From assembly GCF_018531495.1 (NCBI RefSeq), contig NZ_JAHDTI010000002.1, positions 806,001-870,000 of the forward strand: 64,000 nucleotides of DNA. Reading direction: 5' to 3'. The number at the start of each line of letters is the position of its first letter. Positions within the stretch are counted from its first letter, which is position 1. Below, one piece after another: positions 1-64,000 of the stretch. Under the pieces are notes generated by a model. The model was given only the letters and a program-made list of their open reading frames with translations, searched no databases and was not told the origin of the DNA. The position numbers and the translations under genes were made by a program. Origin of the DNA: Nonomuraea sediminis (lineage in GTDB: Bacteria; Actinomycetota; Actinomycetes; Streptosporangiales; Streptosporangiaceae).

Positions 1-1868
1 TGGGCGCGTTCCTGCGGGCGCTCGGCATCCCGCCCGACGTGATCCCCGAAGGGCTGCCGGAGCGCTCGGCGCTGTTCCGCTCGCTGCTGGCCGACCGGCG
101 GATCCTGGTGCTGCTGGACAACGCCCGCGACACCGAGCAGGTGAGCTCGCTGCTGCCGGGCTCGGCGGGTTGCGCGGCGATCGTGACCAGCCGGGTGAAG
201 CTGGCCGACCTGCCCTCGGCGCGGCTCATCGACCTGGACGTGATGGAGCCCGACGAGGCGCTGTCGCTGTTCGCCGCCGTGGCGGGGCCCGAGCGGGTGG
301 CCGCCGAGCACGGCGCGGCCATGGACGTGGTGGCGGCCTGCGGGTTCCTGCCGCTCGCCGTACGGATCGTGGCGGCGCGGCTGGCGGCCAGGCCCTCGTG
401 GACGGTGGCCTCGCTGGTGCCGCGGCTGGCCGACGAGCAGCGCAGGCTGGACGAGCTGCGCGTGGGCAACCTGGCCGTGGAGGCCACCTTCGCGCTCGGC
501 TACGGGCAGCTCGACCCCAACCAGGCACGCGCCTTCCGGCTGCTGTCGCTGCCCAACGGGCCCGACATCTCCGCGGGCGCGGCGGCGGCCGTGCTGTCGA
601 TGAGCCTGTTCGAGACCGAGGACCTGCTGGAGTCGCTGGTCGACGCCTCGCTGCTCGAGGCTCCCGCGCCCGGCCGGTACCGCTTCCACGACCTGCTCAA
701 GCTGTTCGCCAGGCGGATGCTGGACAAGACCGAGCGGCAGCAGGCCAAGACCATGGCGCTGCGCCGCCTGCTGGGCTTCTACCTGGCCTCCGCCCAGTCG
801 GCGCACCGGCTGGCCTACGAGGGCAGCATGATCGCCGACAACCTGGTCGTGGTGGGCAGCGGGCGCACGTTCAGCTCCGCCGACGAGGCGGTCGCCTGGC
901 TCATCGCCGAGGGTGACGCGCTGTTCGCCGCCATCAACCAGGCCGCGAGCGCCTCGCGCACCGCCGAGCAGCTGCTGCCGGCCGGCGACCTGCTGGTGGC
1001 CATGGAGCCGCTGCTGGAGGCGGGCACCCACACCCGCGAGTTCGACCCCGGTACGCGCGCCGTGCTGGCCACCGCGCTGAAGATCGACGACAAGGGCAGC
1101 GAGCTGCGCGCCCGGTACGTGCTGGGCCGGGTGTTGTTCGCCGGCAACTCGCTGACCGAGGCCGAGGAGCAGTTCAGGATCGTCCACAAGCTGTCGGTGG
1201 AGCGCGGGGAGAAGGTCGTCACCGGCGAGGTGATGAACGCGCTGGCCGTCGTGGTCGGCCGCCAGCGCCGCCACACCGAGGCGCTGGCCTGGTTCGACAC
1301 CGCGATGAAGTGGTACCGCGAGAACGGCGTGCCCGCCGGTGAGGCGCTGGTGCTCAGCTACTCCGCCCGCGACCACCTCGGCCTGGGCCGGCCGGAGGAC
1401 GCGATCGCCGCCGCGGAGAAGGGCCTGGCGATCTTCACCGAGATCGGCAGCGGCGCCGGCACCGCCCGGGCCCGCTACCACCTGGGCATCGTGCTGTCGC
1501 GGGTCGGCCGGCTCACCGAGGCGGTCCACCACCACGCCGAGTGCCTGGCCTTCTTCCGGTCGAGCAAGCAGCGGGTCTGGGAGCAGCGCGTCTGCTCGCG
1601 CCTGGCCGAGACGTTCATCACCGCCGAGCGCTACGCCGACGCCGTACGGCACGCCGAGCAGGCCCTGGTGGTCTCGCGCGAGATCGGCCACCCCTACGGC
1701 GAGGCGCTCTCGCTGACCGTGCTGGGCAAGGCGCTCATGGGCCTGGGCAGCACCAGCAGGAGCATGGACTGCCTACGGCAGGCCTTCGACATCTTCTCCG
1801 GGCTCGGCGCCCCCGAGGCCGGAGACCTCAAGGCTCTCCTCGACAGTGCCCAGGTCGTCGAGTCCTGA
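1..1868 (+). CDS. AfsR/SARP-like STAND regulator, 5'-truncated
   Basis: The window opens inside this reading frame (frame starts at base 3), so the N-terminus is missing. The visible part of about 620 residues begins within an NB-ARC-type nucleotide-binding domain (RILVLLDNARD, then VTSR). A winged-helix segment follows, ending in YRFHDLLKLFARR about 235 residues in, and then a long stretch of TPR-like helical repeats. This order is typical of AfsR/SARP and related STAND regulators of Actinobacteria. In that family the missing part usually carries an OmpR-type DNA-binding domain and a BTAD domain; neither can be confirmed here. Probably a cytoplasmic transcription regulator; its target is unknown. 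Confidence 0.8.
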   Translation, partial: GAFLRALGIPPDVIPEGLPERSALFRSLLADRRILVLLDNARDTEQVSSLLPGSAGCAAIVTSRVKLADLPSARLIDLDVMEPDEALSLFAAVAGPERVAAEHGAAMDVVAACGFLPLAVRIVAARLAARPSWTVASLVPRLADEQRRLDELRVGNLAVEATFALGYGQLDPNQARAFRLLSLPNGPDISAGAAAAVLSMSLFETEDLLESLVDASLLEAPAPGRYRFHDLLKLFARRMLDKTERQQAKTMALRRLLGFYLASAQSAHRLAYEGSMIADNLVVVGSGRTFSSADEAVAWLIAEGDALFAAINQAASASRTAEQLLPAGDLLVAMEPLLEAGTHTREFDPGTRAVLATALKIDDKGSELRARYVLGRVLFAGNSLTEAEEQFRIVHKLSVERGEKVVTGEVMNALAVVVGRQRRHTEALAWFDTAMKWYRENGVPAGEALVLSYSARDHLGLGRPEDAIAAAEKGLAIFTEIGSGAGTARARYHLGIVLSRVGRLTEAVHHHAECLAFFRSSKQRVWEQRVCSRLAETFITAERYADAVRHAEQALVVSREIGHPYGEALSLTVLGKALMGLGSTSRSMDCLRQAFDIFSGLGAPEAGDLKALLDSAQVVES

Positions 1869-2455
1869 GTACAGCTCGTCGTCCAGACGTGTCATCCACA
1901 CATGGTTGATCAAGGCTGTCCCCTGGGAGTCACGAGATTGTGGCCCGGCCGGCCATCTGACCGCCACGCTTCGCTAGGGGGCCCGGTCATCCGGATGCTC
2001 CACGTGGCGGCTAGCCGCCTCACTTGACGGCCGGCCGGGCGCGACGCTGACCTCGAACCCCCCAGGTCCGCGCCTCGCCTCCGAGCTTCCCCCGGCCCGC
2101 TCAAAGAGCAATCAACGCCGGATTGCCGGGGCTCTCACCTGCTACGGCAGGCCACCGCCACCGGCCGCCACCCGTACTCCGGCCGAGGACCCGGGGCCTG
2201 AAGAGCCGAGGACGCCCCGGGATCGTGGACTTCCCGAGACACCTGAAGGCTCGCGCACGGCAGGCTTTCCGCGCCGGGTCGGCGAGGCGGGGGACGGGGA
2301 AGACCGGCGCTCCGTGCGGCGGCGAACCCGGGACGTGGGACGTGGATCCCGGGCGCCGTGACGGCGGGTGAGTGTCATCGACTCGCCAGTGGCGCCGGTC
2401 GCGGGCCCTCGGCACATGGCGGCGGGCGGCCGGTGGGGCGGCCCGCCGTACAAGA
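1869..2455. repeat. Convergent intergenic region with inverted-repeat element (copy 1)
   Basis: No credible gene lies in these 587 bases between two convergent genes. The right part (about 2335-2451, read on the minus strand) matches about 15736-15860 over roughly 115 bases, sharing blocks such as GAGGGCCCGCGACCGGCGC and CACGGCGCCCGGGATCCACG. A related plus-strand arm starts at 2143 (TACGGCAGGCCACC), so the unit is an imperfect inverted repeat with both arms pointing inward. It may act as a structured bidirectional terminator or be a non-autonomous repeat. Confidence 0.65.
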
Positions 2456-3928
2456 TCAACCCAGCGTGAAGAAGCCCTCGGCGATCAGCGGGCGGAGGGC
2501 GTCGGCGTTCAGGATCTCGCCATCGCCGACGAGCTCGGCGATCACGTTGAGGAGCGGGCCGAGGGCGAGCTGGCCGTCGCAGACTCCGGCCAGGGCGGCC
2601 TCGACGGTGCCGACGTCGCGGGAGCGGCGCAGGCCGCGCGTCTGGCCCAGGGTGATGCGCATCGGGTCCTCGGCGCCGGGCAGGCCGACGCGCTCGTCCA
2701 GCAGGCCGTCGACGGTCCTGAGCATGGCCGCGTCGAGGTCCTTGACCCGGTGCGCGGTGGCGATGGCGGCCATGACGTCGTCCACGTAGCCGCCCACCGG
2801 TAGCTCCACCTGCTGCGTGAGTTCCTCCACGCGCACCACGGGGTCGAGCGTGCCGGAGCTGCGCAGGGTGATCCAGCCGAACCCGACGCCCTCCACGCGC
2901 TGGGCGTCGAACCAGGACAGCCAGCGGTCGTAGTGCTCGGTGTAGCCGGGGGTGCCCTGCTCGGCCGCGTCGCGCAGCCACAGCTCCACGTACTCGGCGG
3001 GATCCTGCACGTCGCGCTGGACCACCCAGCCGTCGCAGCCCGTCTCGCCCAGCCATCCGCCGACGCGGTCGCGCCAGTCCTCGCCCGCCACGTGCAGCCA
3101 GTTGGCCAGGAAGTGCGCCTGGCCGCCGGGGTTGAGGTGGTGGGCGGCCTGCCGTACGAGGTCGGCGCAGAAGCCGTCGTCGGCGCCCGTCTCGCGGTAG
3201 GTCAGGTCGCCGCCGGGCGAGATGACGAAGGGCGGGTTGGAGACGATCAGGTCGAAGCGCGAGTCCTGAACCGGCTCGAACATCGATCCGACCTCGCCGG
3301 TCACCCCGGTGACTCCTGACAACCGCCAGCTGAGCCGGGCGAGCTCCAGCGCGCGCGGGTTCACGTCGGTCGCCGTGATCTCCTCGGCCCGCCCCGCCAG
3401 ATGCAGCACCTGGACACCGCACCCCGTGCCCAGATCCAGCGCGCTCCCCACCGGACGCCGCGTCACCAACTGCGCCAGATTCGCCGACGCGCCCCCTGCC
3501 CCCACGACGTGGTCGGCCCTGATCGCCGGATCCCCCGGCCGCACCTTACGATCGGAGACCACATAGCAGTGTTGATGGTCGCGCTCTCTCGGCCCTCGCT
3601 GGTCACGCAGGCTACCGCTCTCGGGCCAGGCGTTCGCCGCTCCGTCGGTCTCCCACGGCTGCAGATGCACGTCCGCGCGCACCGAGTCCCCGTCGACGGT
3701 GACCAGCCCGGACTCCAGTACGGCAGGCGGCACGCGCGAAGCGGGCACAGAAACCCCCAGCCACCACAGCCGGATCAGCGTGGCCAGCCGATCCCCGTCG
3801 GCCGTGGCGCGCAGGGCGGGCACGAGTTCCTCGCGGGCGAGGGCCGAGGCCGCCACCGTGCCGAGCCGGTCTCGGACGCCGTCGATGGTGTAGCCGGTCT
3901 CCAGGAGCAGCTCGCGCAGTCGTTCCAC
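2456..3928 (-). CDS. Class I SAM-dependent methyltransferase, PrmC/HemK-like
   Basis: A 490-residue protein. The Rossmann methyltransferase core has the AdoMet-binding motif DLGTGCG at about residues 165-171 and the catalytic NPPF motif at 231-234, as in PrmC-like enzymes that methylate glutamine or adenine nitrogens. About 150 residues before and 200 after the core form extra helical domains seen in a conserved actinobacterial family (around 500 residues, formerly DUF domains). The substrate cannot be read from the sequence. It converges on the repeat-bearing gap at 1869-2455 and diverges from the zinc-ribbon gene at 4083. Confidence 0.8.
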   Translation of the reverse strand: MERLRELLLETGYTIDGVRDRLGTVAASALAREELVPALRATADGDRLATLIRLWWLGVSVPASRVPPAVLESGLVTVDGDSVRADVHLQPWETDGAANAWPESGSLRDQRGPRERDHQHCYVVSDRKVRPGDPAIRADHVVGAGGASANLAQLVTRRPVGSALDLGTGCGVQVLHLAGRAEEITATDVNPRALELARLSWRLSGVTGVTGEVGSMFEPVQDSRFDLIVSNPPFVISPGGDLTYRETGADDGFCADLVRQAAHHLNPGGQAHFLANWLHVAGEDWRDRVGGWLGETGCDGWVVQRDVQDPAEYVELWLRDAAEQGTPGYTEHYDRWLSWFDAQRVEGVGFGWITLRSSGTLDPVVRVEELTQQVELPVGGYVDDVMAAIATAHRVKDLDAAMLRTVDGLLDERVGLPGAEDPMRITLGQTRGLRRSRDVGTVEAALAGVCDGQLALGPLLNVIAELVGDGEILNADALRPLIAEGFFTLG

Positions 3929-4082
3929 GAGCCCATCCTTTCACCGCAGAAGCTGCTGCATGATCTTATACCTACAGTAATCATTCTGTTACCGAACTAG
4001 CCAAGCAATCTGCAAGCGGCACACAAGAGGGTCGCGATATCTCTATACAGCCCAACCACCGTTCGACGAGGAGCGGACCCCG

Positions 4083-4385
4083 ATGCTGATCCCGTGCTTG
4101 GCCTGCGAGTCCCGCTTCGGCCCTGACGAGTTCTTCCGCGCCTGCTCCGACTACAACCGCGGGCGCGACCTGGTCGCGTGGACCTGCCCGCGCTGCGGCA
4201 ACCGCGACGAGCTGCGCGTCCTGCCGGGCGAGCTGGGGTTCGGCTATCCGCTGCGCGGCCGTTTCGCCGTGCACGACCGGCTCCGCGTGCCCGGGCTGCG
4301 CAGGCAGCGCGGCGACCTGCGCCTGGACATCTCCCTCGAATCGGACAGCTGGCGGGTGCTCACGCGGGTCCGGCAACCGGTATGA
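4083..4385 (+). CDS. Small zinc-ribbon protein
   Basis: A 100-residue protein with two CxxC knuckles, CLAC at residues 5-8 and CPRC at 35-38, spaced as in a rubredoxin-like zinc ribbon. The remainder is basic and has no recognisable catalytic motif. The start ATG follows GACGAGGAGCGG, an acceptable ribosome-binding site. The 3' end overlaps the convergent dehydrogenase gene by 26 bases. The Cys pairs and upstream site support a real gene; the function is unknown. Confidence 0.55.
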   Translation: MLIPCLACESRFGPDEFFRACSDYNRGRDLVAWTCPRCGNRDELRVLPGELGFGYPLRGRFAVHDRLRVPGLRRQRGDLRLDISLESDSWRVLTRVRQPV

Positions 4386-5316
4386 CGGCGGGCTCGCCGC
4401 GCAGCAGCCTGGCCACGTGCTCGACGACCGTCTCGGCGTGCCGTTCCCTGCTCTCGCCGGTGGCCTCGCCCAGGTGCGGGGTGAGCACCACGTTGGACAG
4501 GCGGACCAGCGGGTGCGCGGGGTCGAGCCATTCGCCCTCGAAGTGGTCCAGGCCCGCGCCGCCGAGCCTGCCCGAGCGCAGCGCGTCCACCAGGGCCGAC
4601 AGGTCGTGCAGGGCGCCGCGGGCGGTGTTGAGGTAGATCGCGCCCTGGCGCATCGCGGCGAACTCGGCGTCGCCGAACAGGCCCCTGGTCTCGGGCGTGA
4701 GGGTGACGTGCAGCGAGACCACGTCAGCCTCCGCGAGCAGCTCGCGCAGCGAGTGGGTGGCCTCCTCCACGTAGGGGTCGCAGGCGATGACATGCATGCC
4801 CAGGCCCTCGCACCGCCACCGCACGGCCTTGCCGACCCGGCCGAGGCCGACGATGCCGATCGTGCGGCCGCTGAGCCTGCGACCTCGGTGGCGCTGGGCG
4901 GGCGGGACGCGGCCACGGTAGACGCGGCCGCGCCGTACCTCTCTGTCGGCCGTGACGACGTTGCGGCTGACGGCGAACAGCAGCGCCAGCGTCAGCTCGG
5001 CGACGGCGTCGGCGTCGCGGTGCTCGGTGTGCAGGACGGGGATGCCGCGCTCGGCGGCGAGCGCCAGGTCGACGTTGGTGGGGGCGCCCATGCTGGCCAC
5101 GACGTCGAGCGGGAGCGACAGCACGGAGCCGCGCACCTCGTCGCCGTCGGTGATGAGCACGGTCGCGCCGGTCTCGACGATCAGGTCGGCGAGCTGGTCG
5201 TCGGTGAAGCCGAGGCTGGGGCGTGCGGAAACCTCGGCCAGATCGGCGACCTCGCCCAGCAGGGCGAGAGCAGCCTGCGGCAGTGCGGGCAGAACCAGCG
5301 CCCGAGGTCGTCTCAC
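4360..5316 (-). CDS. D-isomer-specific 2-hydroxyacid dehydrogenase
   Basis: A 318-residue NAD(P)-dependent oxidoreductase of the D-2-hydroxyacid dehydrogenase family. The nucleotide-binding motif GLGRVG lies at about residues 157-162. The catalytic triad of the family is visible as Arg in NTARG, Glu in DHFEGEW and His in TPHLG. It would interconvert a 2-oxoacid and a D-2-hydroxyacid in the cytoplasm; the substrate is undetermined. The start is GTG at 5314-5316. The 3' end overlaps the small zinc-ribbon gene by 26 bases in convergent orientation. Confidence 0.85.
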   Translation of the reverse strand: MRRPRALVLPALPQAALALLGEVADLAEVSARPSLGFTDDQLADLIVETGATVLITDGDEVRGSVLSLPLDVVASMGAPTNVDLALAAERGIPVLHTEHRDADAVAELTLALLFAVSRNVVTADREVRRGRVYRGRVPPAQRHRGRRLSGRTIGIVGLGRVGKAVRWRCEGLGMHVIACDPYVEEATHSLRELLAEADVVSLHVTLTPETRGLFGDAEFAAMRQGAIYLNTARGALHDLSALVDALRSGRLGGAGLDHFEGEWLDPAHPLVRLSNVVLTPHLGEATGESRERHAETVVEHVARLLRGEPAVIPVAGPA

Positions 5317-5385
5317 ATTCGCGACAATAACACCACGGAGGGTGTTCGACTCATTGCACGCCGCATTTGGTCGAGCCGGGTTCGG

Positions 5386-5985
5386 CTACCTCTCCTCGCG
5401 TTGCCTCAGCGACTGCCACGCCGCCTCGCCCAGTCCCTTGATCTCCTCGTCGGTGGGCGTGTGGGCGCCGGCGAACCACAGCCGGCACATCTCCTGCGCG
5501 GGGCCGAGCCACAGCACGTAGCACATGGTCGCGTGCACGGGCTGGAGCAGGCCGTTCTTCATGTGCGGCTTCCACCAGTCGGAGACCCGGCGGAAGAAGG
5601 TACGGCGGGCCTCGGCCACCTCGGCGCCGCCCGGCTCGCTCTTGCGCGGAGGCCGTTCGCTGACCAGGATCCTGGCCCGCTCGGGGTTCTCGCCCGCCCA
5701 GCGCATGTGCATGGCCACCACGGCCTCGATGCCGTCGCGGGCCTCTGAGTGCTTGACGAGCTCGCTGATGAAGGCCTCCTGGTAGGAGGCCAGGATCTCG
5801 GCGTACAGGACGCCGAAGACGTGTTCCTTGCTGGCGAAGTGGTGGTAGAAGCTGCCGACGCTGACGCCGCTCTCCTCGCGGAGGCTGGCCAGCGTCGTGG
5901 CCGACACCCCGTCCTGGCTGAACCGGCGCAGGGCACCCTCGATGATCCGGGTCCGGCCGTCGCGTCCGTTCTTGACACTCTTCAC
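5386..5985 (-). CDS. TetR/AcrR family transcriptional regulator
   Basis: A 199-residue regulator. The N-terminal TetR helix-turn-helix spans about residues 12-58 (RIIEGALRRF, then SVGSFYHHFASKEHVF); a variable ligand-binding helical domain follows. The start is GTG and overlaps the stop of the upstream acetyltransferase gene by four bases (GTGA), so the two genes are very probably translationally coupled and may control or answer to the same signal. The ligand is unknown. Confidence 0.88.
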   Translation of the reverse strand: MKSVKNGRDGRTRIIEGALRRFSQDGVSATTLASLREESGVSVGSFYHHFASKEHVFGVLYAEILASYQEAFISELVKHSEARDGIEAVVAMHMRWAGENPERARILVSERPPRKSEPGGAEVAEARRTFFRRVSDWWKPHMKNGLLQPVHATMCYVLWLGPAQEMCRLWFAGAHTPTDEEIKGLGEAAWQSLRQREER

Positions 5986-6494
5986 GTTGTCAATGGTGAT
6001 GCACCAGAACGTTGTTCCGCAAATACCGCCGCTTCATGGATCATAGCGGTCACCTCAACCGACCCGGAAGTGACCTTCATCGTGGCACTGGGCCAGATCC
6101 TGCGGATCAGCCGCAGGACCCGGCGGTTCTCGCCGAGCACGTCCATCCCGACCGTGGTCGCACCCCTGATGGAGGCACGCAGCAGCAGCGTGTCGATCAG
6201 ACGAGGGCCGAGCCCGCACCCCTGCCACCTGTCGGTGACCACGACCGCGATCTCCACGTCGGTGGCGTCGCCTCGGTAGCTCATCGCGTGCCCGATGATC
6301 TCGCCGTTCAGCGTCATCACCAGGGCGTCTCGGCACTCGTCCACCGCGATCAGGGCGCGCACCAGGCCGGCGGCTGGGCGGCCGAGGCCGGAGAAGAAGC
6401 GCAGGGTCTGCGTGTGCAGCGAGAGCCCCGACAGGAAGCGCCGGATCCCCTCCTCGTCATCGGGCCTGGCGGGCCTGATCTGAGTTCCGAGCAT
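5982..6494 (-). CDS. GNAT family N-acetyltransferase
   Basis: An acetyl-CoA-dependent N-acetyltransferase of about 170 residues. The N-terminal strand QIRPARPDDEEGIRRFL and the acetyl-CoA-binding loop around RWQGCGLGPRLID (motif A, Q/RxxGxG/A) are clear. ATG at 6494 is preferred; a TTG at 6530 in the same frame would add 12 residues but lies inside the inverted repeat between this gene and the divergent HxlR gene. Overlaps the downstream TetR gene by GTGA. Substrate unknown. Confidence 0.82.
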   Translation of the reverse strand: MLGTQIRPARPDDEEGIRRFLSGLSLHTQTLRFFSGLGRPAAGLVRALIAVDECRDALVMTLNGEIIGHAMSYRGDATDVEIAVVVTDRWQGCGLGPRLIDTLLLRASIRGATTVGMDVLGENRRVLRLIRRIWPSATMKVTSGSVEVTAMIHEAAVFAEQRSGASPLTT

Positions 6495-6517
6495 AGACCC
6501 AGCTTGCCGCCGAACGG

Positions 6518-6547
6518 CTGAGTCTGTCAATCAAACTCAGATATGAT
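6518..6547. promoter_or_regulatory. Inverted repeat and -10 box in GNAT/HxlR divergent promoter
   Basis: A perfect six-base inverted repeat, CTGAGT at 6518-6523 and ACTCAG at 6535-6540, lies between the two divergent genes. A good -10 hexamer TATGAT follows at 6542-6547 for the rightward gene, only six bases before its ATG, so that mRNA may be leaderless. The repeat is a plausible HxlR-type operator; this assignment rests on position only. Confidence 0.5.
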
Positions 6548-6553
6548 GTACGA

Positions 6554-7021
6554 ATGAGCGTGATCCCACGACCGAACAACTGCTCGATCGAGCGCACGCT
6601 CGACATCGTCGGGGAGAAGTGGACGTTCCTCGTGCTCCGCGAGGCGTTCGGCGGGGTCCGCAGGTTCGCCGACATGCAGGCGACCACCGGCGCCCCGCGC
6701 CAGGTCCTCAGCGCCCGGCTCCAGCGGCTGGTCGACGAGGGGCTGATGCGCAAGGAGCCCTACCGCGTGCCCGGCCAGCGCCAGCGCGACGAGTACCGCC
6801 TCACCGACAAGGGCCGCGACCTCTATCCCATCCTGGTCGCGCTCATGCACTGGGGAGACACCTACACCGCCGACGACGACGGACCCCCCATGCTGATGAC
6901 CCACCGCGACTGCGGCGCCCCGGTCGAGCAGTACATGCGCTGCGCCGACGGCCACGAGGTGCACGGCCCCCGCGAGGTCACGGCGCTGATCGGTCCCGGA
7001 GCCGGCCTGAAGTCGGCGTGA
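6554..7021 (+). CDS. HxlR family winged-helix transcriptional regulator
   Basis: A 155-residue regulator with the HxlR signature at its N-terminus: Cys10, then TLDIVGEKWTFLVLREA, the GGVRRF helix and the wing QRQRDEYRLTDKGRDL. HxlR proteins are dimeric winged-helix regulators, often responding to electrophiles or redox through a conserved N-terminal Cys, which is present here. The C-terminus has a further HRDC...YMRCADGHEV segment with two Cys. It diverges from the acetyltransferase/TetR pair, a likely target along with itself. Confidence 0.88.
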   Translation: MSVIPRPNNCSIERTLDIVGEKWTFLVLREAFGGVRRFADMQATTGAPRQVLSARLQRLVDEGLMRKEPYRVPGQRQRDEYRLTDKGRDLYPILVALMHWGDTYTADDDGPPMLMTHRDCGAPVEQYMRCADGHEVHGPREVTALIGPGAGLKSA

Positions 7022-7064
7022 ACCCACGGGCGGGGGCACCGGGTGGGGTGCCTAACCTGGAGGG

Positions 7065-7850
7065 GTGTACCGGTTCCTGCTGACGCCTCGATGGCTCGCG
7101 CTGCACGTCGTCGTGCTGCTCGTCATCCCTGCCTTCGTGTTCCTCGGCAGGTGGCAGTTCGGCCGGTACGAGGAACGCTCGACCAACAGTGACGTGGTCA
7201 CCACCAACCTCGAGGCCAAGCCGGTGCCCATGGGCGACCTCGTCCCGCCAGGACAGGCGGTCAAGGACGGCGACCGGTTCCGCTCGGTGACCGTGGCGGG
7301 CACCTACGACGCCTCGCACGGGCTGCTGGTGCGCCGCCGGCCCCAGGAGGGGCGCAACGGCTTCTACGTGCTGACCCCACTCGTCACCGGCGGCGGGCAG
7401 GCCGTTCTGGTGAACCGCGGCTGGGTCCCGGCCGGCGCCACGGCCGACACGGCCCCGGCGGTCCCGGCCGCGCCGACGGGTCAGGTAACTGTCACCGGCC
7501 GGCTACGTCCTGGCGAGACCGAGGCCTCCAGCGGGATCAAGGAGCGTTCCGGGCTGCCCCAGGGGCAGGTGCTGCTGATCAACCCCGCCAGGATCGGCAG
7601 CGGCCTGCCGTACGGGCTGGTGGGCGGGTACGTGGAGCTGACCGGGCAGGAGCCGAAGAGCCAGCAGGCGCCTGAGCCGGTGACCGCGCCCGACGTGGGC
7701 TCGGGCGGCGGGCTGAACTTCGCCTACGGGCTGCAGTGGTGGGCCTTCATCGGCGTGGCCATCGGCGGATGGATCATGCTCATCCGGCGCGAGGTCGCCG
7801 ACAGGCGGGCCAAGGACGGCGAACCTGCCAAGGTCCAGACCGCCAATTAA
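7065..7850 (+). CDS. SURF1 family cytochrome oxidase assembly protein
   Basis: A 261-residue membrane protein with the SURF1 layout: one N-terminal membrane segment (about residues 9-27, followed by LGRWQFGRYEER), an extracytoplasmic domain containing the conserved VNRGWVP, and a second membrane segment near the C-terminus (about 222-240, NFAYGLQWWAFIGVA). SURF1 helps assemble haem-copper oxidase (haem a insertion). The GTG start at 7065 has a TAACCT -10 box at 7053-7058, exactly seven bases upstream, which suggests a leaderless mRNA. The phosphatase gene follows closely. Confidence 0.9.
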   Translation: MYRFLLTPRWLALHVVVLLVIPAFVFLGRWQFGRYEERSTNSDVVTTNLEAKPVPMGDLVPPGQAVKDGDRFRSVTVAGTYDASHGLLVRRRPQEGRNGFYVLTPLVTGGGQAVLVNRGWVPAGATADTAPAVPAAPTGQVTVTGRLRPGETEASSGIKERSGLPQGQVLLINPARIGSGLPYGLVGGYVELTGQEPKSQQAPEPVTAPDVGSGGGLNFAYGLQWWAFIGVAIGGWIMLIRREVADRRAKDGEPAKVQTAN

Positions 7851-7860
7851 GGTGGCAAGC

Positions 7861-8601
7861 GTGACCCGCCACATCGAATTCGCCAATATCCACAATTTTC
7901 GCGATGTAGGCGGATACACCGCCTCCGATGGCCGCACGGTCCGGTGGCAGCGGCTCTACCGCGCCGACTCGCTCGGCTGGCTGACCGGCGACGACGTCGA
8001 CCGATTCCTGGCGCTGAAGGTGCGCACCGTGATCGACCTGCGCGGCCCCGAAGAGGTGCGCAAGCGCGGCCGCGCCCCCGAGACCGAGGGCCAGCGCTAC
8101 CACAACCTGCCCGTCGAGGGCCGCCCGTGGGACATCAGTCAGTTCGACCCCGAGGTGGGCCTCGAACGCTTCTTCGCAGACCGCTACCTGGAGGTCAGCG
8201 AGGACGGCGTCGACAACCTGCGCACGGCCGTCGAGACGATCGCCGCCGCCGACAACGCGCCGGTGGTCGTGCACTGCGTCGCGGGCAAGGACCGCACAGG
8301 CCTGCTCATCGCGCTGGTGCTCGCCCTGGTCGGGGTCGCCGAGGAGGACATCGTGGCCGACTACGCGCTGACCGGGCTGGCCACGGCCCGCTTCATCGCC
8401 GACGGGCCGCGCAAGTATCCCGACCACCCGATCTGGCCCGGATTCGGCGTAGCCCCGGCCGAGGCGATGTGGCTGTTCCTGACGGACCTGGCGGCCCGGC
8501 ACGGCTCGGTGGAGGGCTACTGCAGGGACGTTCTCGGGCTCGCCCCGGCCACCATCGAAGATCTCCGGGCCAACCTGACTGATCCGATCTCCGAGGGGTA
8601 G
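7861..8601 (+). CDS. Protein tyrosine/serine phosphatase, PtpB-like
   Basis: A phosphatase of about 246 residues. It begins with the family hallmark NFRDVGGY and contains the P-loop HCVAGKDRTG (Cys nucleophile, Asp in KDR and Arg), the DSP/PtpB-like variant of CX5R. The C-terminal part is the helical lid expected for lipid-aware or triple-specificity PtpB-type enzymes. GTG at 7861 is preferred because AAGGTGG at 7849-7855 sits five bases upstream; a GTG at 7852 would overlap that site. The Shine-Dalgarno overlaps the SURF1 stop, so the genes are probably co-transcribed. Confidence 0.87.
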   Translation: MTRHIEFANIHNFRDVGGYTASDGRTVRWQRLYRADSLGWLTGDDVDRFLALKVRTVIDLRGPEEVRKRGRAPETEGQRYHNLPVEGRPWDISQFDPEVGLERFFADRYLEVSEDGVDNLRTAVETIAAADNAPVVVHCVAGKDRTGLLIALVLALVGVAEEDIVADYALTGLATARFIADGPRKYPDHPIWPGFGVAPAEAMWLFLTDLAARHGSVEGYCRDVLGLAPATIEDLRANLTDPISEG

Positions 8602-8651
8602 GGGGCGCCGGGGTCCGCGAACGCGGCACCCTCACTCCGGCGGACCCCACC

Positions 8652-8681
8652 GTCCCGGGATCGCCCCGCCGATCCCGGGAC
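8652..8681. terminator. Hairpin terminator after the phosphatase gene
   Basis: A perfect 11-base stem, GTCCCGGGATC at 8652-8662 and GATCCCGGGAC at 8671-8681, with an eight-base loop. It lies 50 bases after the phosphatase stop and before the amidohydrolase promoter. No T-tract follows, as is common for actinobacterial hairpin terminators. Confidence 0.65.
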
Positions 8682-8724
8682 CGCAGCTTGTTCGAGGTCG
8701 CGCCCCCGTCGTACGGTTACCTGC

Positions 8725-9903
8725 GTGACTACGCCGCTGCTCCCCGACCCCGAACCACGGCGGCGCGACTATGTGATCATCTCCGCCGACGACCACCTGA
8801 TCGAGCCTCCGGACCTGTTCGAAGGCCGGATCCCGGAGAAGTACGCCGAGGTCGCGCCCAAGGTCGTGGATACGGACGCCGGTCACCAGGTCTGGCGGTA
8901 CGGCGGGGCCACCTACCCGTGCGCCGGGCTGGACGTGGGTGCCAAGACCCTCGACCCGGTCCGTTTCGAGCACATGCGCCCCGGCTGTTATGACATCGAG
9001 TCCCGCATCGAGGACATGGACGTGGCCGGCATCTGGGCCGCGCTCTGCTTCCCCGGCATGCTCGCCCAGCAGGCCGGCATGCCCTTCGCCAGGACCCGCG
9101 ACCAGGAGCTCGGCCTGGCCCTGGTCAAGGCGTGGAACGACTGGCACATCGACGTCTGGGCGGGTACCTACCCCGAGCGCATCATCGGCCTGCAACTGCC
9201 GTGGCTGCCCGATCCCGACGTCGCCGCCAAGGAGATCAGGGCCAACGCCGCCCGCGGCTTCAAGGCCGTCACCTTCCCCGAGTTCCCGACCCGGGTGCGG
9301 CTGCCGTCGATCCACACGGGCCACTGGGACCCGTTCTTCGCCGCCTGCGAGGAGACCGGCACGGTCGTCTGCCTGCACACCGGCGAGTCCGGCTGGTCCC
9401 CCGTGCCCTCGCCCGACACCCCGATCGAGGCGATCACCACGCTGATGCCGACCAGCGCCATGTTCGCCTGCGCCGACTGGCTGTGGTCGGGCATCCCGCT
9501 GCGCTTCCCGAACCTGCGCATCCTCATCGTCGAGGGAGGCGTCGGCTGGCTGCCCATGCTGGCCGAGCGCGCCGACTACGCGCTCGACCACCCGGTCGCC
9601 GGCGAGGCCGCCTGGGAGGGCGGCCTCAAGCCGAGCGAGGTCCTGCGCCGCAACTTCTTCTTCGGCACCCTCGACGACCACGCCCTGTCCGGCGTACGGC
9701 TGGCGGTCGGGCTCGACCACGTCCTGCAGGAAAGCGGATACCCGCACTCCGACTCGACCTGGCCCGACACCCAGAAGTCGGTGGCCAAGAACCTCGGCCA
9801 GCTCCCGCCCGCCGACATCGCCCGCGTCGCCTACGGCAACGCCGCCCGCCTGTTCGGGCACCCGCTGCCGTCACGGGCGTGGCTCAGGATGGAACAGCTC
9901 TGA
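8725..9903 (+). CDS. Amidohydrolase family metal-dependent hydrolase
   Basis: A 392-residue TIM-barrel protein of the amidohydrolase-2 (ACMSD-like) family. Metal-ligand motifs are visible: an N-terminal DDHLIEP, a central HTGE, and GTLDDH near residue 312. ACMSD-like members decarboxylate or hydrolyse carboxylated aromatic and related substrates; the substrate here cannot be assigned. The GTG start at 8725 is seven bases after a TACGGT -10 box (8712-8717), so the transcript is probably leaderless. The end overlaps the convergent DUF1232 gene by 20 bases. Confidence 0.85.
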   Translation: MTTPLLPDPEPRRRDYVIISADDHLIEPPDLFEGRIPEKYAEVAPKVVDTDAGHQVWRYGGATYPCAGLDVGAKTLDPVRFEHMRPGCYDIESRIEDMDVAGIWAALCFPGMLAQQAGMPFARTRDQELGLALVKAWNDWHIDVWAGTYPERIIGLQLPWLPDPDVAAKEIRANAARGFKAVTFPEFPTRVRLPSIHTGHWDPFFAACEETGTVVCLHTGESGWSPVPSPDTPIEAITTLMPTSAMFACADWLWSGIPLRFPNLRILIVEGGVGWLPMLAERADYALDHPVAGEAAWEGGLKPSEVLRRNFFFGTLDDHALSGVRLAVGLDHVLQESGYPHSDSTWPDTQKSVAKNLGQLPPADIARVAYGNAARLFGHPLPSRAWLRMEQL

Positions 9904-10210
9904 TCTGCTTGCGCTCCCACTCGACGTAACGCCCGCTCTCGCCCAGCATCGCGCTGAGCAGCCAGAGGAACACGCCGAAGTCGTCGACCACGCCGATGCC
10001 GACGAGGAAGTCGGGGATGACGTCGACCGGCGAGACGATGTAGAGCACGCCCAGAGCCATCAGCACCAGGTTCTTCCTGGCGCCGAACTCGCCGCGGGCG
10101 CTCGCGCCGATCATGCGGGGAATGGCCCGGACCCTGGCCATCAGGCCAGGGGTGCCGGGCTTGGTCACGTCCCGGTAGGTCCGCCAAGCACGGGCCGTCT
10201 TTGACATCAT
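9884..10210 (-). CDS. YkvA family (DUF1232) membrane protein
   Basis: A protein of about 108 residues with the DUF1232 core LYIVSPVDVIPDFLVGIGVVDD, which forms a short hydrophobic hairpin. The family is widespread and of uncertain function. ATG at 10210 is chosen because GAGGAG lies six bases upstream; a GTG two codons earlier is in the same frame. Convergent with, and overlapping, the amidohydrolase gene. Confidence 0.8.
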   Translation of the reverse strand: MMSKTARAWRTYRDVTKPGTPGLMARVRAIPRMIGASARGEFGARKNLVLMALGVLYIVSPVDVIPDFLVGIGVVDDFGVFLWLLSAMLGESGRYVEWERKQIRAVPS

Positions 10211-10255
10211 GAGCACCTCCTCACGACATAACGTGTTACCCGTGCCCGGAGGTTC

Positions 10256-11659
10256 CTAACTGCCGAACGGGTGAGCCTCCTCGACCTGGGCGGCGATCCT
10301 GATCAGCAGGTCCTCCCTGCCGATGTCGGCCACCAGCTGGACGCCCACCGGCAGTCCCGTCGCGGTCCTGTGCAGCGGCAGCGAGATCGACGGCTGCCCG
10401 GTGGCGTTGAACGGCGAGGTGAATGACACCACGTGCGCGGTCCTGCCGAACCCGATGCTCAGATCGTCCTCGGGGATCCAGCCCAGCGGGAACGGCGCCA
10501 CCCCGACCGACGGCACGAGCAGCAGGTCGAACCCGCCGGCCCACCAGGAGGTCATCCGGCGGCGGAAGCGGTCGATCCACTGCGTGGCCAGGATGTGGTC
10601 GGCCGCGCTGCGGCCCCTGGCCACCGAGACCATGGCGGCGTTCCTGGGTTCGAGCTCCTCCAGGTCGACGGGCTTGCCGCGGAGCCGGCCGACGTTCTCG
10701 ATCTCGGCGGCCAGGTTGTCGGCCACGATCGCGCCGAAGTGCGTGGGGAAGTCCGGATCGCCGAGCGCCGCCGGGTAGCCGGGTTCGACGTCGTGGCCCA
10801 GGCCCTCCAGGATCCGCGCGGCCCTGGCCACGGCCTCGGCCACCTCCGGCACCGCGGGAACGTCGCCACGCGGGTGCACGTCGGCGAACCCGATCCGCAA
10901 CCGGCCGGGATCCGCGCCCACCTCCTCGGCCAGCGGCCTGCCCAGCGCGGGCGCGTCATACGGGTCCCCTGGCTGGTAGCCGGAGATCAGGTCGAGCGCC
11001 GCCGCCGTGTCACGCACCGTCCTGGTGACGAAGCCGTTGCAGGAGAACCCGTTCCAGCCCTCGCCCAGGGTCGGGCCGAAGCTGGAGCGCCCGCGGGTCG
11101 GCTTCAGCCCCACCAGGCCGCACAGGCTCGCCGGGATCCTGATCGAGCCGCCGCCGTCGCTGGCCGTCCCGATCGCCACCATGCCCGCCGCGACCGCCGC
11201 CGCCGACCCGCCGCTCGAGCCGCCCGCCGAGAACCCCAGGTCATAGGGGTTGCGCGTGGGGCCGAACGCCCGCGGCTCGGTGGTGATCGTGCTACCGAAC
11301 TCCGGGGTGTTGGTACGGCCGAGCATCACGAAGCCCGCCTGGCGCACCTTGACCACCCCGTGCGCGTCGGCGTCGATCCTGACCCCGTCCATGGTCCGCG
11401 ATCCCGCGCTGTACGGCTCGCCCGCCTGCTGCCAGCCCAGGTCCTTCAGCAGGATCGGCACCCCGCGGAACGGCGCGTCCTTCGGGATCTGGTCGACCTC
11501 CTCGAGCGCCCGCTCGAACCGCTCGTAGATCACGGCGTTCAGCGCCGGATTGCGCTCCTCGATCCTGGCGATCGCCGCCTCGACCAGCTCACGCGGGTCC
11601 AGTCCTTCGCGGACGGCCTCGGCCTGCCCGATCGCGTCCAGCCGCAGAATGTCGTCCAT
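10256..11659 (-). CDS. Amidase (amidase signature family)
   Basis: A 467-residue amidase-signature enzyme with a Ser-cisSer-Lys triad: Lys in GVPILLKDLGW, the glycine/serine-rich loop GFSAGGSSGGSAAAVAAG, and GTASDGGGSIRIPAS carrying the nucleophile. It hydrolyses C-N amide bonds in the cytoplasm; natural substrate unknown. ATG at 11659 follows a GAAGGGA site. The frame is open further upstream but would run into the next gene. The LLM oxidoreductase gene ends ten bases upstream, so the two form an operon. Confidence 0.9.
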   Translation of the reverse strand: MDDILRLDAIGQAEAVREGLDPRELVEAAIARIEERNPALNAVIYERFERALEEVDQIPKDAPFRGVPILLKDLGWQQAGEPYSAGSRTMDGVRIDADAHGVVKVRQAGFVMLGRTNTPEFGSTITTEPRAFGPTRNPYDLGFSAGGSSGGSAAAVAAGMVAIGTASDGGGSIRIPASLCGLVGLKPTRGRSSFGPTLGEGWNGFSCNGFVTRTVRDTAAALDLISGYQPGDPYDAPALGRPLAEEVGADPGRLRIGFADVHPRGDVPAVPEVAEAVARAARILEGLGHDVEPGYPAALGDPDFPTHFGAIVADNLAAEIENVGRLRGKPVDLEELEPRNAAMVSVARGRSAADHILATQWIDRFRRRMTSWWAGGFDLLLVPSVGVAPFPLGWIPEDDLSIGFGRTAHVVSFTSPFNATGQPSISLPLHRTATGLPVGVQLVADIGREDLLIRIAAQVEEAHPFGS

Positions 11660-11669
11660 GGTCGTCCCT

Positions 11670-12629
11670 TCACGCTCGGGGGGCCAGGTCGCGCACAGCC
11701 TGAGTGAGAGGGATCTCACCACCGGGGATCGGGGCGAGGACGGGGGTGTCGAGCCCGTTGTCGATGTACTCCTGGATGCGGGCCCGGCAGGTCGCGGCGT
11801 CGCCGTGGATGACCAGGGCGTCGACGACCTCGTCGGGGATCGATTTGAGCGCGGTCTCACGGTCGCGGGCGGCCCAGGCCTCGTGCATCGGCCGCAGCAC
11901 CTCGCCCCGGCCCAGCCAGTCGTGGAAGGCCGCGTAGACCGGCACGGTGAGGTAGCTGGCGATCATCCACCGGGCCAGCTGCCGCACCTGCTCGGCGTTC
12001 TCGCTGACGCACACGAACAGCCGCGCGATCAGCTCCGTGCCGGGCCCGACCTCAGCCCGGACCTTCCGCACGTCCTCGGGCGCCAGCCAGTTCGTGATCG
12101 CGCCGTCGGCCTCCTCGGCGGCCAGGTGGAGCATCCGCGGCCGCAGCGCCGCCAGCACGATCTTCGGCGCCACCCGCGGCGCCCGCTCCAGCTTGAACCC
12201 CTTCACCTCGAACGTCTCATACTTCTCCGAGACCTTCTCCCCCGCCAGCGCCGCACGCAGGAAGCGCAGCGTGTCGCGGGTGCGGGCGTACGGCTTGGCG
12301 AATGTGCCCGCGTTCCAGCGCTCCACGATGACCGGGGACGAGGATCCGATCCCGAGCACGAACCGCCCCGGCGCGAGGTCGGCCAGCGTGGCCGCCGACA
12401 TCGCCAGCAGGCCAGGACCCCTGGTGTAGACCGGGATGATGGCGCTGCCCAGCCTGATGCCCTCGGTCCACTCGGCGGCCATGGCCAGCGGGAGGAGGCC
12501 GTCGGCGCCGTTGACCTCGGCGGACCAGGCGTCGGTGTAGCCGAGTGCGGGCAGCTCGGCGATCAACTCCCGCGAGTCGGCCAGCGAGCGGTCGTGGAAG
12601 GGAATCGTCATGCCCCAGTTCTGCGTCAA
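11670..12629 (-). CDS. LLM class (F420-dependent-like) oxidoreductase
   Basis: A TIM-barrel flavin/F420 oxidoreductase of the luciferase-like monooxygenase superfamily, 319 residues from the start chosen here. Typical blocks are LGSAIIPVYTRGPGLLAMSAATL, LGIGSSSPVIVERW and the C-terminal IHGDAATCRARIQEYIDNGLD. TTG at 12629 is preferred because GGAGG (12635-12639) lies five bases upstream, giving MTQNWGMTIPFHD. An ATG at 12668 sits inside an operator-like palindrome, and an ATG at 12611 has no good site. Likely co-transcribed with the amidase. The choice of F420 over FMN is inferred from the actinobacterial context. Confidence 0.85.
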   Translation of the reverse strand: MTQNWGMTIPFHDRSLADSRELIAELPALGYTDAWSAEVNGADGLLPLAMAAEWTEGIRLGSAIIPVYTRGPGLLAMSAATLADLAPGRFVLGIGSSSPVIVERWNAGTFAKPYARTRDTLRFLRAALAGEKVSEKYETFEVKGFKLERAPRVAPKIVLAALRPRMLHLAAEEADGAITNWLAPEDVRKVRAEVGPGTELIARLFVCVSENAEQVRQLARWMIASYLTVPVYAAFHDWLGRGEVLRPMHEAWAARDRETALKSIPDEVVDALVIHGDAATCRARIQEYIDNGLDTPVLAPIPGGEIPLTQAVRDLAPRA

Positions 12630-12664
12630 ACCGGCCTCCAGGGGTGAGCCTCGCTTCTGCTCGA

Positions 12665-12686
12665 CCATACCAACCAGACGGTATGG
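12665..12686. promoter_or_regulatory. Operator-like palindrome upstream of the LLM oxidoreductase
   Basis: Perfect inverted repeat CCATACC (12665-12671), eight-base spacer, GGTATGG (12680-12686). The arm sequence and spacing resemble TetR/AcrR-type operators. It lies between the divergent oxidoreductase and surface-protein genes, so it could control either. No TetR gene is adjacent. Confidence 0.5.
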
Positions 12687-12748
12687 CGTCGCCACGCTGG
12701 ACTTGGTTGCCGGGAATGTCGGCTGTGACGTGCTAGAACTTGATCACG

Positions 12749-13471
12749 ATGTGGGGACGGCGGCTGCTCGCGGCGGGGGTACTGGCAACCGGGCCGGCGC
12801 TCCTTCCCGCGCTCTCCGCGGTCGCCGTGACCGGCCCGGTGCCGCTGTGCGTCGATGTGGTCCATGACGACGTGCTCGGCTTCGACGTGCCGGTCGTCCG
12901 GCCGGGTGCCGCCTGCACCTGCGCCCACCCCCTCCTCGCCCACCTCTTCGACGCCCGGTGCCCTACGCCGAGCCATGCGGCCCCCACGCAAACACTTTCC
13001 CCATCCATGGCACCCACGCAAACGCCCTCCGCCTCAGAGGCACCTTCCGCCGTCACGCCCACGCCCACCCCGGATCCCACGCCGACCACCTCGGCACAGG
13101 CTCTTTCGGGTCCGGGTAGTTCCAGACGGCACGCCTCGACCGCCTCCCGCCCCGCGCACGCGCCCTCGCAGCCGTCAGCGGTCCGCCCGTGGCCCGCTCA
13201 GCACCCCCAGCGACCCGTCCAACGCCCGAAGGCGCCCCGTGCCACCCCGAGACACTCCAGCGGCCGCCACGCGCCTGACAGGGGCCCCTGGCGCCCGGGT
13301 GGCGGCGGGCCTGCCGTACCAGGCGACGAGACAGGGTCGGTGGTGAGCCGGTTCGCCGAGCGGCGGCAGGGGATGGACCGGGCGACCGCCATGGTCGTGG
13401 TGTTCACCGGGGTCGTCTCCGTGGCGGCCGTGTCCGGGCTGGGCCGCAGGACGACGATCCGCCGCCGCTAG
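12749..13471 (+). CDS. Secreted, membrane-anchored Pro/Ser/Thr-rich protein
   Basis: A protein of about 240 residues. It has an N-terminal signal-like segment (RRLLAAGVLATGPALLPAL), a short Cys-containing region (residues about 33-70, with CTCAH), a long low-complexity linker rich in Pro, Thr, Ser, Ala and Arg (about 70-200), and a C-terminal membrane segment ATAMVVVFTGVVSVAAV followed by a basic tail. This is the layout of a surface protein anchored by a C-terminal helix. ATG at 12749 is used; a TTG three codons upstream is possible. No known domain recognised. The 3' end overlaps the convergent DUF4239 gene by four bases. Confidence 0.55.
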   Translation: MWGRRLLAAGVLATGPALLPALSAVAVTGPVPLCVDVVHDDVLGFDVPVVRPGAACTCAHPLLAHLFDARCPTPSHAAPTQTLSPSMAPTQTPSASEAPSAVTPTPTPDPTPTTSAQALSGPGSSRRHASTASRPAHAPSQPSAVRPWPAQHPQRPVQRPKAPRATPRHSSGRHAPDRGPWRPGGGGPAVPGDETGSVVSRFAERRQGMDRATAMVVVFTGVVSVAAVSGLGRRTTIRRR

Positions 13472-14235
13472 GGCTCGGTGCCGACGTGCCGGTCGATGGC
13501 GTCGAACTGGCGCTGCGCGGCCTGGAAGGCGTCCGGCCTGACGGCTCCGGGCCCCGAGTAGGGCTTGGCGAGCAGGACGATGACGACGATCCCCACCACG
13601 ACCACGCCGACCCGTACCAGGTCGCTCGTGATCGAGGCCGCGCTCGGCTTCACCCCGGCCAGCCAGGGCAGCACGATCACCAGCGCCCCTGAGGCGATCA
13701 TCGAGATGAGGAAGACGGGGTCGAGGCTGGAGGCGGCGTCGTCGGCCCGCATGCCGCGCGCGTGGCTGATGTCGGCGGCCCTGCCGAGGGCGTCCGAGCG
13801 CGAGCGGAGGCCGGTGATGCCCTCCGGGTGCAGGCGCTGCACGGCGATCCGCAGGTCGTCGAGCGTCTCGCCAGGCACGGACGACAGCTCACCCTTGGGC
13901 ATCAGCGGCCAGTCCAGAGCAACCGCCTGGGTGGTGTACCGGCACACCTGGGCGCGGATCGGCGCGGCCTCGGGCAGCGGCGCGACGGCCCAGTAGAGCT
14001 CGGTCAGGCTCTCCGCCTCGGCCGCGGCGTCGGTCTCCGCCGCCTGGATCGCGTCGTGGCCGAGCACCGCGGCGTACGCCAGCACCAGCAGGTAGACCGC
14101 CAGCGCGAGGTTGACGGCGAAGTCCAGCGCGGCAGGGCCGTGCTCCTCGTCGCGCCTGCCTCGGCGCCGCAGCACGACCAGCGCGACCAGCAGGACGGCG
14201 ACGGCCGCCGCGACCAGGAACCACACCATGATCAC
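13468..14235 (-). CDS. DUF4239-like membrane protein
   Basis: A 255-residue protein with two N-terminal membrane segments (about residues 2-22 and 38-60), an extracytoplasmic or cytoplasmic middle region, and two C-terminal hydrophobic segments (about 175-195 and 207-226). This 2+2 layout matches DUF4239 (bestrophin-like) proteins. Function unknown. It lies 14 bases downstream of the TetR gene on the same strand, so the two are probably one operon. GTG start. Confidence 0.65.
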   Translation of the reverse strand: MIMVWFLVAAAVAVLLVALVVLRRRGRRDEEHGPAALDFAVNLALAVYLLVLAYAAVLGHDAIQAAETDAAAEAESLTELYWAVAPLPEAAPIRAQVCRYTTQAVALDWPLMPKGELSSVPGETLDDLRIAVQRLHPEGITGLRSRSDALGRAADISHARGMRADDAASSLDPVFLISMIASGALVIVLPWLAGVKPSAASITSDLVRVGVVVVGIVVIVLLAKPYSGPGAVRPDAFQAAQRQFDAIDRHVGTEP

Positions 14236-14249
14236 TGAGAGTAATCAGG

Positions 14250-14927
14250 TCATGCGCGTAGTTCGTGGACCGCCGCGATGAAATCCTTGGTGATGCCCCG
14301 CAAGCCCGGCAGATGCGAAAGCCCGACGAGCCGGTCGACGAGCGGGACCGTCACGTCGATCAGGCGGAAGGTGCGCGCGCACCCGGGCGAGGTGTCGTGC
14401 ACCCAGAACAGGACCATGCCCATCGACAGCAGCCAGAGCAGCTCGGGCAGCTCCTCGCGCAGGTCGGAGTCCATGCGGTCGCGCGAGCCCTCCACGACCA
14501 GGCGGTAGATCCCGATCGACGCCTCGCGGGCGGGCGACGACTGGGCACTGAACGGGCTCAGCGGGTTCGTGGGCTCGGCGGCGTGCTTGAAGAACTTGAC
14601 CGCGAACTCGTGGTACGGCTCCGACACGCGGACCCACTCGCGCAACACGCCGCTCAACCGGGCGGCGAAGGAGGTCTCGGTGGCCAGCAACTCCCGGCAG
14701 GCCTCTTCGTGCTCGGCCTGGGCGCGGTCGTAGTAGGCCTGGATCAAGGCCTCCTTGCTCTCGAAGTAGTAGTAGGCGTTACCTACGGATACACCAGCCT
14801 CGGCCGCGATGGCCCGCATCGTCGTCGCATCGAAGCCGCGCTCCCGGAACAGTCGCAAGGCCGTCTCGACAATGACCTCTCGGGTGCTCTCCGATCCTCG
14901 GTTTCGGGCTTCGGACACGTTCGTCAC
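14250..14927 (-). CDS. TetR family transcriptional regulator
   Basis: A 225-residue regulator with a canonical TetR DNA-binding domain at about residues 15-62 (VIVETALRLFRERGFDATTM, then SVGNAYYYFESKEALI) and a helical C-terminal ligand domain. It probably controls itself and the DUF4239 membrane protein downstream, and possibly the divergent secreted peptidase. Ligand unknown. Confidence 0.88.
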   Translation of the reverse strand: MTNVSEARNRGSESTREVIVETALRLFRERGFDATTMRAIAAEAGVSVGNAYYYFESKEALIQAYYDRAQAEHEEACRELLATETSFAARLSGVLREWVRVSEPYHEFAVKFFKHAAEPTNPLSPFSAQSSPAREASIGIYRLVVEGSRDRMDSDLREELPELLWLLSMGMVLFWVHDTSPGCARTFRLIDVTVPLVDRLVGLSHLPGLRGITKDFIAAVHELRA

Positions 14928-15073
14928 TTTACGTCTCTCAGCCGTGTTCGGTCATGAAGCCGCACGGTGATCGCCACCACAGGGCAAAGTTACGCGTGCT
15001 TCAGGGGTCATCATGCGTGAACGGTGGGATTGATGATTCTGGCGGAAGGGCTATTCCGCGAAAAGGCATCGAC

Positions 15074-15715
15074 ATGTGGATACGTGGAACGGTGCGGCTC
15101 GCAGGAGTCGCGCTTCTCGGCGTACAGATCACCATCATCGCGCTCGCAACGTCCGCATCCGCGACTCCGCGGACAGCGAACTCCGAGCCGAAGCGGTCGC
15201 CGACGCTGATCACTCACCACTACGCGATCGAAGGAGCGATCGAAACAGCACGCTGGTATGCCGACCTCGACAAGGTCGACAAGCCAGTAGAACTCGCTCG
15301 TGCCAGGCCCCGCTACGCGGCGATCCGCGTCTCGAACACCCAGGCGGTCGACTGGTTGCACGACGCAGGAGTGCGCGCGAAGTCGTCCGGGCACTGCGCC
15401 AACAGGCGGCAGAGCACGTGCACGTCACTGGAGGCGGTCCGCACGTACACCGTCTCCTCGGTCGTCGCTCTCAAGCGAGACAGCGACTGCCGCATTCTCA
15501 TCACGGGAGGCACGGAGTCGGGGCACGCGCCCGGGCGCTTCAGCCACGCAGCCGGCTACAAGCTGGACATCACTCATAACGCGTGCATCGACCACTACAT
15601 CACGACCAGCTTCCCCAGAAGCGGCACCCGGGGCGACGGCTCCGCCCTCTACCGGACCCCGACCGGCACGGTCTACGCCAGCGAGTCCTCCCACTGGGAC
15701 ATCCTGTTCCGGTAG
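15074..15715 (+). CDS. Secreted peptidase M15-like protein
   Basis: A secreted protein of 213 residues. ATG at 15074 is chosen because AAAAGG lies about seven bases upstream and a clear signal peptide follows (GTVRLAGVALLGVQITIIAL, then SASA). The mature part carries SHAAGYKLD and a later SSHWD, matching the zinc-ligand pattern HxxGxxxD...H of M15 D-Ala-D-Ala carboxypeptidases. There are also four or more Cys that may form disulfides. A peptidoglycan-directed role outside the membrane is likely but inferred from these motifs only. An upstream in-frame extension lacks a ribosome-binding site. Confidence 0.65.
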   Translation: MWIRGTVRLAGVALLGVQITIIALATSASATPRTANSEPKRSPTLITHHYAIEGAIETARWYADLDKVDKPVELARARPRYAAIRVSNTQAVDWLHDAGVRAKSSGHCANRRQSTCTSLEAVRTYTVSSVVALKRDSDCRILITGGTESGHAPGRFSHAAGYKLDITHNACIDHYITTSFPRSGTRGDGSALYRTPTGTVYASESSHWDILFR

Positions 15716-16257
15716 TCGTTTCTTGGGGCATTCTTTACGGCGGGCGGCCGCCACCGGCCGCCCGCCGTCGTGCCTCGAGGGCCCGCGACCGGCGCTTCCG
15801 GCGAGTCGTGGACACTTTCCCGCCGTCACGGCGCCCGGGATCCACGTCCCACGGCCCGCCTGGCCGCCGCACAGGGCGCCGACATCCACCGACCCACATC
15901 CCACCGACCCGGCGCCCGAAAGCCTCGGGAACCGGAGGGGTGGCCCTGGAAACCCAGGGAACCGCCGAGGTGGTTCCCTGGGAACCCTTGGGAACCGCCG
16001 GGGCGGTTCCTGGAACCCGCCGGATGGTCCTCAGGGGATCGCTCCCGCGCCCACTACCCGGGCGCCGGAACGGCGGGATGTGGGTCGGCGGGGGTCGGCG
16101 CCCCTGTACGGCGGCCAGGCGGGCCGTGGCGCCCGGATTCCGGAAGACCGTGACGGCGGGCAAGCGACCCACCCATGCGTGTCGCCGAAAGCAGGACGGC
16201 AGGCCACGGCGGCGAGTAGCGGCCACCGTGGCCTGCCGTACAGCAGAGACCTCAAGA
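15716..16257. repeat. Intergenic inverted-repeat element (copy 2) with GGAAACC-type core
   Basis: No gene. The left arm (about 15736-15925) begins TACGGCGGGCGGCCGCC and matches copy 1 near 2335-2451. The right arm (about 16055-16241, minus strand) repeats the left arm in inverted orientation, for example the match between 15848-15880 and 16100-16130 around GGCCCGCCTGGCCGCCG. The centre (about 15935-16030) holds tandem GGAACC-rich repeats such as GGGAACCGCCGAGGTGGTTCC. The whole could fold into a very long hairpin between the convergent peptidase and asd genes. Confidence 0.7.
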
Positions 16258-16290
16258 GCTCGTACGGCGGTGAGTCGCCGCCGTACGAGC
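16258..16290 (-). terminator. Hairpin terminator of the asd operon
   Basis: A perfect 13-base stem: GCTCGTACGGCGG (16258-16270), seven-base loop, CCGCCGTACGAGC (16278-16290). It begins ten bases after the asd stop on the minus strand, so it is the likely end of the lysC-asd transcript. Confidence 0.8.
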
Positions 16291-16299
16291 AGAAGGCCC

Positions 16300-17355
16300 T
16301 CAGAGCTCGCGGGCGACCAGTTCGGCGATCTCGGCGGCGTTGAGGGCCGCGCCCTTGCGGAGGTTGTCGCCGCAGACGAACAGGTCGAGCGTGTTCGGGA
16401 AGTCGATCGCCTGCCTGACCCGGCCCACGTAGGTGGGGTCGGTGCCGACGACGTCCGCCGGGGTGGGCCAGACGTCGTTGGCCGGGTCGTCCATGAGGAC
16501 GACCGTGGGCGCCGCCTCCAGGACGCGGTGCGCGTCGGCGACCGTGACCGGCCGCTGGAAGCGGGCGTGGACCGCCAGCGAGTGGGTCGTGACGACCGGC
16601 ACCCGCACGCAGGTCGCCGACACCCGCAGGTCGGGGATGCCGAGGATCTTGCGGGACTCGTTGCGGAGCTTGAGCTCCTCCGAGGCCCAGCCGCCGTCCT
16701 TGTAGGAGCCCGCCCACGGCACCACGTTGAACGCGATCGGCGCGGGGAACGGCGACTCCGCCTCGAGCTTGTCGGCGAGCACCTGGCGCACGTCGCCGGC
16801 CTTCTGCCCGATCGAACGGTCACCGGCCAGGGCCTCGACCTCGTCGTAGAGCCTGGCGGAACCCGCCACGCCGGCGCCCGACACCGCCTGGTAGGAGGCC
16901 ACGACGAGCTCCTCGAGGCCGTACTCCGCGTGGAGCGCGCCCATGGCAGCCATCATCGACAGGGTCGTGCAGTTCGGGGTGGAGATGATGTTCCTGGGCC
17001 GGTTGCGCACCTCGCCCGGGTTGACCTCGGGCACGACCAGCGGAACATCCGGCTGCATCCGGAAAAATCCGGACTTGTCGACGACCACGGGCCCGCGCGC
17101 GGCGGCGACCGGGACCCACTCCGCCGCGACCTCGTCGGGCACGTCGAAGATGGCGATGTCGATGCCGTCGAAGACCTCGGGCGTGAGCGCCTGGACGACG
17201 ATGTCCTCACCGCGGACCGACAGGACCTTCCCCGCCGACCGGGCGGAGGCGATCAGCCGGATCTCTCCCCAGATGTCGGGGCGGGTGGACACGATGTCCC
17301 GCATCACGGTGCCCACGGCACCGGTAGCCCCTACGAGCGCAAGATTGGGCCTCAT
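16300..17355 (-). CDS. asd: Aspartate-semialdehyde dehydrogenase
   Basis: A 351-residue enzyme that reduces L-aspartyl-4-phosphate to aspartate semialdehyde (with NADPH), the second step of the lysine/threonine/methionine/diaminopimelate pathway. The NADP-binding GATGAVG is at residues 9-15 and the catalytic Cys129 lies in STPNCTT; the length is normal. The start ATG overlaps the lysC stop by four bases (ATGA), so it is translated in one operon with aspartate kinase, the usual actinobacterial arrangement. Its product also feeds cell-wall diaminopimelate. Confidence 0.97.
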
Positions 17356-18641
17356 CGTCCGCTACCTCCGTACACCACTGCTTCGACCTGGTCCGCGTCG
17401 AGGTCGAAGGCGCGGTGCGCGGCCGCCACGGCCGAGTCCACGTCGCCCTGCTCGACGATCACTGAGATGCGGATCTCCGAGGTGGAGATCATCTCGATGT
17501 TGACCCCCGCGTCGGCGAGGGCCGCGAAGAACGTCGCGGTGACGCCGGGGTGCGAACGCATGCCCGCGCCCACCAGCGACACCTTCCCGATCTGGTCGTC
17601 GAACAGGAGCGACTCGTAGGCGATGTCACCCTGGATCTTCTTCAGTGCCGTGAGCGCCGTCTGGCTGTCGGCCGTCGGAAGCGTGAAGGAGATGTCGGTG
17701 CGACCCGTCGCAGCGGCCGAGACGTTCTGCACGATCATGTCGATGTTGATCTCGGCTTCGGCCAGCGTTTTGAAGATCGCGGCAGCCTCGCCGACCTTGT
17801 CGGGAACCCCGACAACGGTGATCTTGGCCTCGCTCCGGTCGTGCGCGACGCCGGAGATGATCGGCTGCTCCATCTCATGTCCTTCAATGTCAGGGTCTTC
17901 GGTGTAAGGGTCGGACACGACCCATGTGCCTTCCTTGGTGCTGAACGAGCTGCGGACGTGGATCGGCAGATCGAAGCGGCGAGCATACTCGACGCACCGC
18001 AGGTGCAGGATCTTGGCGCCGCAGGCCGCCATCTCCATCATCTCGTCGTAGGAGATCTTGGGGATCTTGCGGGCGGGCGGCACGATGCGCGGGTCCGCGG
18101 TGAAGATGCCGTCCACGTCGGTGTAGATCTCGCAGACGTCGGCCTCCAGGGCCGCCGCCAGCGCGACCGCGGTGGTGTCGGAACCGCCGCGGCCCAGCGT
18201 GGTGATGTCCTTGGTGTCCTGGGAGACACCCTGGAAGCCGGCCACGATCGCGATGTGGCCCTTGTCGATGGCCCCGCGGATGCGGCCGGGCGTCACGTCG
18301 ATGATGCGCGCCTTGCCGTGCGAGGAGTCGGTGATCACACCCGCCTGCGAGCCGGTGAACGAGCGCGCCTCGTGACCCAGGTTGGCGATCGCCATCGCCA
18401 GCAGGGCCATCGAGATCCGCTCACCCGAGGTCAGCAGCATGTCGAGCTCGCGGCCCGGCGGCAGCGGTGATACCTGCTCGGCCAGGTCGAGGAGCTCGTC
18501 CGTCGTGTCGCCCATCGCGGAGACGATCACGACCACGTCGTTGCCGGCTTTTTTCGTCGCGACGATCCGCTGCGCGACCCGCTTGATGCAGGACGCGTCG
18601 GCGACGGACGAACCACCGTACTTTTGCACAACGAGCGCCAC
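17352..18641 (-). CDS. lysC: Aspartate kinase (alpha and internal beta subunit)
   Basis: A 429-residue aspartokinase: ATP-dependent phosphorylation of L-aspartate, first committed step of the aspartate family. The N-terminal kinase domain has KYGGSSV (7-13) and FTADPR; two C-terminal ACT domains bind the feedback inhibitors (Lys plus Thr in this class). As in Corynebacterium, a second start inside the gene at 17873 (residue 257) can produce the beta regulatory subunit; see the separate entry. Followed directly by asd. The DUF5063 gene ends 72 bases upstream on the same strand, so lysC may have its own promoter or read on from recR. Confidence 0.97.
17868..17885 (-). promoter_or_regulatory. 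Internal ribosome-binding site and start of LysC beta subunit
   Basis: An in-frame ATG at 17873 ([10 protein letters not shown]) is preceded at six bases by GAAGGA (17880-17885, minus strand). The position matches the beta-subunit start of alpha2beta2 aspartokinases, whose beta chain (here about 173 residues) consists of the ACT domains only. Confidence 0.7.
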
Positions 18642-18713
18642 GAGAGTCTCCCGGTCTGGACTGTGAACCGCCAGTCTACCGAGGCGGTCTCATGGTGCCG
18701 CTGGGCTGGACCA

Positions 18714-19244
18714 CTATGTGGACAGAGCCTCCTCGGCCACGTCCAGCCGGGTGTGCGCGGCCAGGGCCTGCAGCGCGCGCATCGCGGCGCCGGCGTGGTT
18801 GCCCCAGGTGTTGAAGTAGGAGTACTGCCACCACCACAGCGCCTCATGCGGGCGCCCCGCGTGGAAGTGGCGCAGCCCGTGGATGAGGTCGGCCGCGACC
18901 GCCGTGAGGTCGTCGGAGAGCCGGTAGGCCGTCACTGCGGTGTCCTTGTACGGGTCGAACACCTCGGCGTAGTCGTCGACCGCGCCGAGCCGCTCGGCCA
19001 GCGCCGTGCGCACGCCGTCGACGTCCGGGTCCTCGCTCATCGGCGGTTCGTTGTTGCCGGAAAGGATCACGTCCTGGCTGGCGCCGAGCTTGGCGCCGGC
19101 CAGGCTCACCTGAGCCACCTCCACGAGCAGCAGGGCCCAGATGCCGTCGCCGCCCTCACCGCAGGCGACCCTGGTCAGGCCATCCACGTAGTTCTGGGCG
19201 TGGCCCGCGACCTCCTCGGCGAGAACACTCCACTGATCAGACAT
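18714..19244 (-). CDS. DUF5063 domain-containing protein
   Basis: A 176-residue, mostly helical acidic protein matching the actinobacterial DUF5063 family, which is regularly found just after recR. Conserved features include the tryptophan-rich [16 protein letters not shown] near residue 140. No catalytic motif is visible. The start lies inside the 3' end of recR (eight-base overlap), implying coupled translation with the repair gene. Function unknown. Confidence 0.85.
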
Positions 19245-19836
19245 CCAGCAGCCTCCGTCCTTCGAACGCGCGGCCCAAGGTCACCTCGTCGGCGTACTCG
19301 AGGTCACCGCCGACAGGCAGACCGCTGGCCAGTCGTGTCACTTTCACACCCATCGGCTTGACCAGACGGGCAAGGTAGGTAGCCGTCGCCTCCCCCTCGA
19401 GATTGGGGTCGGTGGCGAGGATGAGCTCGGTGACCCGGCCATCGGCCAGGCGCGTCATGAGCTCGCGAATGCGCAGGTCGTCCGGCCCGATGCCGTCGAT
19501 CGGACTGATCGCGCCGCCGAGCACGTGGTAGGTGCCGCGGAACTCGCGCGTCTTCTCGATCGCCACGACGTCCTTGGACTCCTCGACCACGCAGATGACG
19601 TGCGTATCGCGACGCGGATCGCGGCAGATGCGGCACTCCTCCTCCGCGGCCACGTTTCCGCAGACCCGGCAGAACCGCACCTTCTCCTTGACCTCGAGCA
19701 GCGCGTGGGCGAGCCGCTTGACGTCGGCGGGATCGGCCGCCAGCAGATGGAACGCGATCCGTTGCGCGCTCTTGGGACCGACGCCGGGCAGCATGCCCAA
19801 CTCGTCGATCAGATTCTGGACGACCCCCTCGTACAT
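19237..19836 (-). CDS. recR: Recombination protein RecR
   Basis: A 199-residue RecR, the clamp-like partner of RecF/RecO in loading RecA on gapped DNA. The N-terminal helix-hairpin-helix ([17 protein letters not shown]), a Cys4 zinc finger (C56, C59, C68, C71) and a Toprim domain (VVEESKD, then [12 protein letters not shown]) are all present. It starts three bases after ybaB, the classical ybaB-recR pair, and overlaps the DUF5063 gene. Confidence 0.97.
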
Positions 19837-19839
19837 GGC

Positions 19840-20190
19840 CTAGAACCCCGGTAGCTGGCCGAAACCGCCACCACCCAGCCCCTGTGCCAGCGGACCGAGC
19901 TTCTCCTGCTGCAGATCGGCGGCCGCCCGCACGGCGTCGCGGACGGCGGCGATCACCAGGTCGGCGATCGTGTCGGCCGTGTCCTGCGGGTCGGATGCGT
20001 CGACCACGCTCGCGTCTATCTTCAGCTCGAGCAGCTCACCGGAGCCATTGACCACCGCGGTCACCAGGCCGCCCCCGGACGAGCCCTCGATCTGCGCGTC
20101 GTTCAGCTCCTGCTGGGCGCTGGCAAGCTGCTGCTGCATGAGCTGGGCCTGCTCCAGCAGCTGCTGCAGGTTGACATCCCCTGGATTCAC
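19840..20190 (-). CDS. ybaB: YbaB/EbfC family nucleoid-associated protein
   Basis: A 116-residue protein of the YbaB/EbfC family: helical N-terminus ([20 protein letters not shown]), a central sheet with [17 protein letters not shown] and the [18 protein letters not shown] helix, and a glycine-rich C-terminus typical of actinobacterial members. Family members bind DNA as tweezer-like dimers and cluster with dnaX and recR. Here dnaX is separated from it by about 2.4 kb containing an oppositely oriented regulator gene. Confidence 0.93.
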
Positions 20191-20495
20191 CTTCGTGCGC
20201 TCCTCGTAGCTCCGCGTCTTCTGACGTCACGAGCCTACGGTGTTTGAGCGCCGTCATGTACTGGCATGGCCAGGTGTTTCGGCCTTGGCCGGGTCCCGGC
20301 CCCCCTCCAGCGCCCAGGACCCGGCCATCACGCCGGCCGGAGCGGCCGCACCACGCCGACGTGTCGAGCAGAGAATTTAGTAAGGGCAAGGTTGCACACA
20401 GGTTGCGATCGTTCAATCACCCTTCGCAATCCCCTGAACAGCTTGCGTTGGGCCTCCTTAACCCGGATGCTTCGGTTGACTACTTGGAGTGGCCG
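20191..20495. other. Intergenic region between ybaB and the GAF regulator
   Basis: 305 bases without a convincing gene. It must contain the divergent promoters for the ybaB-recR operon and the GAF regulator. The repeated AGGTTGC words around 20390-20410 are the only regular feature noticed. The GAF reading frame is open through here, but the segment has neither the family's N-terminal sequence nor a ribosome-binding site. Confidence 0.5.
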
Positions 20496-21932
20496 ATGAG
20501 TTACGCCCATCTCGACGCGTACTCCCGCACACTGCGCGGAGCCCACGAAGCCGCCGTGACCGGTGAGGCCTGGCCGGCGGGGCCGCGGCGCCTGATCACC
20601 GCCTCTTGGCGGCGTTCCATGGAAGCCGGGATCGATCCGGAAAGCAGGGCCGCACCCCTGGTCTTCGACCAGACGCACATCGACGATGTCCGCCAGGCCC
20701 ACCCGCTGCAGCCCTTGCTGTCGATGCTGGCCCAGACCCTCACCCAGATGGCCGATGAGAGCGCTCACATCATGATCGTCACCGATGCCGACGGTCGGAT
20801 CCTGTGGCGCGACGGCAACCACGGCATCATGCGCACGGCCGACCAGGTCGGCCTCGCCGACGGCCATCACTGGGCCGAGGGCTCGGTGGGCACCAACGGC
20901 ATCGGCACCGCCCTGGCCACCCGCCGGCCCGTCCACGTCTACTCGGAGGAGCACCTCCTGCGGGTCCTGCACGTCTGGTCGTGCAGCTCCGCGCCCATCG
21001 TCGACCCCGACACCGACCAGGTGCTCGGCTGCGTCGACGTGAGCGGCACCGCCCCCAGCCTGCATCCCGCCACGGTCGCGCTCGTCGCGGCCACGGCCAG
21101 GCTCGCCGAGACCCAGCTCGCCCTGCGCATGCACGAACGCGACGAGCTCCTGCGCCGCCGCTACGAGGCGCTGCGCTCGCGTCCCGGCATCCTGCTGTCC
21201 ACCACGGGCCGCATCCTGGCCGGCGATCCCTCCGGCGCGCTCGGCCGCCGCATCCCGCTGCCCGTCACCGGGGAGCGCCTGATCCTGGCCGACGGGCGGG
21301 TCGCGCAGCTCGAACCCTTCTCCGACGGCTTCCTGCTGCGCGCGTCGATCTCGTCCGCGCCACCTCCGACGCTCCGCCTCACCTTCCTGGGCGAGGGCAT
21401 GCCGATCGCCACCGTGGGCGAACGCCAGATCCAGCTCTCGCTGCGCCATGCCGAGATCCTGGCACTGCTCGCGTTGCATCCGCGTGGCCTGACGGCCGAG
21501 CAGCTGTCCTTCCACCTGTACGGCGACGACGGCAACCCCGTCACCATCCGCGCCGAGATCCACCGGTTGCGCTCGCAACTCGACGGCACCATCGGCGCCA
21601 AGCCGTACCACCTCAACTCCCCCACCGAGGCCGACTTCCTGGAGATCAGGCACCTGCTGTCGACCGCCTCCCCCGAAGCCCTCGCCCGCGCCTACACGGG
21701 CCCCCTGCTGCCCCGCTCCGAATCCCCCGAGATCCGCCGCGAACGCGACGAACTCGAAGTCCAGGTCCGCTCCAGCCTCCTGCGCCGAGGCTCCCCCGAC
21801 GACCTGTGGACCTACGCCCAGACAACCAACGGCCGAGACGACCCACTCGTCCTCGAACGCATCGCCTCCACCCTCACCCCCACCGACCACCGCGCCGCCG
21901 CAGCCCAAGCCCGCCTCAACACCCTCACCTAA
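20496..21932 (+). CDS. GAF domain-containing transcriptional regulator
   Basis: A 478-residue protein. The N-terminal part (about 30-220) matches the sensory region of AcoR/Fis-type activators: SWRRSMEAGIDP, then a GAF fold with GHHWAEGSVGTNGIGTALATRRPVHVYSEEH and CSSAPIVDP. It lacks the AAA+ sigma-54 ATPase. Instead the C-terminus (about 300-380, RHAEILALLALHPRGLTAEQL, then IRAEIHRLRSQL) looks like a winged-helix output domain. Such GAF-wHTH regulators are common in Actinobacteria and are often linked to aldehyde or alcohol dehydrogenases; none is adjacent. ATG at 20496 has TTGGAG upstream. Confidence 0.8.
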   Translation: MSYAHLDAYSRTLRGAHEAAVTGEAWPAGPRRLITASWRRSMEAGIDPESRAAPLVFDQTHIDDVRQAHPLQPLLSMLAQTLTQMADESAHIMIVTDADGRILWRDGNHGIMRTADQVGLADGHHWAEGSVGTNGIGTALATRRPVHVYSEEHLLRVLHVWSCSSAPIVDPDTDQVLGCVDVSGTAPSLHPATVALVAATARLAETQLALRMHERDELLRRRYEALRSRPGILLSTTGRILAGDPSGALGRRIPLPVTGERLILADGRVAQLEPFSDGFLLRASISSAPPPTLRLTFLGEGMPIATVGERQIQLSLRHAEILALLALHPRGLTAEQLSFHLYGDDGNPVTIRAEIHRLRSQLDGTIGAKPYHLNSPTEADFLEIRHLLSTASPEALARAYTGPLLPRSESPEIRRERDELEVQVRSSLLRRGSPDDLWTYAQTTNGRDDPLVLERIASTLTPTDHRAAAAQARLNTLT

Positions 21933-22647
21933 CCCACCCCGGACGGCCCTGCGCCCACGGCCGTCCCCCACGCGCGCCCCAACCCCTCCAGCGCGCCCTC
22001 CCCAACACCCCCAACCTCCCACGCGCTCCCACCACGGGCCCCAACCCCTCCCACGCGTGCGCCCCTCCACGCCACGGCCCTACCAGCCGTCCCGCACACG
22101 TCCCGCGCTCCCCGCCGCCTCAGCACCCCACGCTTCCTGGACTTCCCTCGCCAGCTCAGCGCGCACCCTCCAGCGCTCCCACCCGCCCCGGCGCCCCACG
22201 TATCCCTGGCTCCTGCGCGGCCCTCGCCCCGGCGCGTTTCGATGCGCGGGCGTGCACGGCTCTCGTGCGGAGGGGCCTCGGACGCGACCTCATGCCGCTC
22301 TCGATGCCGGTGAATGCACGTCTTGCCTGTGGCGGCCCGCACGCGACTCCTTGACGTTCACGGCGCGTGCTTACCCTTGACGAGCGCTGTGGCTCTCCAG
22401 CGCACACGACTCTCCCTGGCGCGTTGGGCGACTCGGGTCCGGAAGACTCTCCCTGGCGCCTTGGGGTACTCGGGCGCGACAACTCTCCCCCGGCGCGTTG
22501 GGGTGTGCGGGAGTTCGCTCGGGGGGATTTGGTACGGCAAGCCGTACAACCCGCTACTCGCCGACGTCACGACCGGCTGTCGTTTCCACGGCAGGCGGGC
22601 GCGCGGCGCTGGGCGCCGTTACGGCCGCACGGGAACCACCGGGGTGG
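21933..22647. other. Long convergent intergenic region, C-rich with tandem repeats
   Basis: 715 bases without a credible gene between the convergent GAF regulator and dnaX. 21933-22230 is strikingly C-rich and G-poor on the plus strand, which could serve as a Rho-utilisation region for the regulator transcript. 22408-22518 holds three imperfect 36-37-base direct repeats, each starting near ACTCTCCC and containing GGCGC(G/C)TTGGG. A hairpin GTACGGC-AA-GCCGTAC lies near 22532-22548, and AACCACC-GG-GGTGGTT at 22634-22649 overlaps the dnaX stop. Confidence 0.6.
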
Positions 22648-25600
22648 TTAAGTGTGGTCGATCTCCCCGATGACCTGGGCGCCGAGTTCGCGCTGCAGCA
22701 GGGCCATGCCCGAGACCACGTCCACATCGGCGTCGGCGTCGTTCAACGGGTCGACGTCGTCGCTGTCGGAGTTCTTGCCACGGCCAGGAACCGCGTCGGG
22801 CCATCCGGACGACCCGCCCTGACGAGGCGCAGGAGCCCGAGGCCCAGCCTGGGCCGCCGCCAAGGCAGCCGAGCGAGCCGCCGCATACCCGGACCCGGGC
22901 GCCCCCTGCGTGGGATCCGGCGACGGCGGCATCCCAGGCCCACCATCGTCGGGCGCATCGGGCCACGACTCATCCGTCGTAGGCGCACTCCGCGCACCGG
23001 CTCCCGCACCGTGCACCCCAGAGCTTCCAGCAGCCCCGGCACCGCCGACACCACCCGCCGCTCCAGCACCGCCGACACCGCCTGCCGACCCGGCACCGCC
23101 CTGCCCTACGACTCCAGCCGCACCAGCCCCACCGAGGCCCACGACCCCGCCAGCCCCACCGGCTTGACCGGCACCGCCGCCCAAAGCACCAGCATCAACG
23201 CCCAGCACGCCAGAGCCACCGAGCCCTGCGGAACCAGCAACACCACCGGACCCACCGTGCCCCACCGATCCAGCAAGCCCGCCATCTCCGCCCTGGCCCA
23301 CCGATCCAGCCGCCCCACCGGGCCCGCCAAAGCCACCATGACCCACAGGTGCGGCAGCCCCAGCGGAACCACCCTGGCCCACCGATCCAGCAGGTCCGCC
23401 AGGTCCGCCCAAGCCACCGTGGCCCGCCGATCCAGCAGCCCCACCGGAACCGCTCTGGCCCATCGGCCCAGCAGCGCCATCGGGCCAATCGGAACCGCCA
23501 TGGCCCACCGACCCGGCAGCGCCACCGGGTCCGCCTTGACCTGCAGCGCTGCCCAGTCCGCCAGAGCCGCCCGGCCCGCCGGGACCGCCTTGTGCGCCGG
23601 GGGCGTTAGGGCCGCCTTGAAGGCCGGGGTCGCCGGATCCGGCAGTGCCAAGGGAGCCGCCGGGGTTCGCGGAACCGGAGGCTGACATCCCGGGCGCGTT
23701 GGAGCCGGGAGCTCCGTATCCTGTGGCGCCGGGGCTCGAGGCGGTTGCGCCGGGGCCGGTCGCGCCTGGGGCTCCTGCGTTGGAGCCTGGGCGGCCGGGG
23801 TTGCCGGGGGACGAGCCGCGGTTCGGGGCGGTGGGTGGGTGGCCCTGGGTTGCGCGGGGTGGGGGTGAGCCGCCGACCACGGCCTCGACGCGCCACGTAC
23901 CGCCGAGCACGTCGCTCAAGGCGGTAGCCACGACGGCGTCCTTGCCGCCGCCCGTGAAGTTCTTCATCGCGCCGACCTGGCTGAAGCCGAGCGTGACGAG
24001 GTTGCCCTCGACGCCGACCACCTGGGCGTTGGTGCTCACGTTCGCCCAGACGACGATGCTGCGCTGCTTCAACGCGGCCAGCACGGCAGCCCACTGCGAC
24101 TGCAGAGCGGCAAGCCCACCACCGCCGGCACCCGCCCCGGCGCCCGCTCCAGACGCCCCACCCGATCCAGACGCCGCACCTGATCCAGGCACCGCTCCCG
24201 ATCCAGACACGGCGCCTGATCCGGACGAGCCCGCCGCATAAGCAGCCCCGCCCCCAGGTGCTCCCATGCCACCGGACCCAGCCGAAGCGCCACCCGCACT
24301 GGAGGACTGGCCCCCCTGCCCGGGCCGCACCGTCTCCGGCCAATCGTCCTCCGCCGAGACACTCCCAGACCCGGAACCCGCCTGACCAGAACCCACCGCA
24401 GAATCGGAACCCGCCTGACCGACACCCGCCGAGCCGGGACCCGCCTGACCGACACCCGCCGAGCCGGGACCCGCCTGACCGACGCCCGCCACGCCAGAAA
24501 CCGCATGACCAGAGGTCGCCGCCGAACCGGGACCCGCTGGTCCGTAGTCCGCAATGCCAGAAGCCGCCGGACCCGTCGCGGGAGCCACGGAAGGCGCGCC
24601 GCCCGCCGTACCAGCACCGCCCGCCGTACCAGCACCGCCCGCCGTACCAGCACCGCCCGCCGTACCAGCACCGCCCGCCGTACCAGCACCGCCCGCCGTA
24701 CCAGCACCGCCCGCCGTACCTGCACCGCTGGCCGTACCGACGGCGCCCGCCGTACCGGCAGAGGAGCGAGCCGCCATCTGGGCGACGGCCGAGCCGCGCT
24801 CGAGGCGCTCCAGCCGGACCAGCAGCCCCTCCTCACCACCGGCGGCCCCGGGCAGCAGGACGCGGGCGCACATGAGCTCGAGCAGCAGCCGCGGCGACGT
24901 GGCGCCGCGCATCTCGGTGAGGCCGGCGTTGAAGACCTCGGCGGCGCGGGTGAGCTCGGCGGGGCCCATCGAGGACGCCTGCTGGACCAGGCGCTCCAGC
25001 TCGTCGGCGGGGCGGTCGAGCAGGCCGCTGGAGGCCGCTTCGGGGACGTTGGCCAGGATGACCAGGTCGCGGAAGCGTTCGAGCAGGTCGGTGGCGAAGC
25101 GGCGCGGGTCGTGGCCGCCCTCGATGACCCGGTTGACGGCGTGGAAGACCTGGGCACCGTCGCGGGCGGCGAAGGCGTTGACCACCTCGTCGAGCAGGTC
25201 GCCGTCGGTGTAGCCGAGCAGCGAGACGGCCTTGGCGTAGGTGATGCCGTCGTCTTCCGCCCCGGCAAGCAGCTGGTCGAGGATGGACAGCGAGTCACGG
25301 GCGGATCCGGCGCCGGCCCGCACGACCAGCGGCAGCGCGGTGGGCTCGAAGGGCACGTTCTCGGAGGAGAGGATCTCCTCCATGAGCGCGCGCAGCGTGG
25401 CGGGCGGCATCAGCCGGAACGGGTAGTGGTGGGTGCGCGACTTGATCGTGCCGATGACCTTTTCCGGCTCGGTCGTCGCGAAGATGAACTTCAGGTGCGG
25501 CGGGGGCTCCTCGACGAGTTTGAGCAGCGCGTTGAAACCCTCGCGGGTCACCATGTGCGCCTCGTCGATGATGTAGATCTTGTAGCGCGCCGAGACTGGG

Positions 25601-25944
25601 GCGAAGAAGGCCCGCTCGCGCAGGTCGCGCGCGTCGTCGACGCCACCGTGCGAGGCGGCGTCGATCTCGATCACGTCGAGGTGGCCCGGCCCGGTCGGGG
25701 CGAGCGCGATGCAGGACTCGCAGACTCCGCAGGGGTCGGGAGTGGGGCCCTTCTCACAGTTGAGACTTCTGGCGAGGATCCGGGCGCTGGAGGTCTTGCC
25801 GCACCCGCGGGGGCCGCTGAAGAGGTAGGCGTGGTTGATGCGCCCCGTACGCAATGCCTGGCGGAGCGGCTCGGTGACGTGCTCCTGGCCCTTGACCTCG
25901 GCGAAGGTCCCGGGCCGGTACTTGCGGTAAAGCGCAAGGCTCAT
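22648..25944 (-). CDS. dnaX: DNA polymerase III subunit gamma/tau with enlarged low-complexity tail
   Basis: The clamp-loader ATPase of the replicase. The conserved N-terminus has Walker A GPRGCGKT (44-51), the zinc Cys C63, C72, C75, C78 and the Walker B DEAH (127-130); the AAA+ and oligomerisation domains end near residue 390. The protein then becomes extremely Gly/Ala/Ser-rich up to 1098 residues, far longer than typical, interrupted by one folded segment (about 610-690, WAAVLAALKQRSIVVWANVS) that probably corresponds to the tau C-terminal domain, and ending in a conserved acidic tail (VSGMALLQRELGAQVIGEI). ATG at 25944 begins MSLALYRKYRP. The frame is open through all repeats. Confidence 0.95.
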   Translation of the reverse strand: MSLALYRKYRPGTFAEVKGQEHVTEPLRQALRTGRINHAYLFSGPRGCGKTSSARILARSLNCEKGPTPDPCGVCESCIALAPTGPGHLDVIEIDAASHGGVDDARDLRERAFFAPVSARYKIYIIDEAHMVTREGFNALLKLVEEPPPHLKFIFATTEPEKVIGTIKSRTHHYPFRLMPPATLRALMEEILSSENVPFEPTALPLVVRAGAGSARDSLSILDQLLAGAEDDGITYAKAVSLLGYTDGDLLDEVVNAFAARDGAQVFHAVNRVIEGGHDPRRFATDLLERFRDLVILANVPEAASSGLLDRPADELERLVQQASSMGPAELTRAAEVFNAGLTEMRGATSPRLLLELMCARVLLPGAAGGEEGLLVRLERLERGSAVAQMAARSSAGTAGAVGTASGAGTAGGAGTAGGAGTAGGAGTAGGAGTAGGAGTAGGAGTAGGAPSVAPATGPAASGIADYGPAGPGSAATSGHAVSGVAGVGQAGPGSAGVGQAGPGSAGVGQAGSDSAVGSGQAGSGSGSVSAEDDWPETVRPGQGGQSSSAGGASAGSGGMGAPGGGAAYAAGSSGSGAVSGSGAVPGSGAASGSGGASGAGAGAGAGGGGLAALQSQWAAVLAALKQRSIVVWANVSTNAQVVGVEGNLVTLGFSQVGAMKNFTGGGKDAVVATALSDVLGGTWRVEAVVGGSPPPRATQGHPPTAPNRGSSPGNPGRPGSNAGAPGATGPGATASSPGATGYGAPGSNAPGMSASGSANPGGSLGTAGSGDPGLQGGPNAPGAQGGPGGPGGSGGLGSAAGQGGPGGAAGSVGHGGSDWPDGAAGPMGQSGSGGAAGSAGHGGLGGPGGPAGSVGQGGSAGAAAPVGHGGFGGPGGAAGSVGQGGDGGLAGSVGHGGSGGVAGSAGLGGSGVLGVDAGALGGGAGQAGGAGGVVGLGGAGAAGVVGQGGAGSAGGVGGAGAAGGVGGAGAAGSSGVHGAGAGARSAPTTDESWPDAPDDGGPGMPPSPDPTQGAPGSGYAAARSAALAAAQAGPRAPAPRQGGSSGWPDAVPGRGKNSDSDDVDPLNDADADVDVVSGMALLQRELGAQVIGEIDHT
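24599..24765. repeat. 18-bp tandem repeat within dnaX
   Basis: About six perfect 18-base copies (unit GCCGTACCAGCACCGCCC on the plus strand, first at 24605) and two to three degenerate ones. They encode repeated Gly-Ala-Gly-Thr-Ala-Gly in the dnaX frame. Because the unit is a multiple of three, copy-number change would keep the frame. A 30-base repeat (two copies at 24421-24480) lies just beside it. Confidence 0.9.
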
Positions 25945-25977
25945 GCGACCATCCCGCCTGCGAGGGGGCTCCCAACG

Positions 25978-26073
25978 AAGAGACCCCCCGCACACCCGCC
26001 AGAGCCCGCTTATCCTTGCTGCCTTCCGGCCCTGGGGAGGTTCACAGGATGACGCCGCGCGAGGGGTCCTGAC
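25978..26073 (-). ncRNA. ffs: Bacterial small signal recognition particle RNA (4.5S-type)
   Basis: The minus strand contains the highly conserved SRP domain IV sequence (GGCCGGAAGGCAGCAAGG at about 26014-26032), flanked by CCTCCCCAG and GATAAGCGGGC. The ends pair as expected for the small SRP RNA hairpin: GACCCCTC near 26068 with GGGGGGTC near 25982. The RNA works with Ffh in co-translational membrane targeting. Its place upstream of dnaX and next to tRNA-Ser is usual for Actinobacteria. Ends are approximate. Confidence 0.9.
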
Positions 26074-26154
26074 ACAGTCTAGCCACATCGGGCAGTGCTC
26101 GCTCCCGTCAAAACGTGGTCGGCGCACCGCGCGAAGTCCGGTAAGCTCTTCGGC

Positions 26155-26239
26155 GGAGGATTCGCCTAGTGGCCTAGGGCGCACGCTTGGAAAGCGTGTT
26201 GGGGGCAACCCCTCACGAGTTCGAATCTCGTATCCTCCG
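26155..26239 (+). tRNA. tRNA-Ser (GGA)
   Basis: Acceptor stem GGAGGAT pairs with ATCCTCC at 26232-26238; anticodon loop CTTGGAAAG gives anticodon GGA; a long variable arm and the T-loop GTTCGAATC are present, as expected for a class II serine tRNA. The CCA end is not encoded. Confidence 0.95.
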
Positions 26240-26244
26240 CCTGT

Positions 26245-26284
26245 CCAGAGGGGTCGCACCATGATTTCGGTGCGGCCCCTCTGG
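26245..26284 (+). terminator. Hairpin terminator after tRNA-Ser(GGA)
   Basis: A 16-base stem with one G-U pair: CCAGAGGGGTCGCACC (26245-26260) and GGTGCGGCCCCTCTGG (26269-26284), loop ATGATTTC. It starts six bases after the tRNA. Confidence 0.8.
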
Positions 26285-26589
26285 CGTTTCCGCCCCCGCC
26301 GGCCTCTTCCGGGTCCTCTCCGATCTCTTCCTTCGGCCCCTCAGATGAACCTGCGGCCTCCCAAATGAACCTGCCCACCAGCTCGAGTACGCCGAGGGTG
26401 GGGCAAGAGCGTGGCTTGATCACGTCTACCCTGTAGCCCGAAATGCGTGCTCTCACGAATCTCGGGCGGTATTGCCCAGCGGCTGAGCCACCGTCCATGC
26501 GGACGTTCCCGCTGTCACGCGGCGGTCGAGTGCGCACTGAGCTCCGGTTCTCCACAAGACGTAACCCAGCTCGAAAGGCAGACTGACAA
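26285..26589. other. Intergenic region upstream of the glycosyltransferase-like gene
   Basis: 305 bases with no credible gene. ATGAACCTGC occurs twice about 22 bases apart near 26345-26375; otherwise no regular structure was noticed. Confidence 0.4.
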
Positions 26590-27342
26590 GTGCCCTTACT
26601 CTCGATCATCACGCCCAGCTACAAGCCTGTCCGAGAACAACTCCTGGAAGCCTACGAATCGGTTCGCACTCAGGAGTTGCCCGAAGGGTGGGAGCTGGAG
26701 TGGATCATTCAAGAGGACGGCAGCACGGGCGTGGTGCGGGACATGCTTCCGGACGATCCCCTCGTGAACTTCGGGACGGGCCGTCGGGGTGGGGTCGCGT
26801 TGACGCGCAATCTCGCGCTCGCCCGCTCGAGGGGTGAGCTGGTCAAGAACCTCGATCAGGACGACATCCTGACCCCAGGTGTCCTGTCCCGGGACATCGA
26901 GGTCCTCGCCTCGGACCCTGTTGTGCAGTGGACCACCTCTCGCGTTCTCGACTTGTTGCCGGACGGCTCGACTGTGGGGTTCGAATCCGATCCGCCGGCC
27001 GGACGCATCGAGCCGGGATTCGTGTTCGATCACTGGCGAACGCACGACTACCGGCTTCCCGTGCATCCCACGACGATCTGCATCCGCCGAGAACTGGTCG
27101 TCGCGCTCGGCGGATGGATGGGGATCCCGGGCTCGGACGACACCGGCATGCTCGTACCGGCAAGCGTCACGAGTTACGGGTACTTCCACGGCGAGGTGGG
27201 CCTGCTCTACCGGAAATGGCCAGGTCAGGAGACGGCGAGCGCCGCGCACTACGCCGACGAGGAACGACGACTGCGCATGGACGTCATCGAGGCACGCGCG
27301 GAGGCGATCATCAAGCTCTGGCCATCGCTTCGCGTCAGCTGA
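26590..27342 (+). CDS. Family 2 glycosyltransferase-like protein
   Basis: A 250-residue protein with a GT-A fold start, LLSIITPSYKPVREQLLEAYESV, and the nucleotide-sugar/metal loop VKNLDQDDILTPG (DxD-like DQDD at about residue 95). The C-terminal half has IRRELVVALGGW, typical of GT2 enzymes. It has no membrane segment, so it is probably cytoplasmic or peripheral. The acceptor and sugar are unknown, and no polysaccharide cluster surrounds it. The GTG start at 26590 has only a weak upstream site. Confidence 0.75.
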   Translation: MPLLSIITPSYKPVREQLLEAYESVRTQELPEGWELEWIIQEDGSTGVVRDMLPDDPLVNFGTGRRGGVALTRNLALARSRGELVKNLDQDDILTPGVLSRDIEVLASDPVVQWTTSRVLDLLPDGSTVGFESDPPAGRIEPGFVFDHWRTHDYRLPVHPTTICIRRELVVALGGWMGIPGSDDTGMLVPASVTSYGYFHGEVGLLYRKWPGQETASAAHYADEERRLRMDVIEARAEAIIKLWPSLRVS

Positions 27343-27411
27343 AACGCCTCCAGGGAGTTGCATACATGTTAGGTATCTCCCTACATTGATCCCCCGAGCC
27401 GATCATCGGAG

Positions 27412-28551
27412 ATGCCGTGCGCGAGCCGCCCCCGACGCCCGCCGACCAGTGGTCCCAGTGGGACACCAACCCCCCCCGGCTATTGGCCAGGCCTGGGAGC
27501 CGAGCACAAGGACGGCTTCGAGATCGACCGGAGAGGCGTGAAGGCCGTATCCGGCAACCTCGTCAAGCTGGCCATATCCTCTCAGCAGTTCACCCCCCTC
27601 TACGGCGGCGGCAGCTGGAACCTGCACTGGACGTTGCTCCGTGAGCTGAACACCCTGCTCTCCACGGCCCAATACGCCGCCTTCTCGTTCTGGGGAGATC
27701 TGTACGAGGAGGCCGGAATGGCCGGGCTCCTGATCGAACGGGCCTCTCAGCGCTACGACCTCGCGGAGCAGCCACTGCTCGGCGACATCCCCCGTGCCAC
27801 GCTCGACCAGCGGATCGTCGGCATGATGACCGGCGACCCACCCGCCCACGTCCTGGGCGACGAGCCGAGCGACATCTACCCCAACGGCGGCGCCACGCTG
27901 GAGCTCCCCAAGGCGATCGACTACGGCGTGGGCAACATGACCGCCGCCAAGGCCAAGGAGGATCTCCTGGTCTATCCGCCCCTCACGCCGGTCGGCGCCG
28001 ACTCCTACGTGCAGGCCGCCGACTCCCTGGTCGAGCTGGCGCACACGGTGCAGGGCCGTGCCCAGGACCTGCGCGACGCACCCTGGCACGGCGCCGCGGC
28101 CGACAAGGCCCAGACCGCGCTACGGCAGATCTACGCGAGCGCGACCGGCCTGGCCGCCGTCTGCGGCAAGCTGGCCGCGGCCAGCAAGGGTTTCGACGAG
28201 GTCCTCACCTGGTGCCGCGAGAACTTCGAGCGGGTGGCGGATCCCGACCGCGGCGGCTGGGACGAGTTCTGGGACATGGGCGGCACTCCCGACAGCCGTA
28301 CCCGCGACTTCCTCAGCGGCCCCAACAGGCAGCTCATGGAGATCTACTACGCGATGCCCAAGCGCATCCAGGAGGATCTGCCGGGCCTTATGGTCACCGA
28401 CCAGAGCCTCGCCGACCTGCGCGAGCGGAAGAACATGGTGAAGACGAGGCCCAAGACCTCGAAGTGGTTCAAGGAGAACGACAAGGCCTGGCTGGAGCAC
28501 CACAACCCGATCCTCGAGGGCTACGAGGAAGCGGAGAAGGCGTACGGCTAG
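27412..28551 (+). CDS. WXG100-like protein, probable N-terminal frameshift
   Basis: A 379-residue reading frame. The middle (about 195-270, SYVQAADSLVELAHTVQGRA, then APWHGAAADKAQTALRQIY) is a WXG100-like helical hairpin with a W-x-G-like turn, as in ESX/type VII-associated proteins; the rest is not recognised. The first 20 codons look wrong. A better start is GTG at 27417 with GGAG five bases upstream, giving VREPPPTPADQWSQWDTNPP, which joins the downstream frame (GYWPGLGAEHKDG) only if one C is removed from the run of eight C at 27470-27477. Either the assembly has an extra C or the gene is frameshifted. The 3' end overlaps the convergent lysE gene by four bases. Confidence 0.65.
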   Translation: MPCASRPRRPPTSGPSGTPTPPGYWPGLGAEHKDGFEIDRRGVKAVSGNLVKLAISSQQFTPLYGGGSWNLHWTLLRELNTLLSTAQYAAFSFWGDLYEEAGMAGLLIERASQRYDLAEQPLLGDIPRATLDQRIVGMMTGDPPAHVLGDEPSDIYPNGGATLELPKAIDYGVGNMTAAKAKEDLLVYPPLTPVGADSYVQAADSLVELAHTVQGRAQDLRDAPWHGAAADKAQTALRQIYASATGLAAVCGKLAAASKGFDEVLTWCRENFERVADPDRGGWDEFWDMGGTPDSRTRDFLSGPNRQLMEIYYAMPKRIQEDLPGLMVTDQSLADLRERKNMVKTRPKTSKWFKENDKAWLEHHNPILEGYEEAEKAYG

Positions 28552-29189
28552 GCCGCGACGAGCGCCTTGGTGCGGTCGGTGGCCATGTGGAGGGCGAAGG
28601 CGCCCAGGATGGTCCCCGTGACGTAGCGCTGGACGCGCATCCAGACCGGGCGCTTGGCCAGGAAGGCCGCCAGGCTGCCCGCCGAGATCGCGATCAGGGC
28701 GTTGACCCCGGTGCCGATGAGGATCTGGACCGAGCCGAGCGCCAGCGACTGCAGCAGCACGTGCCCCATCGCCGGGTCGATGAACTGCGGCAGCAGCGAC
28801 AGGTACAGGATCGCGATCTTCGGGTTGAGCAGACAGGTGAACAGCCCCATGCCGAAGAGCTTGCGCGGCGACTCGACCGGCAGCTCGCGCGGCTGGAAGG
28901 CCGAGGTGCCGCCGGGCTTGACCGCGTTCCACGCCACCCACAGCAGGTAGGCGGCCCCCGCCAGCTTCAGGGCGGTGTACGCAGCCGGCACGTAGGCGAA
29001 GATCGCCGTCAGCCCGAGGCACGTGGCCGTCAGATAAGCGGTGAAGCCCAGCGCAACGCCCGCCAGCGAGATCAACCCCGCCCTGCGCCCTTGGGCGATC
29101 GATCGAGACACCAGATAGATCATGTTCGGTCCCGGCGTCAGCACCATACCCAGCGAAACCAGCGCAATCCCGATAAGTCCACCCATCAT
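28548..29189 (-). CDS. LysE family amino acid exporter
   Basis: A 213-residue inner-membrane exporter of the LysE/RhtB family: six hydrophobic segments, the conserved N-terminal LTPGPNMIYLVSRSIAQGRRAG, and FTCLLNPKIAILYLSLLPQFI near the middle. It would export amino acids or related compounds by proton exchange; the substrate is unknown. ATG at 29189 is chosen (a second ATG follows directly); the longer open frame lacks family similarity. Diverges from the zinc metallopeptidase genes. Confidence 0.88.
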   Translation of the reverse strand: MMGGLIGIALVSLGMVLTPGPNMIYLVSRSIAQGRRAGLISLAGVALGFTAYLTATCLGLTAIFAYVPAAYTALKLAGAAYLLWVAWNAVKPGGTSAFQPRELPVESPRKLFGMGLFTCLLNPKIAILYLSLLPQFIDPAMGHVLLQSLALGSVQILIGTGVNALIAISAGSLAAFLAKRPVWMRVQRYVTGTILGAFALHMATDRTKALVAA

Positions 29190-29249
29190 GCATCGCACAG
29201 TAGCCCAGTCACAATGCGTAGTTGATCCGCTACTGGGAAGTATGCGGTC

Positions 29250-30191
29250 ATGCAGTTCGACGATGACAAGGAGCTCGACCCATCCCAGGTCGAGGACGTC
29301 CGGGCATCGGGGCAGCAACCCGGCGGCGGGGGCATGCCGAGCGGCTGCGCGTCACTGCCGATCAGCGGCAAGGGCGGCGGCTGCCTGCTGCTCGCGCTGG
29401 CGCTGGCCGCCCTGTTCCTGTTCAAGGTCATCCCGGACTCCTTCACCGGCGAGCAGCAGGCGCCGCCCCAGGGCGGCCGCCAGGCTCCCGCACCCCGGAT
29501 CTCGCCCAGCGGCAACCTCGCGGAGCGCTGCAGGACGGGCGCGGACGCCGATCAATCCGAGGACTGCCGCATCGTCGGCATCGTCAACAGCATCCAGGCC
29601 TACTGGAAGCAGGCATTCGCCGGACGCGGTGGCTCACCGTACACGCCGGCCAAGACGGTGCTCTTCTCCAACTCGGTCAGGACCGCGTGCGGGGTGGCCG
29701 ACTCGGCGGTCGGGCCGTTCTACTGTCCCGCGGACCAGAAGATCTATCTGGATCTGGCCTTCTTCAACACGCTGCAGCGCGACTTCGGCGCCAAGGGCGG
29801 GCCGTTCGCCCAGGCTTATGTGGTCGCTCATGAGTACGGTCACCACGTGCAGAAGCTGCTGGGGACGATGAGCCGGGTCGGCAACAGCCGCCAGGGCGCC
29901 ACCAGCGGGGCGGTGCGGCTGGAGCTGCAGGCCGACTGCTACGCGGGCGTCTGGGCGCACAACGCGGTCAAGACCGGCTTCTACACCCGGCCGTTCACGC
30001 AGGCCGACATCGACGAGGCGCTCAACGCGGCCTCGGCGGTGGGCGACGACAGCATCCAGCGGCGCGTGCGGGGCCGGGTGACCCCGGAGTCCTTCACCCA
30101 CGGCACCTCGCGGCAGCGCGCGAAATGGTTCACGATCGGATACCAGAGCGGCGATCCCAAGCGCTGTGACACGTTCACGGGTGGCATCTGA
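29250..30191 (+). CDS. Neutral zinc metallopeptidase, YpfJ-like (copy 1)
   Basis: A 313-residue membrane-anchored protein: acidic N-terminus ([15 protein letters not shown]), one membrane helix (about 45-62), then an extracytoplasmic domain with the zinc motif HEYGHH (194-199) and the downstream [10 protein letters not shown] carrying the third ligand. This matches the putative neutral zinc metallopeptidase (YpfJ) family. Conserved Cys pairs suggest disulfides. A paralogue follows 53 bases downstream in the same direction, so the two are probably co-transcribed tandem duplicates. Substrate unknown. Confidence 0.88.
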
Positions 30192-30244
30192 CGGTCCCTT
30201 TCGGGAAGCTGTCATCGAGCAGCATCCGAGAAGGGATGTCGGTG

Positions 30245-31096
30245 ATGGACTTCAGGGACGACGTCGACCTCGACGCCTCGCAGGTCGAGGACGCCGGCGG
30301 CAGCGGCTTCGGCGGTGGGGGCGGCGGGGGCTTCGGCGGATTCCCCGGCGGCGGCATGATCATCGGTGGGGGCGGGATCCTCGGCCTGATCGTGCTCGTG
30401 GTCGTCCTGGTGCTGCAGAACGTGGGCTCGCACGAGACGCCCCAGCGCCGCCCGCCCTCGAACCTGTCCCAGGAGTGCAGGACCGGCAAGGACGCCGACC
30501 AGTCCGAACGGTGCCGGGTCGTGGGCGTGGTGAACAGCGTCCAGGCCTACTGGCGTGGCGAAATTTCCGGGTATCGACCGGCCAAGACCGTCCTGTACTC
30601 CGGCAGCCTGCGCACCCCCTGCGGCGCCGCCAGCAACGCGGTCGGCCCGTTCTACTGCCCCGGCGACCAGCGCGTCTACCTCGACCTGAGCTTCTTCGAC
30701 CAGCTGCACAGCCAGTTCGGCGCCAAGGGCGGCCCCTTCGCCCAGGCCTACGTGATCGCTCACGAGTACGGTCACCACGTCCAGGACCTGCTCGGCCAGC
30801 TCAACAACGGCGGCAGCTCGGTGCCCACCGAACTGCAGGCCGACTGCTACGGCGGGGTGTGGGCCAAGCACGCGGTCGACACCGGCTTCTACGCCAAGCC
30901 CTTCACCGACGACGACATCTCCGAGGCGCTGGACGCGGCCGCCGCGGTGGGCGACGACAGGATCCAGAAGCGCACCCGCGGCAGGGTCGATCCCGAGTCG
31001 TTCACGCACGGCACCTCGCAGCAGCGTGTCAACGCGGTTCTGCGGGGCTACAAGAGCGGGAATCCAGCCCAATGCAACGCCTCTGACCTGCTCTGA
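30245..31096 (+). CDS. Neutral zinc metallopeptidase, YpfJ-like (copy 2)
   Basis: A paralogue of the preceding gene, about 283 residues, with the same order: acidic N-terminus, Gly-rich linker, membrane helix (about 45-60) and HEYGHH at 173-178 with ELQADCYGG. Many blocks are identical ([21 protein letters not shown]). ATG at 30245 is preferred over the ATG at 30236 because it matches the copy 1 N-terminus and stands nine bases after AGAAGGG. The linker differs (Gly-rich rather than Pro/Gln-rich) and an insertion after HEYGHH is missing, so the copies have diverged. Confidence 0.87.
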
Positions 31097-31144
31097 CGGG
31101 GGCTGAAGGAGCGAGGAAACGGAATCTCTCCTAAAATCGGAGGG

Positions 31145-31441
31145 GTGATCTTCAAGCTGGTCGGCGACGGACGCCCCTATCCCGAACACGGTCTGACCCA
31201 CCGCGAGTGGGCCCAGATACCTCCGCGGCAGGTGCGCCTCGACTCGCTGATCACCACGAAGGCGATGCTCGATCTGCACTCGCTCCTCGCGGCCGACTCC
31301 ACCTTCTACGGTGACCTGTTTCCGCACGTCGTCCAGTGGCAGGGCGAGCTCTACCTGGAGGACGGCCTGCACCGCGCGCTGCGTGCCGCGCTGCACCAGC
31401 GTTCGATCTTGCACGCCCGAGTCCTGGAATTGCAGGACTGA
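31145..31441 (+). CDS. Small ParB-fold-like/VapB-annotated family protein
   Basis: A 98-residue protein belonging to a conserved actinobacterial family (RPYPEHGLTHREWAQIPPRQV, then YGDLFPHVVQWQGELYLEDGLHRALRAAL). The DGLHRALRAA element recalls the DGHHR motif of ParB/sulfiredoxin-fold proteins. Relatives are sometimes labelled VapB antitoxin, but no toxin gene is adjacent, so that label is doubtful. The GTG start is seven bases after TAAAAT (31132-31137), suggesting a leaderless mRNA. Confidence 0.65.
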   Translation: MIFKLVGDGRPYPEHGLTHREWAQIPPRQVRLDSLITTKAMLDLHSLLAADSTFYGDLFPHVVQWQGELYLEDGLHRALRAALHQRSILHARVLELQD

Positions 31442-31489
31442 ACTTTGCTACGGTGATCTTCGATCTGGACGGATTCGCCTGGAGATCGG

Positions 31490-32284
31490 ATGACCCCCGA
31501 AGAACCGCTGAACATCCCGCTCGGCGTGCCGACGGCCGCTCGGATGTATGACGAGGCGTTGGGCGGTAAGGACCACTTCGAGGTCGACAGGGCCGCCAAC
31601 GCCAAGCTGTACGACGTGATCGGCGAGAACCGGGTGCGCTCGACCGCGCTGGAGAACCGGCGCTTCCTGGGGCGGGCGGTGCAGTACCTGTCGCGCGAGT
31701 GCGGCATCCGCCAGTTCCTCGATGTCGGATCCGGCCTGCCGACCGCGCGCAACACCCACCAGATCGCCAAGGAGGCCGATCCCGCCTCCCGCGTGGTCTA
31801 CGTGGACATCGACCCGATCGTGGCCGTACACGGCAGGGCGCTGCTGGCCGACGACACCACCAGGATCGTCACCGCCGACATGCGCCAGCCGAAGACCATC
31901 CTGGACAACCCCGAGGTCACCGACTTCCTCGTCTTCGACGAGCCGCTCGCGGTGCTGTTCGTGGCGGTCTTCCACTTCGTCACGCCCGCGGAGGACCCGC
32001 AGGGGATCGTGGCGGCCTTCCGCGAGAGGCAGGCGCCCGGCTCGTACGTGGCGATCTCCCATCTGACGACCGACGGCATGTCGGAGGAGGAGCAGCAGGG
32101 CTGGCACGCCGGGTTCGCCGGGGCGACGGTGCCGCTGGTGCTCAGGAGCGAGCCGGAGATCCGCGGGCTGTTCGACGGTTACCGGTTGGTCGAGCCCGGC
32201 GTGGTGCGCCCGTGCGACTGGCGCCCGGACGAGCAGGACTGGCCCCGCACCACCTCGCTCTTCGGCGGCGTCGCCCGGCTGTGA
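31490..32284 (+). CDS. SAM-dependent methyltransferase, DUF574 family
   Basis: A 264-residue protein of the actinobacterial S-adenosylmethionine methyltransferase family formerly DUF574. Signature blocks are VPTAARMYDEALGGKDHFEVD, the AdoMet loop FLDVGSGLPTARNTHQ and VVYVDIDPIVAVHGRALL. Many paralogues exist per genome in Streptomyces and relatives; substrates are not known. GGAG lies five bases before the ATG. Located between the small ParB-like gene and the deacetylase on the same strand. Confidence 0.9.
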   Translation: MTPEEPLNIPLGVPTAARMYDEALGGKDHFEVDRAANAKLYDVIGENRVRSTALENRRFLGRAVQYLSRECGIRQFLDVGSGLPTARNTHQIAKEADPASRVVYVDIDPIVAVHGRALLADDTTRIVTADMRQPKTILDNPEVTDFLVFDEPLAVLFVAVFHFVTPAEDPQGIVAAFRERQAPGSYVAISHLTTDGMSEEEQQGWHAGFAGATVPLVLRSEPEIRGLFDGYRLVEPGVVRPCDWRPDEQDWPRTTSLFGGVARL

Positions 32285-32308
32285 CCCCCTGGTCGTAGGG
32301 TGACCGAT

Positions 32309-32989
32309 GTGCTGATTCACGGTGTGCTGGCGTTATCGCTGTCCTTGAGCGGGCTGACGGGTGCGACCGCCGGGGTGGACTGCGCCAAGGTCAAGTGCCT
32401 GGCGCTGACGTTCGACGACGGGCCGAGCGCCTACACGGCCAAGCTGCTGGACACGCTCAAGCGGGAGAAGGTCAAGGCCACCTTCTTCCTCATGGGTCAG
32501 CACGTGGAGCAGTATCCGAAGCTGGCCAGGCGGCAGCTCGCCGAGGGACACGCCATCGGCAACCACACCTGGGACCACCCGCACCTGCCCGCGATGACCG
32601 ATCAGCAGATCCTCGACGAGATCCGCACCACGCAGGACGCCATCGCCAAGGCCACCGGGCAGCAGCCCAAGCTGTTCCGCCCGCCGTACGGGGACACCGA
32701 CCAGCGCGTGCTCGACCTGGTGGGGCAGGAGGGGCTGCCGCAGATCCTGTGGACGGGCACCACGCTCGACTGGAAGCTGCGCGACCCCAAGAAGATCACC
32801 GCCGCCGTGCTCCGGCTGGCCAGGCGGGACGGCGTGATCCTCATGCACGACGTGGTGCCGCAGACGGTCAAGGCGATGCCCGGCATCATCAAGGACCTCA
32901 AGAAGCGCGGCTTCCACCTGGTGACGGTCCCCGCCCTCCTCCGCGGCAAGCCCGTCCCCCCGGGCACCACCTACCCGCCCGCTCCCTGA
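32309..32989 (+). CDS. Polysaccharide deacetylase (NodB domain)
   Basis: A secreted carbohydrate esterase family 4 enzyme of about 226 residues. Signal peptide LALSLSLSGLTGATAG, then the NodB motifs TFDDGPS (catalytic and metal Asp), HTWDHPHL (zinc His) and RPPYGD, with LMHDVVPQT near the end. It removes acetyl groups from peptidoglycan or chitin-like polymers outside the membrane. GTG at 32309 is preferred: TAGGGT at 32296-32301 lies exactly seven bases upstream (leaderless), and it gives a tidier signal peptide than GTG at 32300. Confidence 0.9.
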   Translation: MLIHGVLALSLSLSGLTGATAGVDCAKVKCLALTFDDGPSAYTAKLLDTLKREKVKATFFLMGQHVEQYPKLARRQLAEGHAIGNHTWDHPHLPAMTDQQILDEIRTTQDAIAKATGQQPKLFRPPYGDTDQRVLDLVGQEGLPQILWTGTTLDWKLRDPKKITAAVLRLARRDGVILMHDVVPQTVKAMPGIIKDLKKRGFHLVTVPALLRGKPVPPGTTYPPAP

Positions 32990-32999
32990 TCTCAAGCCG

Positions 33000-33031
33000 A
33001 AGGGCCCCTGACCAGACGGTCAGGGGCCCTT
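33000..33031. terminator. Bidirectional hairpin terminator
   Basis: A perfect 14-base stem AAGGGCCCCTGACC (33000-33013), loop AGAC, GGTCAGGGGCCCTT (33018-33031). It lies just after the deacetylase gene and just after tRNA-Ser(CGA) on the other strand, so it can serve both. Confidence 0.85.
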
Positions 33032-33039
33032 CGCAGGAG

Positions 33040-33126
33040 CGGTGGTGGTGGGATTTGAACCCACGGATGAGTTGCCCCATCACACGCTTTCGAGGCGTGC
33101 GCCCTCGGCCACTAGGCGACACCACC
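33040..33126 (-). tRNA. tRNA-Ser (CGA)
   Basis: On the minus strand the acceptor GGTGGTG (33120-33126) pairs with CACCACC; the anticodon loop reads CTCGAAA (anticodon CGA). There is a long variable arm and the T-loop TTCAAAT, as expected for a class II serine tRNA. No CCA is encoded. Confidence 0.95.
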
Positions 33127-33136
33127 GCCGACGAGC

Positions 33137-33592
33137 TTACCGGATCCTGCGAGTGCCGAAGAACTCCTTAAGTACGGCGGAGCACTCCTCCCCGAGCACG
33201 CCCATGACGACCTCGGGCCGGTGGTTGAGGCGCCGGTCGCGCACCACGTCCCACAGCGATCCGACGGCGCCCGCCTTGGGGTCGACGGCGCCGTAGACGA
33301 TGCGGTCGACCCGGGCGAGCACCAGGGCGCCCGCGCACATCGTGCACGGCTCGAGGGTGACGACGAGGGTGCAGCCGTTGAGGCGCCACGTGCCGCGGGC
33401 GCGGGCGGCCTGCCGTACCGCGAGGATCTCGGCGTGGGCGGTGGGGTCGGCGGAGGACTCGCGGTCGTTGCCCGCGCGCCCCAGGACCTCGCCGTGCTCG
33501 TCGAGGACGACGGCGCCGACCGGGACCTCGCCGCGGGCGCCGGCAGTGGCCGCCTCGGCGAGGGCGAGGCGCATGGCCTCGGTAGCGTTCAC
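33137..33592 (-). CDS. tadA: tRNA-specific adenosine deaminase
   Basis: A 151-residue deaminase of the CDA/TadA family: zinc ligands H53 and catalytic E55 in HAE, C83 and C86 in PCTMC. It converts A34 to inosine in tRNA-Arg(ACG), allowing wobble decoding. The C-terminal EECSAVLKEFF helix is the TadA type rather than guanine deaminase. It overlaps the upstream associated-protein gene by four bases, forming an operon with two such genes. Confidence 0.93.
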   Translation of the reverse strand: MNATEAMRLALAEAATAGARGEVPVGAVVLDEHGEVLGRAGNDRESSADPTAHAEILAVRQAARARGTWRLNGCTLVVTLEPCTMCAGALVLARVDRIVYGAVDPKAGAVGSLWDVVRDRRLNHRPEVVMGVLGEECSAVLKEFFGTRRIR

Positions 33593-34065
33593 CGCAGCCG
33601 ATCGAGCTCGTCGGCGAAGGCGAGGCGCTCGGCGATGACGGACAGGATGTCGGCGGGCAGCACGCCCTCCTCCATCGACAGCTCAAGCAGCTCCTCCGAG
33701 CTCACGCCCAGGTCGCTGAGCAGCTCGAAGTCTCCGGCGGGGCGGATGCCGAGCCCGTTGTTCTCCTTGTCGACGGCCACGCCGGCGAACTCGGCGAACA
33801 GCTCGCCGATGCTGTCGGACATGATCGCGTGCGCGTCGGACAGGAACACGCGCGGCTCCTCCTCGCCCCGGTAGCGGGCGATGGCGAACCATTCGTCCTC
33901 CACCTCGACGCACAGCAGGGCGAGCTCGTCGCCGGCCAGGCCGAGGGTTTCGCTGACGGCGTCGCCGAAGTCGTCGACGATCTCGGCGGCGCTGAGATCG
34001 ACCTCGGCACCGCTCCAGCCGTTCGAGGTCCTGACGAAAGCCGCAGAGAAGGTGTTAGAGGCCAT
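33589..34065 (-). CDS. tRNA adenosine deaminase-associated protein (copy 1)
   Basis: A 158-residue acidic protein of the conserved actinobacterial family found next to tadA. It shares with the neighbour at 34083-34592 the pattern [13 protein letters not shown]..., [12 protein letters not shown] and a C-terminal [32 protein letters not shown]. No catalytic motif is seen; its role is unknown, presumably connected with TadA or tRNA. The stop overlaps the tadA start by four bases. Confidence 0.85.
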
Positions 34066-34082
34066 GTCCGCGCTCCAGGGGG

Positions 34083-34592
34083 TTAGCCGAAGACCGATTC
34101 GATGGCTCGCTCGAACGGCTCGGAGAAGCCGAGCCGGGCGGCGATGCTGGACAGGACATCCTCGGGGAGCAGGTCGATGTCGCCGGACAGGATGCCGAGC
34201 TCCATCTCGTCCAGCCCGAGGTCGGCGAAGATCGACAGATCTCCCGCGGGCAGCACCGTGTCCTCGTCCTGGAGGATCTCGTCGAGTTCGTCCTCGTCGG
34301 GGACCGGCACATCCAGATAGTTCAGTACCTGGCGGGCCAGCGGGAAGTCCCAGGAGGCGGCGATGTCGGACAGGAAGACATCGACGCGATCACCCAGCAC
34401 CCGCAGCGCCACGAAGAACTCATCCCCCACGGCGACCAGGCCAATCGTGCCGCTCTCGCTGGGCTGCTGGCGCAGCGCGTGGATCAGCCCGAGCAGGTCG
34501 GAGGTCAGAGCGGCGGGCAGCAGCTCGGCGTCCCAGCACTCATCCTCGCGATAGACCACGATGGCGAAGTCGAGCGCATCTTCGTCTGTCAT
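34083..34592 (-). CDS. tRNA adenosine deaminase-associated protein (copy 2)
   Basis: A 169-residue paralogue of the next gene (17 bases downstream), with the same domain order: [27 protein letters not shown] and the acidic C-terminal [35 protein letters not shown] at 34592 begins [12 protein letters not shown]; the open frame extends far upstream, but into the upp promoter and gene on the other strand. Probably the first gene of the tadA operon, diverging from upp. Confidence 0.83.
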
Positions 34593-34733
34593 CGTCCACC
34601 CCACCGACGTGGCCTCTACGGATTCCAATCGTTCCAGAACCGGCCAGCCGCCGTGCGCCCCTCCGACCAAATTGTGATCAAAACCAGGAGCACGACGTGC
34701 CGGTACGTTGCTCACAAGATAGCGTTGTCCGTT

Positions 34734-35372
34734 ATGGAAACCCTCGTCGTCGACCATCCGCTCGTGGCGCACAAGCTGACCACGCTGCGCGATGTCCGCA
34801 CCGACTCCCCCACCTTCCGCAGGCTGGCGGACGAACTGGTGACGCTGCTTGCGTACGAGGCCACGCGCGACGTCCGCGTGACCGATGTGACCGTCGACAC
34901 CCCGGTCGCCCCCGCGCACGGTGTACGGCTGGCCAAGCCGTACCCGCTGGTGGTGCCGATCCTGCGGGCGGGGCTGGGCATGCTCGACGGGATGACGCGG
35001 CTGCTGCCCACGGCCGAGGTCGGTTTCCTCGGCATGATCCGCAACGAGTCCACGCTGCAGGCCGAGACCTACGCCACGCGGCTGCCCGACGACCTGTCCG
35101 GGCGGCAGTGCTATGTCGTCGACCCGATGCTGGCCACCGGCGGGACCCTGGCGGCGGCCGTGCAGTTCCTGTTCGAGCGCGGCGCCGTCGACGTGACCGC
35201 CATCTGCCTCCTGGCGGCTCCCGAGGGCCTGGCCTACATGGACAAGATCTTCGCCGACTCCGGCCGCCCGCTGCGCGTGGTGACCGCGGCGCTGGACGAA
35301 CGCCTCAACGAGAACGGCTACATCGTGCCCGGACTCGGCGACGCGGGTGACCGCCTTTACGGGGTCGTCTGA
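34734..35372 (+). CDS. upp: Uracil phosphoribosyltransferase
   Basis: A 212-residue salvage enzyme making UMP from uracil and PRPP. Family motifs: [27 protein letters not shown], the PRPP-binding [16 protein letters not shown], and the C-terminal uracil-binding [18 protein letters not shown] at 34734 lies eight bases after TAGCGT (34720-34725), so the mRNA is probably leaderless. Divergent from the tadA operon. Confidence 0.97.
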
Positions 35373-35510
35373 GAAGTCATTCTTTTCCTCACGCTCGGTC
35401 ACCCTCTCGTTACATACTGTGGTTATGTGGGTACGTAGAGCGAGGAAGGCAACTTCCGCATGGGCGTGAGGGAGCGCGATGAGGGATATTCCGACCACCG
35501 AGGTGTTCTC

Positions 35511-35735
35511 GTGAGCGATCTCACCGAGGCGGAATCGAGTCCGTACGCGGAGGTCGAGACGGCGCTGCGCAAGGAGTTCGCCGGCGTCCACAGCTCGCAC
35601 ACGGTCACGCGCTGTGTCGAGGCTGCACACTACGGTGCGCTTGAGGTAACCGGCTTCGCCCATCCCAGCCTGGTGGAACGGATCGCCCGCAAGCACCTTC
35701 ACGTCCTCGCTCTCGTGGCCAGCGAGCGCGGCTAA
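35511..35735 (+). CDS. Three-helix bundle dimerisation-domain protein
   Basis: A protein of about 74 residues: YAEVETALRKEFAGVHSSHTVTRCVEAAHY, then PSLVERIARKHLHVLA. This is the three-helix pattern of small actinobacterial dimerisation-domain proteins often annotated only by structure. GTG at 35511 has GAGGTG six bases upstream; an ATG at 35460 in the same frame would add 17 residues. Function unknown. Confidence 0.65.
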   Translation: MSDLTEAESSPYAEVETALRKEFAGVHSSHTVTRCVEAAHYGALEVTGFAHPSLVERIARKHLHVLALVASERG

Positions 35736-35832
35736 GCAAGATCAGAACTAACCGGCCAAGTTACCTTTACCCCGGCAACCGGGTGGGTAATGTATACGGC
35801 GGGTGTAGTGGGTAAGTGGTACGGAGGCGACA

Positions 35833-35991
35833 GTGCAGGTCAAGAAATGGCTCACCTGGGGTGGTATCGCATTTGTTGCGTACTACCTGTTCGCACGACC
35901 AACCGACGCCGCGGACGCGGTCAGAGGCGCGTTCGACACGGTGTTCAACGCGGCGGACTCGCTCGCTCAGTTTGTGAATAACCTCGCATGA
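35833..35991 (+). CDS. Small single-span membrane protein
   Basis: A 52-residue protein starting at GTG 35833 with GGAGG eight bases before. It reads VQVKKWLTWGGIAFVAYYLF, one membrane helix, then an amphipathic tail rich in Ala, Asp and Asn. The stop overlaps the start of the PH-domain gene by four bases (ATGA), which strongly supports translation. Probably acts with the PH-domain membrane protein; function unknown. Confidence 0.7.
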   Translation: MQVKKWLTWGGIAFVAYYLFARPTDAADAVRGAFDTVFNAADSLAQFVNNLA

Positions 35992-36518
35992 GACTTGTGA
36001 CCCACGGGGACTCTGCTCCGTCGTCGGTCAACCGTTACCTACTCCCCCACGAACATCAGGTCATCATGGTGCGGCGTCACCCAGCCGTGCTGCTCCGTCC
36101 GGTCGCCGAGGTCTTCGGCGGCCTGATCATCGCCGGGCTGCTGAGCAAGTTCTTCGGCGACAAGGGGGGCGGCACGGCCCTCGTCGTCGTTTGGTGGCTT
36201 TGGCTCCTGCTACTGATCCGTTTCGTGTGGAAAGTCGCGGAGTGGTCAGTCGACTACTTTGTGGTGACCTCAAAGCGGATGTTGCTGACCACGGGATTGA
36301 TCACCCGCAAGGTCGCGATGATGCCGCTGCAGAAGGTCACGGACATGAGCTTCCAGCGATCTCTCCTAGGGCGCATGCTCGGTTACGGGGAGTTCATCCT
36401 CGAGTCGGCCGGTCAGGACCAGGCACTGTCCACGGTGGAGTACATTCCGTATCCAGAGACCTTGTACCTAGAGGTGTGTCAGATGCTTTTCCCCAGCAAG
36501 GACGAAGGGGACGATTAA
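35988..36518 (+). CDS. PH (bPH2/DUF304) domain-containing membrane protein
   Basis: A 176-residue protein with two adjacent membrane segments (about 42-57 and 66-84) followed by the bacterial PH-like domain YFVVTSKRMLLTTGLITRKVAMMPLQKVTD. The family (YdbS-like) sits in the cytoplasmic membrane; its function is poorly known. Translationally coupled to the small membrane protein upstream. Confidence 0.85.
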   Translation: MRLVTHGDSAPSSVNRYLLPHEHQVIMVRRHPAVLLRPVAEVFGGLIIAGLLSKFFGDKGGGTALVVVWWLWLLLLIRFVWKVAEWSVDYFVVTSKRMLLTTGLITRKVAMMPLQKVTDMSFQRSLLGRMLGYGEFILESAGQDQALSTVEYIPYPETLYLEVCQMLFPSKDEGDD

Positions 36519-36615
36519 CCTCTCGGTAGTGATTTCTTCAGGTGGGGATACCCGATTCGGCTACTTCGTGCAATCATTTGCGTGTTGTTGACCCTTCCCC
36601 GCCTTGAGAGATGAG

Positions 36616-37932
36616 ATGCCGAGTCAGGGAACAATCGGTGACCGCGTCCGCGGACTGCGGCTGAACAGGCGGATGTCCCAGGCCCAGCTGGCCGGCCCCG
36701 ACCTGTCTGACAGTTATGTCTCGCTCATCGAGTCGGGTAAGCGCACGCCGACTCCGGTCGTGGCCCGCCTCCTCGCTGAGCGGCTGGGTTGCACGACCGA
36801 GTTCCTCCTGCACGGGATCGAGCCTCGCCAGCGCATCGACACCGAGCTCGGGCTGCGCCACGCCGAACTCGAACTGCGCCATGGCGATCCTGCCGTGGCC
36901 GCCGACAGGTTCACCGAGATCGTCAAGGCATCCGACGAGGAGAACGCCCTGCTCACCGCGCACGCCCGCTTCGGCAGGGCCCGCGCGCTCGAGGCCCAGG
37001 GACGCCTCGGCCAGGCGGTGGAAGCATTCGAGCGGCTGCGCCGCGAGGCCGCCGCCCACCCTGAGCGACTGGCCGACCTGCCCCTCACGATCGCGCTCAG
37101 CCGCTGCTACCAGCGGGCCGGCGACCGGCTGCGCGCCCGCGACCTGGCCGCGAGCGCGCTCGAGCAGGCCGAGCGGCTGGCGATCACGCAGGGTGAGATC
37201 GCCGTGGACCTCGCCACCGCGCTGGTGGAGACGGGCGAGGACCACGCCTACGTCAAGACCGTGCTCGACGTCAGTGGCGTTCCTACCGTTGTGGACCGTT
37301 CCGGAGAGATCCGAGCGCTGTGGCAGGCCAGTGTGGCGGCCGCGGCTGGTGAGGACTCCGCACTGGCGGTCCGGCTGGCCGACGACGCCATCACCGCGGG
37401 CAGGGAGACGCGCATCGCGCTCCAGCTCGCCCGCGCGGCGATGCACTGGGCGCGGATGGAGTCCTCCTCAGCCGAGGAGGCCGACGGCCTGGTCCAGGCC
37501 GCGGGCCAGGTGTTCGCCGCCTTCCCCGCGACCGCGCAGGAGTACGCCGAGAGCCTGATCGCGCGCGCCAGGGTGCGGCTGCGCGCCGACGACCCGGCCC
37601 GCGCCGGGGAACTGGCGACCGCGGCCCTCGAGGTGGCCCACGAGGGCACCACGCCCGCGGAGGCGCACCTGGTGCTCGCCACGACGGCCGCGGACCTGGA
37701 CGCCGACGCCACCGCCCACCTCGACGCGGCGCGCGCGCTGCTCGACGCGCTGAACCGGCCCGTGTTCGGCTCCGACCGGCAGGCCGCGCGGTGCTGGCGC
37801 GAGCTGGGTGACCTCTACGGCCGCGTCGGTGCACGCGGTCAGCAGACAGCGGCGTATCGTAAGGCTCTCGAGGCGGCGGGCGTCCGGTCCGCCATGGCGG
37901 GGGTGACAGTCGACGCGTCGATAGCCCGCTGA
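36616..37932 (+). CDS. XRE family regulator with TPR-like C-terminus
   Basis: A 438-residue regulator: N-terminal Cro/C1 helix-turn-helix (about 7-60; IGDRVRGLRLNRRMSQAQLA, then DSYVSLIESGKRTPTPVVA), followed by TPR-like helical repeats to the C-terminus. This resembles Rgg/PlcR-like or actinobacterial developmental XRE-TPR regulators that may bind peptides. ATG at 36616 is chosen with GAGAG upstream; a TTG at 36604 is in frame. Single gene, no obvious target adjacent. Confidence 0.85.
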   Translation: MPSQGTIGDRVRGLRLNRRMSQAQLAGPDLSDSYVSLIESGKRTPTPVVARLLAERLGCTTEFLLHGIEPRQRIDTELGLRHAELELRHGDPAVAADRFTEIVKASDEENALLTAHARFGRARALEAQGRLGQAVEAFERLRREAAAHPERLADLPLTIALSRCYQRAGDRLRARDLAASALEQAERLAITQGEIAVDLATALVETGEDHAYVKTVLDVSGVPTVVDRSGEIRALWQASVAAAAGEDSALAVRLADDAITAGRETRIALQLARAAMHWARMESSSAEEADGLVQAAGQVFAAFPATAQEYAESLIARARVRLRADDPARAGELATAALEVAHEGTTPAEAHLVLATTAADLDADATAHLDAARALLDALNRPVFGSDRQAARCWRELGDLYGRVGARGQQTAAYRKALEAAGVRSAMAGVTVDASIAR

Positions 37933-38034
37933 CCTCCCAGGCGCGTTGCAGATTTGGCATTTCGCGTCTGGAATAATTAGGGTCTACCAGTCATTGACTC
38001 ATAGGATGATTGGCGTTCCCGGAGGAGGCGGACT

Positions 38035-38709
38035 TTGAGTCTGCGTACGGCGCAGCGGGCTTCGCTCGTCGACCAGGTGATCGACCAGCTCAAAGAGCAG
38101 ATCACCTCAGGGTCGTGGCAGATGAACGGGAAGATCCCGACCGAGACCGTGCTCGCCGAGCAACTCGGGGTGGGTCGCAACACCGTTCGCGAAGCAGTGC
38201 GCGCCCTCACTCACGCGGGGTTGCTCGAGTGCCGTCAGGGGGACGGCACGTACGTGCGCGCCACCAGCGAGCTGTCGGGGGCCATGCTGCGCCGCCTGCG
38301 CCAGGCCGAGCAGCTGGAGATCCTCGAGGTCAGGCGCGCCCTGGAGGTCGAGGCGGCCCGGCTGGCCGCCACCCGCCGCACCGACGAGGACATCCTGCGC
38401 ATCGAGGCCGCGCTGGCCGAGCGTGATCGCGCCTGGGAGCTGGACGATCCCGACGCCTTCGTCGAGTCCGACCTGAACTTCCACATGTCGGTCGCGCACG
38501 CCACGCACAACCTCGTCCTCATCGACCTGTACGAGGACTTCTCCGCGGCGCTGCGCGCCAGCATCACGGCCGCGGGCACCTCGCTCAACAAGACCTACAT
38601 CCCGCACGACGCGATCGCCCGCGCCATCGCCGCCGGCGACGCGGCCGCCGCCGAGCGCGCCGGCCACGCCTGCATGGAACACATCCTCATCGCCCTCACC
38701 GACCAATGA
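38035..38709 (+). CDS. GntR family regulator, FCD (FadR) subfamily
   Basis: A 224-residue regulator with an N-terminal winged helix (DQVIDQLKEQITSGSW, then LAEQLGVGRNTVREAVRALTHAGLLE) and an FCD ligand domain with metal-binding pattern (DLNFHMSVAHATHN, then H near 213). FadR-type proteins sense carboxylate metabolites. The TTG start at 38035 has GGAGGAGG about seven bases upstream. No operon partner is adjacent. Confidence 0.9.
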   Translation: MSLRTAQRASLVDQVIDQLKEQITSGSWQMNGKIPTETVLAEQLGVGRNTVREAVRALTHAGLLECRQGDGTYVRATSELSGAMLRRLRQAEQLEILEVRRALEVEAARLAATRRTDEDILRIEAALAERDRAWELDDPDAFVESDLNFHMSVAHATHNLVLIDLYEDFSAALRASITAAGTSLNKTYIPHDAIARAIAAGDAAAAERAGHACMEHILIALTDQ

Positions 38710-38733
38710 CTCTTTCGTAAGAGCTTTCTTTCT
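38710..38733 (+). terminator. Short hairpin with T-rich tail after the GntR gene
   Basis: CTCTT (38710-38714), loop TCGT, AAGAG (38719-38723), then CTTTCTTTCT. A short but classical rho-independent pattern, immediately after the GntR stop and just before repeat copy 3. Confidence 0.5.
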
Positions 38734-38735
38734 CG

Positions 38736-38860
38736 TACGGCCGGCCGCGCCCACCCGCCGCTGGCCGTACTCCGGCTGAGGGCCCGTGACCGGCGCTTGC
38801 GGCGAGTCGATGACGGTGACCCGCCGCCACGGCGCACGGAATGCGCCATGACGGCGGTTC
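38736..38860. repeat. Intergenic repeat element (copy 3, diverged)
   Basis: Related to the elements at 2143-2451 and 15736-16241: it begins TACGGCCGGCCGCGCCCACC and contains TGAGGGCCCGTGACCGGCGC, GGCGAGTCGATGAC and CCGCCGCCACGGCGC at the same relative positions. Like the other copies it lies between convergent genes. Confidence 0.6.
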
Positions 38861-38864
38861 GTGA

Positions 38865-39704
38865 TCACGCCGCACGGAGGATGTCGCGATGATCCTGCGC
38901 GAACTCCGCGAACGTCCTCGCCCTGCGGCCCAGCACGGTCTCGAAGTCCGGGGTCGTGAAGTCGCCCCAGTTCCTCGAGTACGCCTTGCCGTACTCGACG
39001 CTGACCGCGGCGATCCACTCCGGCAGGCCCATCTCGAGCATCGACCGGTAGGCGTCGTCGAGCCCGACCGGCTGGTAGCCGATCCGCTCGCCGTACACCT
39101 GCTCGAGGGAGCCGGCCGCCTCCCCGAGGGAGATGCTGGCCGGACCGGTGATGGTGTAGGTCTTGCCGGCGTGCGGCGCGGGGTCGGTCAGGATCGCGGC
39201 GCCGAAGTCGCCGATGTCGCGCACGTCGATCGGGCTCAGGCGGCCTTCGCCGGTCGACCCGTACAGGGTGGCGCCGTTGACCGAGCCCAGCAGGTTCTGC
39301 ATGAAGAAGGCGGGCTTGATGACGGTCCAGTCAAGCCCGGAGGCCTGCAGCTCGTTGTCGGACAGGGCGTGCAGGCGCCCGTTGCGCGTGGGCGCGTCGT
39401 GGCCCGCACCGATCGCCGACAGGCGCACCACGTGGCTCACGCCGGCCTGCTTGGCCGCCCACACCGCGTTGGAGCTGGCATGCGGCGCCTGCGGGCCCAT
39501 GGCGGTCAGCAGCCACAACGTGTCCACGCCCTGGAACGCTTCAACAAGGGAGCGCGGGTCGTCAAGATCTCCCACCACCACCTGGTGGCCCGCGGGGGCC
39601 TTGGCGGCATCACGGACCAGCACTCGGACATCGGCGGAATCGGGCAGGGAACGCAGCACAGCACCCGAGACGTTGCCGTTGGCACCGGTGATCAAGATGG
39701 TCAT
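38865..39704 (-). CDS. NmrA-like/atypical SDR NAD(P)-binding protein
   Basis: A 279-residue protein with an N-terminal Rossmann motif MTILITGANGNVSGAV (GxxGxxG variant), VVGDLDDPRSLVEAF and VSHVVRLSAIGAG. The pattern is that of NmrA-like or SDR_a5 quinone-reductase-like proteins that bind NAD(P). ATG at 39704 is preferred. It is separated by one base from the monooxygenase-like gene upstream, so they form one operon controlled from the divergent MarR intergenic region. Possibly redox sensing or quinone reduction. Confidence 0.85.
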   Translation of the reverse strand: MTILITGANGNVSGAVLRSLPDSADVRVLVRDAAKAPAGHQVVVGDLDDPRSLVEAFQGVDTLWLLTAMGPQAPHASSNAVWAAKQAGVSHVVRLSAIGAGHDAPTRNGRLHALSDNELQASGLDWTVIKPAFFMQNLLGSVNGATLYGSTGEGRLSPIDVRDIGDFGAAILTDPAPHAGKTYTITGPASISLGEAAGSLEQVYGERIGYQPVGLDDAYRSMLEMGLPEWIAAVSVEYGKAYSRNWGDFTTPDFETVLGRRARTFAEFAQDHRDILRAA

Positions 39705-39705
39705 G

Positions 39706-40005
39706 TCAGCTCTCACTCTCATCAGTGGTGCCCTCTTCCGCGGACACCAGCTCGTCGATCAAGGCGAAGAAGGCGGCGATACCCGGCAGGTTCGCGCCCT
39801 TGGCGCGCGAGGCGGCGAAGTCCTCAGACGATCGCCACTCCACGATGTCCAGCCACTCGTCGCCGGGGAGGCGGACCAGCCGTGCGCCGAGGAACCCGGT
39901 CCGGTCCGCTCGGAAATCCGCGATCATTCGCTCGCGCGCGGCCGGCAACAGGTCGGCACGCTCGGGAGACACGCGGAATCGCGTGAGTTCTACCGTTCTG
40001 CTCAT
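39706..40005 (-). CDS. Antibiotic biosynthesis monooxygenase (ABM) domain protein
   Basis: A 99-residue ferredoxin-like ABM/DUF4286-type protein (VELTRFRVSPERADLLPAAR, then GARLVRLPGDEWLDIVEW). Such small dimeric proteins include quinol monooxygenases and haem-degrading enzymes, but many have unknown substrates. ATG at 40005 (MSRTVEL) is preferred over an upstream in-frame start. Translated just before the NmrA-like gene and divergent from a MarR regulator. Confidence 0.78.
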   Translation of the reverse strand: MSRTVELTRFRVSPERADLLPAARERMIADFRADRTGFLGARLVRLPGDEWLDIVEWRSSEDFAASRAKGANLPGIAAFFALIDELVSAEEGTTDESES

Positions 40006-40066
40006 GGACAGGACGGTATAGTAAGAATCAGTGATGGTCAAGATTGATGACTAATTGGAGGGCATA

Positions 40067-40522
40067 GTGCGGCGGAGCGAGCGCAAGCGGGCCAACCCCG
40101 ACCTGGGTGTGCTGACGGCGCGGACGCTGTTCGGCCTGCAGCGGGAGCTGTCCCGGTCGCTGGCCGATGAGGGGCATCCGGGCCTGGGTCCGCGGCACGG
40201 CGCGGTGCTGGCCTACCTCGACCCGGAAGGCAGCAGGGCGACGGATCTGGCGGCCCAGTCGGGGCAGCACAAGCAGGTCATCGGCACGCTGGTGGACGAG
40301 CTCGTCGAGCTGGGCTATGTGGAGCGCAAGCCCGATCCCCACGACCGCAGGGCCAAGCTGATCGTGCCCACCGAGCGGGGGCTCGACCAGATGGCCAGAG
40401 CGGACGCCATCGTGGCGCGCATCGAGCGCGAGCACGCCCAGGCCATCGGCGAGCAGGCCTACGCCGAGTTCAAGCGCGTGTTCACGCTGCTGGCCGCGCG
40501 CCAGTCAGGCCACACGGAGTGA
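40067..40522 (+). CDS. MarR family transcriptional regulator
   Basis: A 151-residue winged-helix regulator: GPRHGAVLAYLDPEGSRATDLAAQSGQHKQVIGTLVDELVELGYVERKPDPHDRRAKL carries the recognition helix and the wing with the typical DPxDRRAK. GTG at 40067 is preferred because GGAGGG lies about five bases upstream. It diverges from the monooxygenase/NmrA-like operon, its probable target. The 3' end overlaps the convergent sliding-clamp gene by 18 bases. Confidence 0.88.
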   Translation: MRRSERKRANPDLGVLTARTLFGLQRELSRSLADEGHPGLGPRHGAVLAYLDPEGSRATDLAAQSGQHKQVIGTLVDELVELGYVERKPDPHDRRAKLIVPTERGLDQMARADAIVARIEREHAQAIGEQAYAEFKRVFTLLAARQSGHTE

Positions 40523-41602
40523 CATGACCAGGTAGCGGAAGGCCGGCTCGGCGTCGCCGGGCACGTCCTGGATCAGGGCGGGCTTCGTGGAGGAGCTCAT
40601 GTTGATCCTGGCCAGCTCGCTCTCGATGCCGGTCAGGCCGTCGAGCAGGAACTGCGACTGGAAGGCGATCTGGATGTCGTCGCCGCGCAGCTCGCACTCC
40701 ACGACCTCGGTGCCGCGCCCGATGTCGCCGCCGCCGGCCTGGATGAGCACCTGGCCCTGGCTGAAGGACAGGCGGATGGCGGTGTTGCGCTCGGCGACCA
40801 GAGCGACCCTCCTGATCGCGTCGACGAACGGGGCGACCCGCACGTCGGCCCTGATCGGCCAGTCGGAGGTGAGCCGGGCGCGGTAGTCGATGAACTGCTC
40901 GTCGAGCAGGCGCACGGTCGTGCTTCGCCCGACGCTCTCGAACCCGGCCACCCCGTCGCCCATCGCCACCGACACCTCGCCGCCGCGCAGCGTCTTGGCC
41001 ACCTCGACCAGGACGCGGGCCGGCACCATGGCCGACACGGCCAGGTCGGGCGAGACGGGCCGCCAGGTGAAGTCGCGAGCCGCGATGCGGTAGCGGTCGG
41101 TGGCGGCCATGGCCACCCGGTCGCCCTCGATGTCGACCCTGATGCCCGTGAGCATGGGCAGCGTGTCGTCGCGGCTGGCGGCGGGAGCCACCTGGCTGAC
41201 GGCCGAGGCGAACACGCCGCCGCCCACGGCGCCGACGCTCGGCGGCATGGTGGGCATCGTCGGGAAGTCCTCGACCGGCATGGTGATCAGCCCGAACTCG
41301 GCCGTGCCGCAGGTCAGCACCGCCTCGGCGCCCTCGGTGACGATCTCGACGTGCTCGGCCGGCAGGCTGCGGCTGATCTCGGCCAGCAGCCGGCCGGGGA
41401 TGAGCATGGCGCCTCCCTCCGCCACGTCGGCCTCGATCACGGCCTTGGCCGAGACGTCGTAGTCGAACGCGGACAGGCTCAGGTCCTCACCCGCCTCCAG
41501 CAGCAGGCCGGCGAGCACGGGAGCCACCGGGCGGCTCGGCAGGACCCTGGCCGCCCACGCCACCGCGTCGGACAGAACATCGCGGTTCACCCGGATTTTC
41601 AC
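40505..41602 (-). CDS. dnaN: DNA polymerase III beta subunit (sliding clamp), probable second copy
   Basis: A 365-residue three-domain sliding clamp (KIRVNRDVLSDAVAWAARVLPSRP, LPMLTGIRVDIEGDRVAMAATDRYRIA, and a C-terminal YLVMSLRVA). It encircles DNA as a dimer and tethers the polymerase. It is not flanked by dnaA, recF or gyrase genes, so it is probably a paralogue of the origin-linked dnaN; whether another copy exists cannot be seen in this window. GTG at 41602 (VKIRV) is preferred, with AAGGGG eight bases upstream; another GTG lies three codons earlier. Confidence 0.88.
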   Translation of the reverse strand: MKIRVNRDVLSDAVAWAARVLPSRPVAPVLAGLLLEAGEDLSLSAFDYDVSAKAVIEADVAEGGAMLIPGRLLAEISRSLPAEHVEIVTEGAEAVLTCGTAEFGLITMPVEDFPTMPTMPPSVGAVGGGVFASAVSQVAPAASRDDTLPMLTGIRVDIEGDRVAMAATDRYRIAARDFTWRPVSPDLAVSAMVPARVLVEVAKTLRGGEVSVAMGDGVAGFESVGRSTTVRLLDEQFIDYRARLTSDWPIRADVRVAPFVDAIRRVALVAERNTAIRLSFSQGQVLIQAGGGDIGRGTEVVECELRGDDIQIAFQSQFLLDGLTGIESELARINMSSSTKPALIQDVPGDAEPAFRYLVMSLRVA

Positions 41603-41726
41603 CCGATCCACCCCTTCGTCTCACCTGCGTTCTATGACGGTAGCCGAGGCTGCTGACAAATCCTATTGGAATAGAGCGTTCCGTTCTGATACAGTAGAGT
41701 CATCGACCGAGAGAAAGAGGCGAGCG

Positions 41727-42299
41727 ATGACCGAGTGGATCGTGCTGGACGAGGCGCACCAGGCCCTGCGGAACGTCGTGGCGGGCGTCCCCGCCGACGG
41801 ATGGCAGCTGCCCACCCCCTGCTCCGAGTGGAACGTCACCCAGGTGCTCCAGCACGCCGCGGGTGACCAGATCGGCTACGCCGCCTTCCTCACCGGCGGC
41901 CCCGGCCCCTCCGAGGACCCCTTCGCGCCTTCGGGAACGCTGTCGACCTCGCCCGAGCAGGTGGCGGAGGCGGCCATGCGGGCCTCGGCCGAGGCGTGGG
42001 CCGGCGTGGCGGCCGACGCCCAGGAGGTGTCCGTGCCGATCCCGCCGAACAAGCTGTCGGCCGCCGACGGCGTCCGGGCCTGCGCGATGGACGCCGCGGT
42101 CCACGCCTGGGACATCGCCATCGCCACCGGCCAGCCCTCGCCGCTGACGCCGGAGCTGGCCAGGGAGTTCCTCCCGGTGGCCAGGAAGCTGGTCGAGCCG
42201 CTGCGGCAGTGGGGCGCCTTCGGCCCCGTCGTCGCGGGCGAGGGCGGCGGCGAGGTCGCTGAGCTGCTGCGCTACCTGGGGCGGCAGCCCGTACTGTAG
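41727..42299 (+). CDS. TIGR03086-type DinB-like (mycothiol-dependent family) protein
   Basis: A 190-residue helical-bundle protein: LPTPCSEWNVTQVLQHAAGDQIGYAAFL, then CAMDAAVHAWDIAIATG, carrying the His residues that bind a metal in DinB/maleylpyruvate isomerase-like proteins (H48 region and H138 region). The family is called TIGR03086; the reaction is unknown. AAAGAGGCG precedes the ATG. Followed by a MarR gene on the same strand. Confidence 0.85.
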   Translation: MTEWIVLDEAHQALRNVVAGVPADGWQLPTPCSEWNVTQVLQHAAGDQIGYAAFLTGGPGPSEDPFAPSGTLSTSPEQVAEAAMRASAEAWAGVAADAQEVSVPIPPNKLSAADGVRACAMDAAVHAWDIAIATGQPSPLTPELAREFLPVARKLVEPLRQWGAFGPVVAGEGGGEVAELLRYLGRQPVL

Positions 42300-42311
42300 A
42301 GTGCCTTCATT

Positions 42312-42824
42312 ATGAAGGACGTACATAAATTGTCGGAAGATTCCGGGGGTCTCTATGACCCCCGGGTCAGGGAAGCGATGGAGCGCTTCACCGGCGGCGG
42401 CGACACGGCACTGTTCGAGGCCGCGGCCGCCGTCAGGTCGGCGTTCCACGCCGTGGAGCGGATGCGGACGCAAGGGGCCGAGGGGCGCGGGCTCAGCTCG
42501 GGCGCCCTGGACATCCTGATCCGCGTGAGCGACGAGGCGGCCAGCATCGGCGATCTGGCGCAGGCGGCGGGGGTGAGTTCGCGCAACGTGACAGGTCTGG
42601 TAGACACCTTGGAGAAGGACGGCCTGGTCCGGCGGGACCAGGACCCGCAGGACCGCCGGTCCGTGCAGGTCAGCATCACCCCCGCGGGCAAGGCCTGGAC
42701 GCAGGCCTTCAGGCGGCCCTCCCAGCTCGCCATGGAGTCCGTCTTCCATGGCTTCACCCCCGACGACCTCGACCGGCTGCGCCATCTGTGCCTGCGGCTC
42801 GTGCAGAACCAGGAGACCCGATGA
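42312..42824 (+). CDS. MarR family transcriptional regulator
   Basis: A 170-residue regulator with the MarR winged helix at about 75-130: ISIGDLAQAAGVSSRNVTGLVDTLEKDGLV-like spacing and wing DPQDRRSVQVSITPAGKA. Its stop overlaps the start of the SnoaL-like gene (ATGA), so the two are translationally coupled. It probably also controls the TIGR03086 gene 12 bases upstream. Confidence 0.88.
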   Translation: MKDVHKLSEDSGGLYDPRVREAMERFTGGGDTALFEAAAAVRSAFHAVERMRTQGAEGRGLSSGALDILIRVSDEAASIGDLAQAAGVSSRNVTGLVDTLEKDGLVRRDQDPQDRRSVQVSITPAGKAWTQAFRRPSQLAMESVFHGFTPDDLDRLRHLCLRLVQNQETR

Positions 42825-43180
42825 CCGAGACCCAGACCCGCCAGGCTGTGCGCGCCTACCACGAGGCCCGCTTCCGCGGCGACATCCCCGCCGCGACCGC
42901 CCAGCTGGCCACGGACTTCACCTTCAGCAGCCCGCTGATGAGCTCCACCGACCCCGAGGGCCACCTGAAGGACCTGCCGGCCTTCCTTTCGGTGGTCACC
43001 GGTGTCGACCTGCTCAGCGAGCTGTACGGCGAGGCCGAGGCGACCCTGGTCTACGACGTCTACACCGCCACCCCGGTCGGCGCCCAGCGCACTGCCGAGC
43101 ACTTCCGCCTCGACGACGGCAAGATCACCTCGATCGTGCTCATCTTCGACGGCACCCCGTGGCAGGAGATCATGGCCTGA
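42821..43180 (+). CDS. SnoaL/NTF2-like protein
   Basis: A 119-residue alpha+beta barrel protein: QAVRAYHEARFRGDIPAATA, FTFSSPLMSSTDPEG, and the C-terminal DGKITSIVLIFDGTPW. The pattern is that of the nuclear transport factor 2/SnoaL superfamily. Possible roles are hydrolase, isomerase or ligand binding; no substrate can be assigned. Coupled to the MarR gene upstream; overlaps the 3' end of the convergent phosphotransferase remnant by 11 bases. Confidence 0.82.
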   Translation: MTETQTRQAVRAYHEARFRGDIPAATAQLATDFTFSSPLMSSTDPEGHLKDLPAFLSVVTGVDLLSELYGEAEATLVYDVYTATPVGAQRTAEHFRLDDGKITSIVLIFDGTPWQEIMA

Positions 43181-43574
43181 GCCGCTCGGCGATGCCGACC
43201 CAAGTCTCGGCCTCCGCGCTGAAATGCCTGATCGCCCAGTCGACCTGGCGCAGCGCCAGGTGCGCCCAGTAGGCCTCGGCCCTGGCCCCGTCGGGCAGCA
43301 GCCCGTCGAGGCCGCGGCCGAGCTCCGGCGCCCGGCGCTCGAGATCGAAGCGGAGCGTGACCAGGTCGAAGTCGGCATCGCCCCGCCCTGCGCCGTCCCA
43401 GTCGATCACCCCGGTGACCCGCCCGGAGCCGTCCACCAGGACGTTCTCCGGGTGGAAGTCGGCGGAACAGCGCCAACCCCGCCCCTCGGCCACCAGCCCC
43501 CGGCACGGCGCCTCGTAGACCACTTCCGGCGGTATCGCGGAGACGTCCAGCCGATCGACGCGGGGAAGTGTCAC
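43170..43574 (-). pseudogene. Aminoglycoside phosphotransferase family, C-lobe only
   Basis: 134 residues corresponding to the C-terminal lobe of an APH-type kinase: catalytic loop SADFHPENVLVDG (Asp and Asn present) and VIDWDGAGRGD (metal-binding DxD). A full family member has about 260-300 residues; the N-lobe with the nucleotide-binding Lys is absent, and the upstream bases lead straight into the divergent membrane-protein gene. A truncated remnant is most likely. The GTG start has no convincing ribosome-binding site. Confidence 0.6.
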
Positions 43575-43603
43575 AAACGCGGGTCCTCTCCCGTCCCATC
43601 GCC

Positions 43604-43978
43604 ATGAGACAACAGGGATTCGTGAAGGCCGTGGTCGTGCTAGCCGCCGTGGTGTTCCTGGCCGGCGGCGTGTGGGCCTTCGGCTGGCCGCAGAGCTTCT
43701 ACTCCACCATCGCCACCTACCCGCCGTTCAACCTGCACCTCTTCCACGACCTGGGCGCCTTCCAGCTCGGCATCGCCGCCGCCCTGATCGGCGCGCTCAT
43801 CTGGTCGGACGCGCTGTTCGTCGCCCTGCTGGGCGGTGCGACCGGCTGCGTGGTCCACGCGATCTCCCACGTGCTGGACCGGCACCTGGGCGGCAACCCC
43901 AGCGACCCGTGGACGCTGAGCGGACTGTCCCTGATCATGGTCGTCGGCCTGGTGGTGCGGCTGCGCGCCAGGGTGTGA
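43604..43978 (+). CDS. Small integral membrane protein, four predicted helices
   Basis: A 124-residue protein with hydrophobic segments at about 7-25, 43-63, 65-86 and 104-119 and a conserved-looking YPPFNLHLFHDLGAFQLG loop. The pattern recalls small DUF4345/DoxX-like membrane proteins, but the family was not identified with confidence. ATG at 43604 is used; a GTG 12 codons upstream lies within the divergent remnant gene. Followed by the universal stress protein gene. Confidence 0.6.
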   Translation: MRQQGFVKAVVVLAAVVFLAGGVWAFGWPQSFYSTIATYPPFNLHLFHDLGAFQLGIAAALIGALIWSDALFVALLGGATGCVVHAISHVLDRHLGGNPSDPWTLSGLSLIMVVGLVVRLRARV

Positions 43979-44057
43979 CACACCAGACAGCCGTCACAGG
44001 AACAGTGCTGATCACACGGGTGCTTTACCGGACGAACGAAGCGAAGGGAAGCACGCC

Positions 44058-44504
44058 ATGACCATCCTGATCGCCTACGACGGATCCGCCGACTCGCGCG
44101 CGGCCATCGAGTTCGCGGCCAAGCACCTGACCGCCGAGCAGACCGTGATCCTGACCGTGTGGGAACCGCTGCTGGTCCAGCTGAAGAAATATCCCCTGGC
44201 CGGCGCGGCCGTGCTGTCCGACGCCGCCGACGAGTGGCGCGCCCAGGCCGAGCAGTACGCCAAGGAGGGCGCCGAGCTGGCCAAGGCCTCAGGGTTGAGC
44301 GACGTCAGCTTCCGCGCGGTGGCCGACAACGAGTCCATCTGGCAGGCCATCGTGGACACCGCCGACGAGCTGGACGCCTCCCTGATCGTCACGGGCTCCC
44401 GCGGCCTGGCCGGCGTCCGGTCGGTGCTGCTGGGCAGCGTGTCCAACCACGTGCTGCACCACGCGCACCGGCCGACGCTGATCGTCCCGCCGGGCAAGAG
44501 CTAG
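44058..44504 (+). CDS. Universal stress protein, UspA family
   Basis: A 148-residue UspA fold: first strand [20 protein letters not shown], and the ATP-binding motif [30 protein letters not shown] (GxxGx9GS). This is the ATP-binding subtype. The role is general stress protection. It overlaps the 3' end of the convergent soxR gene by four bases. Confidence 0.92.
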
Positions 44505-44992
44505 CCGGCGCAGGGCACGCAGTTCGCGGGAGGGCACAGCCGGGTGTCGATGCGGCGGGCACCCGGCCCTTCCTCCCCCAGCCGGTCGTGCGGGTTGGCC
44601 AGCGCGCACCGGTCGAGCGACAGGCAGCCGCAGCCGATGCAGTCGGTGAGGTCGTCGCGCAGCCGCTGCAACTGCTCGATCCGGTCGTCCAGCTCCGTCC
44701 GCCAGGCGGCCGACAGCCGCGCCCAGTCCTCCCGGGTGGGGGTCCGGTTCTCCGGCAGCCGGGACAGGGCTTCGTTGATGGTCTTCAGCGGGATGCCCAG
44801 GCGCTGGGCCAGCCGTACGAAGGCGACCCTGCGCAGGGTGTCGCGGGTGTAGCGGCGCTGGTTGCCTGCCGTACGCCGGCTGGAGATGAGGCCCTTGGCC
44901 TCGTAGAAGTGCAGAGCGGACACTGCCACGCCGCTGCGCTCGGACAGCTGGCCGACGGTCAGCTCCTTGGAGTTCCACGCGACCTTGGTCAT
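44501..44992 (-). CDS. soxR: Redox-sensitive transcriptional activator SoxR
   Basis: A 163-residue MerR-family regulator with an N-terminal winged helix ([26 protein letters not shown]) and the [2Fe-2S]-binding cluster [12 protein letters not shown], Cys 118, 121, 123 and 129, diagnostic of SoxR. It senses redox-cycling compounds, and in actinomycetes activates export and detoxification genes. ATG at 44992 ([10 protein letters not shown]) is preferred; an in-frame ATG at 45004 lies inside the SoxR box. It directly follows an ABC exporter on the same strand, a plausible regulon member. Confidence 0.93.
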
Positions 44993-44994
44993 AA

Positions 44995-45012
44995 CCTCGA
45001 GCATAGTTGAGG
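44995..45012. promoter_or_regulatory. SoxR box
   Basis: CCTCGAGCATAGTTGAGG, an 18-base near-palindrome with the CCTC...GAGG ends and spacing of actinobacterial SoxR operators. It sits three bases upstream of the proposed soxR start, so autoregulation is likely. Confidence 0.7.
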
Positions 45013-45016
45013 AATC

Positions 45017-45747
45017 CTATTCCCAGCGGAACAGCCGGGCCGCCAGCGTGCCGAACACCACCAGCCCCACCGCGAGCACCGCCAGGTGCAGCGGCTGCGG
45101 CGCGTGACCCGCCCAGGTGTCACGCATCGCCTGCGCGAACGGCCCCGCCACGCTGAAGTCGCTGATGTGCCGCAGCACGTCCGGCATGAACTCCCGAGGG
45201 ACCCACATGCCCGCCACGAACATCAGCGGGAACATCAGCAACGACCCGAGCCCCGGCGCCGCCTTCGAGTTCGGCGCGACCGCCGCCAGCACCAGCCCCA
45301 TCGCGAGCAGCGCGGCCGAGCCGAGCAGGAACACCAGCACGAACCCCGGCAGCTGCTTGGGAATCGCGGTCCCCAGCACCACCCGCCCGAGCACGATCAA
45401 CAGCACCGTCGAGACGATGCCGACCGCCAGGTTGATCACCAGCTGGACCGCCAGCACCCGGCTCGGATGCACCGGCGTGGTCGACATCCGCCGCAGCACC
45501 CCGCGCTCGCGGTACTGCGTCAGTACGGCCGGCAGCACGGTGAAGGCCAGCGTCATCATCGCCAGCATCGCCATCATGGCCGGCATCTGGGTGTCGTTGA
45601 CGCTCTGCCCGCCCATCGCGGGATCCGGCTTGGAGAAGCCGGGAATGCTGCCCAGGATCAGCAGCAGCGCGAGCGGGAGCCCGATGACGATCAGCGGCGA
45701 CTGCACGTCGCGCAGGTGGAGCTTGACCTCCACGGCCAGGATCTTCT

Positions 45748-45751
<4 letters not shown>
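45017..45751 (-). CDS. ABC-2 type transporter permease
   Basis: A 244-residue permease with six hydrophobic segments (about 20-37, 58-80, 104-127, 134-160, 166-186, 220-238) and the ABC-2 signature around QYRERGVLRRMSTTPV. It forms an exporter with the ATPase gene upstream (four-base overlap at 45748-45751). The pair resembles DrrAB-type drug exporters. soxR follows immediately. Confidence 0.9.
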
Positions 45752-46653
<902 letters not shown>

Positions 46654-46763
46654 GCCTTCGACGCTAGAAATCTCGCCTGTCGCGGAGAATCGGGCTGGGT
46701 ACCCGACAAAGGTGTACCTAGGTGCAGTGACGAGCACGCCCCCCGGTGCGCACACTGGAGGGC

Positions 46764-48152
46764 ATGCCCCGCTCCCTCGCCCTGCTCGCGCTGATCGTCG
46801 TCGAGCTCGCCGTCCTGGCGATCTCGCTGGTGACCCTGCTGCTGTGCATCGGCATCGGAGCGATCCCGCTCCTCCCGCCACAGGTACGCCTCGTCAGGCG
46901 GATCACCGGGCTGCACAGGCGGCTGGCCCGCGACTGGTGCGGCGTCGAGATCAACGCCCCCTACCGGCCCGAACCTCCGCCGCCGCGGCGGCAGGCCGAC
47001 GGCATGTACCGCTACGACCGCACCCTCTACCGCACGCCTCGCATCCCGGCCTTCAACGCCCGCTGGAAGTGGATGATCACCGATCCCGCCACCTGGCGGG
47101 ATCTCGTCTGGATGGCCCTGGACCCGGTGGTCAAGCTGGCCCTCGCACCGCTGCTCCTGCTGCTGCCCACCCGCGGCCTGCGCCTGTACGGCCTGTGGAC
47201 CCCGCTGCTGCTCTCCGCCACTGCCAACAGCCGCCTGGCCGGCCAGGTCAGCCACCTCAACAGGGTCCGCGACCTGGCCGTCGACACCCAGGCCGCCGAG
47301 ATGCGCAGGATCGAACGCGACCTGCACGACGGCACCCAGGCCAGGCTCGTCGCCATCGGCATGACCCTCGGGGCCGTCGAGCAACTGCTCGACACCGACG
47401 CGGAGGCCGCCAAGGCACTCCTGGCCAAGGCCAGGGATGCCTCCGCGGAAACCCTGTCGGACCTGCGCAGGGTCGTCCGCGGCATCCACCCGCCCGTCCT
47501 GGCGGAACGCGGCCTCGCCGACGCCGTGCGCGCCCTGGCCATCGACAGCCCCCTGCGCGTCCACGTCGACATCGACCTGCCGCACCGCCCGGAAGCCCCC
47601 GTGGAGGCCGCCGCCTACTTCGCCGTCAGCGAGCTGCTCTCCAACGCCGCACGACACGGCGGCGCGGAGACCGCCACCATCGACATCAGTACCAACGGCC
47701 GGACGCTGCGCATCACCGTCACCGACGACGGCATGGGCGGCGCCGACCCCGCCAAGGGCAGCGGCCTGGCCGGCATCGAACGCCGCCTGGCCGCCTTCGA
47801 CGGCGTCCTCGCGCTCAGCAGCCCACCCGGCGGCCCCACCACCGTCACCATGGAACTGGCCAAGGTCCTGCCGGAACACTGGGCAGGCAACCTGCCCAAG
47901 ATGCCGCGCTGGAAGGCTGCCCTGGTCGTCGCGCTGTGGGGCACCGCCTGGTGCCCGACCTTCCCCCAAGGCCTCGTCGCCGGCGCCTTCAAAGTCATCG
48001 GAATCGACGAGAAATCCTGGTTCCTGGCCCTCTATCTGCCCGCGCCCTGGCAATGGCCCACCATTGTCGCCATGACCCTGCTAGGCATGAGCATGTACCT
48101 GCTCGCCATCGCCATCCCCGCCGCCCACCGTGGCCCCCTGGGCAAGTGCTGA
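46764..48152 (+). CDS. NarL-type sensor histidine kinase with C-terminal membrane tail
   Basis: A 462-residue kinase. N-terminal hydrophobic segments (about 8-35 and 110-140) precede a HisKA_3 domain with the phosphorylated His in ERDLHDGTQARLVAIGM and a HATPase with SELLSNAARHGG and DDGMGG...GSGLAGIERRL. Unusually, the chain continues about 100 residues beyond the ATPase domain with two further hydrophobic segments (ALVVALWGTAWCPTF; IVAMTLLGMSMYLLAIAI). GGAGG precedes ATG 46764. The stop overlaps the response-regulator start (TGATG). Confidence 0.9.
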   Translation: MPRSLALLALIVVELAVLAISLVTLLLCIGIGAIPLLPPQVRLVRRITGLHRRLARDWCGVEINAPYRPEPPPPRRQADGMYRYDRTLYRTPRIPAFNARWKWMITDPATWRDLVWMALDPVVKLALAPLLLLLPTRGLRLYGLWTPLLLSATANSRLAGQVSHLNRVRDLAVDTQAAEMRRIERDLHDGTQARLVAIGMTLGAVEQLLDTDAEAAKALLAKARDASAETLSDLRRVVRGIHPPVLAERGLADAVRALAIDSPLRVHVDIDLPHRPEAPVEAAAYFAVSELLSNAARHGGAETATIDISTNGRTLRITVTDDGMGGADPAKGSGLAGIERRLAAFDGVLALSSPPGGPTTVTMELAKVLPEHWAGNLPKMPRWKAALVVALWGTAWCPTFPQGLVAGAFKVIGIDEKSWFLALYLPAPWQWPTIVAMTLLGMSMYLLAIAIPAAHRGPLGKC

Positions 48153-48802
48153 TGAGCCGCGTCCTGATCGCCGAGGACCTCTACCTGCTCAGGGACGGCC
48201 TCGTCCACCTGCTGCAGGCCCACGGCTTCACCGTCGTCGCCTCCGTCGAATCCGGCCCCGAGCTCCTCAACGGCCTGCTCGAGCTGCGCCCCGACGTCTC
48301 CGTCGTCGACGTACGGCTCCCGCCCACCTTCACCGACGAAGGCCTCCAAGCCTCGCTCGAAGCCCGCAAGCAGATCCCCGGCCTGCCCATCCTGGTCCTC
48401 TCTCAGCACGTCGAGCAGCTCTACGCCCGCGAGCTGCTGGCCGACGGCTCCGGCGGCATCGGCTACCTCCTCAAGGACCGCGTCTTCAACGCCGCCCAGT
48501 TCGTCGATGCCGTCAGACGCGTCGCCGACGGCGGCACCGCCATGGACCCCGAGGTCATCGCCAAACTGCTGGCCAGCAACGCCCGCAACGAACCCCTCGC
48601 CGCCCTCACCCCCCGCGAACGCGAAGTCCTGGAGGCCATGGCGGAAGGCCGCTCCAACGCCGCCATCTCCCAGCGCCTCTACCTCAGCGAGAGCGCCGTC
48701 GCCAAGCACACGGCCAGCATCTTCGCCAAGCTCAACCTGGCCCCCTCCGACGACGACAACCGCCGCGTCCTGGCCGTCCTCGCCTACCTCAACAGCCGCT
48801 AG
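48152..48802 (+). CDS. NarL/FixJ-family response regulator
   Basis: A 216-residue regulator: receiver domain with the phospho-acceptor Asp in VSVVDVRLPPTF and Lys in YLLKDRV, then a LuxR-type helix-turn-helix (TPREREVLEAMAEGRSNAAISQRLYLSESAVAKHTASIF). Partner of the kinase immediately upstream (overlapping start). It is closely similar to the regulator at 49025, which points toward it. Likely target: the divergent ABC exporter (inference). Confidence 0.93.
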   Translation: MSRVLIAEDLYLLRDGLVHLLQAHGFTVVASVESGPELLNGLLELRPDVSVVDVRLPPTFTDEGLQASLEARKQIPGLPILVLSQHVEQLYARELLADGSGGIGYLLKDRVFNAAQFVDAVRRVADGGTAMDPEVIAKLLASNARNEPLAALTPREREVLEAMAEGRSNAAISQRLYLSESAVAKHTASIFAKLNLAPSDDDNRRVLAVLAYLNSR

Positions 48803-49024
48803 CTCCTGTCCCGCTCAGCCCTCGTCGTTTTCCTCGACGACGACCGCGAAGCCGTACAAGACCTCCCGAGTACGGCAGGCACATGTGGGTTCTCGGCATA
48901 CACGACACGTTGAGCGCCGACGCTGGAGCAGGCGCAGCTGAACACGTGATGCTGTACGCGGCACGGACCGCGGTGGTGCCGGCCCGTTCCCCTACTGGGC
49001 GTCGCTGGACCCGGCCCCGGGTCT

Positions 49025-49669
49025 TTACTGGCTGCTGAGGTAGGTGAGGACGGCGAGGACGCGGCGGTGGCCGCTGTCGTCCGGTGAGAGGCGGAGCTTG
49101 ACGAAGATGTTGCCGATGTGTTTGTGGACGGCGTTCTCGGAAATGACGAGCCGGGCCGCGATCGTGGCGTTGTCCTTTCCTTCGGCCATCAGGGCGAGCA
49201 CCTGGCGTTCGCGTGGTGTGAGGTCGGCGATCGGGTCGTGGGTGTGACGGGTGAGGAGTTGCGCGATCACCTCGGGGTCCATGACGGCACCCCCGGCGGC
49301 GACCCGCCGCAGGGCGTCGATGAACTCGCTCACCCGGCTCACCCGGTCCTTGAGGAGGTAGCCGACGCCGCCGCGTCCGTCGGAGAGCAGTTCGCCGGCG
49401 TACTGCTGCTCGACGTATTGGGACAGTACGAGCACCGGCAGGCCCGGGTACTGGCGGCGGACGTGGATGGCGGCGTGGATTCCCTCGTCGCGGAAGGTCG
49501 GCGGTAGCCGTACGTCGACGATGGTGATGTCCGGGCGGTGCTCGGCGACGGCGGCGATGAAGCCCGGGGCGTCCTCAGCGATCGCGGCGACCTCGAAGCC
49601 CTTGGCGGTCAGCAGGAGTTCCAGCCCGCTGGAAAGCAGGACGTTGTCCTCGGCGATCACGACCCGCAC
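49025..49669 (-). CDS. NarL/FixJ-family response regulator (paralogue)
   Basis: A 214-residue receiver plus LuxR helix-turn-helix regulator, paralogous to the one at 48152 (shared DVRLPPTF.DEG, GGVGYLLKDRV, TPRERQVLALMAEGKDNATIAARL). The phospho-acceptor Asp is in ITIVDVRLP. It overlaps the kinase gene upstream by 13 bases, so they form a second complete two-component system arranged tail-to-tail with the first. Confidence 0.93.
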   Translation of the reverse strand: MRVVIAEDNVLLSSGLELLLTAKGFEVAAIAEDAPGFIAAVAEHRPDITIVDVRLPPTFRDEGIHAAIHVRRQYPGLPVLVLSQYVEQQYAGELLSDGRGGVGYLLKDRVSRVSEFIDALRRVAAGGAVMDPEVIAQLLTRHTHDPIADLTPRERQVLALMAEGKDNATIAARLVISENAVHKHIGNIFVKLRLSPDDSGHRRVLAVLTYLSSQ

Positions 49670-50817
49670 GGCAGGCTCACAGTGATCGTGGTCGGGCCGC
49701 CGGCGGGGCTGTGAAGGTGGACGGTGCCGTCGAGCGCCAGGACGCGGTGGCGGATTCCGGCGATGCCGGTGCCCAGCGTCTCGTCGGCGCCGCCGATCCC
49801 GTCGTCGGTGACCTGGATCGACAGCCGGTCACTGTCGCGTGCGACGCGGACGGTGGTCCGGGTGGCCTGGCTGTGCTTGGCAGCGTTGGTGAGCGTCTCG
49901 GCGATCGTGAAGTAGGCCACGGCCTCGACCGCGGCGGGAACGGTCCCGAGATCGCCGATATCAAGCCTCGGGGCGATTGCCGATCGGGTTCCCAGCGCCG
50001 CCAGCGCTCCGGCCAGGCCGCGGTCGGCGAGGATCGGCGGGTAGATCGTCCGGATCACCTCGCGGAGCTCGACCATGGCCTCCTCGGTACCCTCGTGCGC
50101 CTCCCGCAGGAGTCTGGCCACCATCTTAGGGTCCTCGTCCAGCGACTCACGGGCCGCGCCCAGCCGCATCGCGATGGCCACCAGCCGGGCTTGGGTGCCG
50201 TCGTGCAGGTCGCGTTCGATCCGCCGGAGTTCTGCGCCGTGCGCGTTCATGGCGCCGGCCCGCGTCTCGGTCAGGGTCTCCACCCGCTGCGCCAACCGCT
50301 CCGCAGCCGAGGGGGACAGCAACACCACACAGATCCGGGCGTGCAGGCGCGCCAGCAGTGGAACCAGCCAGTAGGTCAGGGCCGCGAAGATGATGATCTG
50401 TACGGTCCCCAGGGTCAACGCCGTGCCCCACCCGGACAGTGGAACGCCGACAGCGAAGCCGCCCGCGCGGGTGCCGGCGGGCAACGCCCACCACAAGGGC
50501 ACCGTGATGGCCGTGGTCACCGCGTTGCCCGCGCACACCACCACGACGAGTCCGAACGCCAGACTGGTCACGACGTGTGTGCACAGCCACCCGAGAACAC
50601 GCCACGTACCGACACGGACGGGACCAGAAAGGGGAGAAAGCAGCAGCCGGTCGGCGTGGCGACGATGCCAGGACGCCCACGCGCGGGCCCTCATCGGGAC
50701 GATGAGGACGGGCAGCACGAACAGGGCAGCCACAGCGGTGAACAGGCTTCCCAGCAGATAGCCCAGACCGCGCCACATCGCCGAAAGCCGGCTGGCCCCA
50801 TGGTGGTTCATCTGCAC
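49657..50817 (-). CDS. NarL-type sensor histidine kinase (paralogue)
   Basis: A 386-residue kinase with four hydrophobic segments (about 20-42, 72-98, 100-120 and 130-155), then HisKA_3 (ERDLHDGTQARLVAIAM, His acceptor) and HATPase (AETLTNAAKHS, TDDGIGGADETLGTGIAG). It ends just after the ATPase, unlike the kinase at 46764. GTG start at 50817 or ATG two codons in. The divergent gene is a serine hydrolase, a possible target. Confidence 0.9.
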   Translation of the reverse strand: MQMNHHGASRLSAMWRGLGYLLGSLFTAVAALFVLPVLIVPMRARAWASWHRRHADRLLLSPLSGPVRVGTWRVLGWLCTHVVTSLAFGLVVVVCAGNAVTTAITVPLWWALPAGTRAGGFAVGVPLSGWGTALTLGTVQIIIFAALTYWLVPLLARLHARICVVLLSPSAAERLAQRVETLTETRAGAMNAHGAELRRIERDLHDGTQARLVAIAMRLGAARESLDEDPKMVARLLREAHEGTEEAMVELREVIRTIYPPILADRGLAGALAALGTRSAIAPRLDIGDLGTVPAAVEAVAYFTIAETLTNAAKHSQATRTTVRVARDSDRLSIQVTDDGIGGADETLGTGIAGIRHRVLALDGTVHLHSPAGGPTTITVSLPCGS

Positions 50818-50923
50818 AAGTCTGAGCCATGGCGATCGAGCCTGGCACTACAGCCCACTACCCCCTTTTCTCACTGGTGAGCGGTATCGTCCGCTTCCCC
50901 TGCCAGACCTAGCGTCAACACCC

Positions 50924-52150
50924 ATGACGAGTTCACCGATTCATTCACCGCGGCGGCGCGGCCGGTCCATCCGGCGGGGCCTGGCCCTGGCCGCCATCGT
51001 GGCCGGCGTCCTCTCTACCAGCCTGCCCGGCGCGAGCGCCGCCGGCCGGCACGACGACCAGGCACAGCTTCGGCGCGACGCCGACGCGATCACCGCACTC
51101 GGCGTGACGGGCGTCCAGGCCCGCGTGATCACCCCTGACGGCCGGAACCTGACCGTCACCAGCGGCGTCGCCGACCTGACGAGCCGGCGGCCGGTCTCCC
51201 CGAACGGCTACTTCCGGATCGCCAGCGTCACCAAGACATTCGTCGCCACCGTGATCCTGCAACTCACCGGCGACGGCAGGCTCTCCCTGGACGACACGGT
51301 CGAGCGATGGCTGCCCGGCGTGGTGTCCGGAAACGGCAACGACGGCCACGCGATCACCATCCGCCAACTGCTCCAGCACACCGATGGCATCCACGACGAC
51401 TACCCCGACTACACCTCGGCGAAGGACTTCTACCGGCACCGATACGACACCTACACACCCGAGCAGATGGTCGCCCGGGCGATGCGCCACCAGCCGGACT
51501 TCAAGCCCGGCAAGAACTGGCGCTACTCCAACACCGGCTACGTCCTGCTCGGCATGATCATCCAGCGCGTCACCGGACACCCCTGGCACGAGGAGGTACG
51601 GGATCGGATCGTCCGGCCGCTCGGCCTCCATCACACCTTCTGGCCGGGTACTTCGCCCAAGCTGCCCCAGCCACACGCCGAGACCTACCAAAAGTTCCAA
51701 CCCGGCAAACCGCCCGTGGACGTCACCAAGCAGGTCGGCTCGGGCACCAATGGAGAGGCCGGGCTCGTCTCCACGACGGCCGATCTCAACCGATTCTTCC
51801 GCGCCCTGCTCGGCGGCCGGCTCCTGCCACCGGCGCAGCTGACGCAGATGAAACACACCATTCCCGTCAGCAAGGAGTTCCAGCAGCTCATGCCGGGCGC
51901 CCGTAACGGGCTGGGGCTCTTCTCACGCCCACTGTCGTGCGGCGGCACGTACTGGGGCCACGATGGCGGCGATTCCGGCTGGATCACCGCCGACGGCGTC
52001 ACCGCCGACGGACGGCGCAGCGTCACGGTCTCGTTGTCGGGCGTGTTCGCCGATTCGGCGGACGACGTCCTGCGCGTTGCACAGGCCGAGAGCAAGCTGG
52101 TCGACGACGCGCTGTGCAAGGCCCCGAACGCCGGCCGCACACCGCGTTGA
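50924..52150 (+). CDS. Secreted serine hydrolase, beta-lactamase/DD-peptidase family
   Basis: A 408-residue exported protein: signal peptide with a basic start (RRRGRSIRRG) and LALAAIVAGVLSTSLPGASA, then a class C/peptidase S12 fold with SVTK (SxxK, 101-104), YSN (201-203) and the third motif GHDGGDSG near 348. These enzymes act on D-Ala peptides or beta-lactams outside the membrane; the substrate here is not known. Located head-to-head with the NarL-type kinase. Confidence 0.9.
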   Translation: MTSSPIHSPRRRGRSIRRGLALAAIVAGVLSTSLPGASAAGRHDDQAQLRRDADAITALGVTGVQARVITPDGRNLTVTSGVADLTSRRPVSPNGYFRIASVTKTFVATVILQLTGDGRLSLDDTVERWLPGVVSGNGNDGHAITIRQLLQHTDGIHDDYPDYTSAKDFYRHRYDTYTPEQMVARAMRHQPDFKPGKNWRYSNTGYVLLGMIIQRVTGHPWHEEVRDRIVRPLGLHHTFWPGTSPKLPQPHAETYQKFQPGKPPVDVTKQVGSGTNGEAGLVSTTADLNRFFRALLGGRLLPPAQLTQMKHTIPVSKEFQQLMPGARNGLGLFSRPLSCGGTYWGHDGGDSGWITADGVTADGRRSVTVSLSGVFADSADDVLRVAQAESKLVDDALCKAPNAGRTPR

Positions 52151-52326
52151 GATCCTCCCCGTGGAGCCGGTGCGGAACAGCTGCGCAGCGCGCGATTCGA
52201 AATCATTAAGGCGGATTCGATCCTCTGCGTAGAAGGGCCGGCCAAGGTGAACCAGTTGGCGATCCGCACCATGACGGGCTCCTCGGCGGTCTCGTCGAAG
52301 AGCCCGTCGATCAGGGTGTTCGACTG

Positions 52327-52899
52327 GTGAGAAGATCGGGGGTGCTCCGAATAGCGAACGCAGTACTCGCAGGATTACCGGAACCGCTGCACGCGCTTGC
52401 GCTGAAGCACCGTGAACTGCTGAAGTTCGCGATGGTGGGTGGAACGGCGTTCTTAGTGGACAACGCGGTGTTCTATGGGCTGAAGCTGACCATTTTGGAA
52501 CCGAAGCCGGTGACCGCGAAGATCATCGCGGTGCTCGTGGCGACGATCGTCTCCTACGTGTTGAACCGCGAATGGTCGTTCCGGACCAGGGGCGGCCGCG
52601 AGCGCCGACACGAGGCGGCGCTGTTCTTCCTGGTCAGTGGCGTCGGTCTAGTGCTCAGCTCCGCGCCGCTATGGATCTCCCGGTACGTATTTCGCCTGGA
52701 GACCCCGGATGTGAGCCTGGTGACCCAGGAGATCGCCGACTTCATGAGCGCGCAGATCATCGGCACGCTGATCGCCATGGTCTTCCGCTTCTGGGCGCTC
52801 CGGAAGTGGGTCTTCCCCGACGAGAAGGCCCAGTCCGGCGGCGTACGGCTGGCTCCTCCGGGTAAGTCCGATATCCCGGAGCGTTATCCAAGCTCATGA
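52327..52899 (+). CDS. GtrA-like membrane protein
   Basis: A 190-residue membrane protein with four hydrophobic segments and the GtrA/DPMS flippase-like signature KFAMVGGTAFLVDNAVFYG, VSYVLNREWSF and FRFWALRKWVF. Members help translocate polyprenyl-linked sugars for cell-wall or glycan modification. GTG start. It is the last ordinary-looking gene before the accessory segment at 53.4 kb. Confidence 0.87.
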   Translation: MRRSGVLRIANAVLAGLPEPLHALALKHRELLKFAMVGGTAFLVDNAVFYGLKLTILEPKPVTAKIIAVLVATIVSYVLNREWSFRTRGGRERRHEAALFFLVSGVGLVLSSAPLWISRYVFRLETPDVSLVTQEIADFMSAQIIGTLIAMVFRFWALRKWVFPDEKAQSGGVRLAPPGKSDIPERYPSS

Positions 52900-53461
52900 T
52901 CACGCGGATTTGCTCGGACAGTGCCCATGATCAGCCACGGAATCGCGGATCCGACAGCCAGCTGTAGGAACTCAGAGGTCGTGGACAGCTGAGAAGCGCT
53001 GACCAGGTAAGACGCTCGCTGTCTCACTGCTTGGCCACCGAAGTCGTCTCAGCCTGGCGAACTTTTCCTCAAACCTGGGCGCGATTGCTTGGTGGGAATT
53101 GCGCATGAAAGGGATCATAGAGACCAGATCAACGGATGCGGCAACCAATAGTCGTATCTGCTGTCAGGAAGCAGGCGGCTCAACTTGTCGCAGCTCGCGT
53201 TCGCGATCTTGACTGTGGAGCTCTTCGACGCTGGGGGCGAAAGCAGCACCTGCGGTTCGCGCGGCCGACTCTTGGAGGTCTCGGGCCGGCTACTGACGGG
53301 AGCGGCGCGGGGACTTGCCAACGCCATTCCCGGCGTCATCGCCAGCAAGGGCCAGGCCAGTGCACAGAGGGCCCGCTTCGACACCCTCGGCGTCGCGCTC
53401 CAGGTACGCGGCCAGGCCGACTCGTTCAAGATCACCGCGATGGTGGCAGACACTTGTCCGA
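52900..53461. other. Gene-poor segment at the left edge of the accessory island
   Basis: 562 bases without a confidently supported gene. A plus-strand frame from about 53185 (LAFAILTVELFDAGG, then GLANAIPGVIASKGQASAQRARFD) has coding-like composition but no recognised family, and it runs into the antisense of the kinase gene; it may be the remnant of a deleted gene. Base composition is less G+C-rich around 53000-53160, as at a junction. Confidence 0.4.
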
Positions 53462-54064
53462 CTAGGTTCTCACGAGCCTGCGTGAAATCAATTGTTCGAC
53501 GAGGAAGGCGTTGGTGGCTTGCTCGTCAAGTGCGGGTACCTCGACCGTCAAAGCGGCATTCTGGCGGGCGAGTTCCGCGTAACCGTGGCGGACCTGATCG
53601 CGATTCAGGTCATCTCTTTCGAAGGGGGTGGTGAACACGAACACCACGTCGGCCGCCATGTTCGTCCACACCGAGCTGATCATCGCGAGAAACGCTTGTT
53701 CGTCCACGCCGAGGCTGCCTAAGTCGTTGCCGTACCAGCCGTAGGCCACGGTGGACCACCACCATCTGTCGAGAATGACGCCGCGTTCTTGGCGAGCCCT
53801 GGTTAGTGCGGTCATGTTCTCTGCGTGGCAGGCGAGGTGGAGAAGTTGGCGTGCTAACGCTGAGGTGATCGTGGCGCTTTCGGTCAGGGCATAGATATTC
53901 GTCGTCACGTCCGTCAGGCCGGATGGCATGTGCGTGAACAGCGGCGTGGGGGTGGCCCAGTCAAGGGCGGCGAGTTTTTGGCGCTGCGTGGTTTTTCCGG
54001 CACGATCCAGCCCCTCCAGGACAACGAGCGAGCCAGGCTGCAGGTGCAGCTGTCGCCATGCCAT
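53462..54064 (-). CDS. Thymidylate kinase-like P-loop (deoxy)nucleotide kinase
   Basis: A protein of about 200 residues with Walker A GLDRAGKT (18-25) in the thymidylate-kinase context LVVLEGLDRAGKTTQRQKLA and the DR(Y/F)xxS-like motif DRWWWSTVAYG (from D99), which in dTMP kinases contacts the nucleotide. It would phosphorylate a deoxynucleoside monophosphate; in this cluster 5-hydroxymethyl-dUMP is an attractive substrate (inference). ATG at 54064 has GGAG upstream; a GTG at 54136 overlapping the upstream stop (GTGA) is possible. Operon with the MazG-like gene. Confidence 0.75.
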   Translation of the reverse strand: MAWRQLHLQPGSLVVLEGLDRAGKTTQRQKLAALDWATPTPLFTHMPSGLTDVTTNIYALTESATITSALARQLLHLACHAENMTALTRARQERGVILDRWWWSTVAYGWYGNDLGSLGVDEQAFLAMISSVWTNMAADVVFVFTTPFERDDLNRDQVRHGYAELARQNAALTVEVPALDEQATNAFLVEQLISRRLVRT

Positions 54065-54132
54065 GTGCGCCGCTCCATGGGTTTTGTTGATGTGGGCTGA
54101 GCGATCCGGCACTGGCTCTCGGCCGGGGCCGA

Positions 54133-55029
54133 TCACACCAGGTGCTGGCCGGGGGGTTCGACGGTGAGCGTCTGCTGGTCAAGATCCAGATGGAGGATGC
54201 CTCCCTCGCTCTTGCGCAGCTGCCGCCAGGCCGCATACCCGGTCAAAATCGTCCGCTCCCAGTCTGCGGCGGGCAGGACGCTCACCTCAAGGTGGGACGT
54301 CATGGCGGCGATGGTCTTGAGCAGATCGTGGTCGATGTGCTGCACGTTCTCGAAGTAGCCGTGCCGGGCGGCGTAGGAGAACACCAGAGCGGAGATGCCC
54401 TCCTCGATGGCGATGGCCCGGCCGCCGTCCTCGGCCTCGTCGATCATGGGGTCGCTCTTGCGCTTGCAGCCCAGCAGGAAGCGGGTGACGGGCGACCAGC
54501 CCAGGACGGCGGCGTGGGCCAGGTGGAAGACGTCGTGGAAGCGGTAGTCGTCGTCGATGTAGGAGGCGTTGGTGAGGGGGTCCCCGCAGCTGGCGCCGTC
54601 GCGGGTGAGCAGCGCGACCGTACGGCCCTGGCCGGTGCGCTGCAGCGCGAAGGTGAGGGTTGCCCGGCGGGGTAGTTGCTCGGCTTCAGGGAAGGCCTCG
54701 TCGAAGAGAGTGCGCTCAGCCTGGGGGGTGGGCAGCCACCGATCCTTGATCTTGACGAGGCTGGCCGCGGCGATGTCTTCCAGGTCGAGGTCGAAGCGGT
54801 GGGCGAGGGCGGCGACATACCACAGGACGTCACCGAGTTCTTCGCGCAGATACTGCTTGCCGGAGACCATCCCGGGCCCGTCTCGCAGGTGCTTTTTGTA
54901 GGCGGTGGCCAGCGATCCGACCTCCCCGACAAGGCCGAGCAGGGGGACGAGCACGGGATCGGCGTCAGGGACTGCCGGTTGAAGGGTTTTGATCGCTGCC
55001 TGCTGATATCGGGCGAAGTCCACGCGCAC
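54133..55029 (-). CDS. MazG-like nucleotide pyrophosphohydrolase with extra C-terminal domain
   Basis: A 298-residue protein. The N-terminal 100 residues have a MazG-like all-alpha NTP pyrophosphohydrolase core, GLVGEVGSLATAYKK and LREELGDVLWY (E36, E64, D67), though the second Glu of the first ExxE is Ser (EVGS). The remaining 190 residues (YRFHDVFHLAHAAVLGWSPVTRFLL, then EDGGRAIAIEEGISALVF) are helical and His/Asp-rich, and the family is unknown to me. It could remove competing dNTPs such as dTTP or dUTP. First gene of a leftward operon, divergent from the carrier-protein operon. Confidence 0.7.
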   Translation of the reverse strand: MRVDFARYQQAAIKTLQPAVPDADPVLVPLLGLVGEVGSLATAYKKHLRDGPGMVSGKQYLREELGDVLWYVAALAHRFDLDLEDIAAASLVKIKDRWLPTPQAERTLFDEAFPEAEQLPRRATLTFALQRTGQGRTVALLTRDGASCGDPLTNASYIDDDYRFHDVFHLAHAAVLGWSPVTRFLLGCKRKSDPMIDEAEDGGRAIAIEEGISALVFSYAARHGYFENVQHIDHDLLKTIAAMTSHLEVSVLPAADWERTILTGYAAWRQLRKSEGGILHLDLDQQTLTVEPPGQHLV

Positions 55030-55053
55030 TCCTGTCGGATAGTCCGGAACTGT

Positions 55054-55070
55054 CGTCGGCTAAGCCGACG
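55054..55070. promoter_or_regulatory. 17-bp palindrome between the divergent operons
   Basis: CGTCGGCT-A-AGCCGACG, perfect eight-base arms around one base, lying between the MazG-like and carrier-protein genes. Possible -10 boxes (TATGCT, TAGAAC) follow at about 55078-55088. Probable operator for the XRE regulator encoded at 55403; inferred from position and symmetry. Confidence 0.55.
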
Positions 55071-55124
55071 CGTGTCGTATGCTAGAACAGTGCTGCTGGA
55101 AAATCCGACGAACGGGAGAGTCTC

Positions 55125-55406
55125 CTGAACGCGATCGAGCCGTCCCTGGAGGACATCGTTGCCGTGGTCGTGGAGTTCCTGGCGCTGCTGCTGGATCGCG
55201 ACCCCGACGAGTTGCGCATGGAACTGGAATCAGCCGGCCAGGAGTTGCCCGTCGATTCGATCCTGGTCGTGGAGATCTTGACCCGGGTCGAGGCGCGGTA
55301 CGGGATCACCATTCGCGCCGACGCGGAGGCGGCCCGCTCCACACGGTCGGTCTACACCTTCGCGGCCACCGTCCTGAACACCATCAAGGAGACGCAACCC
55401 TCATGA
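55125..55406 (+). CDS. Acyl carrier protein-like (phosphopantetheine-binding) protein
   Basis: About 93 residues if translation starts at the unusual CTG at 55125, which has GGGAG/GAG four bases upstream; otherwise GTG at 55164 or 55170. The sequence follows an ACP: helix I LEDIVAVVVEFLALLL, then ELPVDSILVVEILTRVEARYGITI with Ser in the DS(I/L) position that accepts 4'-phosphopantetheine, and a final TRSVYTFAATVLNTI helix. It would carry an acyl or aminoacyl thioester. The stop overlaps the XRE start (ATGA), so it is coupled to the downstream regulators and the synthase. Confidence 0.7.
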   Translation: MNAIEPSLEDIVAVVVEFLALLLDRDPDELRMELESAGQELPVDSILVVEILTRVEARYGITIRADAEAARSTRSVYTFAATVLNTIKETQPS

Positions 55407-55825
55407 CCCCTGCTGCTGCCGACTCCCGCGGCCGCGACCCCGAGGTGGAACTTCTCGGCGAACGCCTGCGCCATACCCGTGACTACCTGGGCATGTCCCA
55501 GCAGTACGTGAGCGACATGACCGGGATCCCGCGCTCGGCCGTCAGCGACATCGAGCGAGGTGCCCGGCGCGTGGACAGCCTGGAGCTGAAGAAGCTCGCC
55601 CGCCTTTACACCCGGCCGGTGTCCTACTTCCTGGCCAAGGAGGAGGAGGCCGATCTCGGTGAGCACGCGCTGGCCGGGCTTCCTCGTGCACTGGTCGGGT
55701 TGACCGATGGCGACTGGGAGGAGGTCATCAGCTTCGCCGAGTTCCTGAAATACCGCCGTGCCCACGAGCAGGAAGCGGAGCACGAGCTGGGCGGTGACAC
55801 GGTGCCTTCGAGGCAGGCGGAGTGA
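55403..55825 (+). CDS. XRE family repressor-like regulator
   Basis: A 140-residue Cro/C1-type regulator: LGERLRHTRDYLGMSQQYVSDMTGIPRSAVSDIERGARRVDSLELKKLARLY is the helix-turn-helix. A helical C-terminus follows. It overlaps the carrier gene upstream (ATGA) and the ImmA/IrrE gene downstream (GTGA). XRE plus ImmA pairs are typical switch modules of mobile elements, in which the protease inactivates the repressor on damage or stress. Confidence 0.9.
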   Translation: MTPAAADSRGRDPEVELLGERLRHTRDYLGMSQQYVSDMTGIPRSAVSDIERGARRVDSLELKKLARLYTRPVSYFLAKEEEADLGEHALAGLPRALVGLTDGDWEEVISFAEFLKYRRAHEQEAEHELGGDTVPSRQAE

Positions 55826-56730
55826 ACTGGGACGTGGCCCACCGGGTTGCCTCGATGGCCGCCGCACAGGCGCATCGCGACCTGGAGCTCGACCGTCTGG
55901 AGTATGTCGATGTCTATGCCGCGCTCCGCCAGGCCGGGGTGGACGGCATGGCCCGGCCTATGTCACGGCTGTTCGGGGTGTACGTCTCGCCCCAGCACAA
56001 CGGGCCCGCCGTACTGCTCAACGCCAACCTCGACATCATCGCCCAACGGCACACGGCTGGGCACGAGCTGGGGCACCACCTGATGCGCCACGGTTCGGCC
56101 TTCGATAAGGAGCTGGATCGTGCCACGCGCTGGGGGGATGGCTCGTGGCCCGATGAGGAGAAGGTCGCCGAAGCGTTCGCGGCCTGGTTTCTCATGCCGC
56201 CGCCCGCCGTGCACGTCGCGCTCGCGCGGATCGGTGTGCTCCGGCCGCGGCTTCCCGAGCACGCCTACCAGGTGGCCCGCTGGCTGGGCACCTCGTATGC
56301 GGGGACGGTGCACCACTTGCACCGGCTGCGCCTGCTGACCGGCGAGCAGAGGGGCGTGTGGCTGAAGGCCAAACCCGCTGCGCTCAAGGCCTCGCTGGCC
56401 GACGGGCCCGTCGCCGGCAAGGCCCATGTCCACGTCGTCGCCGCCGGCGCGCACCGCTCCACCGTGCGGGCCGACGTAGGAGACCTGATCGTGCTGCGGA
56501 GCCCGGGGGCCCACTTCGACGCCTTGCCACAGGGCTTGCTGCCTGCGGATACAGGACAGGGGCGGCTCTTTGAGGAGGAGTGCGCGCTCATGAGTGCCGC
56601 AGAAGTCACCGACGCCTTCACCGGGACGGCCGAGGTGAGGGCCCGAATGTCAGATGGCGTGGACGTCCTCGAGATCACCGTGCAGCGGCAGGCGCCCCGG
56701 GCCGACGTCCAGGCTCTCTGGCCGGCCTGA
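55822..56730 (+). CDS. ImmA/IrrE family metallo-endopeptidase
   Basis: A 302-residue protein with zinc protease motif HELGH (81-85, in TAGHELGHHLMRH) and the third ligand in the helix EKVAEAFAAWFLMPP, characteristic of ImmA/IrrE (COG2856). The C-terminal third (about 200-300) is an extra domain of unknown function. The partner is the XRE protein upstream (GTGA overlap). Presumably cleaves that repressor and so switches the cluster on. The thymidylate-synthase-like gene follows 59 bases downstream. Confidence 0.9.
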   Translation: MNWDVAHRVASMAAAQAHRDLELDRLEYVDVYAALRQAGVDGMARPMSRLFGVYVSPQHNGPAVLLNANLDIIAQRHTAGHELGHHLMRHGSAFDKELDRATRWGDGSWPDEEKVAEAFAAWFLMPPPAVHVALARIGVLRPRLPEHAYQVARWLGTSYAGTVHHLHRLRLLTGEQRGVWLKAKPAALKASLADGPVAGKAHVHVVAAGAHRSTVRADVGDLIVLRSPGAHFDALPQGLLPADTGQGRLFEEECALMSAAEVTDAFTGTAEVRARMSDGVDVLEITVQRQAPRADVQALWPA

Positions 56731-56789
56731 CCCGCACTTCCCGCCTCTTGGCATACCGCTTCGACTCTCACCGAATTGCAGGAGCAGCG

Positions 56790-57587
56790 ATGTACACCTT
56801 CACCATCGCCGAGGAGAACACATCTCTGGCCTGGAGCGCCGCCTGCCGCGCCCTGGACACTCCCACCAACCCGCGCCGGGACGGATTTCACACCGTGGTC
56901 CGCATCGGCGACGCCACCGCCGAAGACCCGCAGGTGCGCGCCCATCTCGACCAGGTGCGCCAGCAGTACGGCTACGACCCGATCGAGACCGTGGCCAACA
57001 CGATTTTTCCCGCCAGGCTGGCGGCCGCGTGCTCCTCCCCTGCCGAGCTCGCACTCCGCTACCGGAACATGTATCCGCAGCTCAAGCGCATGCACAGGCG
57101 AAACCGAGGCGGAACCTACTTCGGCCGTGTCGTCGCCTACCCCGGCGAGCACGGCCAGGTCGACCAGCTGAGCGCCATGATCGACCGCATTCGCACGCAG
57201 GCCGCACGCACCGGACCGATGAGTGCCGCCTACGAGATGGACATCGCCCACCCCGGCGACCTGGATCGCGATACGGAGACTTGGTCGACGCCGGTGCACG
57301 TCGCCGGCAAGGACAACGGCTACCGCGGCTTTCCGTGCCTGAGCCACTGCTCCTTCCAGCTCGAGCGAGGTCAGGTCCTGCACGCGGTGGCGCAGTACCG
57401 CAGTCACTACATGGTGGACCGCGCCTACGGCAACTACCTGGGCCTCGGGCGCCTGCTGGCCTACCTGGCCCAGCAGGCGCAGGTGCTGCCTGGCGGCCTC
57501 ACGGTGATCGCCGGGCACGCCCAGATCGAAAAGCACCTCACCGTCATCCGTCCAGTGATCCACAACCAGTTGCCGATCCCGGCCTGA
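56790..57587 (+). CDS. Thymidylate synthase-like enzyme (putative dUMP hydroxymethylase)
   Basis: A 265-residue protein whose C-terminal half aligns by eye with thymidylate synthases: nucleophile Cys183 in FPCLSH, the phosphate-binding YRS (203-205), Asn215 in AYGNYLGLGRLLAYLAQQA at the position that selects dUMP rather than dCMP, and His243 in AGHAQ. The N-terminal part differs from canonical ThyA. In phages such homologues hydroxymethylate dUMP or dCMP for DNA modification. AGGAG precedes ATG 56790. It lies in the carrier/XRE/ImmA operon and converges with the base-hypermodification gene 20 bases away. The exact reaction is inferred. Confidence 0.75.
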   Translation: MYTFTIAEENTSLAWSAACRALDTPTNPRRDGFHTVVRIGDATAEDPQVRAHLDQVRQQYGYDPIETVANTIFPARLAAACSSPAELALRYRNMYPQLKRMHRRNRGGTYFGRVVAYPGEHGQVDQLSAMIDRIRTQAARTGPMSAAYEMDIAHPGDLDRDTETWSTPVHVAGKDNGYRGFPCLSHCSFQLERGQVLHAVAQYRSHYMVDRAYGNYLGLGRLLAYLAQQAQVLPGGLTVIAGHAQIEKHLTVIRPVIHNQLPIPA

Positions 57588-57607
57588 CACGGGGCCTCAT
57601 GCCAGCT

Positions 57608-58642
57608 CTACGCCGGGTGGAGTGCTGGCGTGTTGACCCCCCACTTGGGCGGAAACCATGCCGTCAGAGGGGCTGGATCTGGCCGGTAGAGCTGTTTGAT
57701 ACGGCTGCGCCCGCTGATGCCGGCAATGTCTGGATGCGCCACCCGGGCGTACTTGTCGACCTCGCAGAACAGATTCTGGCAATCGATGAGTTGCAGTGGA
57801 CGGCCGCGCAGCCCGGTGAAGCACAGCTCCAGCCGGGCAAAGTGCTCCGTTTGGGTGTCGGCCATGTAGCGGATCACCTCGGCCTCGATGCCGTCGGCCG
57901 CCGGGCCAAAGCACTTGCGGATACCGTCGCGGGCCCCTGGCCCGGGGACGACGAAGTCCATCTCGGAAAAGGACAGGTGGGCTGAGTAGTTCAGATCGAT
58001 CAGGTACTGGTAGGCCAGGAACGGGCCTAGCGCCGGGAAGTCCAGCAACACCTCGTAGGCCTCGCGCATGGACGCGGCCTCCTGAATGCGGGCAGGTGCC
58101 CTGCCGTTCATCATCATCTCGATGAGCCGCAAGTGGTTGCTGTGCTTACGCTGCTGACCCAGCGCCGGCGGGGGGGTGATGTAGGCGGCAGAGTACAGCC
58201 GCTCTCCCGCCGCGAACGCGCTGGACAAGATCCGATCCCAGGCCGTGAAGTCGTATCCGCTCCATGTCGGCTCGCCAAGGTGCCTCTCAAGAAGCTGCCA
58301 GGTCGTGACCTTGTTGAACACCTTGAACAGCACCGTACGGAAGTACACCTCCGGCCAGTCCTGCTCTCCTCGGTAGGACACCTGGCCGATCAGGTACTGG
58401 CTGACGCGGTCGGCGGCACGAAAGCAGTTCGTGAAGCGGTGCTGAGCCAAGACAGGGTCGTGGGGAGCGCGCGGCGCCTCCCCCAGCCTCGCCAGATATA
58501 CCTGCTGCCTGGCCGCCGCGAAGCGCCAGTAGGTATCGAAGACGGGCGTGGGCCGCAGCGTACGTCCCGCAATCCTCACCGCAGGAGGCGGGGCCCAGCC
58601 TTCCGGTCGAGGTGCGGGCAGAGCTTGCAGCGTGGGTGCCAT
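57608..58642 (-). CDS. Putative DNA base hypermodification protein (5-hmdU DNA kinase helical-domain family)
   Basis: A 344-residue protein recognised as the helical domain family found in 5-hydroxymethyl-dU DNA kinases and the related alpha-glutamyl/putrescinyl-thymine pyrophosphorylases. Diagnostic blocks: HRFTNCFRAADRVSQYLI (69-86), RKHSNHLRLIEMMMNG (165-180), DLNYSAHLSFSEMDFVVPG, ARDGIRKCF (237-245) and LIDCQNLFCEVDKY (285-298). No Walker A is present, so it is not itself a P-loop kinase; it probably recognises or modifies the base in DNA. ATG 58642 follows an AT-rich promoter-like stretch (58646-58670) shared with the divergent small gene. Confidence 0.75.
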   Translation of the reverse strand: MAPTLQALPAPRPEGWAPPPAVRIAGRTLRPTPVFDTYWRFAAARQQVYLARLGEAPRAPHDPVLAQHRFTNCFRAADRVSQYLIGQVSYRGEQDWPEVYFRTVLFKVFNKVTTWQLLERHLGEPTWSGYDFTAWDRILSSAFAAGERLYSAAYITPPPALGQQRKHSNHLRLIEMMMNGRAPARIQEAASMREAYEVLLDFPALGPFLAYQYLIDLNYSAHLSFSEMDFVVPGPGARDGIRKCFGPAADGIEAEVIRYMADTQTEHFARLELCFTGLRGRPLQLIDCQNLFCEVDKYARVAHPDIAGISGRSRIKQLYRPDPAPLTAWFPPKWGVNTPALHPA

Positions 58643-58691
58643 GGAAGGAATATATATTGAATATAGGCTTCGTTCTAGGAAAAGGACATGG

Positions 58692-59000
58692 ATGAAACTG
58701 CTGTGGCGTAGCCAACGCCGCAACACCTTGGTTTCTTGGCCGCATGCCGTCGATGATCGGTTGGAGCGGCTGGTGGCCGCCGGACTCGCGGCCGGCGAGA
58801 ACGTGAGTCGCTCCCAAGTGCTGGCCGCCCTGGTGGCCAGCACCGAAGTCTCTCCCGAACAGGTATCCGCCCTTGTCCGGGCGTATCGCCGCATGCCTGC
58901 GGAGGCGCTTGACGAGCATCCGGACACCGCCGACGAATGGCCACAAGTCCGGCATCCAGGGCCGCGTCGGGGAGCCGGCGAGAAGCCGGCCGGAGCCTAG
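58692..59000 (+). CDS. Small RHH-like protein
   Basis: A 102-residue protein, with AAAGGA upstream of ATG 58692. The segment VDDRLERLVAAGLAAGENVSRSQVLAALVAS resembles a ribbon-helix-helix (CopG/Arc-like) DNA-binding fold; the C-terminus is charged and Pro-rich. It diverges from the base-hypermodification gene across an AT-rich promoter, so a local regulator role is plausible. Assignment by pattern only. Confidence 0.55.
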   Translation: MKLLWRSQRRNTLVSWPHAVDDRLERLVAAGLAAGENVSRSQVLAALVASTEVSPEQVSALVRAYRRMPAEALDEHPDTADEWPQVRHPGPRRGAGEKPAGA

Positions 59001-59359
59001 CCCCGCCGCGATCCGGCCAAAGCGGTGCTCATCGCGTTCGCCACCTCCGGCCAGTCCGCCCGTCACCTGGTGTCGCACGCCGTGGCCGGTAGCCCGCACG
59101 CCGCCGCTGCACGCGGCGCTGGTGCCGCGTGGGTCGCTCGTGCGTGCGAGATCGACGTCGTGGCCGAAGCCGACTCGCTGGGGGAGGTTCTGGAGCGGGC
59201 TAGAACCGATGGGGCTATCGCCGCTGCGATGCGCCGCTGCCTCATGCCTTCGTCCGGTCGGAGAAGGGGCAGGCGATGGACGGGTCCGGCGGGCCAACGT
59301 TCAGCGACTCTCCGTAACGAGGCATGCGAGTTAGGTTAGGTGAGGTTTCCTGCCTCATC
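59001..59359. other. Segment without a supported gene
   Basis: 359 bases between the RHH-like gene and the truncated transposase. Short frames exist (59025-59339 plus strand, MLIAFATSGQSARHLV) but have no recognised family and no ribosome-binding site. Probably degraded mobile-element DNA. Confidence 0.4.
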
Positions 59360-59875
59360 TCATGGGGGATCGCCACACATGTTGGCCGCACCAGATGCAC
59401 CGGCTGGGAGTTTCCGGCCTGATCCTGCGGAGAAGTGCTTTGGTCTAGCTAGACGAGGCTCTGCCAGGCTCTGCCATCTGTTCCGCTTGGTGCTCAACCG
59501 GAATATCGGCTGGCGCTGCTCCAGCTCTTCCAAGATTCGAAACGCGGTCGCCCGGCTCGGCAGCTCGATCTCGCCTGGCCCGTGCCGTGTCTCAAGCCGC
59601 GCTGCGGTCCGCCGGATCACCATCATGCGCGACGGCTTGGACTCCTCGACATGCTCCGCCATGATTTCCAGCGCCGTCTCGGTCCATCGGGGAGAAATCA
59701 CCCGAGCGGTGCCGGTCAGCAAGGCGCGGGCTGACACTCGCCGCCAACTGCCTTGCCCGTCCTTAGCCAGTACTTCCAGGCCGGCGGTGGTGGCGACCAC
59801 CTCCTCCACCGACAGGACCTCACCGTCATGGACGAGTCGGGTTCCGACTCCGAGTCGCACCGATTCGGGGTTCAC
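59360..59875 (-). pseudogene. TnsB-like transposase, N-terminal fragment
   Basis: 171 codons, of which the first 140 match the N-terminal DNA-binding region of actinobacterial Tn7-like TnsB/Mu-type transposases (VHDGEVLSVEEVVATTAGLEV, then IVRRTAARLETRHGPGEIELPSRATAFRILEEL-like order and FRLSTKRNR). The protein then diverges abruptly after KRNR, where the catalytic DDE core should follow; a full TnsB has some 600-700 residues. A 10-base tandem duplication marks the break. The start overlaps the tnsA stop by four bases (GTGA), the native tnsAB arrangement. Non-functional as a transposase. Confidence 0.7.
59456..59475. repeat. 10-bp tandem duplication at the tnsB break
   Basis: AGGCTCTGCC occurs twice in direct tandem (59456-59465 and 59466-59475), next to the 10-base palindrome TCTAGCTAGA (59444-59453). 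This is exactly where the TnsB similarity ends, so it probably records the rearrangement that truncated the gene. Confidence 0.75.
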
Positions 59876-60609
59876 GGGATCACACTCAGCCGATGGTCAA
59901 GGCTCAATGGCTTGCTCAAATCGGTCGTAAGCCGCTGAGTCCAGAGCGCATGCAGAAGTGCTGGTCGCACTTGCCACGATGGCCAGCCATTGAAGCTCTC
60001 CAGCGCCTCCGCGAGGGTGACGCCGTCCAGGTTCGCGTTCTGGATCTCGGCCAGGGCCCGTTCGTCAATCAGCCATGCACGCCGGTAACCGGCCAGGAAT
60101 CGGAGATTCGCCAACTCGGCGACGGGAGGTTCGGACCAGATCTCAAGCCGCCAGCCACGCGCTTCCACGATTGCCCTCGCCCAGCTCAGGGCTCTTGCGA
60201 CCTTGGGCTTCTGGCGTAGATGGCTCGGCTTGACGTCCACCACGAGCGGGGCTTCGCCAGGTGTAGGGACGAGCAAGTAGTCCGGGACGTGTCGACGCCA
60301 GACGCCGTCTACCTGGGCCTTGAGGAGGAACGGCTGAGCGACGACCTTCCGTACGCCCCGATCGAAATCGACATAGATCAGCCGGGCAAGTTCGAGACGT
60401 GACTCATAGATCACATGATCATGGTTGGTGGCGCACCAGTAGGTTCCCGAGTAGTGCTTCTGACCGGCGTGCGAACGAAAGTTCCGCCACGGTACGGCCG
60501 CACCCCAGGCGTCGGCGGGGATCTCGCGCCAGGCACGGTCCTCCTCCATGCGCCCATCTTCCGTACGGAGACTGACCAGCGCGGTGTCGACCTCAACGTC
60601 AACCGCCAT
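59872..60609 (-). CDS. TnsA-like heteromeric transposase endonuclease subunit
   Basis: A 245-residue protein with the TnsA nuclease core: VIYESRLELARLIYVDFD, then HVPDYLL and LVVDVKP, giving the restriction-enzyme-like catalytic set (Glu69 or Glu73, Asp110, Asp125-x-Lys127). In Tn7-like elements TnsA cleaves the 5' ends of the transposon while TnsB cuts the 3' ends. The gene appears complete, but its partner downstream is truncated and no tnsC or tniQ is visible here. Also resembles the stand-alone TnsA-like proteins of actinobacterial islands. Confidence 0.8.
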   Translation of the reverse strand: MAVDVEVDTALVSLRTEDGRMEEDRAWREIPADAWGAAVPWRNFRSHAGQKHYSGTYWCATNHDHVIYESRLELARLIYVDFDRGVRKVVAQPFLLKAQVDGVWRRHVPDYLLVPTPGEAPLVVDVKPSHLRQKPKVARALSWARAIVEARGWRLEIWSEPPVAELANLRFLAGYRRAWLIDERALAEIQNANLDGVTLAEALESFNGWPSWQVRPALLHALWTQRLTTDLSKPLSLDHRLSVIP

Positions 60610-60772
60610 GCGCCCCTCCCCACAGGTCGATGGCTACAATTCGCGCCAAATCGACCACATAGAGCGACGTCTTTACGGCCTCGAACGTACAACCCCGTGG
60701 CTAATGCGCCAAGAGGGACGTAGGACAAGGTTGCTACCCATGCCGTCTCAGCATGACGGCCAACTGGCCAGA

Positions 60773-60806
60773 CCGTGGCCGTGGCCAATGAGACTTGGCC
60801 ACGATC
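60773..60806. repeat. Diverged copy of the dnaB 3'-end sequence
   Basis: CCGTGGCCGTGG (60773-60784) and CTTGGCCACGATC (60794-60806) recur in the same order and orientation inside the dnaB 3' end at 60885-60896 and 60910-60922, with spacers of 9 and 13 bases. The copy lies in the 219-base gap (60610-60828) between tnsA and the dnaB stop, which otherwise holds no gene. It could be an attachment-site or insertion-target remnant. Confidence 0.6.
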
Positions 60807-60828
60807 GATGAGAACCTACACCAGCCCG

Positions 60829-63681
60829 TCAGTGCTGAGCCATATCCACAAACCTGCTGTAGTGACCCTGAAACGCCACCGTCACCGTGGCCGTGGGCCC
60901 ATTACGATGCTTGGCCACGATCAAGTCCGCCTCCCCAGCCCGAGGCGACTCCCGCTCGTACGCATCCTCCCGATGCAACAGGATGACCATGTCGGCATCC
61001 TGCTCGATGCTGCCCGACTCGCGAAGGTCGCTCACCGCTGGGCGTTTGTCGGTGCGTTGTTCGGGGCCTCGGTTGAGCTGGGAGATGGCGATGACGGGGA
61101 CCTCGAGCTCCTTGGCCAGCAGCTTGATGGCTCGGGAGATCTCCGAGACCTCGTTCTGGCGGCTCTCGGTCTTCTTGGGCGAGCTCATCAGCTGCAGGTA
61201 GTCGATCACGACGAAGCGCAGGTCGTTACGCTGCTTGAGGCGGCGGCACTTGGCGCGGATCTCCATCATCGACATGTTCGGCGAGTCGTCGATGAACAGC
61301 GGCGCCTCGGCCACCTCACTCATCCGCCGCGCCAGCCGCGTCCAGTCGTCATCACCCATCATCCCGGACCGCATGGCGTGCAACGCCACCCGAGCCTCAG
61401 CCGACAGCAGACGCATGGTGATCTCGTTACGCGACATCTCCAGCGAGAAGATAACGGTCGTCATCCCATGCTTGATAGCCGCCGACCTGGCAAAATCCAG
61501 CCCCAGGGTGCTGTTGTGCGTCGGGATGCAGGTTCTGCCGGCCAGGTACATGTGGTCGGCGTTGTCCACCTCGACGCAGCGGACGGGCCGCGAGGCGATC
61601 GGCCTGACGTCGACGATGTACCGAACCATGGTCGAGGCCGCGGCGACGGCCACCTGCCGCTCCGCCTTGCGCCCCAGCCGGAACACCTTGTCGGCGGTCG
61701 TAAAGTTGATCATGTAGCAGGTGGACGATTCCTGGGTTCGCCCCCGGACGGGTTTCGTGCGCATGGTGGCCCGATAGCCGAGGCTCAGGATCAGCTCGTG
61801 TACGTCCTCGGCGAGCCTCCTGTTGGTGACCGCGAACTGGATCTGCCCCGCGGTGCTGACGTACCCGTCGGTGTCCAGCAGGCCCGCCAGCAGGGCACGC
61901 CGCTGTGCCGCCGACGCGCGGAGGTAGCTCCGCGGTATGTGCTTGTCGCCGAGCACCCCCAGCGTCCGCAGGACGGCCTTGACGGTCCCGTGATGGTCGC
62001 GGCATGGCTGGCAACGTCGCAGGCCGCTGGACGGCGCGCCGCAATCGGGACGGGTCGGCGCGGGTACGGGAGCCGAGACGAAGCGGGCCTTGCCGCCACA
62101 CGTCCGTCCACAGGTGCGCACCTGCGAGGTGGCGGGGGTGAAGCGCGCTCCGCATACGGCGCAGGAGCGAGGAGCGGGTTCTGGCTCGGCGAAAGCGAGC
62201 TGGTAGGTGATCCCGTCCGCCACTCGGGTGACCCGCAGTTCTTCGGCCTCGAGGTTCGCCAGGATCTCGGCGTCCATGGAGGTGATCCGAGCCTCCTGGG
62301 TGGCGCCGTCGCCCAGCCAGGCGCCCAGGACGTACGGGGACAGGGGGAGGTCGCCCTCCTCCAGGTCGAAGGGGGCCGCTACGGCGACGGCGTGGTTCGG
62401 TCGCTGGTCGGCCGACACGCAGCGGAGGGTGGCGGCGATCTCCTCGGTGGTGACGATGTCGGAGTGCCGCGCTGTCGTCGCGGCGTTCTTGGGCCTGCCT
62501 ACGCGCTCGAGCAGGGCGCCCAGCAGCCTGGCGGCCGGATACGCGGGAGCGCTTCTACCGCTCGTCGGGCCCGTCGCGGTCTGGGGGATGCGGTCGAGTG
62601 CGGGGATCGTCCGCTGGACCGTGTGCAGGACGTGGCGGAACTCCTCGCCCACCTCGCTCAGGGCTTGGCGATGGGTGATCAGGCGGTCGGGAGTGATCAG
62701 CGATCGGGCATGGGCCTGCCCGACCCGTTCGATCGCGTCGGCGGGCCAGTAGTACGTCCGCTTGTGCTCCTGCGCTTGGCGGCGGGCGGCGCGGGTGGTG
62801 GTGCGCCACTGGTGGTGGGCGTCGGCGACGATGACCGTGCCGTCGCTGAATTCGACCTCGTAGCACGGCCTGCCGTGCATGACCTCCGTGGCGGCGACGA
62901 CGCGGGTGGGCTTGCCGTCGGCGCCGATGAGGTGGTCACCGACCTGCACCTCTCCCATCGTGGTCCAGCCGGACGGCGTCGGCAGCGGGGTGTCCAGAGC
63001 GAGCGCCTTGCCGATGGCGGGGCGGGCGGCCACGACGATCATCTGGCCGGGGTGGAGGCCGTTGGTCAGTTGGTCGAGGTCCTGGAAGCCGGTGGGGACG
63101 CCGACCATCTGGCCGCCTCGGCTGCCGATGGCCTCGAGTTCGTCGAGGGCGCCGGGCATGATGTCCGAGAGCGGGGCGTAGTCCTCCGAGGTGCGGCGTT
63201 CGGTGACCTTGTAGATTTCCGCCTGGGCGCGGTCTACCAGGTCGTCGACCTCTTCGTTGTTGCCGCCGTAGCCGAAGGAGACGATGCGCGTGCCCGCTTC
63301 GATGAGGCGGCGCAGGATCGCCTGCTCGCGGACGATCTTGGCGTAGTAGCCGGCGTTGGCCGCGGTGGGGACGACGGCCGTGAGCGTGTGGAGGTAGGCG
63401 GCGCCGCCCACGCGGGCCATCTCGCCGCGCTTCTGCAGTTCGTCGAAGACGGTGACGGCGTCGGCCGGCTCGCCCCTGCCGTACAGGTCGGTGATGATGT
63501 CGTAGATCATCTGGTGGGCGGGGCGGTAGAAGTCGTCGGAGCGCAGGATCTCGACCACGTCGGCGATCGCGTCCTTGGACAGCAGCATGCCGCCCAGCAC
63601 GGACTGCTCCGCCTCGATGTTGTTGGGTGGGGTGCGCTCGAAGCCTGGGCCTCCGCCGCCCTCTTCTTCCATACTGCTCAC
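60829..63681 (-). CDS. dnaB: Replicative DNA helicase DnaB with class 3 intein
   Basis: A 950-codon gene; the spliced helicase would have 452 residues. N-terminal domain (PPNNIEAEQSVLGGMLLS) and RecA-like C-terminal ATPase (IFSLEMSRNEITMRLL, VVIDYLQLM, EQDADMVILLHREDAY) are typical. The P-loop is interrupted: ARPAIGK is followed by a 498-residue intein and resumes STLGLDFARS. The helicase unwinds DNA at the fork. GTG 63681 has GAGGGGG about five bases upstream; ATG 63672 is an alternative. Splicing must occur for activity because the intein sits between the Walker A Lys and Ser. Confidence 0.95.
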   Translation of the reverse strand: MSSMEEEGGGGPGFERTPPNNIEAEQSVLGGMLLSKDAIADVVEILRSDDFYRPAHQMIYDIITDLYGRGEPADAVTVFDELQKRGEMARVGGAAYLHTLTAVVPTAANAGYYAKIVREQAILRRLIEAGTRIVSFGYGGNNEEVDDLVDRAQAEIYKVTERRTSEDYAPLSDIMPGALDELEAIGSRGGQMVGVPTGFQDLDQLTNGLHPGQMIVVAARPAIGKALALDTPLPTPSGWTTMGEVQVGDHLIGADGKPTRVVAATEVMHGRPCYEVEFSDGTVIVADAHHQWRTTTRAARRQAQEHKRTYYWPADAIERVGQAHARSLITPDRLITHRQALSEVGEEFRHVLHTVQRTIPALDRIPQTATGPTSGRSAPAYPAARLLGALLERVGRPKNAATTARHSDIVTTEEIAATLRCVSADQRPNHAVAVAAPFDLEEGDLPLSPYVLGAWLGDGATQEARITSMDAEILANLEAEELRVTRVADGITYQLAFAEPEPAPRSCAVCGARFTPATSQVRTCGRTCGGKARFVSAPVPAPTRPDCGAPSSGLRRCQPCRDHHGTVKAVLRTLGVLGDKHIPRSYLRASAAQRRALLAGLLDTDGYVSTAGQIQFAVTNRRLAEDVHELILSLGYRATMRTKPVRGRTQESSTCYMINFTTADKVFRLGRKAERQVAVAAASTMVRYIVDVRPIASRPVRCVEVDNADHMYLAGRTCIPTHNSTLGLDFARSAAIKHGMTTVIFSLEMSRNEITMRLLSAEARVALHAMRSGMMGDDDWTRLARRMSEVAEAPLFIDDSPNMSMMEIRAKCRRLKQRNDLRFVVIDYLQLMSSPKKTESRQNEVSEISRAIKLLAKELEVPVIAISQLNRGPEQRTDKRPAVSDLRESGSIEQDADMVILLHREDAYERESPRAGEADLIVAKHRNGPTATVTVAFQGHYSRFVDMAQH
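61513..63006 (-). other. DnaB intein (class 3, LAGLIDADG endonuclease-bearing)
   Basis: 498 codons inserted in the Walker A motif. It begins ALALDTPLPTPSGW, without an N-terminal Cys or Ser, and ends IPTHN before the extein Ser. The WCT set of class 3 inteins is present: Trp in ADAHHQW (block B), Cys in VRCVEVDNADHMYLAG (block F), Thr in IPTHN (block G). A DOD endonuclease lies in the middle, with motifs LGAWLGDG and LAGLLDTDG. Between them is a Cys-rich insert (CAVCGARF, TCGRTCGG, PDCG, RRCQPC) that could bind zinc. Confidence 0.9.
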
Positions 63682-63778
63682 CGCGCCCCCTCGAACCTTG
63701 CAGGCGGTCGCACCACCCCCACTTGTAGCCGACCGGGGTGACAGTTTGGCGGGTTCTCGTCGGGACGGCAACGAGGGT

Positions 63779-63910
63779 TGTGGACAACCCTGTGGCCAAG
63801 CTGTGCACTATCGCGTCCAGGGTGTGAAAGCTCTGTGGAAGAGCCTGGGGATAACTCGGAAACTGTTTCCACAAACCCTTGCCGACCTGGGAAAAGTCTG
63901 TCCACCTCCT
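63779..63910. promoter_or_regulatory. Cluster of DnaA-box-like sequences upstream of dnaB
   Basis: A perfect actinobacterial DnaA box TTGTCCACA (minus strand, 63779-63787) is followed by TGTGGCCAA (63791-63799) and TGGGGATAA (63846-63854), each one mismatch from the consensus complement, and weaker TCCAC-containing words near 63868 and 63902. They lie 100-230 bases upstream of dnaB, in a region without genes (63682-63973). Confidence 0.55.
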
Positions 63911-63962
63911 GTGGAGGAAAGAAAGTGGACCCCGGAGTGACCGACACGCCGAGTAATGCCCA

Positions 63963-63982
63963 TAATGGGTAAATGCCCATTA
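63963..63982. promoter_or_regulatory. Inverted repeat at start of the rightward gene
   Basis: TAATGGG (63963-63969) and CCCATTA (63976-63982), perfect seven-base arms with a six-base spacer, spanning a CATAAT -10-like box (63961-63966) and the ATG at 63974. Possible operator. Confidence 0.4.
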
Positions 63983-64000
63983 CCCGCCAAGACAGGGAGA
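63974..64000 (+). CDS. Start of a gene cut by the window edge (possibly MATE transporter)
   Basis: ATG at 63974 begins MPITRQDRE and runs off the window. CATAAT ends seven bases upstream, so a leaderless mRNA is likely. In related actinomycetes a MATE (DinF-like) efflux gene starting with a similar TRxDRE sequence lies divergent from dnaB; nine codons are too few to be sure. Confidence 0.35.

Follow-up and report, generated by a model that had tools for sequence, protein, structure and literature searches.

Modified thymidines are known from phages, in which they shield the phage DNA. Work by Lee from 2018 and 2022 reportedly describes thymidine hypermodification in phages M6/PaMx11, ViI and phiW-14, and Iyer in 2013 and Burroughs in 2015 are said to have predicted DNA-modification and nucleotide-centric conflict systems. 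The 2026 DefensePredictor paper (PMC13092281) describes validated E. coli defence systems in which thymidylate synthase domains and 5-hmdU kinase domains occur.

Here, a locus of Nonomuraea sediminis was analysed that lies at positions 53462..59000 of a 64,000-nucleotide stretch of the genome (the window). The first-pass annotation had proposed a chromosomal DNA hypermodification module with a carrier protein, and the gene set it named is present where it was placed: all eight proteins (A to H) are open frames at the positions given below. With slightly better than even confidence, we read the locus as a horizontally mobile, inducible defence module against phages, whose product is a thymidine analogue modified at C5.

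Gene order and recurrence of the cassette

Genes C and D overlap by 4 nt, as do D and E. A 4-nt overlap of A and B exists only with the listed GTG start of A (54136); the ATG at 54064 is the likelier start and leaves a gap of about 68 nt. The true start of C may lie upstream of the listed 55164.

The cassette, consisting of a carrier protein, an XRE protein, an M78 protease, a thymidylate-synthase (TS)-like enzyme and an HMUDK_hel protein, often with MazG, recurs in Actinomycetota, Planctomycetota, Chloroflexota, Myxococcota and Proteobacteria. Gene order, for which conservation across actinomycetes had been suggested as a check, recurs beyond actinomycetes too. The gene set is thus more than a chance assembly, since the same families recur in order across many genomes.

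The quartet of XRE, M78, TS-like and HMUDK_hel genes was found in 57 of 80 loci, the best 80 of 564; close relatives dominate this first set because it holds the best of the 564. In a second set of HMUDK_hel loci the quartet was present in only 9 of 28, so HMUDK_hel is also found in other settings, and it was present in 3 of 12 viral-contig loci. The second set leaves out the locus of the window itself, G291 (a 3.2-kb contig), G033 (already counted as L034), the centre genomes (G692-G694) and four loci picked by hand (L167, L168, L170 and L171), and includes G699, which was known beforehand. Five of its 28 loci share sequence with the first 80 (L140/L050, L146/L065, L172/L084, L178/L074 and L169/L071).

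The HMUDK_hel protein, nucleotide enzymes and carrier protein

Protein G (57608..58642, minus strand) matched the HMUDK_hel family PF18723 at 6.3e-110 (367.4 bits, cut-off 25) over domain positions 1-280 of 281, which confirms the family membership assigned on first reading and clears the profile-based one of the two refuting conditions set there. No P-loop domain was matched on G in the profile search, and comparison of the HMUDK_hel profile with solved structures gave no relative at a meaningful E-value. For direct kinship of HMUDK_hel with ADDT, hhalign gave a probability of only 1.9, despite an aligned C..K motif. The 47-sequence alignment of the G family contains many invariant polar residues; R45, N72, R75, D78, N110, D216, GPG and CE..KY.R are common to G and three phage relatives. 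Within the order, HMUDK_hel is present in 8 of 297 genomes. Tblastn detected relatives of G in 484 of 50,697 phage records, with coverage of at least 80% in 35; in PaMx11, the relative is flanked by a P-loop kinase on one side and a thymidylate synthase on the other. The proposed kinship with phage thymidine hypermodification is borne out by these records and gene neighbours.

Protein F (56790..57587, plus strand) is a divergent TS-like enzyme with weak family scores: 6.8e-9 against TIGR03283 (35.5 bits, cut-off 174.55) and 7.9e-6 against phrog_160. Among the families named for profile searches at the outset, HMUDK_hel, MazG and PP-binding matched, and thymidylat_synt (PF00303) stayed below its cut-off with F (0.024). 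C183 and the dUMP-type N215, the latter already recognised on first reading, are invariant in 26 aligned TS-like relatives. The hhalign probability was 94 to the TS of PaMx11 and 77 to that of LuckyBarnes; no solved TS was found when solved structures were searched with the F profile. Full-length F was found in 4 of the 297 genomes of the order, in all four beside HMUDK_hel (at most nine candidates scored per genome).

The identity of A (53462..54136, minus strand) as a thymidylate-kinase-like P-loop protein was upheld by matches to Thymidylate_kin (PF02223, 1.2e-9) and, with the A-family profile, to solved thymidylate kinases (1e-14). The match to the dTMP_kinase model TIGR00041 (2.7e-13, 50.1 bits) lies below the cut-off of 83.25, and no match to PF18748 was found in the profile search. 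An A-like kinase is located near G in only 8 of the best 80 of 564 loci and in 7 of 28 second-set loci. Elsewhere, a kinase of A's family shares one open reading frame with HMUDK_hel (L077, L113, L179, L180 and L181; Pfam-checked for L077). An ordinary thymidylate-synthesis operon was considered and rejected: the genome contains two matches to ThyX as well as a thymidylate kinase separate from A.

The phage relatives could mean that the locus is a phage remnant or cargo whose genes once protected the phage's own DNA. HMUDK_hel relatives are common in phages, the quartet occurs on viral contigs, as counted above, and at profile level A and F are related to thymidylate kinases and synthases from phages. 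However, neither A nor F gave a tblastn match at 1e-5 in the 50,697 phage records, the bacterial rows of the G alignment share 52-80% identity, against at most 39.4% with the best-ranked phage record, and the neighbours of the locus are transposase genes, not phage genes. We consider such an origin extremely improbable. The same tblastn result led to the rejection of a phage gene set as a candidate, the profile-level kin notwithstanding.

Protein B (54133..55029, minus strand) combines a MazG pyrophosphohydrolase domain (PF03819, 7e-7) with a MazG_C domain (PF18722, 7.6e-77). Its MazG part matches solved dCTP pyrophosphatases; for MazG_C, no solved relative was found with the profile. The acidic motif of MazG is intact in 60 of 65 MazG proteins in loci with TS versus 7 of 21 in loci without TS, as counted by a single regular expression with overlapping loci included. 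MazG_C is retained where the MazG motif has been lost.

Families such as the TMK-like and MazG proteins act on free nucleotides, which counts for a reading in which the product is an antimetabolite or immune messenger that G does not write into DNA and that TIR proteins elsewhere may read. The persistence of MazG_C is in line with this, as are the ThsB_TIR (Thoeris-type) genes found near MazG_C and HMUDK_hel in L069 and L071. These TIR genes, however, occur in a TS-less setting, unlike the cassette here, and HMUDK_hel relatives belong to phage DNA-modification gene sets. A free nucleotide product appears to us rather unlikely.

Protein C (55164..55406, plus strand) matched PP-binding (PF00550, 3.4e-5) with 24.5 bits (cut-off 20.8). 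The Ser of its phosphopantetheine-type site is present in 54 of 54 aligned rows and is preceded by Asp in 52 of 54. By profile, a carrier was found in 53 of the 57 quartet loci within the best 80 of 564, in 50 directly 5' of the XRE gene; these counts are not blind, because the profile was seeded partly by position (the ORF before XRE). The corresponding numbers were 8 of 9 for second-set quartet loci and 2 of 3 for those on viral contigs. In the quartet loci lacking a profile match (L045, L048, L049, L055, L174 and viral L112), a carrier-like frame with Ser was seen by eye only. Four carriers from outside the actinomycetes had no Pfam match. The carrier, the most daring element of the first reading, has thus proved to be a recurring part of the cassette. 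AcpS (holo-ACP synthase) genes occur in 8 of the best 80 of 564 loci and in L095 and L144 (PF01648 in L144), and lend indirect support to the predicted phosphopantetheinylation of the carrier.

Carrier proteins and AcpS are typical for secondary metabolism and the hosts include actinomycetes, which would suit a small natural-product cluster in which the carrier and the TS-like enzyme produce a nucleoside antibiotic for secretion. This is highly improbable in our view: cassettes are found in Planctomycetota, Chloroflexota and Proteobacteria, the eight window proteins include neither a transporter nor an adenylation enzyme, and the MazG and XRE/M78 parts fit poorly.

Regulatory genes, promoters and the Tn7-like neighbourhood

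The XRE/ImmA switch genes recognised at first reading were confirmed by matches of the XRE repressor D (55403..55825, plus strand) to HTH_3 (PF01381, 1.3e-10) and of the ImmA/IrrE (M78) metalloprotease E (55822..56730, plus strand) to Peptidase_M78 (PF06114, 1.3e-7). Among PADLOC models, D matched RmrA best (4e-12; capH, 7e-9) and E matched capP best (2.1e-9). An XRE and M78 pair with HExxH (HELGH in E) is thus present in a CapH/CapP-type arrangement. CapP cuts CapH when activated by single-stranded DNA, according to a paper citing Lau 2022 (PMC10904395).

The divergent promoter region between B and C (55030..55163) contains a perfect palindrome, CGTCGG-N5-CCGACG, at 55054-55070, a candidate operator that is followed by a related imperfect site seen by eye. 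In 29 of 43 relatives, not all of them independent because the loci are related, the corresponding gap contains the pattern GTYG-N7-CRAC, versus 75 of 8600 shuffles that preserved base content only. Across the whole window the operator pattern was not enriched (6 found, 3.32 expected). The G/H divergent promoter holds the palindrome TATATTGAATATA (58653..58665); it is the single match in the window at no more than one mismatch (0 of 100 shuffles). In 26 of 59 relatives, G is preceded by a ATATATATT-type core. Protein H (58692..59000, plus strand), for which a family alignment was made, has profile matches in 34 of the best 80 of 564 loci and matched no Pfam family; of the RHH-like protein first proposed, a conserved small protein remains, with a ribbon-helix-helix look by eye only.

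On its other side, H is followed by the remains of a Tn7-like element. The module adjoins a truncated TnsB-like gene (N-terminal piece, 171 aa; 59360..59875, minus strand) and a TnsA-like transposase endonuclease gene (59872..60609, minus strand; NF033179, 4.2e-67) at dnaB, which contains an intein (60829..63771, minus strand; PF03796, 1.6e-100; LAGLIDADG_3, 2.1e-9). The TnsB-like piece matches proteins of 813-820 aa in L043 (1.2e-38) and L038 (4.2e-33); L043 carries TnsA, TnsB-like, TniB and TniQ genes, and in L038 dnaB lies beside TnsA. The dnaB region is likely an insertion neighbourhood. What resembles a Tn7-like transposon (TnsA-TnsB-TniB-TniQ) here is the TnsA gene and the TnsB-like piece next to the cassette. 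The intact set is absent between cassette and dnaB, where only these two are retained, and no clear terminal repeats were found among the longest repeats listed.

These features bear on the chromosomal hypermodification proposed at first, of which the kinship with hypermodification families stands. A standing mark, with the host constitutively modifying its own thymines for self-recognition or regulation, would agree with the HMUDK_hel kin in phage DNA-modifying loci. However, the repressor-protease pair and the promoter palindromes point to an off-by-default state, no restriction nuclease is present among the eight proteins, and the gene is sparsely distributed and has transposase neighbours. 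We regard a standing mark as clearly unlikely. Inducible anti-phage defence fits better, because of the sparse gene, the Tn7-like remnant, the CapH/CapP-like pair, and the TIR, caspase and pYEATS neighbours in some other lineages.

None of the eight proteins matched a nuclease or toxin family in the Pfam, TIGR and PADLOC profiles, which leaves the killing step unexplained. A restriction-modification system was rejected on the missing nuclease match.

Proposed function and comparison with described systems

In an inducible anti-phage module, D would keep the genes off by binding the palindromic operators in the divergent promoter. During infection, the trigger, probably single-stranded DNA or DNA damage, would cause E to cleave D, after the CapP/CapH model. 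F could then activate dUMP at C5, yielding 5-hydroxymethyl-dUMP or another adduct, and A may raise this product towards the triphosphate or work together with HMUDK_hel, while MazG/MazG_C would clear the competing normal nucleotide. G is predicted to elaborate the base, acting either, like its phage kin, on DNA or at the level of the nucleotide, with the phosphopantetheine-type carrier C delivering or capturing the added group. The product would presumably be directed against phage replication.

More tentatively, and as a possibility we would not bet on, the locus may represent a bacterial immune pathway in which a phosphopantetheine carrier builds hypermodified thymidine. Its thiol might capture the TS-made C5-methylene of dUMP for tethered processing, or pass on an acyl or aminoacyl group for transfer by HMUDK_hel. 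If so, assembly-line chemistry on a nucleotide, switched by infection and borne by a Tn7-like element, would amount to a principle new to defence, and participation of the carrier in the chemistry would link carrier-protein assembly lines with nucleotide modification. An enzyme family that shields phages is here part of cassettes found in cells, alongside a carrier and a regulator of the infection type, and would so become a host weapon; HMUDK_hel, MazG_C and the F-type TS-like family would gain a function. The gene set is small enough for testing in one laboratory strain.

The E. coli systems of DefensePredictor share enzyme classes with the cassette (thymidylate synthase, dNMP kinase and 5-hmdU kinase domains), and anti-phage activity was measured there (PMC13092281); the accessible text on them neither states a gene order nor names a carrier. 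In an indirect comparison, nothing in the E. coli collection matched an Azotobacter MazG-HMUDK_hel DNA query. The D/E pair resembles CapH/CapP of CBASS regulation in having an XRE repressor gene before that of an M78 metalloprotease that carries HExxH. It differs in lying next to nucleotide-modifying genes, where the CBASS pair controls a cyclase, and in that D scores better to RmrA models than to capH. The systems of Iyer and Burroughs reportedly include HMUDK_hel, MazG and TS-like domains with a predicted part in DNA modification or conflicts, and are not known to include an association with a carrier or AcpS. In a literature search covering titles and abstract openings, nothing fitted the use of a carrier protein to modify nucleotides against phages.

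The pathway of phage PaMx11 resembles the cassette in that HMUDK_hel has as neighbours the genes of a P-loop kinase and of a thymidylate synthase, and the phage relatives have the invariant G residues in common. PaMx11 has ADDT, FAD oxidoreductase and acetyltransferase genes, none of which was seen in the cassette. PaMx11_46 matches the ADDT family PF18724, for which the genome studied here gave 0 matches in a search that matched no control genome either. The PaMx11 kinase, unlike A, is not of the thymidylate-kinase family. The additional carrier protein, MazG_C and the pair of repressor and protease set the cassette apart from the phage pathway.

Gene layout and family assignments

Eight genes, A to H, occupy positions 53462–59000 of the window. 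On the minus strand lie B, encoding a MazG/MazG_C protein, and then the thymidylate-kinase-like gene A; the listed GTG start of A gives a 4-nt overlap with B, and with the likelier ATG start at 54064 the two genes are separated by about 68 nt. The plus-strand genes C, D, E and F encode a carrier protein, an XRE regulator, an M78 protease and a thymidylate-synthase-like (TS-like) protein, respectively, with 4-nt overlaps at C/D and D/E. Gene G, encoding the HMUDK_hel protein, is oriented back toward F, and the small-protein gene H diverges from it, starting 49 nt away.

Profile searches identified G (PF18723, 6.3e-110) and B (MazG_C, 7.6e-77) unambiguously, and C scored above the Pfam cut-off (24.5 vs. 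20.8 bits). By eye, the listed GTG start of C at 55164 seems to truncate the first helix, and the real start may be an unusual codon upstream, within 55100–55170. F is the weakest family call of the module: it fell below the Pfam cut-off, matched a methanogen-type TS model at 6.8e-9, and, when profiles were compared, reached a probability of 94 against the PaMx11 phage thymidylate synthase. An alignment of 26 F relatives showed Cys and the dUMP-type Asn to be invariant. Canonical thymidylate synthases have a functional Arg after the Cys region; it was not invariant among these 26 sequences. With F as the least certain case, the gene identities proposed in the first-pass annotation stand.

The profile of the 26 F relatives matched 54 of the 297 genomes of the order. 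Full-length F was present in four of the 54, in each beside HMUDK_hel of the same genome, and the other 50 matched more weakly and over only part of the profile (E of 2.7e-9 or above). In many genomes of the family there is a separate protein, usually of ~200–260 aa, with a short TS-like match (e.g., G000:C23:788436 in the own genome, and loci L188–L203). The own genome also contains a further thymidylate-synthase-family gene (L105, 1324–2268, 314 aa) besides two ThyX matches.

Conservation of the cassette and its carrier protein

The own 12.09-Mb genome has a single HMUDK_hel match, and HMUDK_hel is sparse in the order (8/297 genomes, own counted) and in the phylum (6/396, own counted). Around a Massilia and a Planctomycetota genome it was found in 5/398 and 5/246 genomes, centre genomes counted, and around a Myxococcus genome in 10/195, counting the centre genome and G699, known beforehand. 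None of 14 control genomes gave a match. Among 72,556 plasmid records there were 20 relatives of G, one adjoining genes annotated caspase and pYEATS.

A GTDB contig scan confirmed 564 relatives, and the best 80 were fetched as loci and searched using profiles built iteratively from the proteins of the window itself. These 80 loci contained B in 63, F in 61, E in 58, H in 34 and A in 8. The quartet of XRE, M78, TS-like and HMUDK_hel genes was found in 57 of them. Nine of the 28 loci in a second set, most of which came from the drawn genomes, also had it, as did 3 of 12 loci on contigs classed as viral (L110, L112, L113); these three could represent mobile elements or host DNA. L110 has a near-complete window-type cassette, A and B included. 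The one-strand order carrier-XRE-M78-TS-HMUDK_hel recurs in Planctomycetota (L073, L077), Chloroflexota (L086, Dehalococcoidia record), Proteobacteria (L085, L088, L163), a Myxococcota draw (L179) and Actinomycetota beyond the window's class (L141, L144). By eye, the cassette is followed by a second thymidylate-synthase-like gene in L141 (10377–11429), by such a gene together with a dCTP-deaminase-like gene in L179 (10601–12527), and by a dCTP-deaminase-like gene in L181 (11464–12252). On a Rhizobium plasmid (L095, 5681–6479) the TS-like profile matches two frames that overlap, which has the look of a split gene.

The carrier profile matched in 53 of the 57 quartet loci from the best 80, directly 5' of XRE in 50, as well as in 8/9 second-set and 2/3 viral-contig quartet loci; the six missed loci each showed a carrier-like frame by eye. 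Ser is conserved in 54/54 aligned rows and the preceding Asp in 52/54. An AcpS-like gene accompanies 8 of the best 80 loci; in addition, L144 has one on the opposite strand (PF01648, 1.4e-9), and L095 has a gene recorded as acpS. Since no Pfam family was matched by four of the carriers found in other phyla (L073, L077, L085, L095), carrier identity outside actinomycetes relies on the alignment, the gene position and the neighbouring AcpS gene. The proposal of a hypermodification module with a carrier protein gains real support for its carrier component, which, judged from comparative sequence data, is no bystander in the cassette.

The MazG acidic motif was intact in 60/65 proteins where TS was present versus 7/21 where it was absent (proteins with E < 1e-80, overlapping loci counted), which associates the pyrophosphohydrolase with the nucleotide-making form of the module. 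In TS-less L069 and L071, Thoeris-type TIR proteins (2.1e-21, 1.7e-17) lie near MazG_C and HMUDK_hel, and inspection by eye showed similar sequences in L075, L142 and L176. MazG_C with HMUDK_hel may be a smaller core used elsewhere.

Kinase and HMUDK_hel are separate genes in the window. In L077, Thymidylate_kin (9.6e-14) and HMUDK_hel (2e-113) match a single ORF, and both profiles also fall on one ORF in L113, L179, L180 and L181. By these fusions the two are judged to belong together, and A and G resemble a kinase-HMUDK_hel enzyme divided over two genes. Because an A-like gene lies close to G in only 8 of the best 80 loci, the role would fall either to a kinase of the host or to an activity of G itself. 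Numerous polar residues of G are invariant in a 47-sequence alignment; R45, N72, R75, D78, N110, D216, GPG and CE..KY.R recur in three relatives from phages (PaMx11, a Salmonella Kuttervirus and LuckyBarnes).

Regulation and mobility

The B–C gap contains a perfect 17-nt palindrome at 55054–55070, a candidate operator. GTYG-N7-CRAC occurred in this gap in 29/43 relatives versus 75/8600 shuffles; across the whole window the strict pattern with one mismatch was not enriched (6 found, 3.32 expected). A second perfect match to the operator pattern (TGTCGGGAACCCCGACA) lies far from the cassette at 17798–17814. Between G and H, TATATTGAATATA is the sole match in the window (0 in 100 shuffles), and a ATATATATT-type core precedes G in 26/59 relatives. 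A papain-like C1 peptidase gene follows the M78 gene in L043, L044, L083, L095, L112, L144 and L179 (PF00112 in L083 and L144) and might provide a further protease switch.

Between the cassette and dnaB lie TnsA (4.2e-67) and a 171-aa fragment similar to a portion of a TnsB-like protein. Upstream of the cassette, L043 has a TnsA match, a TnsB-like protein, TniB (1.7e-12) and TniQ (1.5e-24), and L038 has dnaB, TnsA and a TnsB-like protein. Given these genes, the window seems to hold the decayed remains of a Tn7-like insertion beside dnaB; the longest repeats included no clear terminal repeats. An intein interrupts the dnaB gene (60829–63771) and bears LAGLIDADG homing endonuclease domains.

Comparison with known systems

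The module is best read as a putative inducible, mobile anti-phage system making modified thymidine. Thymidine hypermodification is described in phages in PMC11955845 and PMC6449724. Phage PaMx11 resembles the cassette in having a G relative and a TS comparable to F. The D/E pair resembles the repressor-protease pair CapH/CapP, in which, according to PMC10904395, CapH cleavage by CapP is activated by ssDNA. In PADLOC, capP was the best match of E (2.1e-9), but D was closer to RmrA models (4e-12) than to capH (7e-9). Our literature search found nothing fitting a carrier protein joined to anti-phage nucleotide modification, and the accessible text of PMC13092281, in which 42 of 94 E. coli units were validated against phages, does not mention one. 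Thymidylate synthase and 5-hydroxymethyluracil kinase, the domain classes proposed for F and G, are among its newly validated domains and are not stated in that text to share one system. MazG and MazG-C, both present in B, are predicted there without validation.
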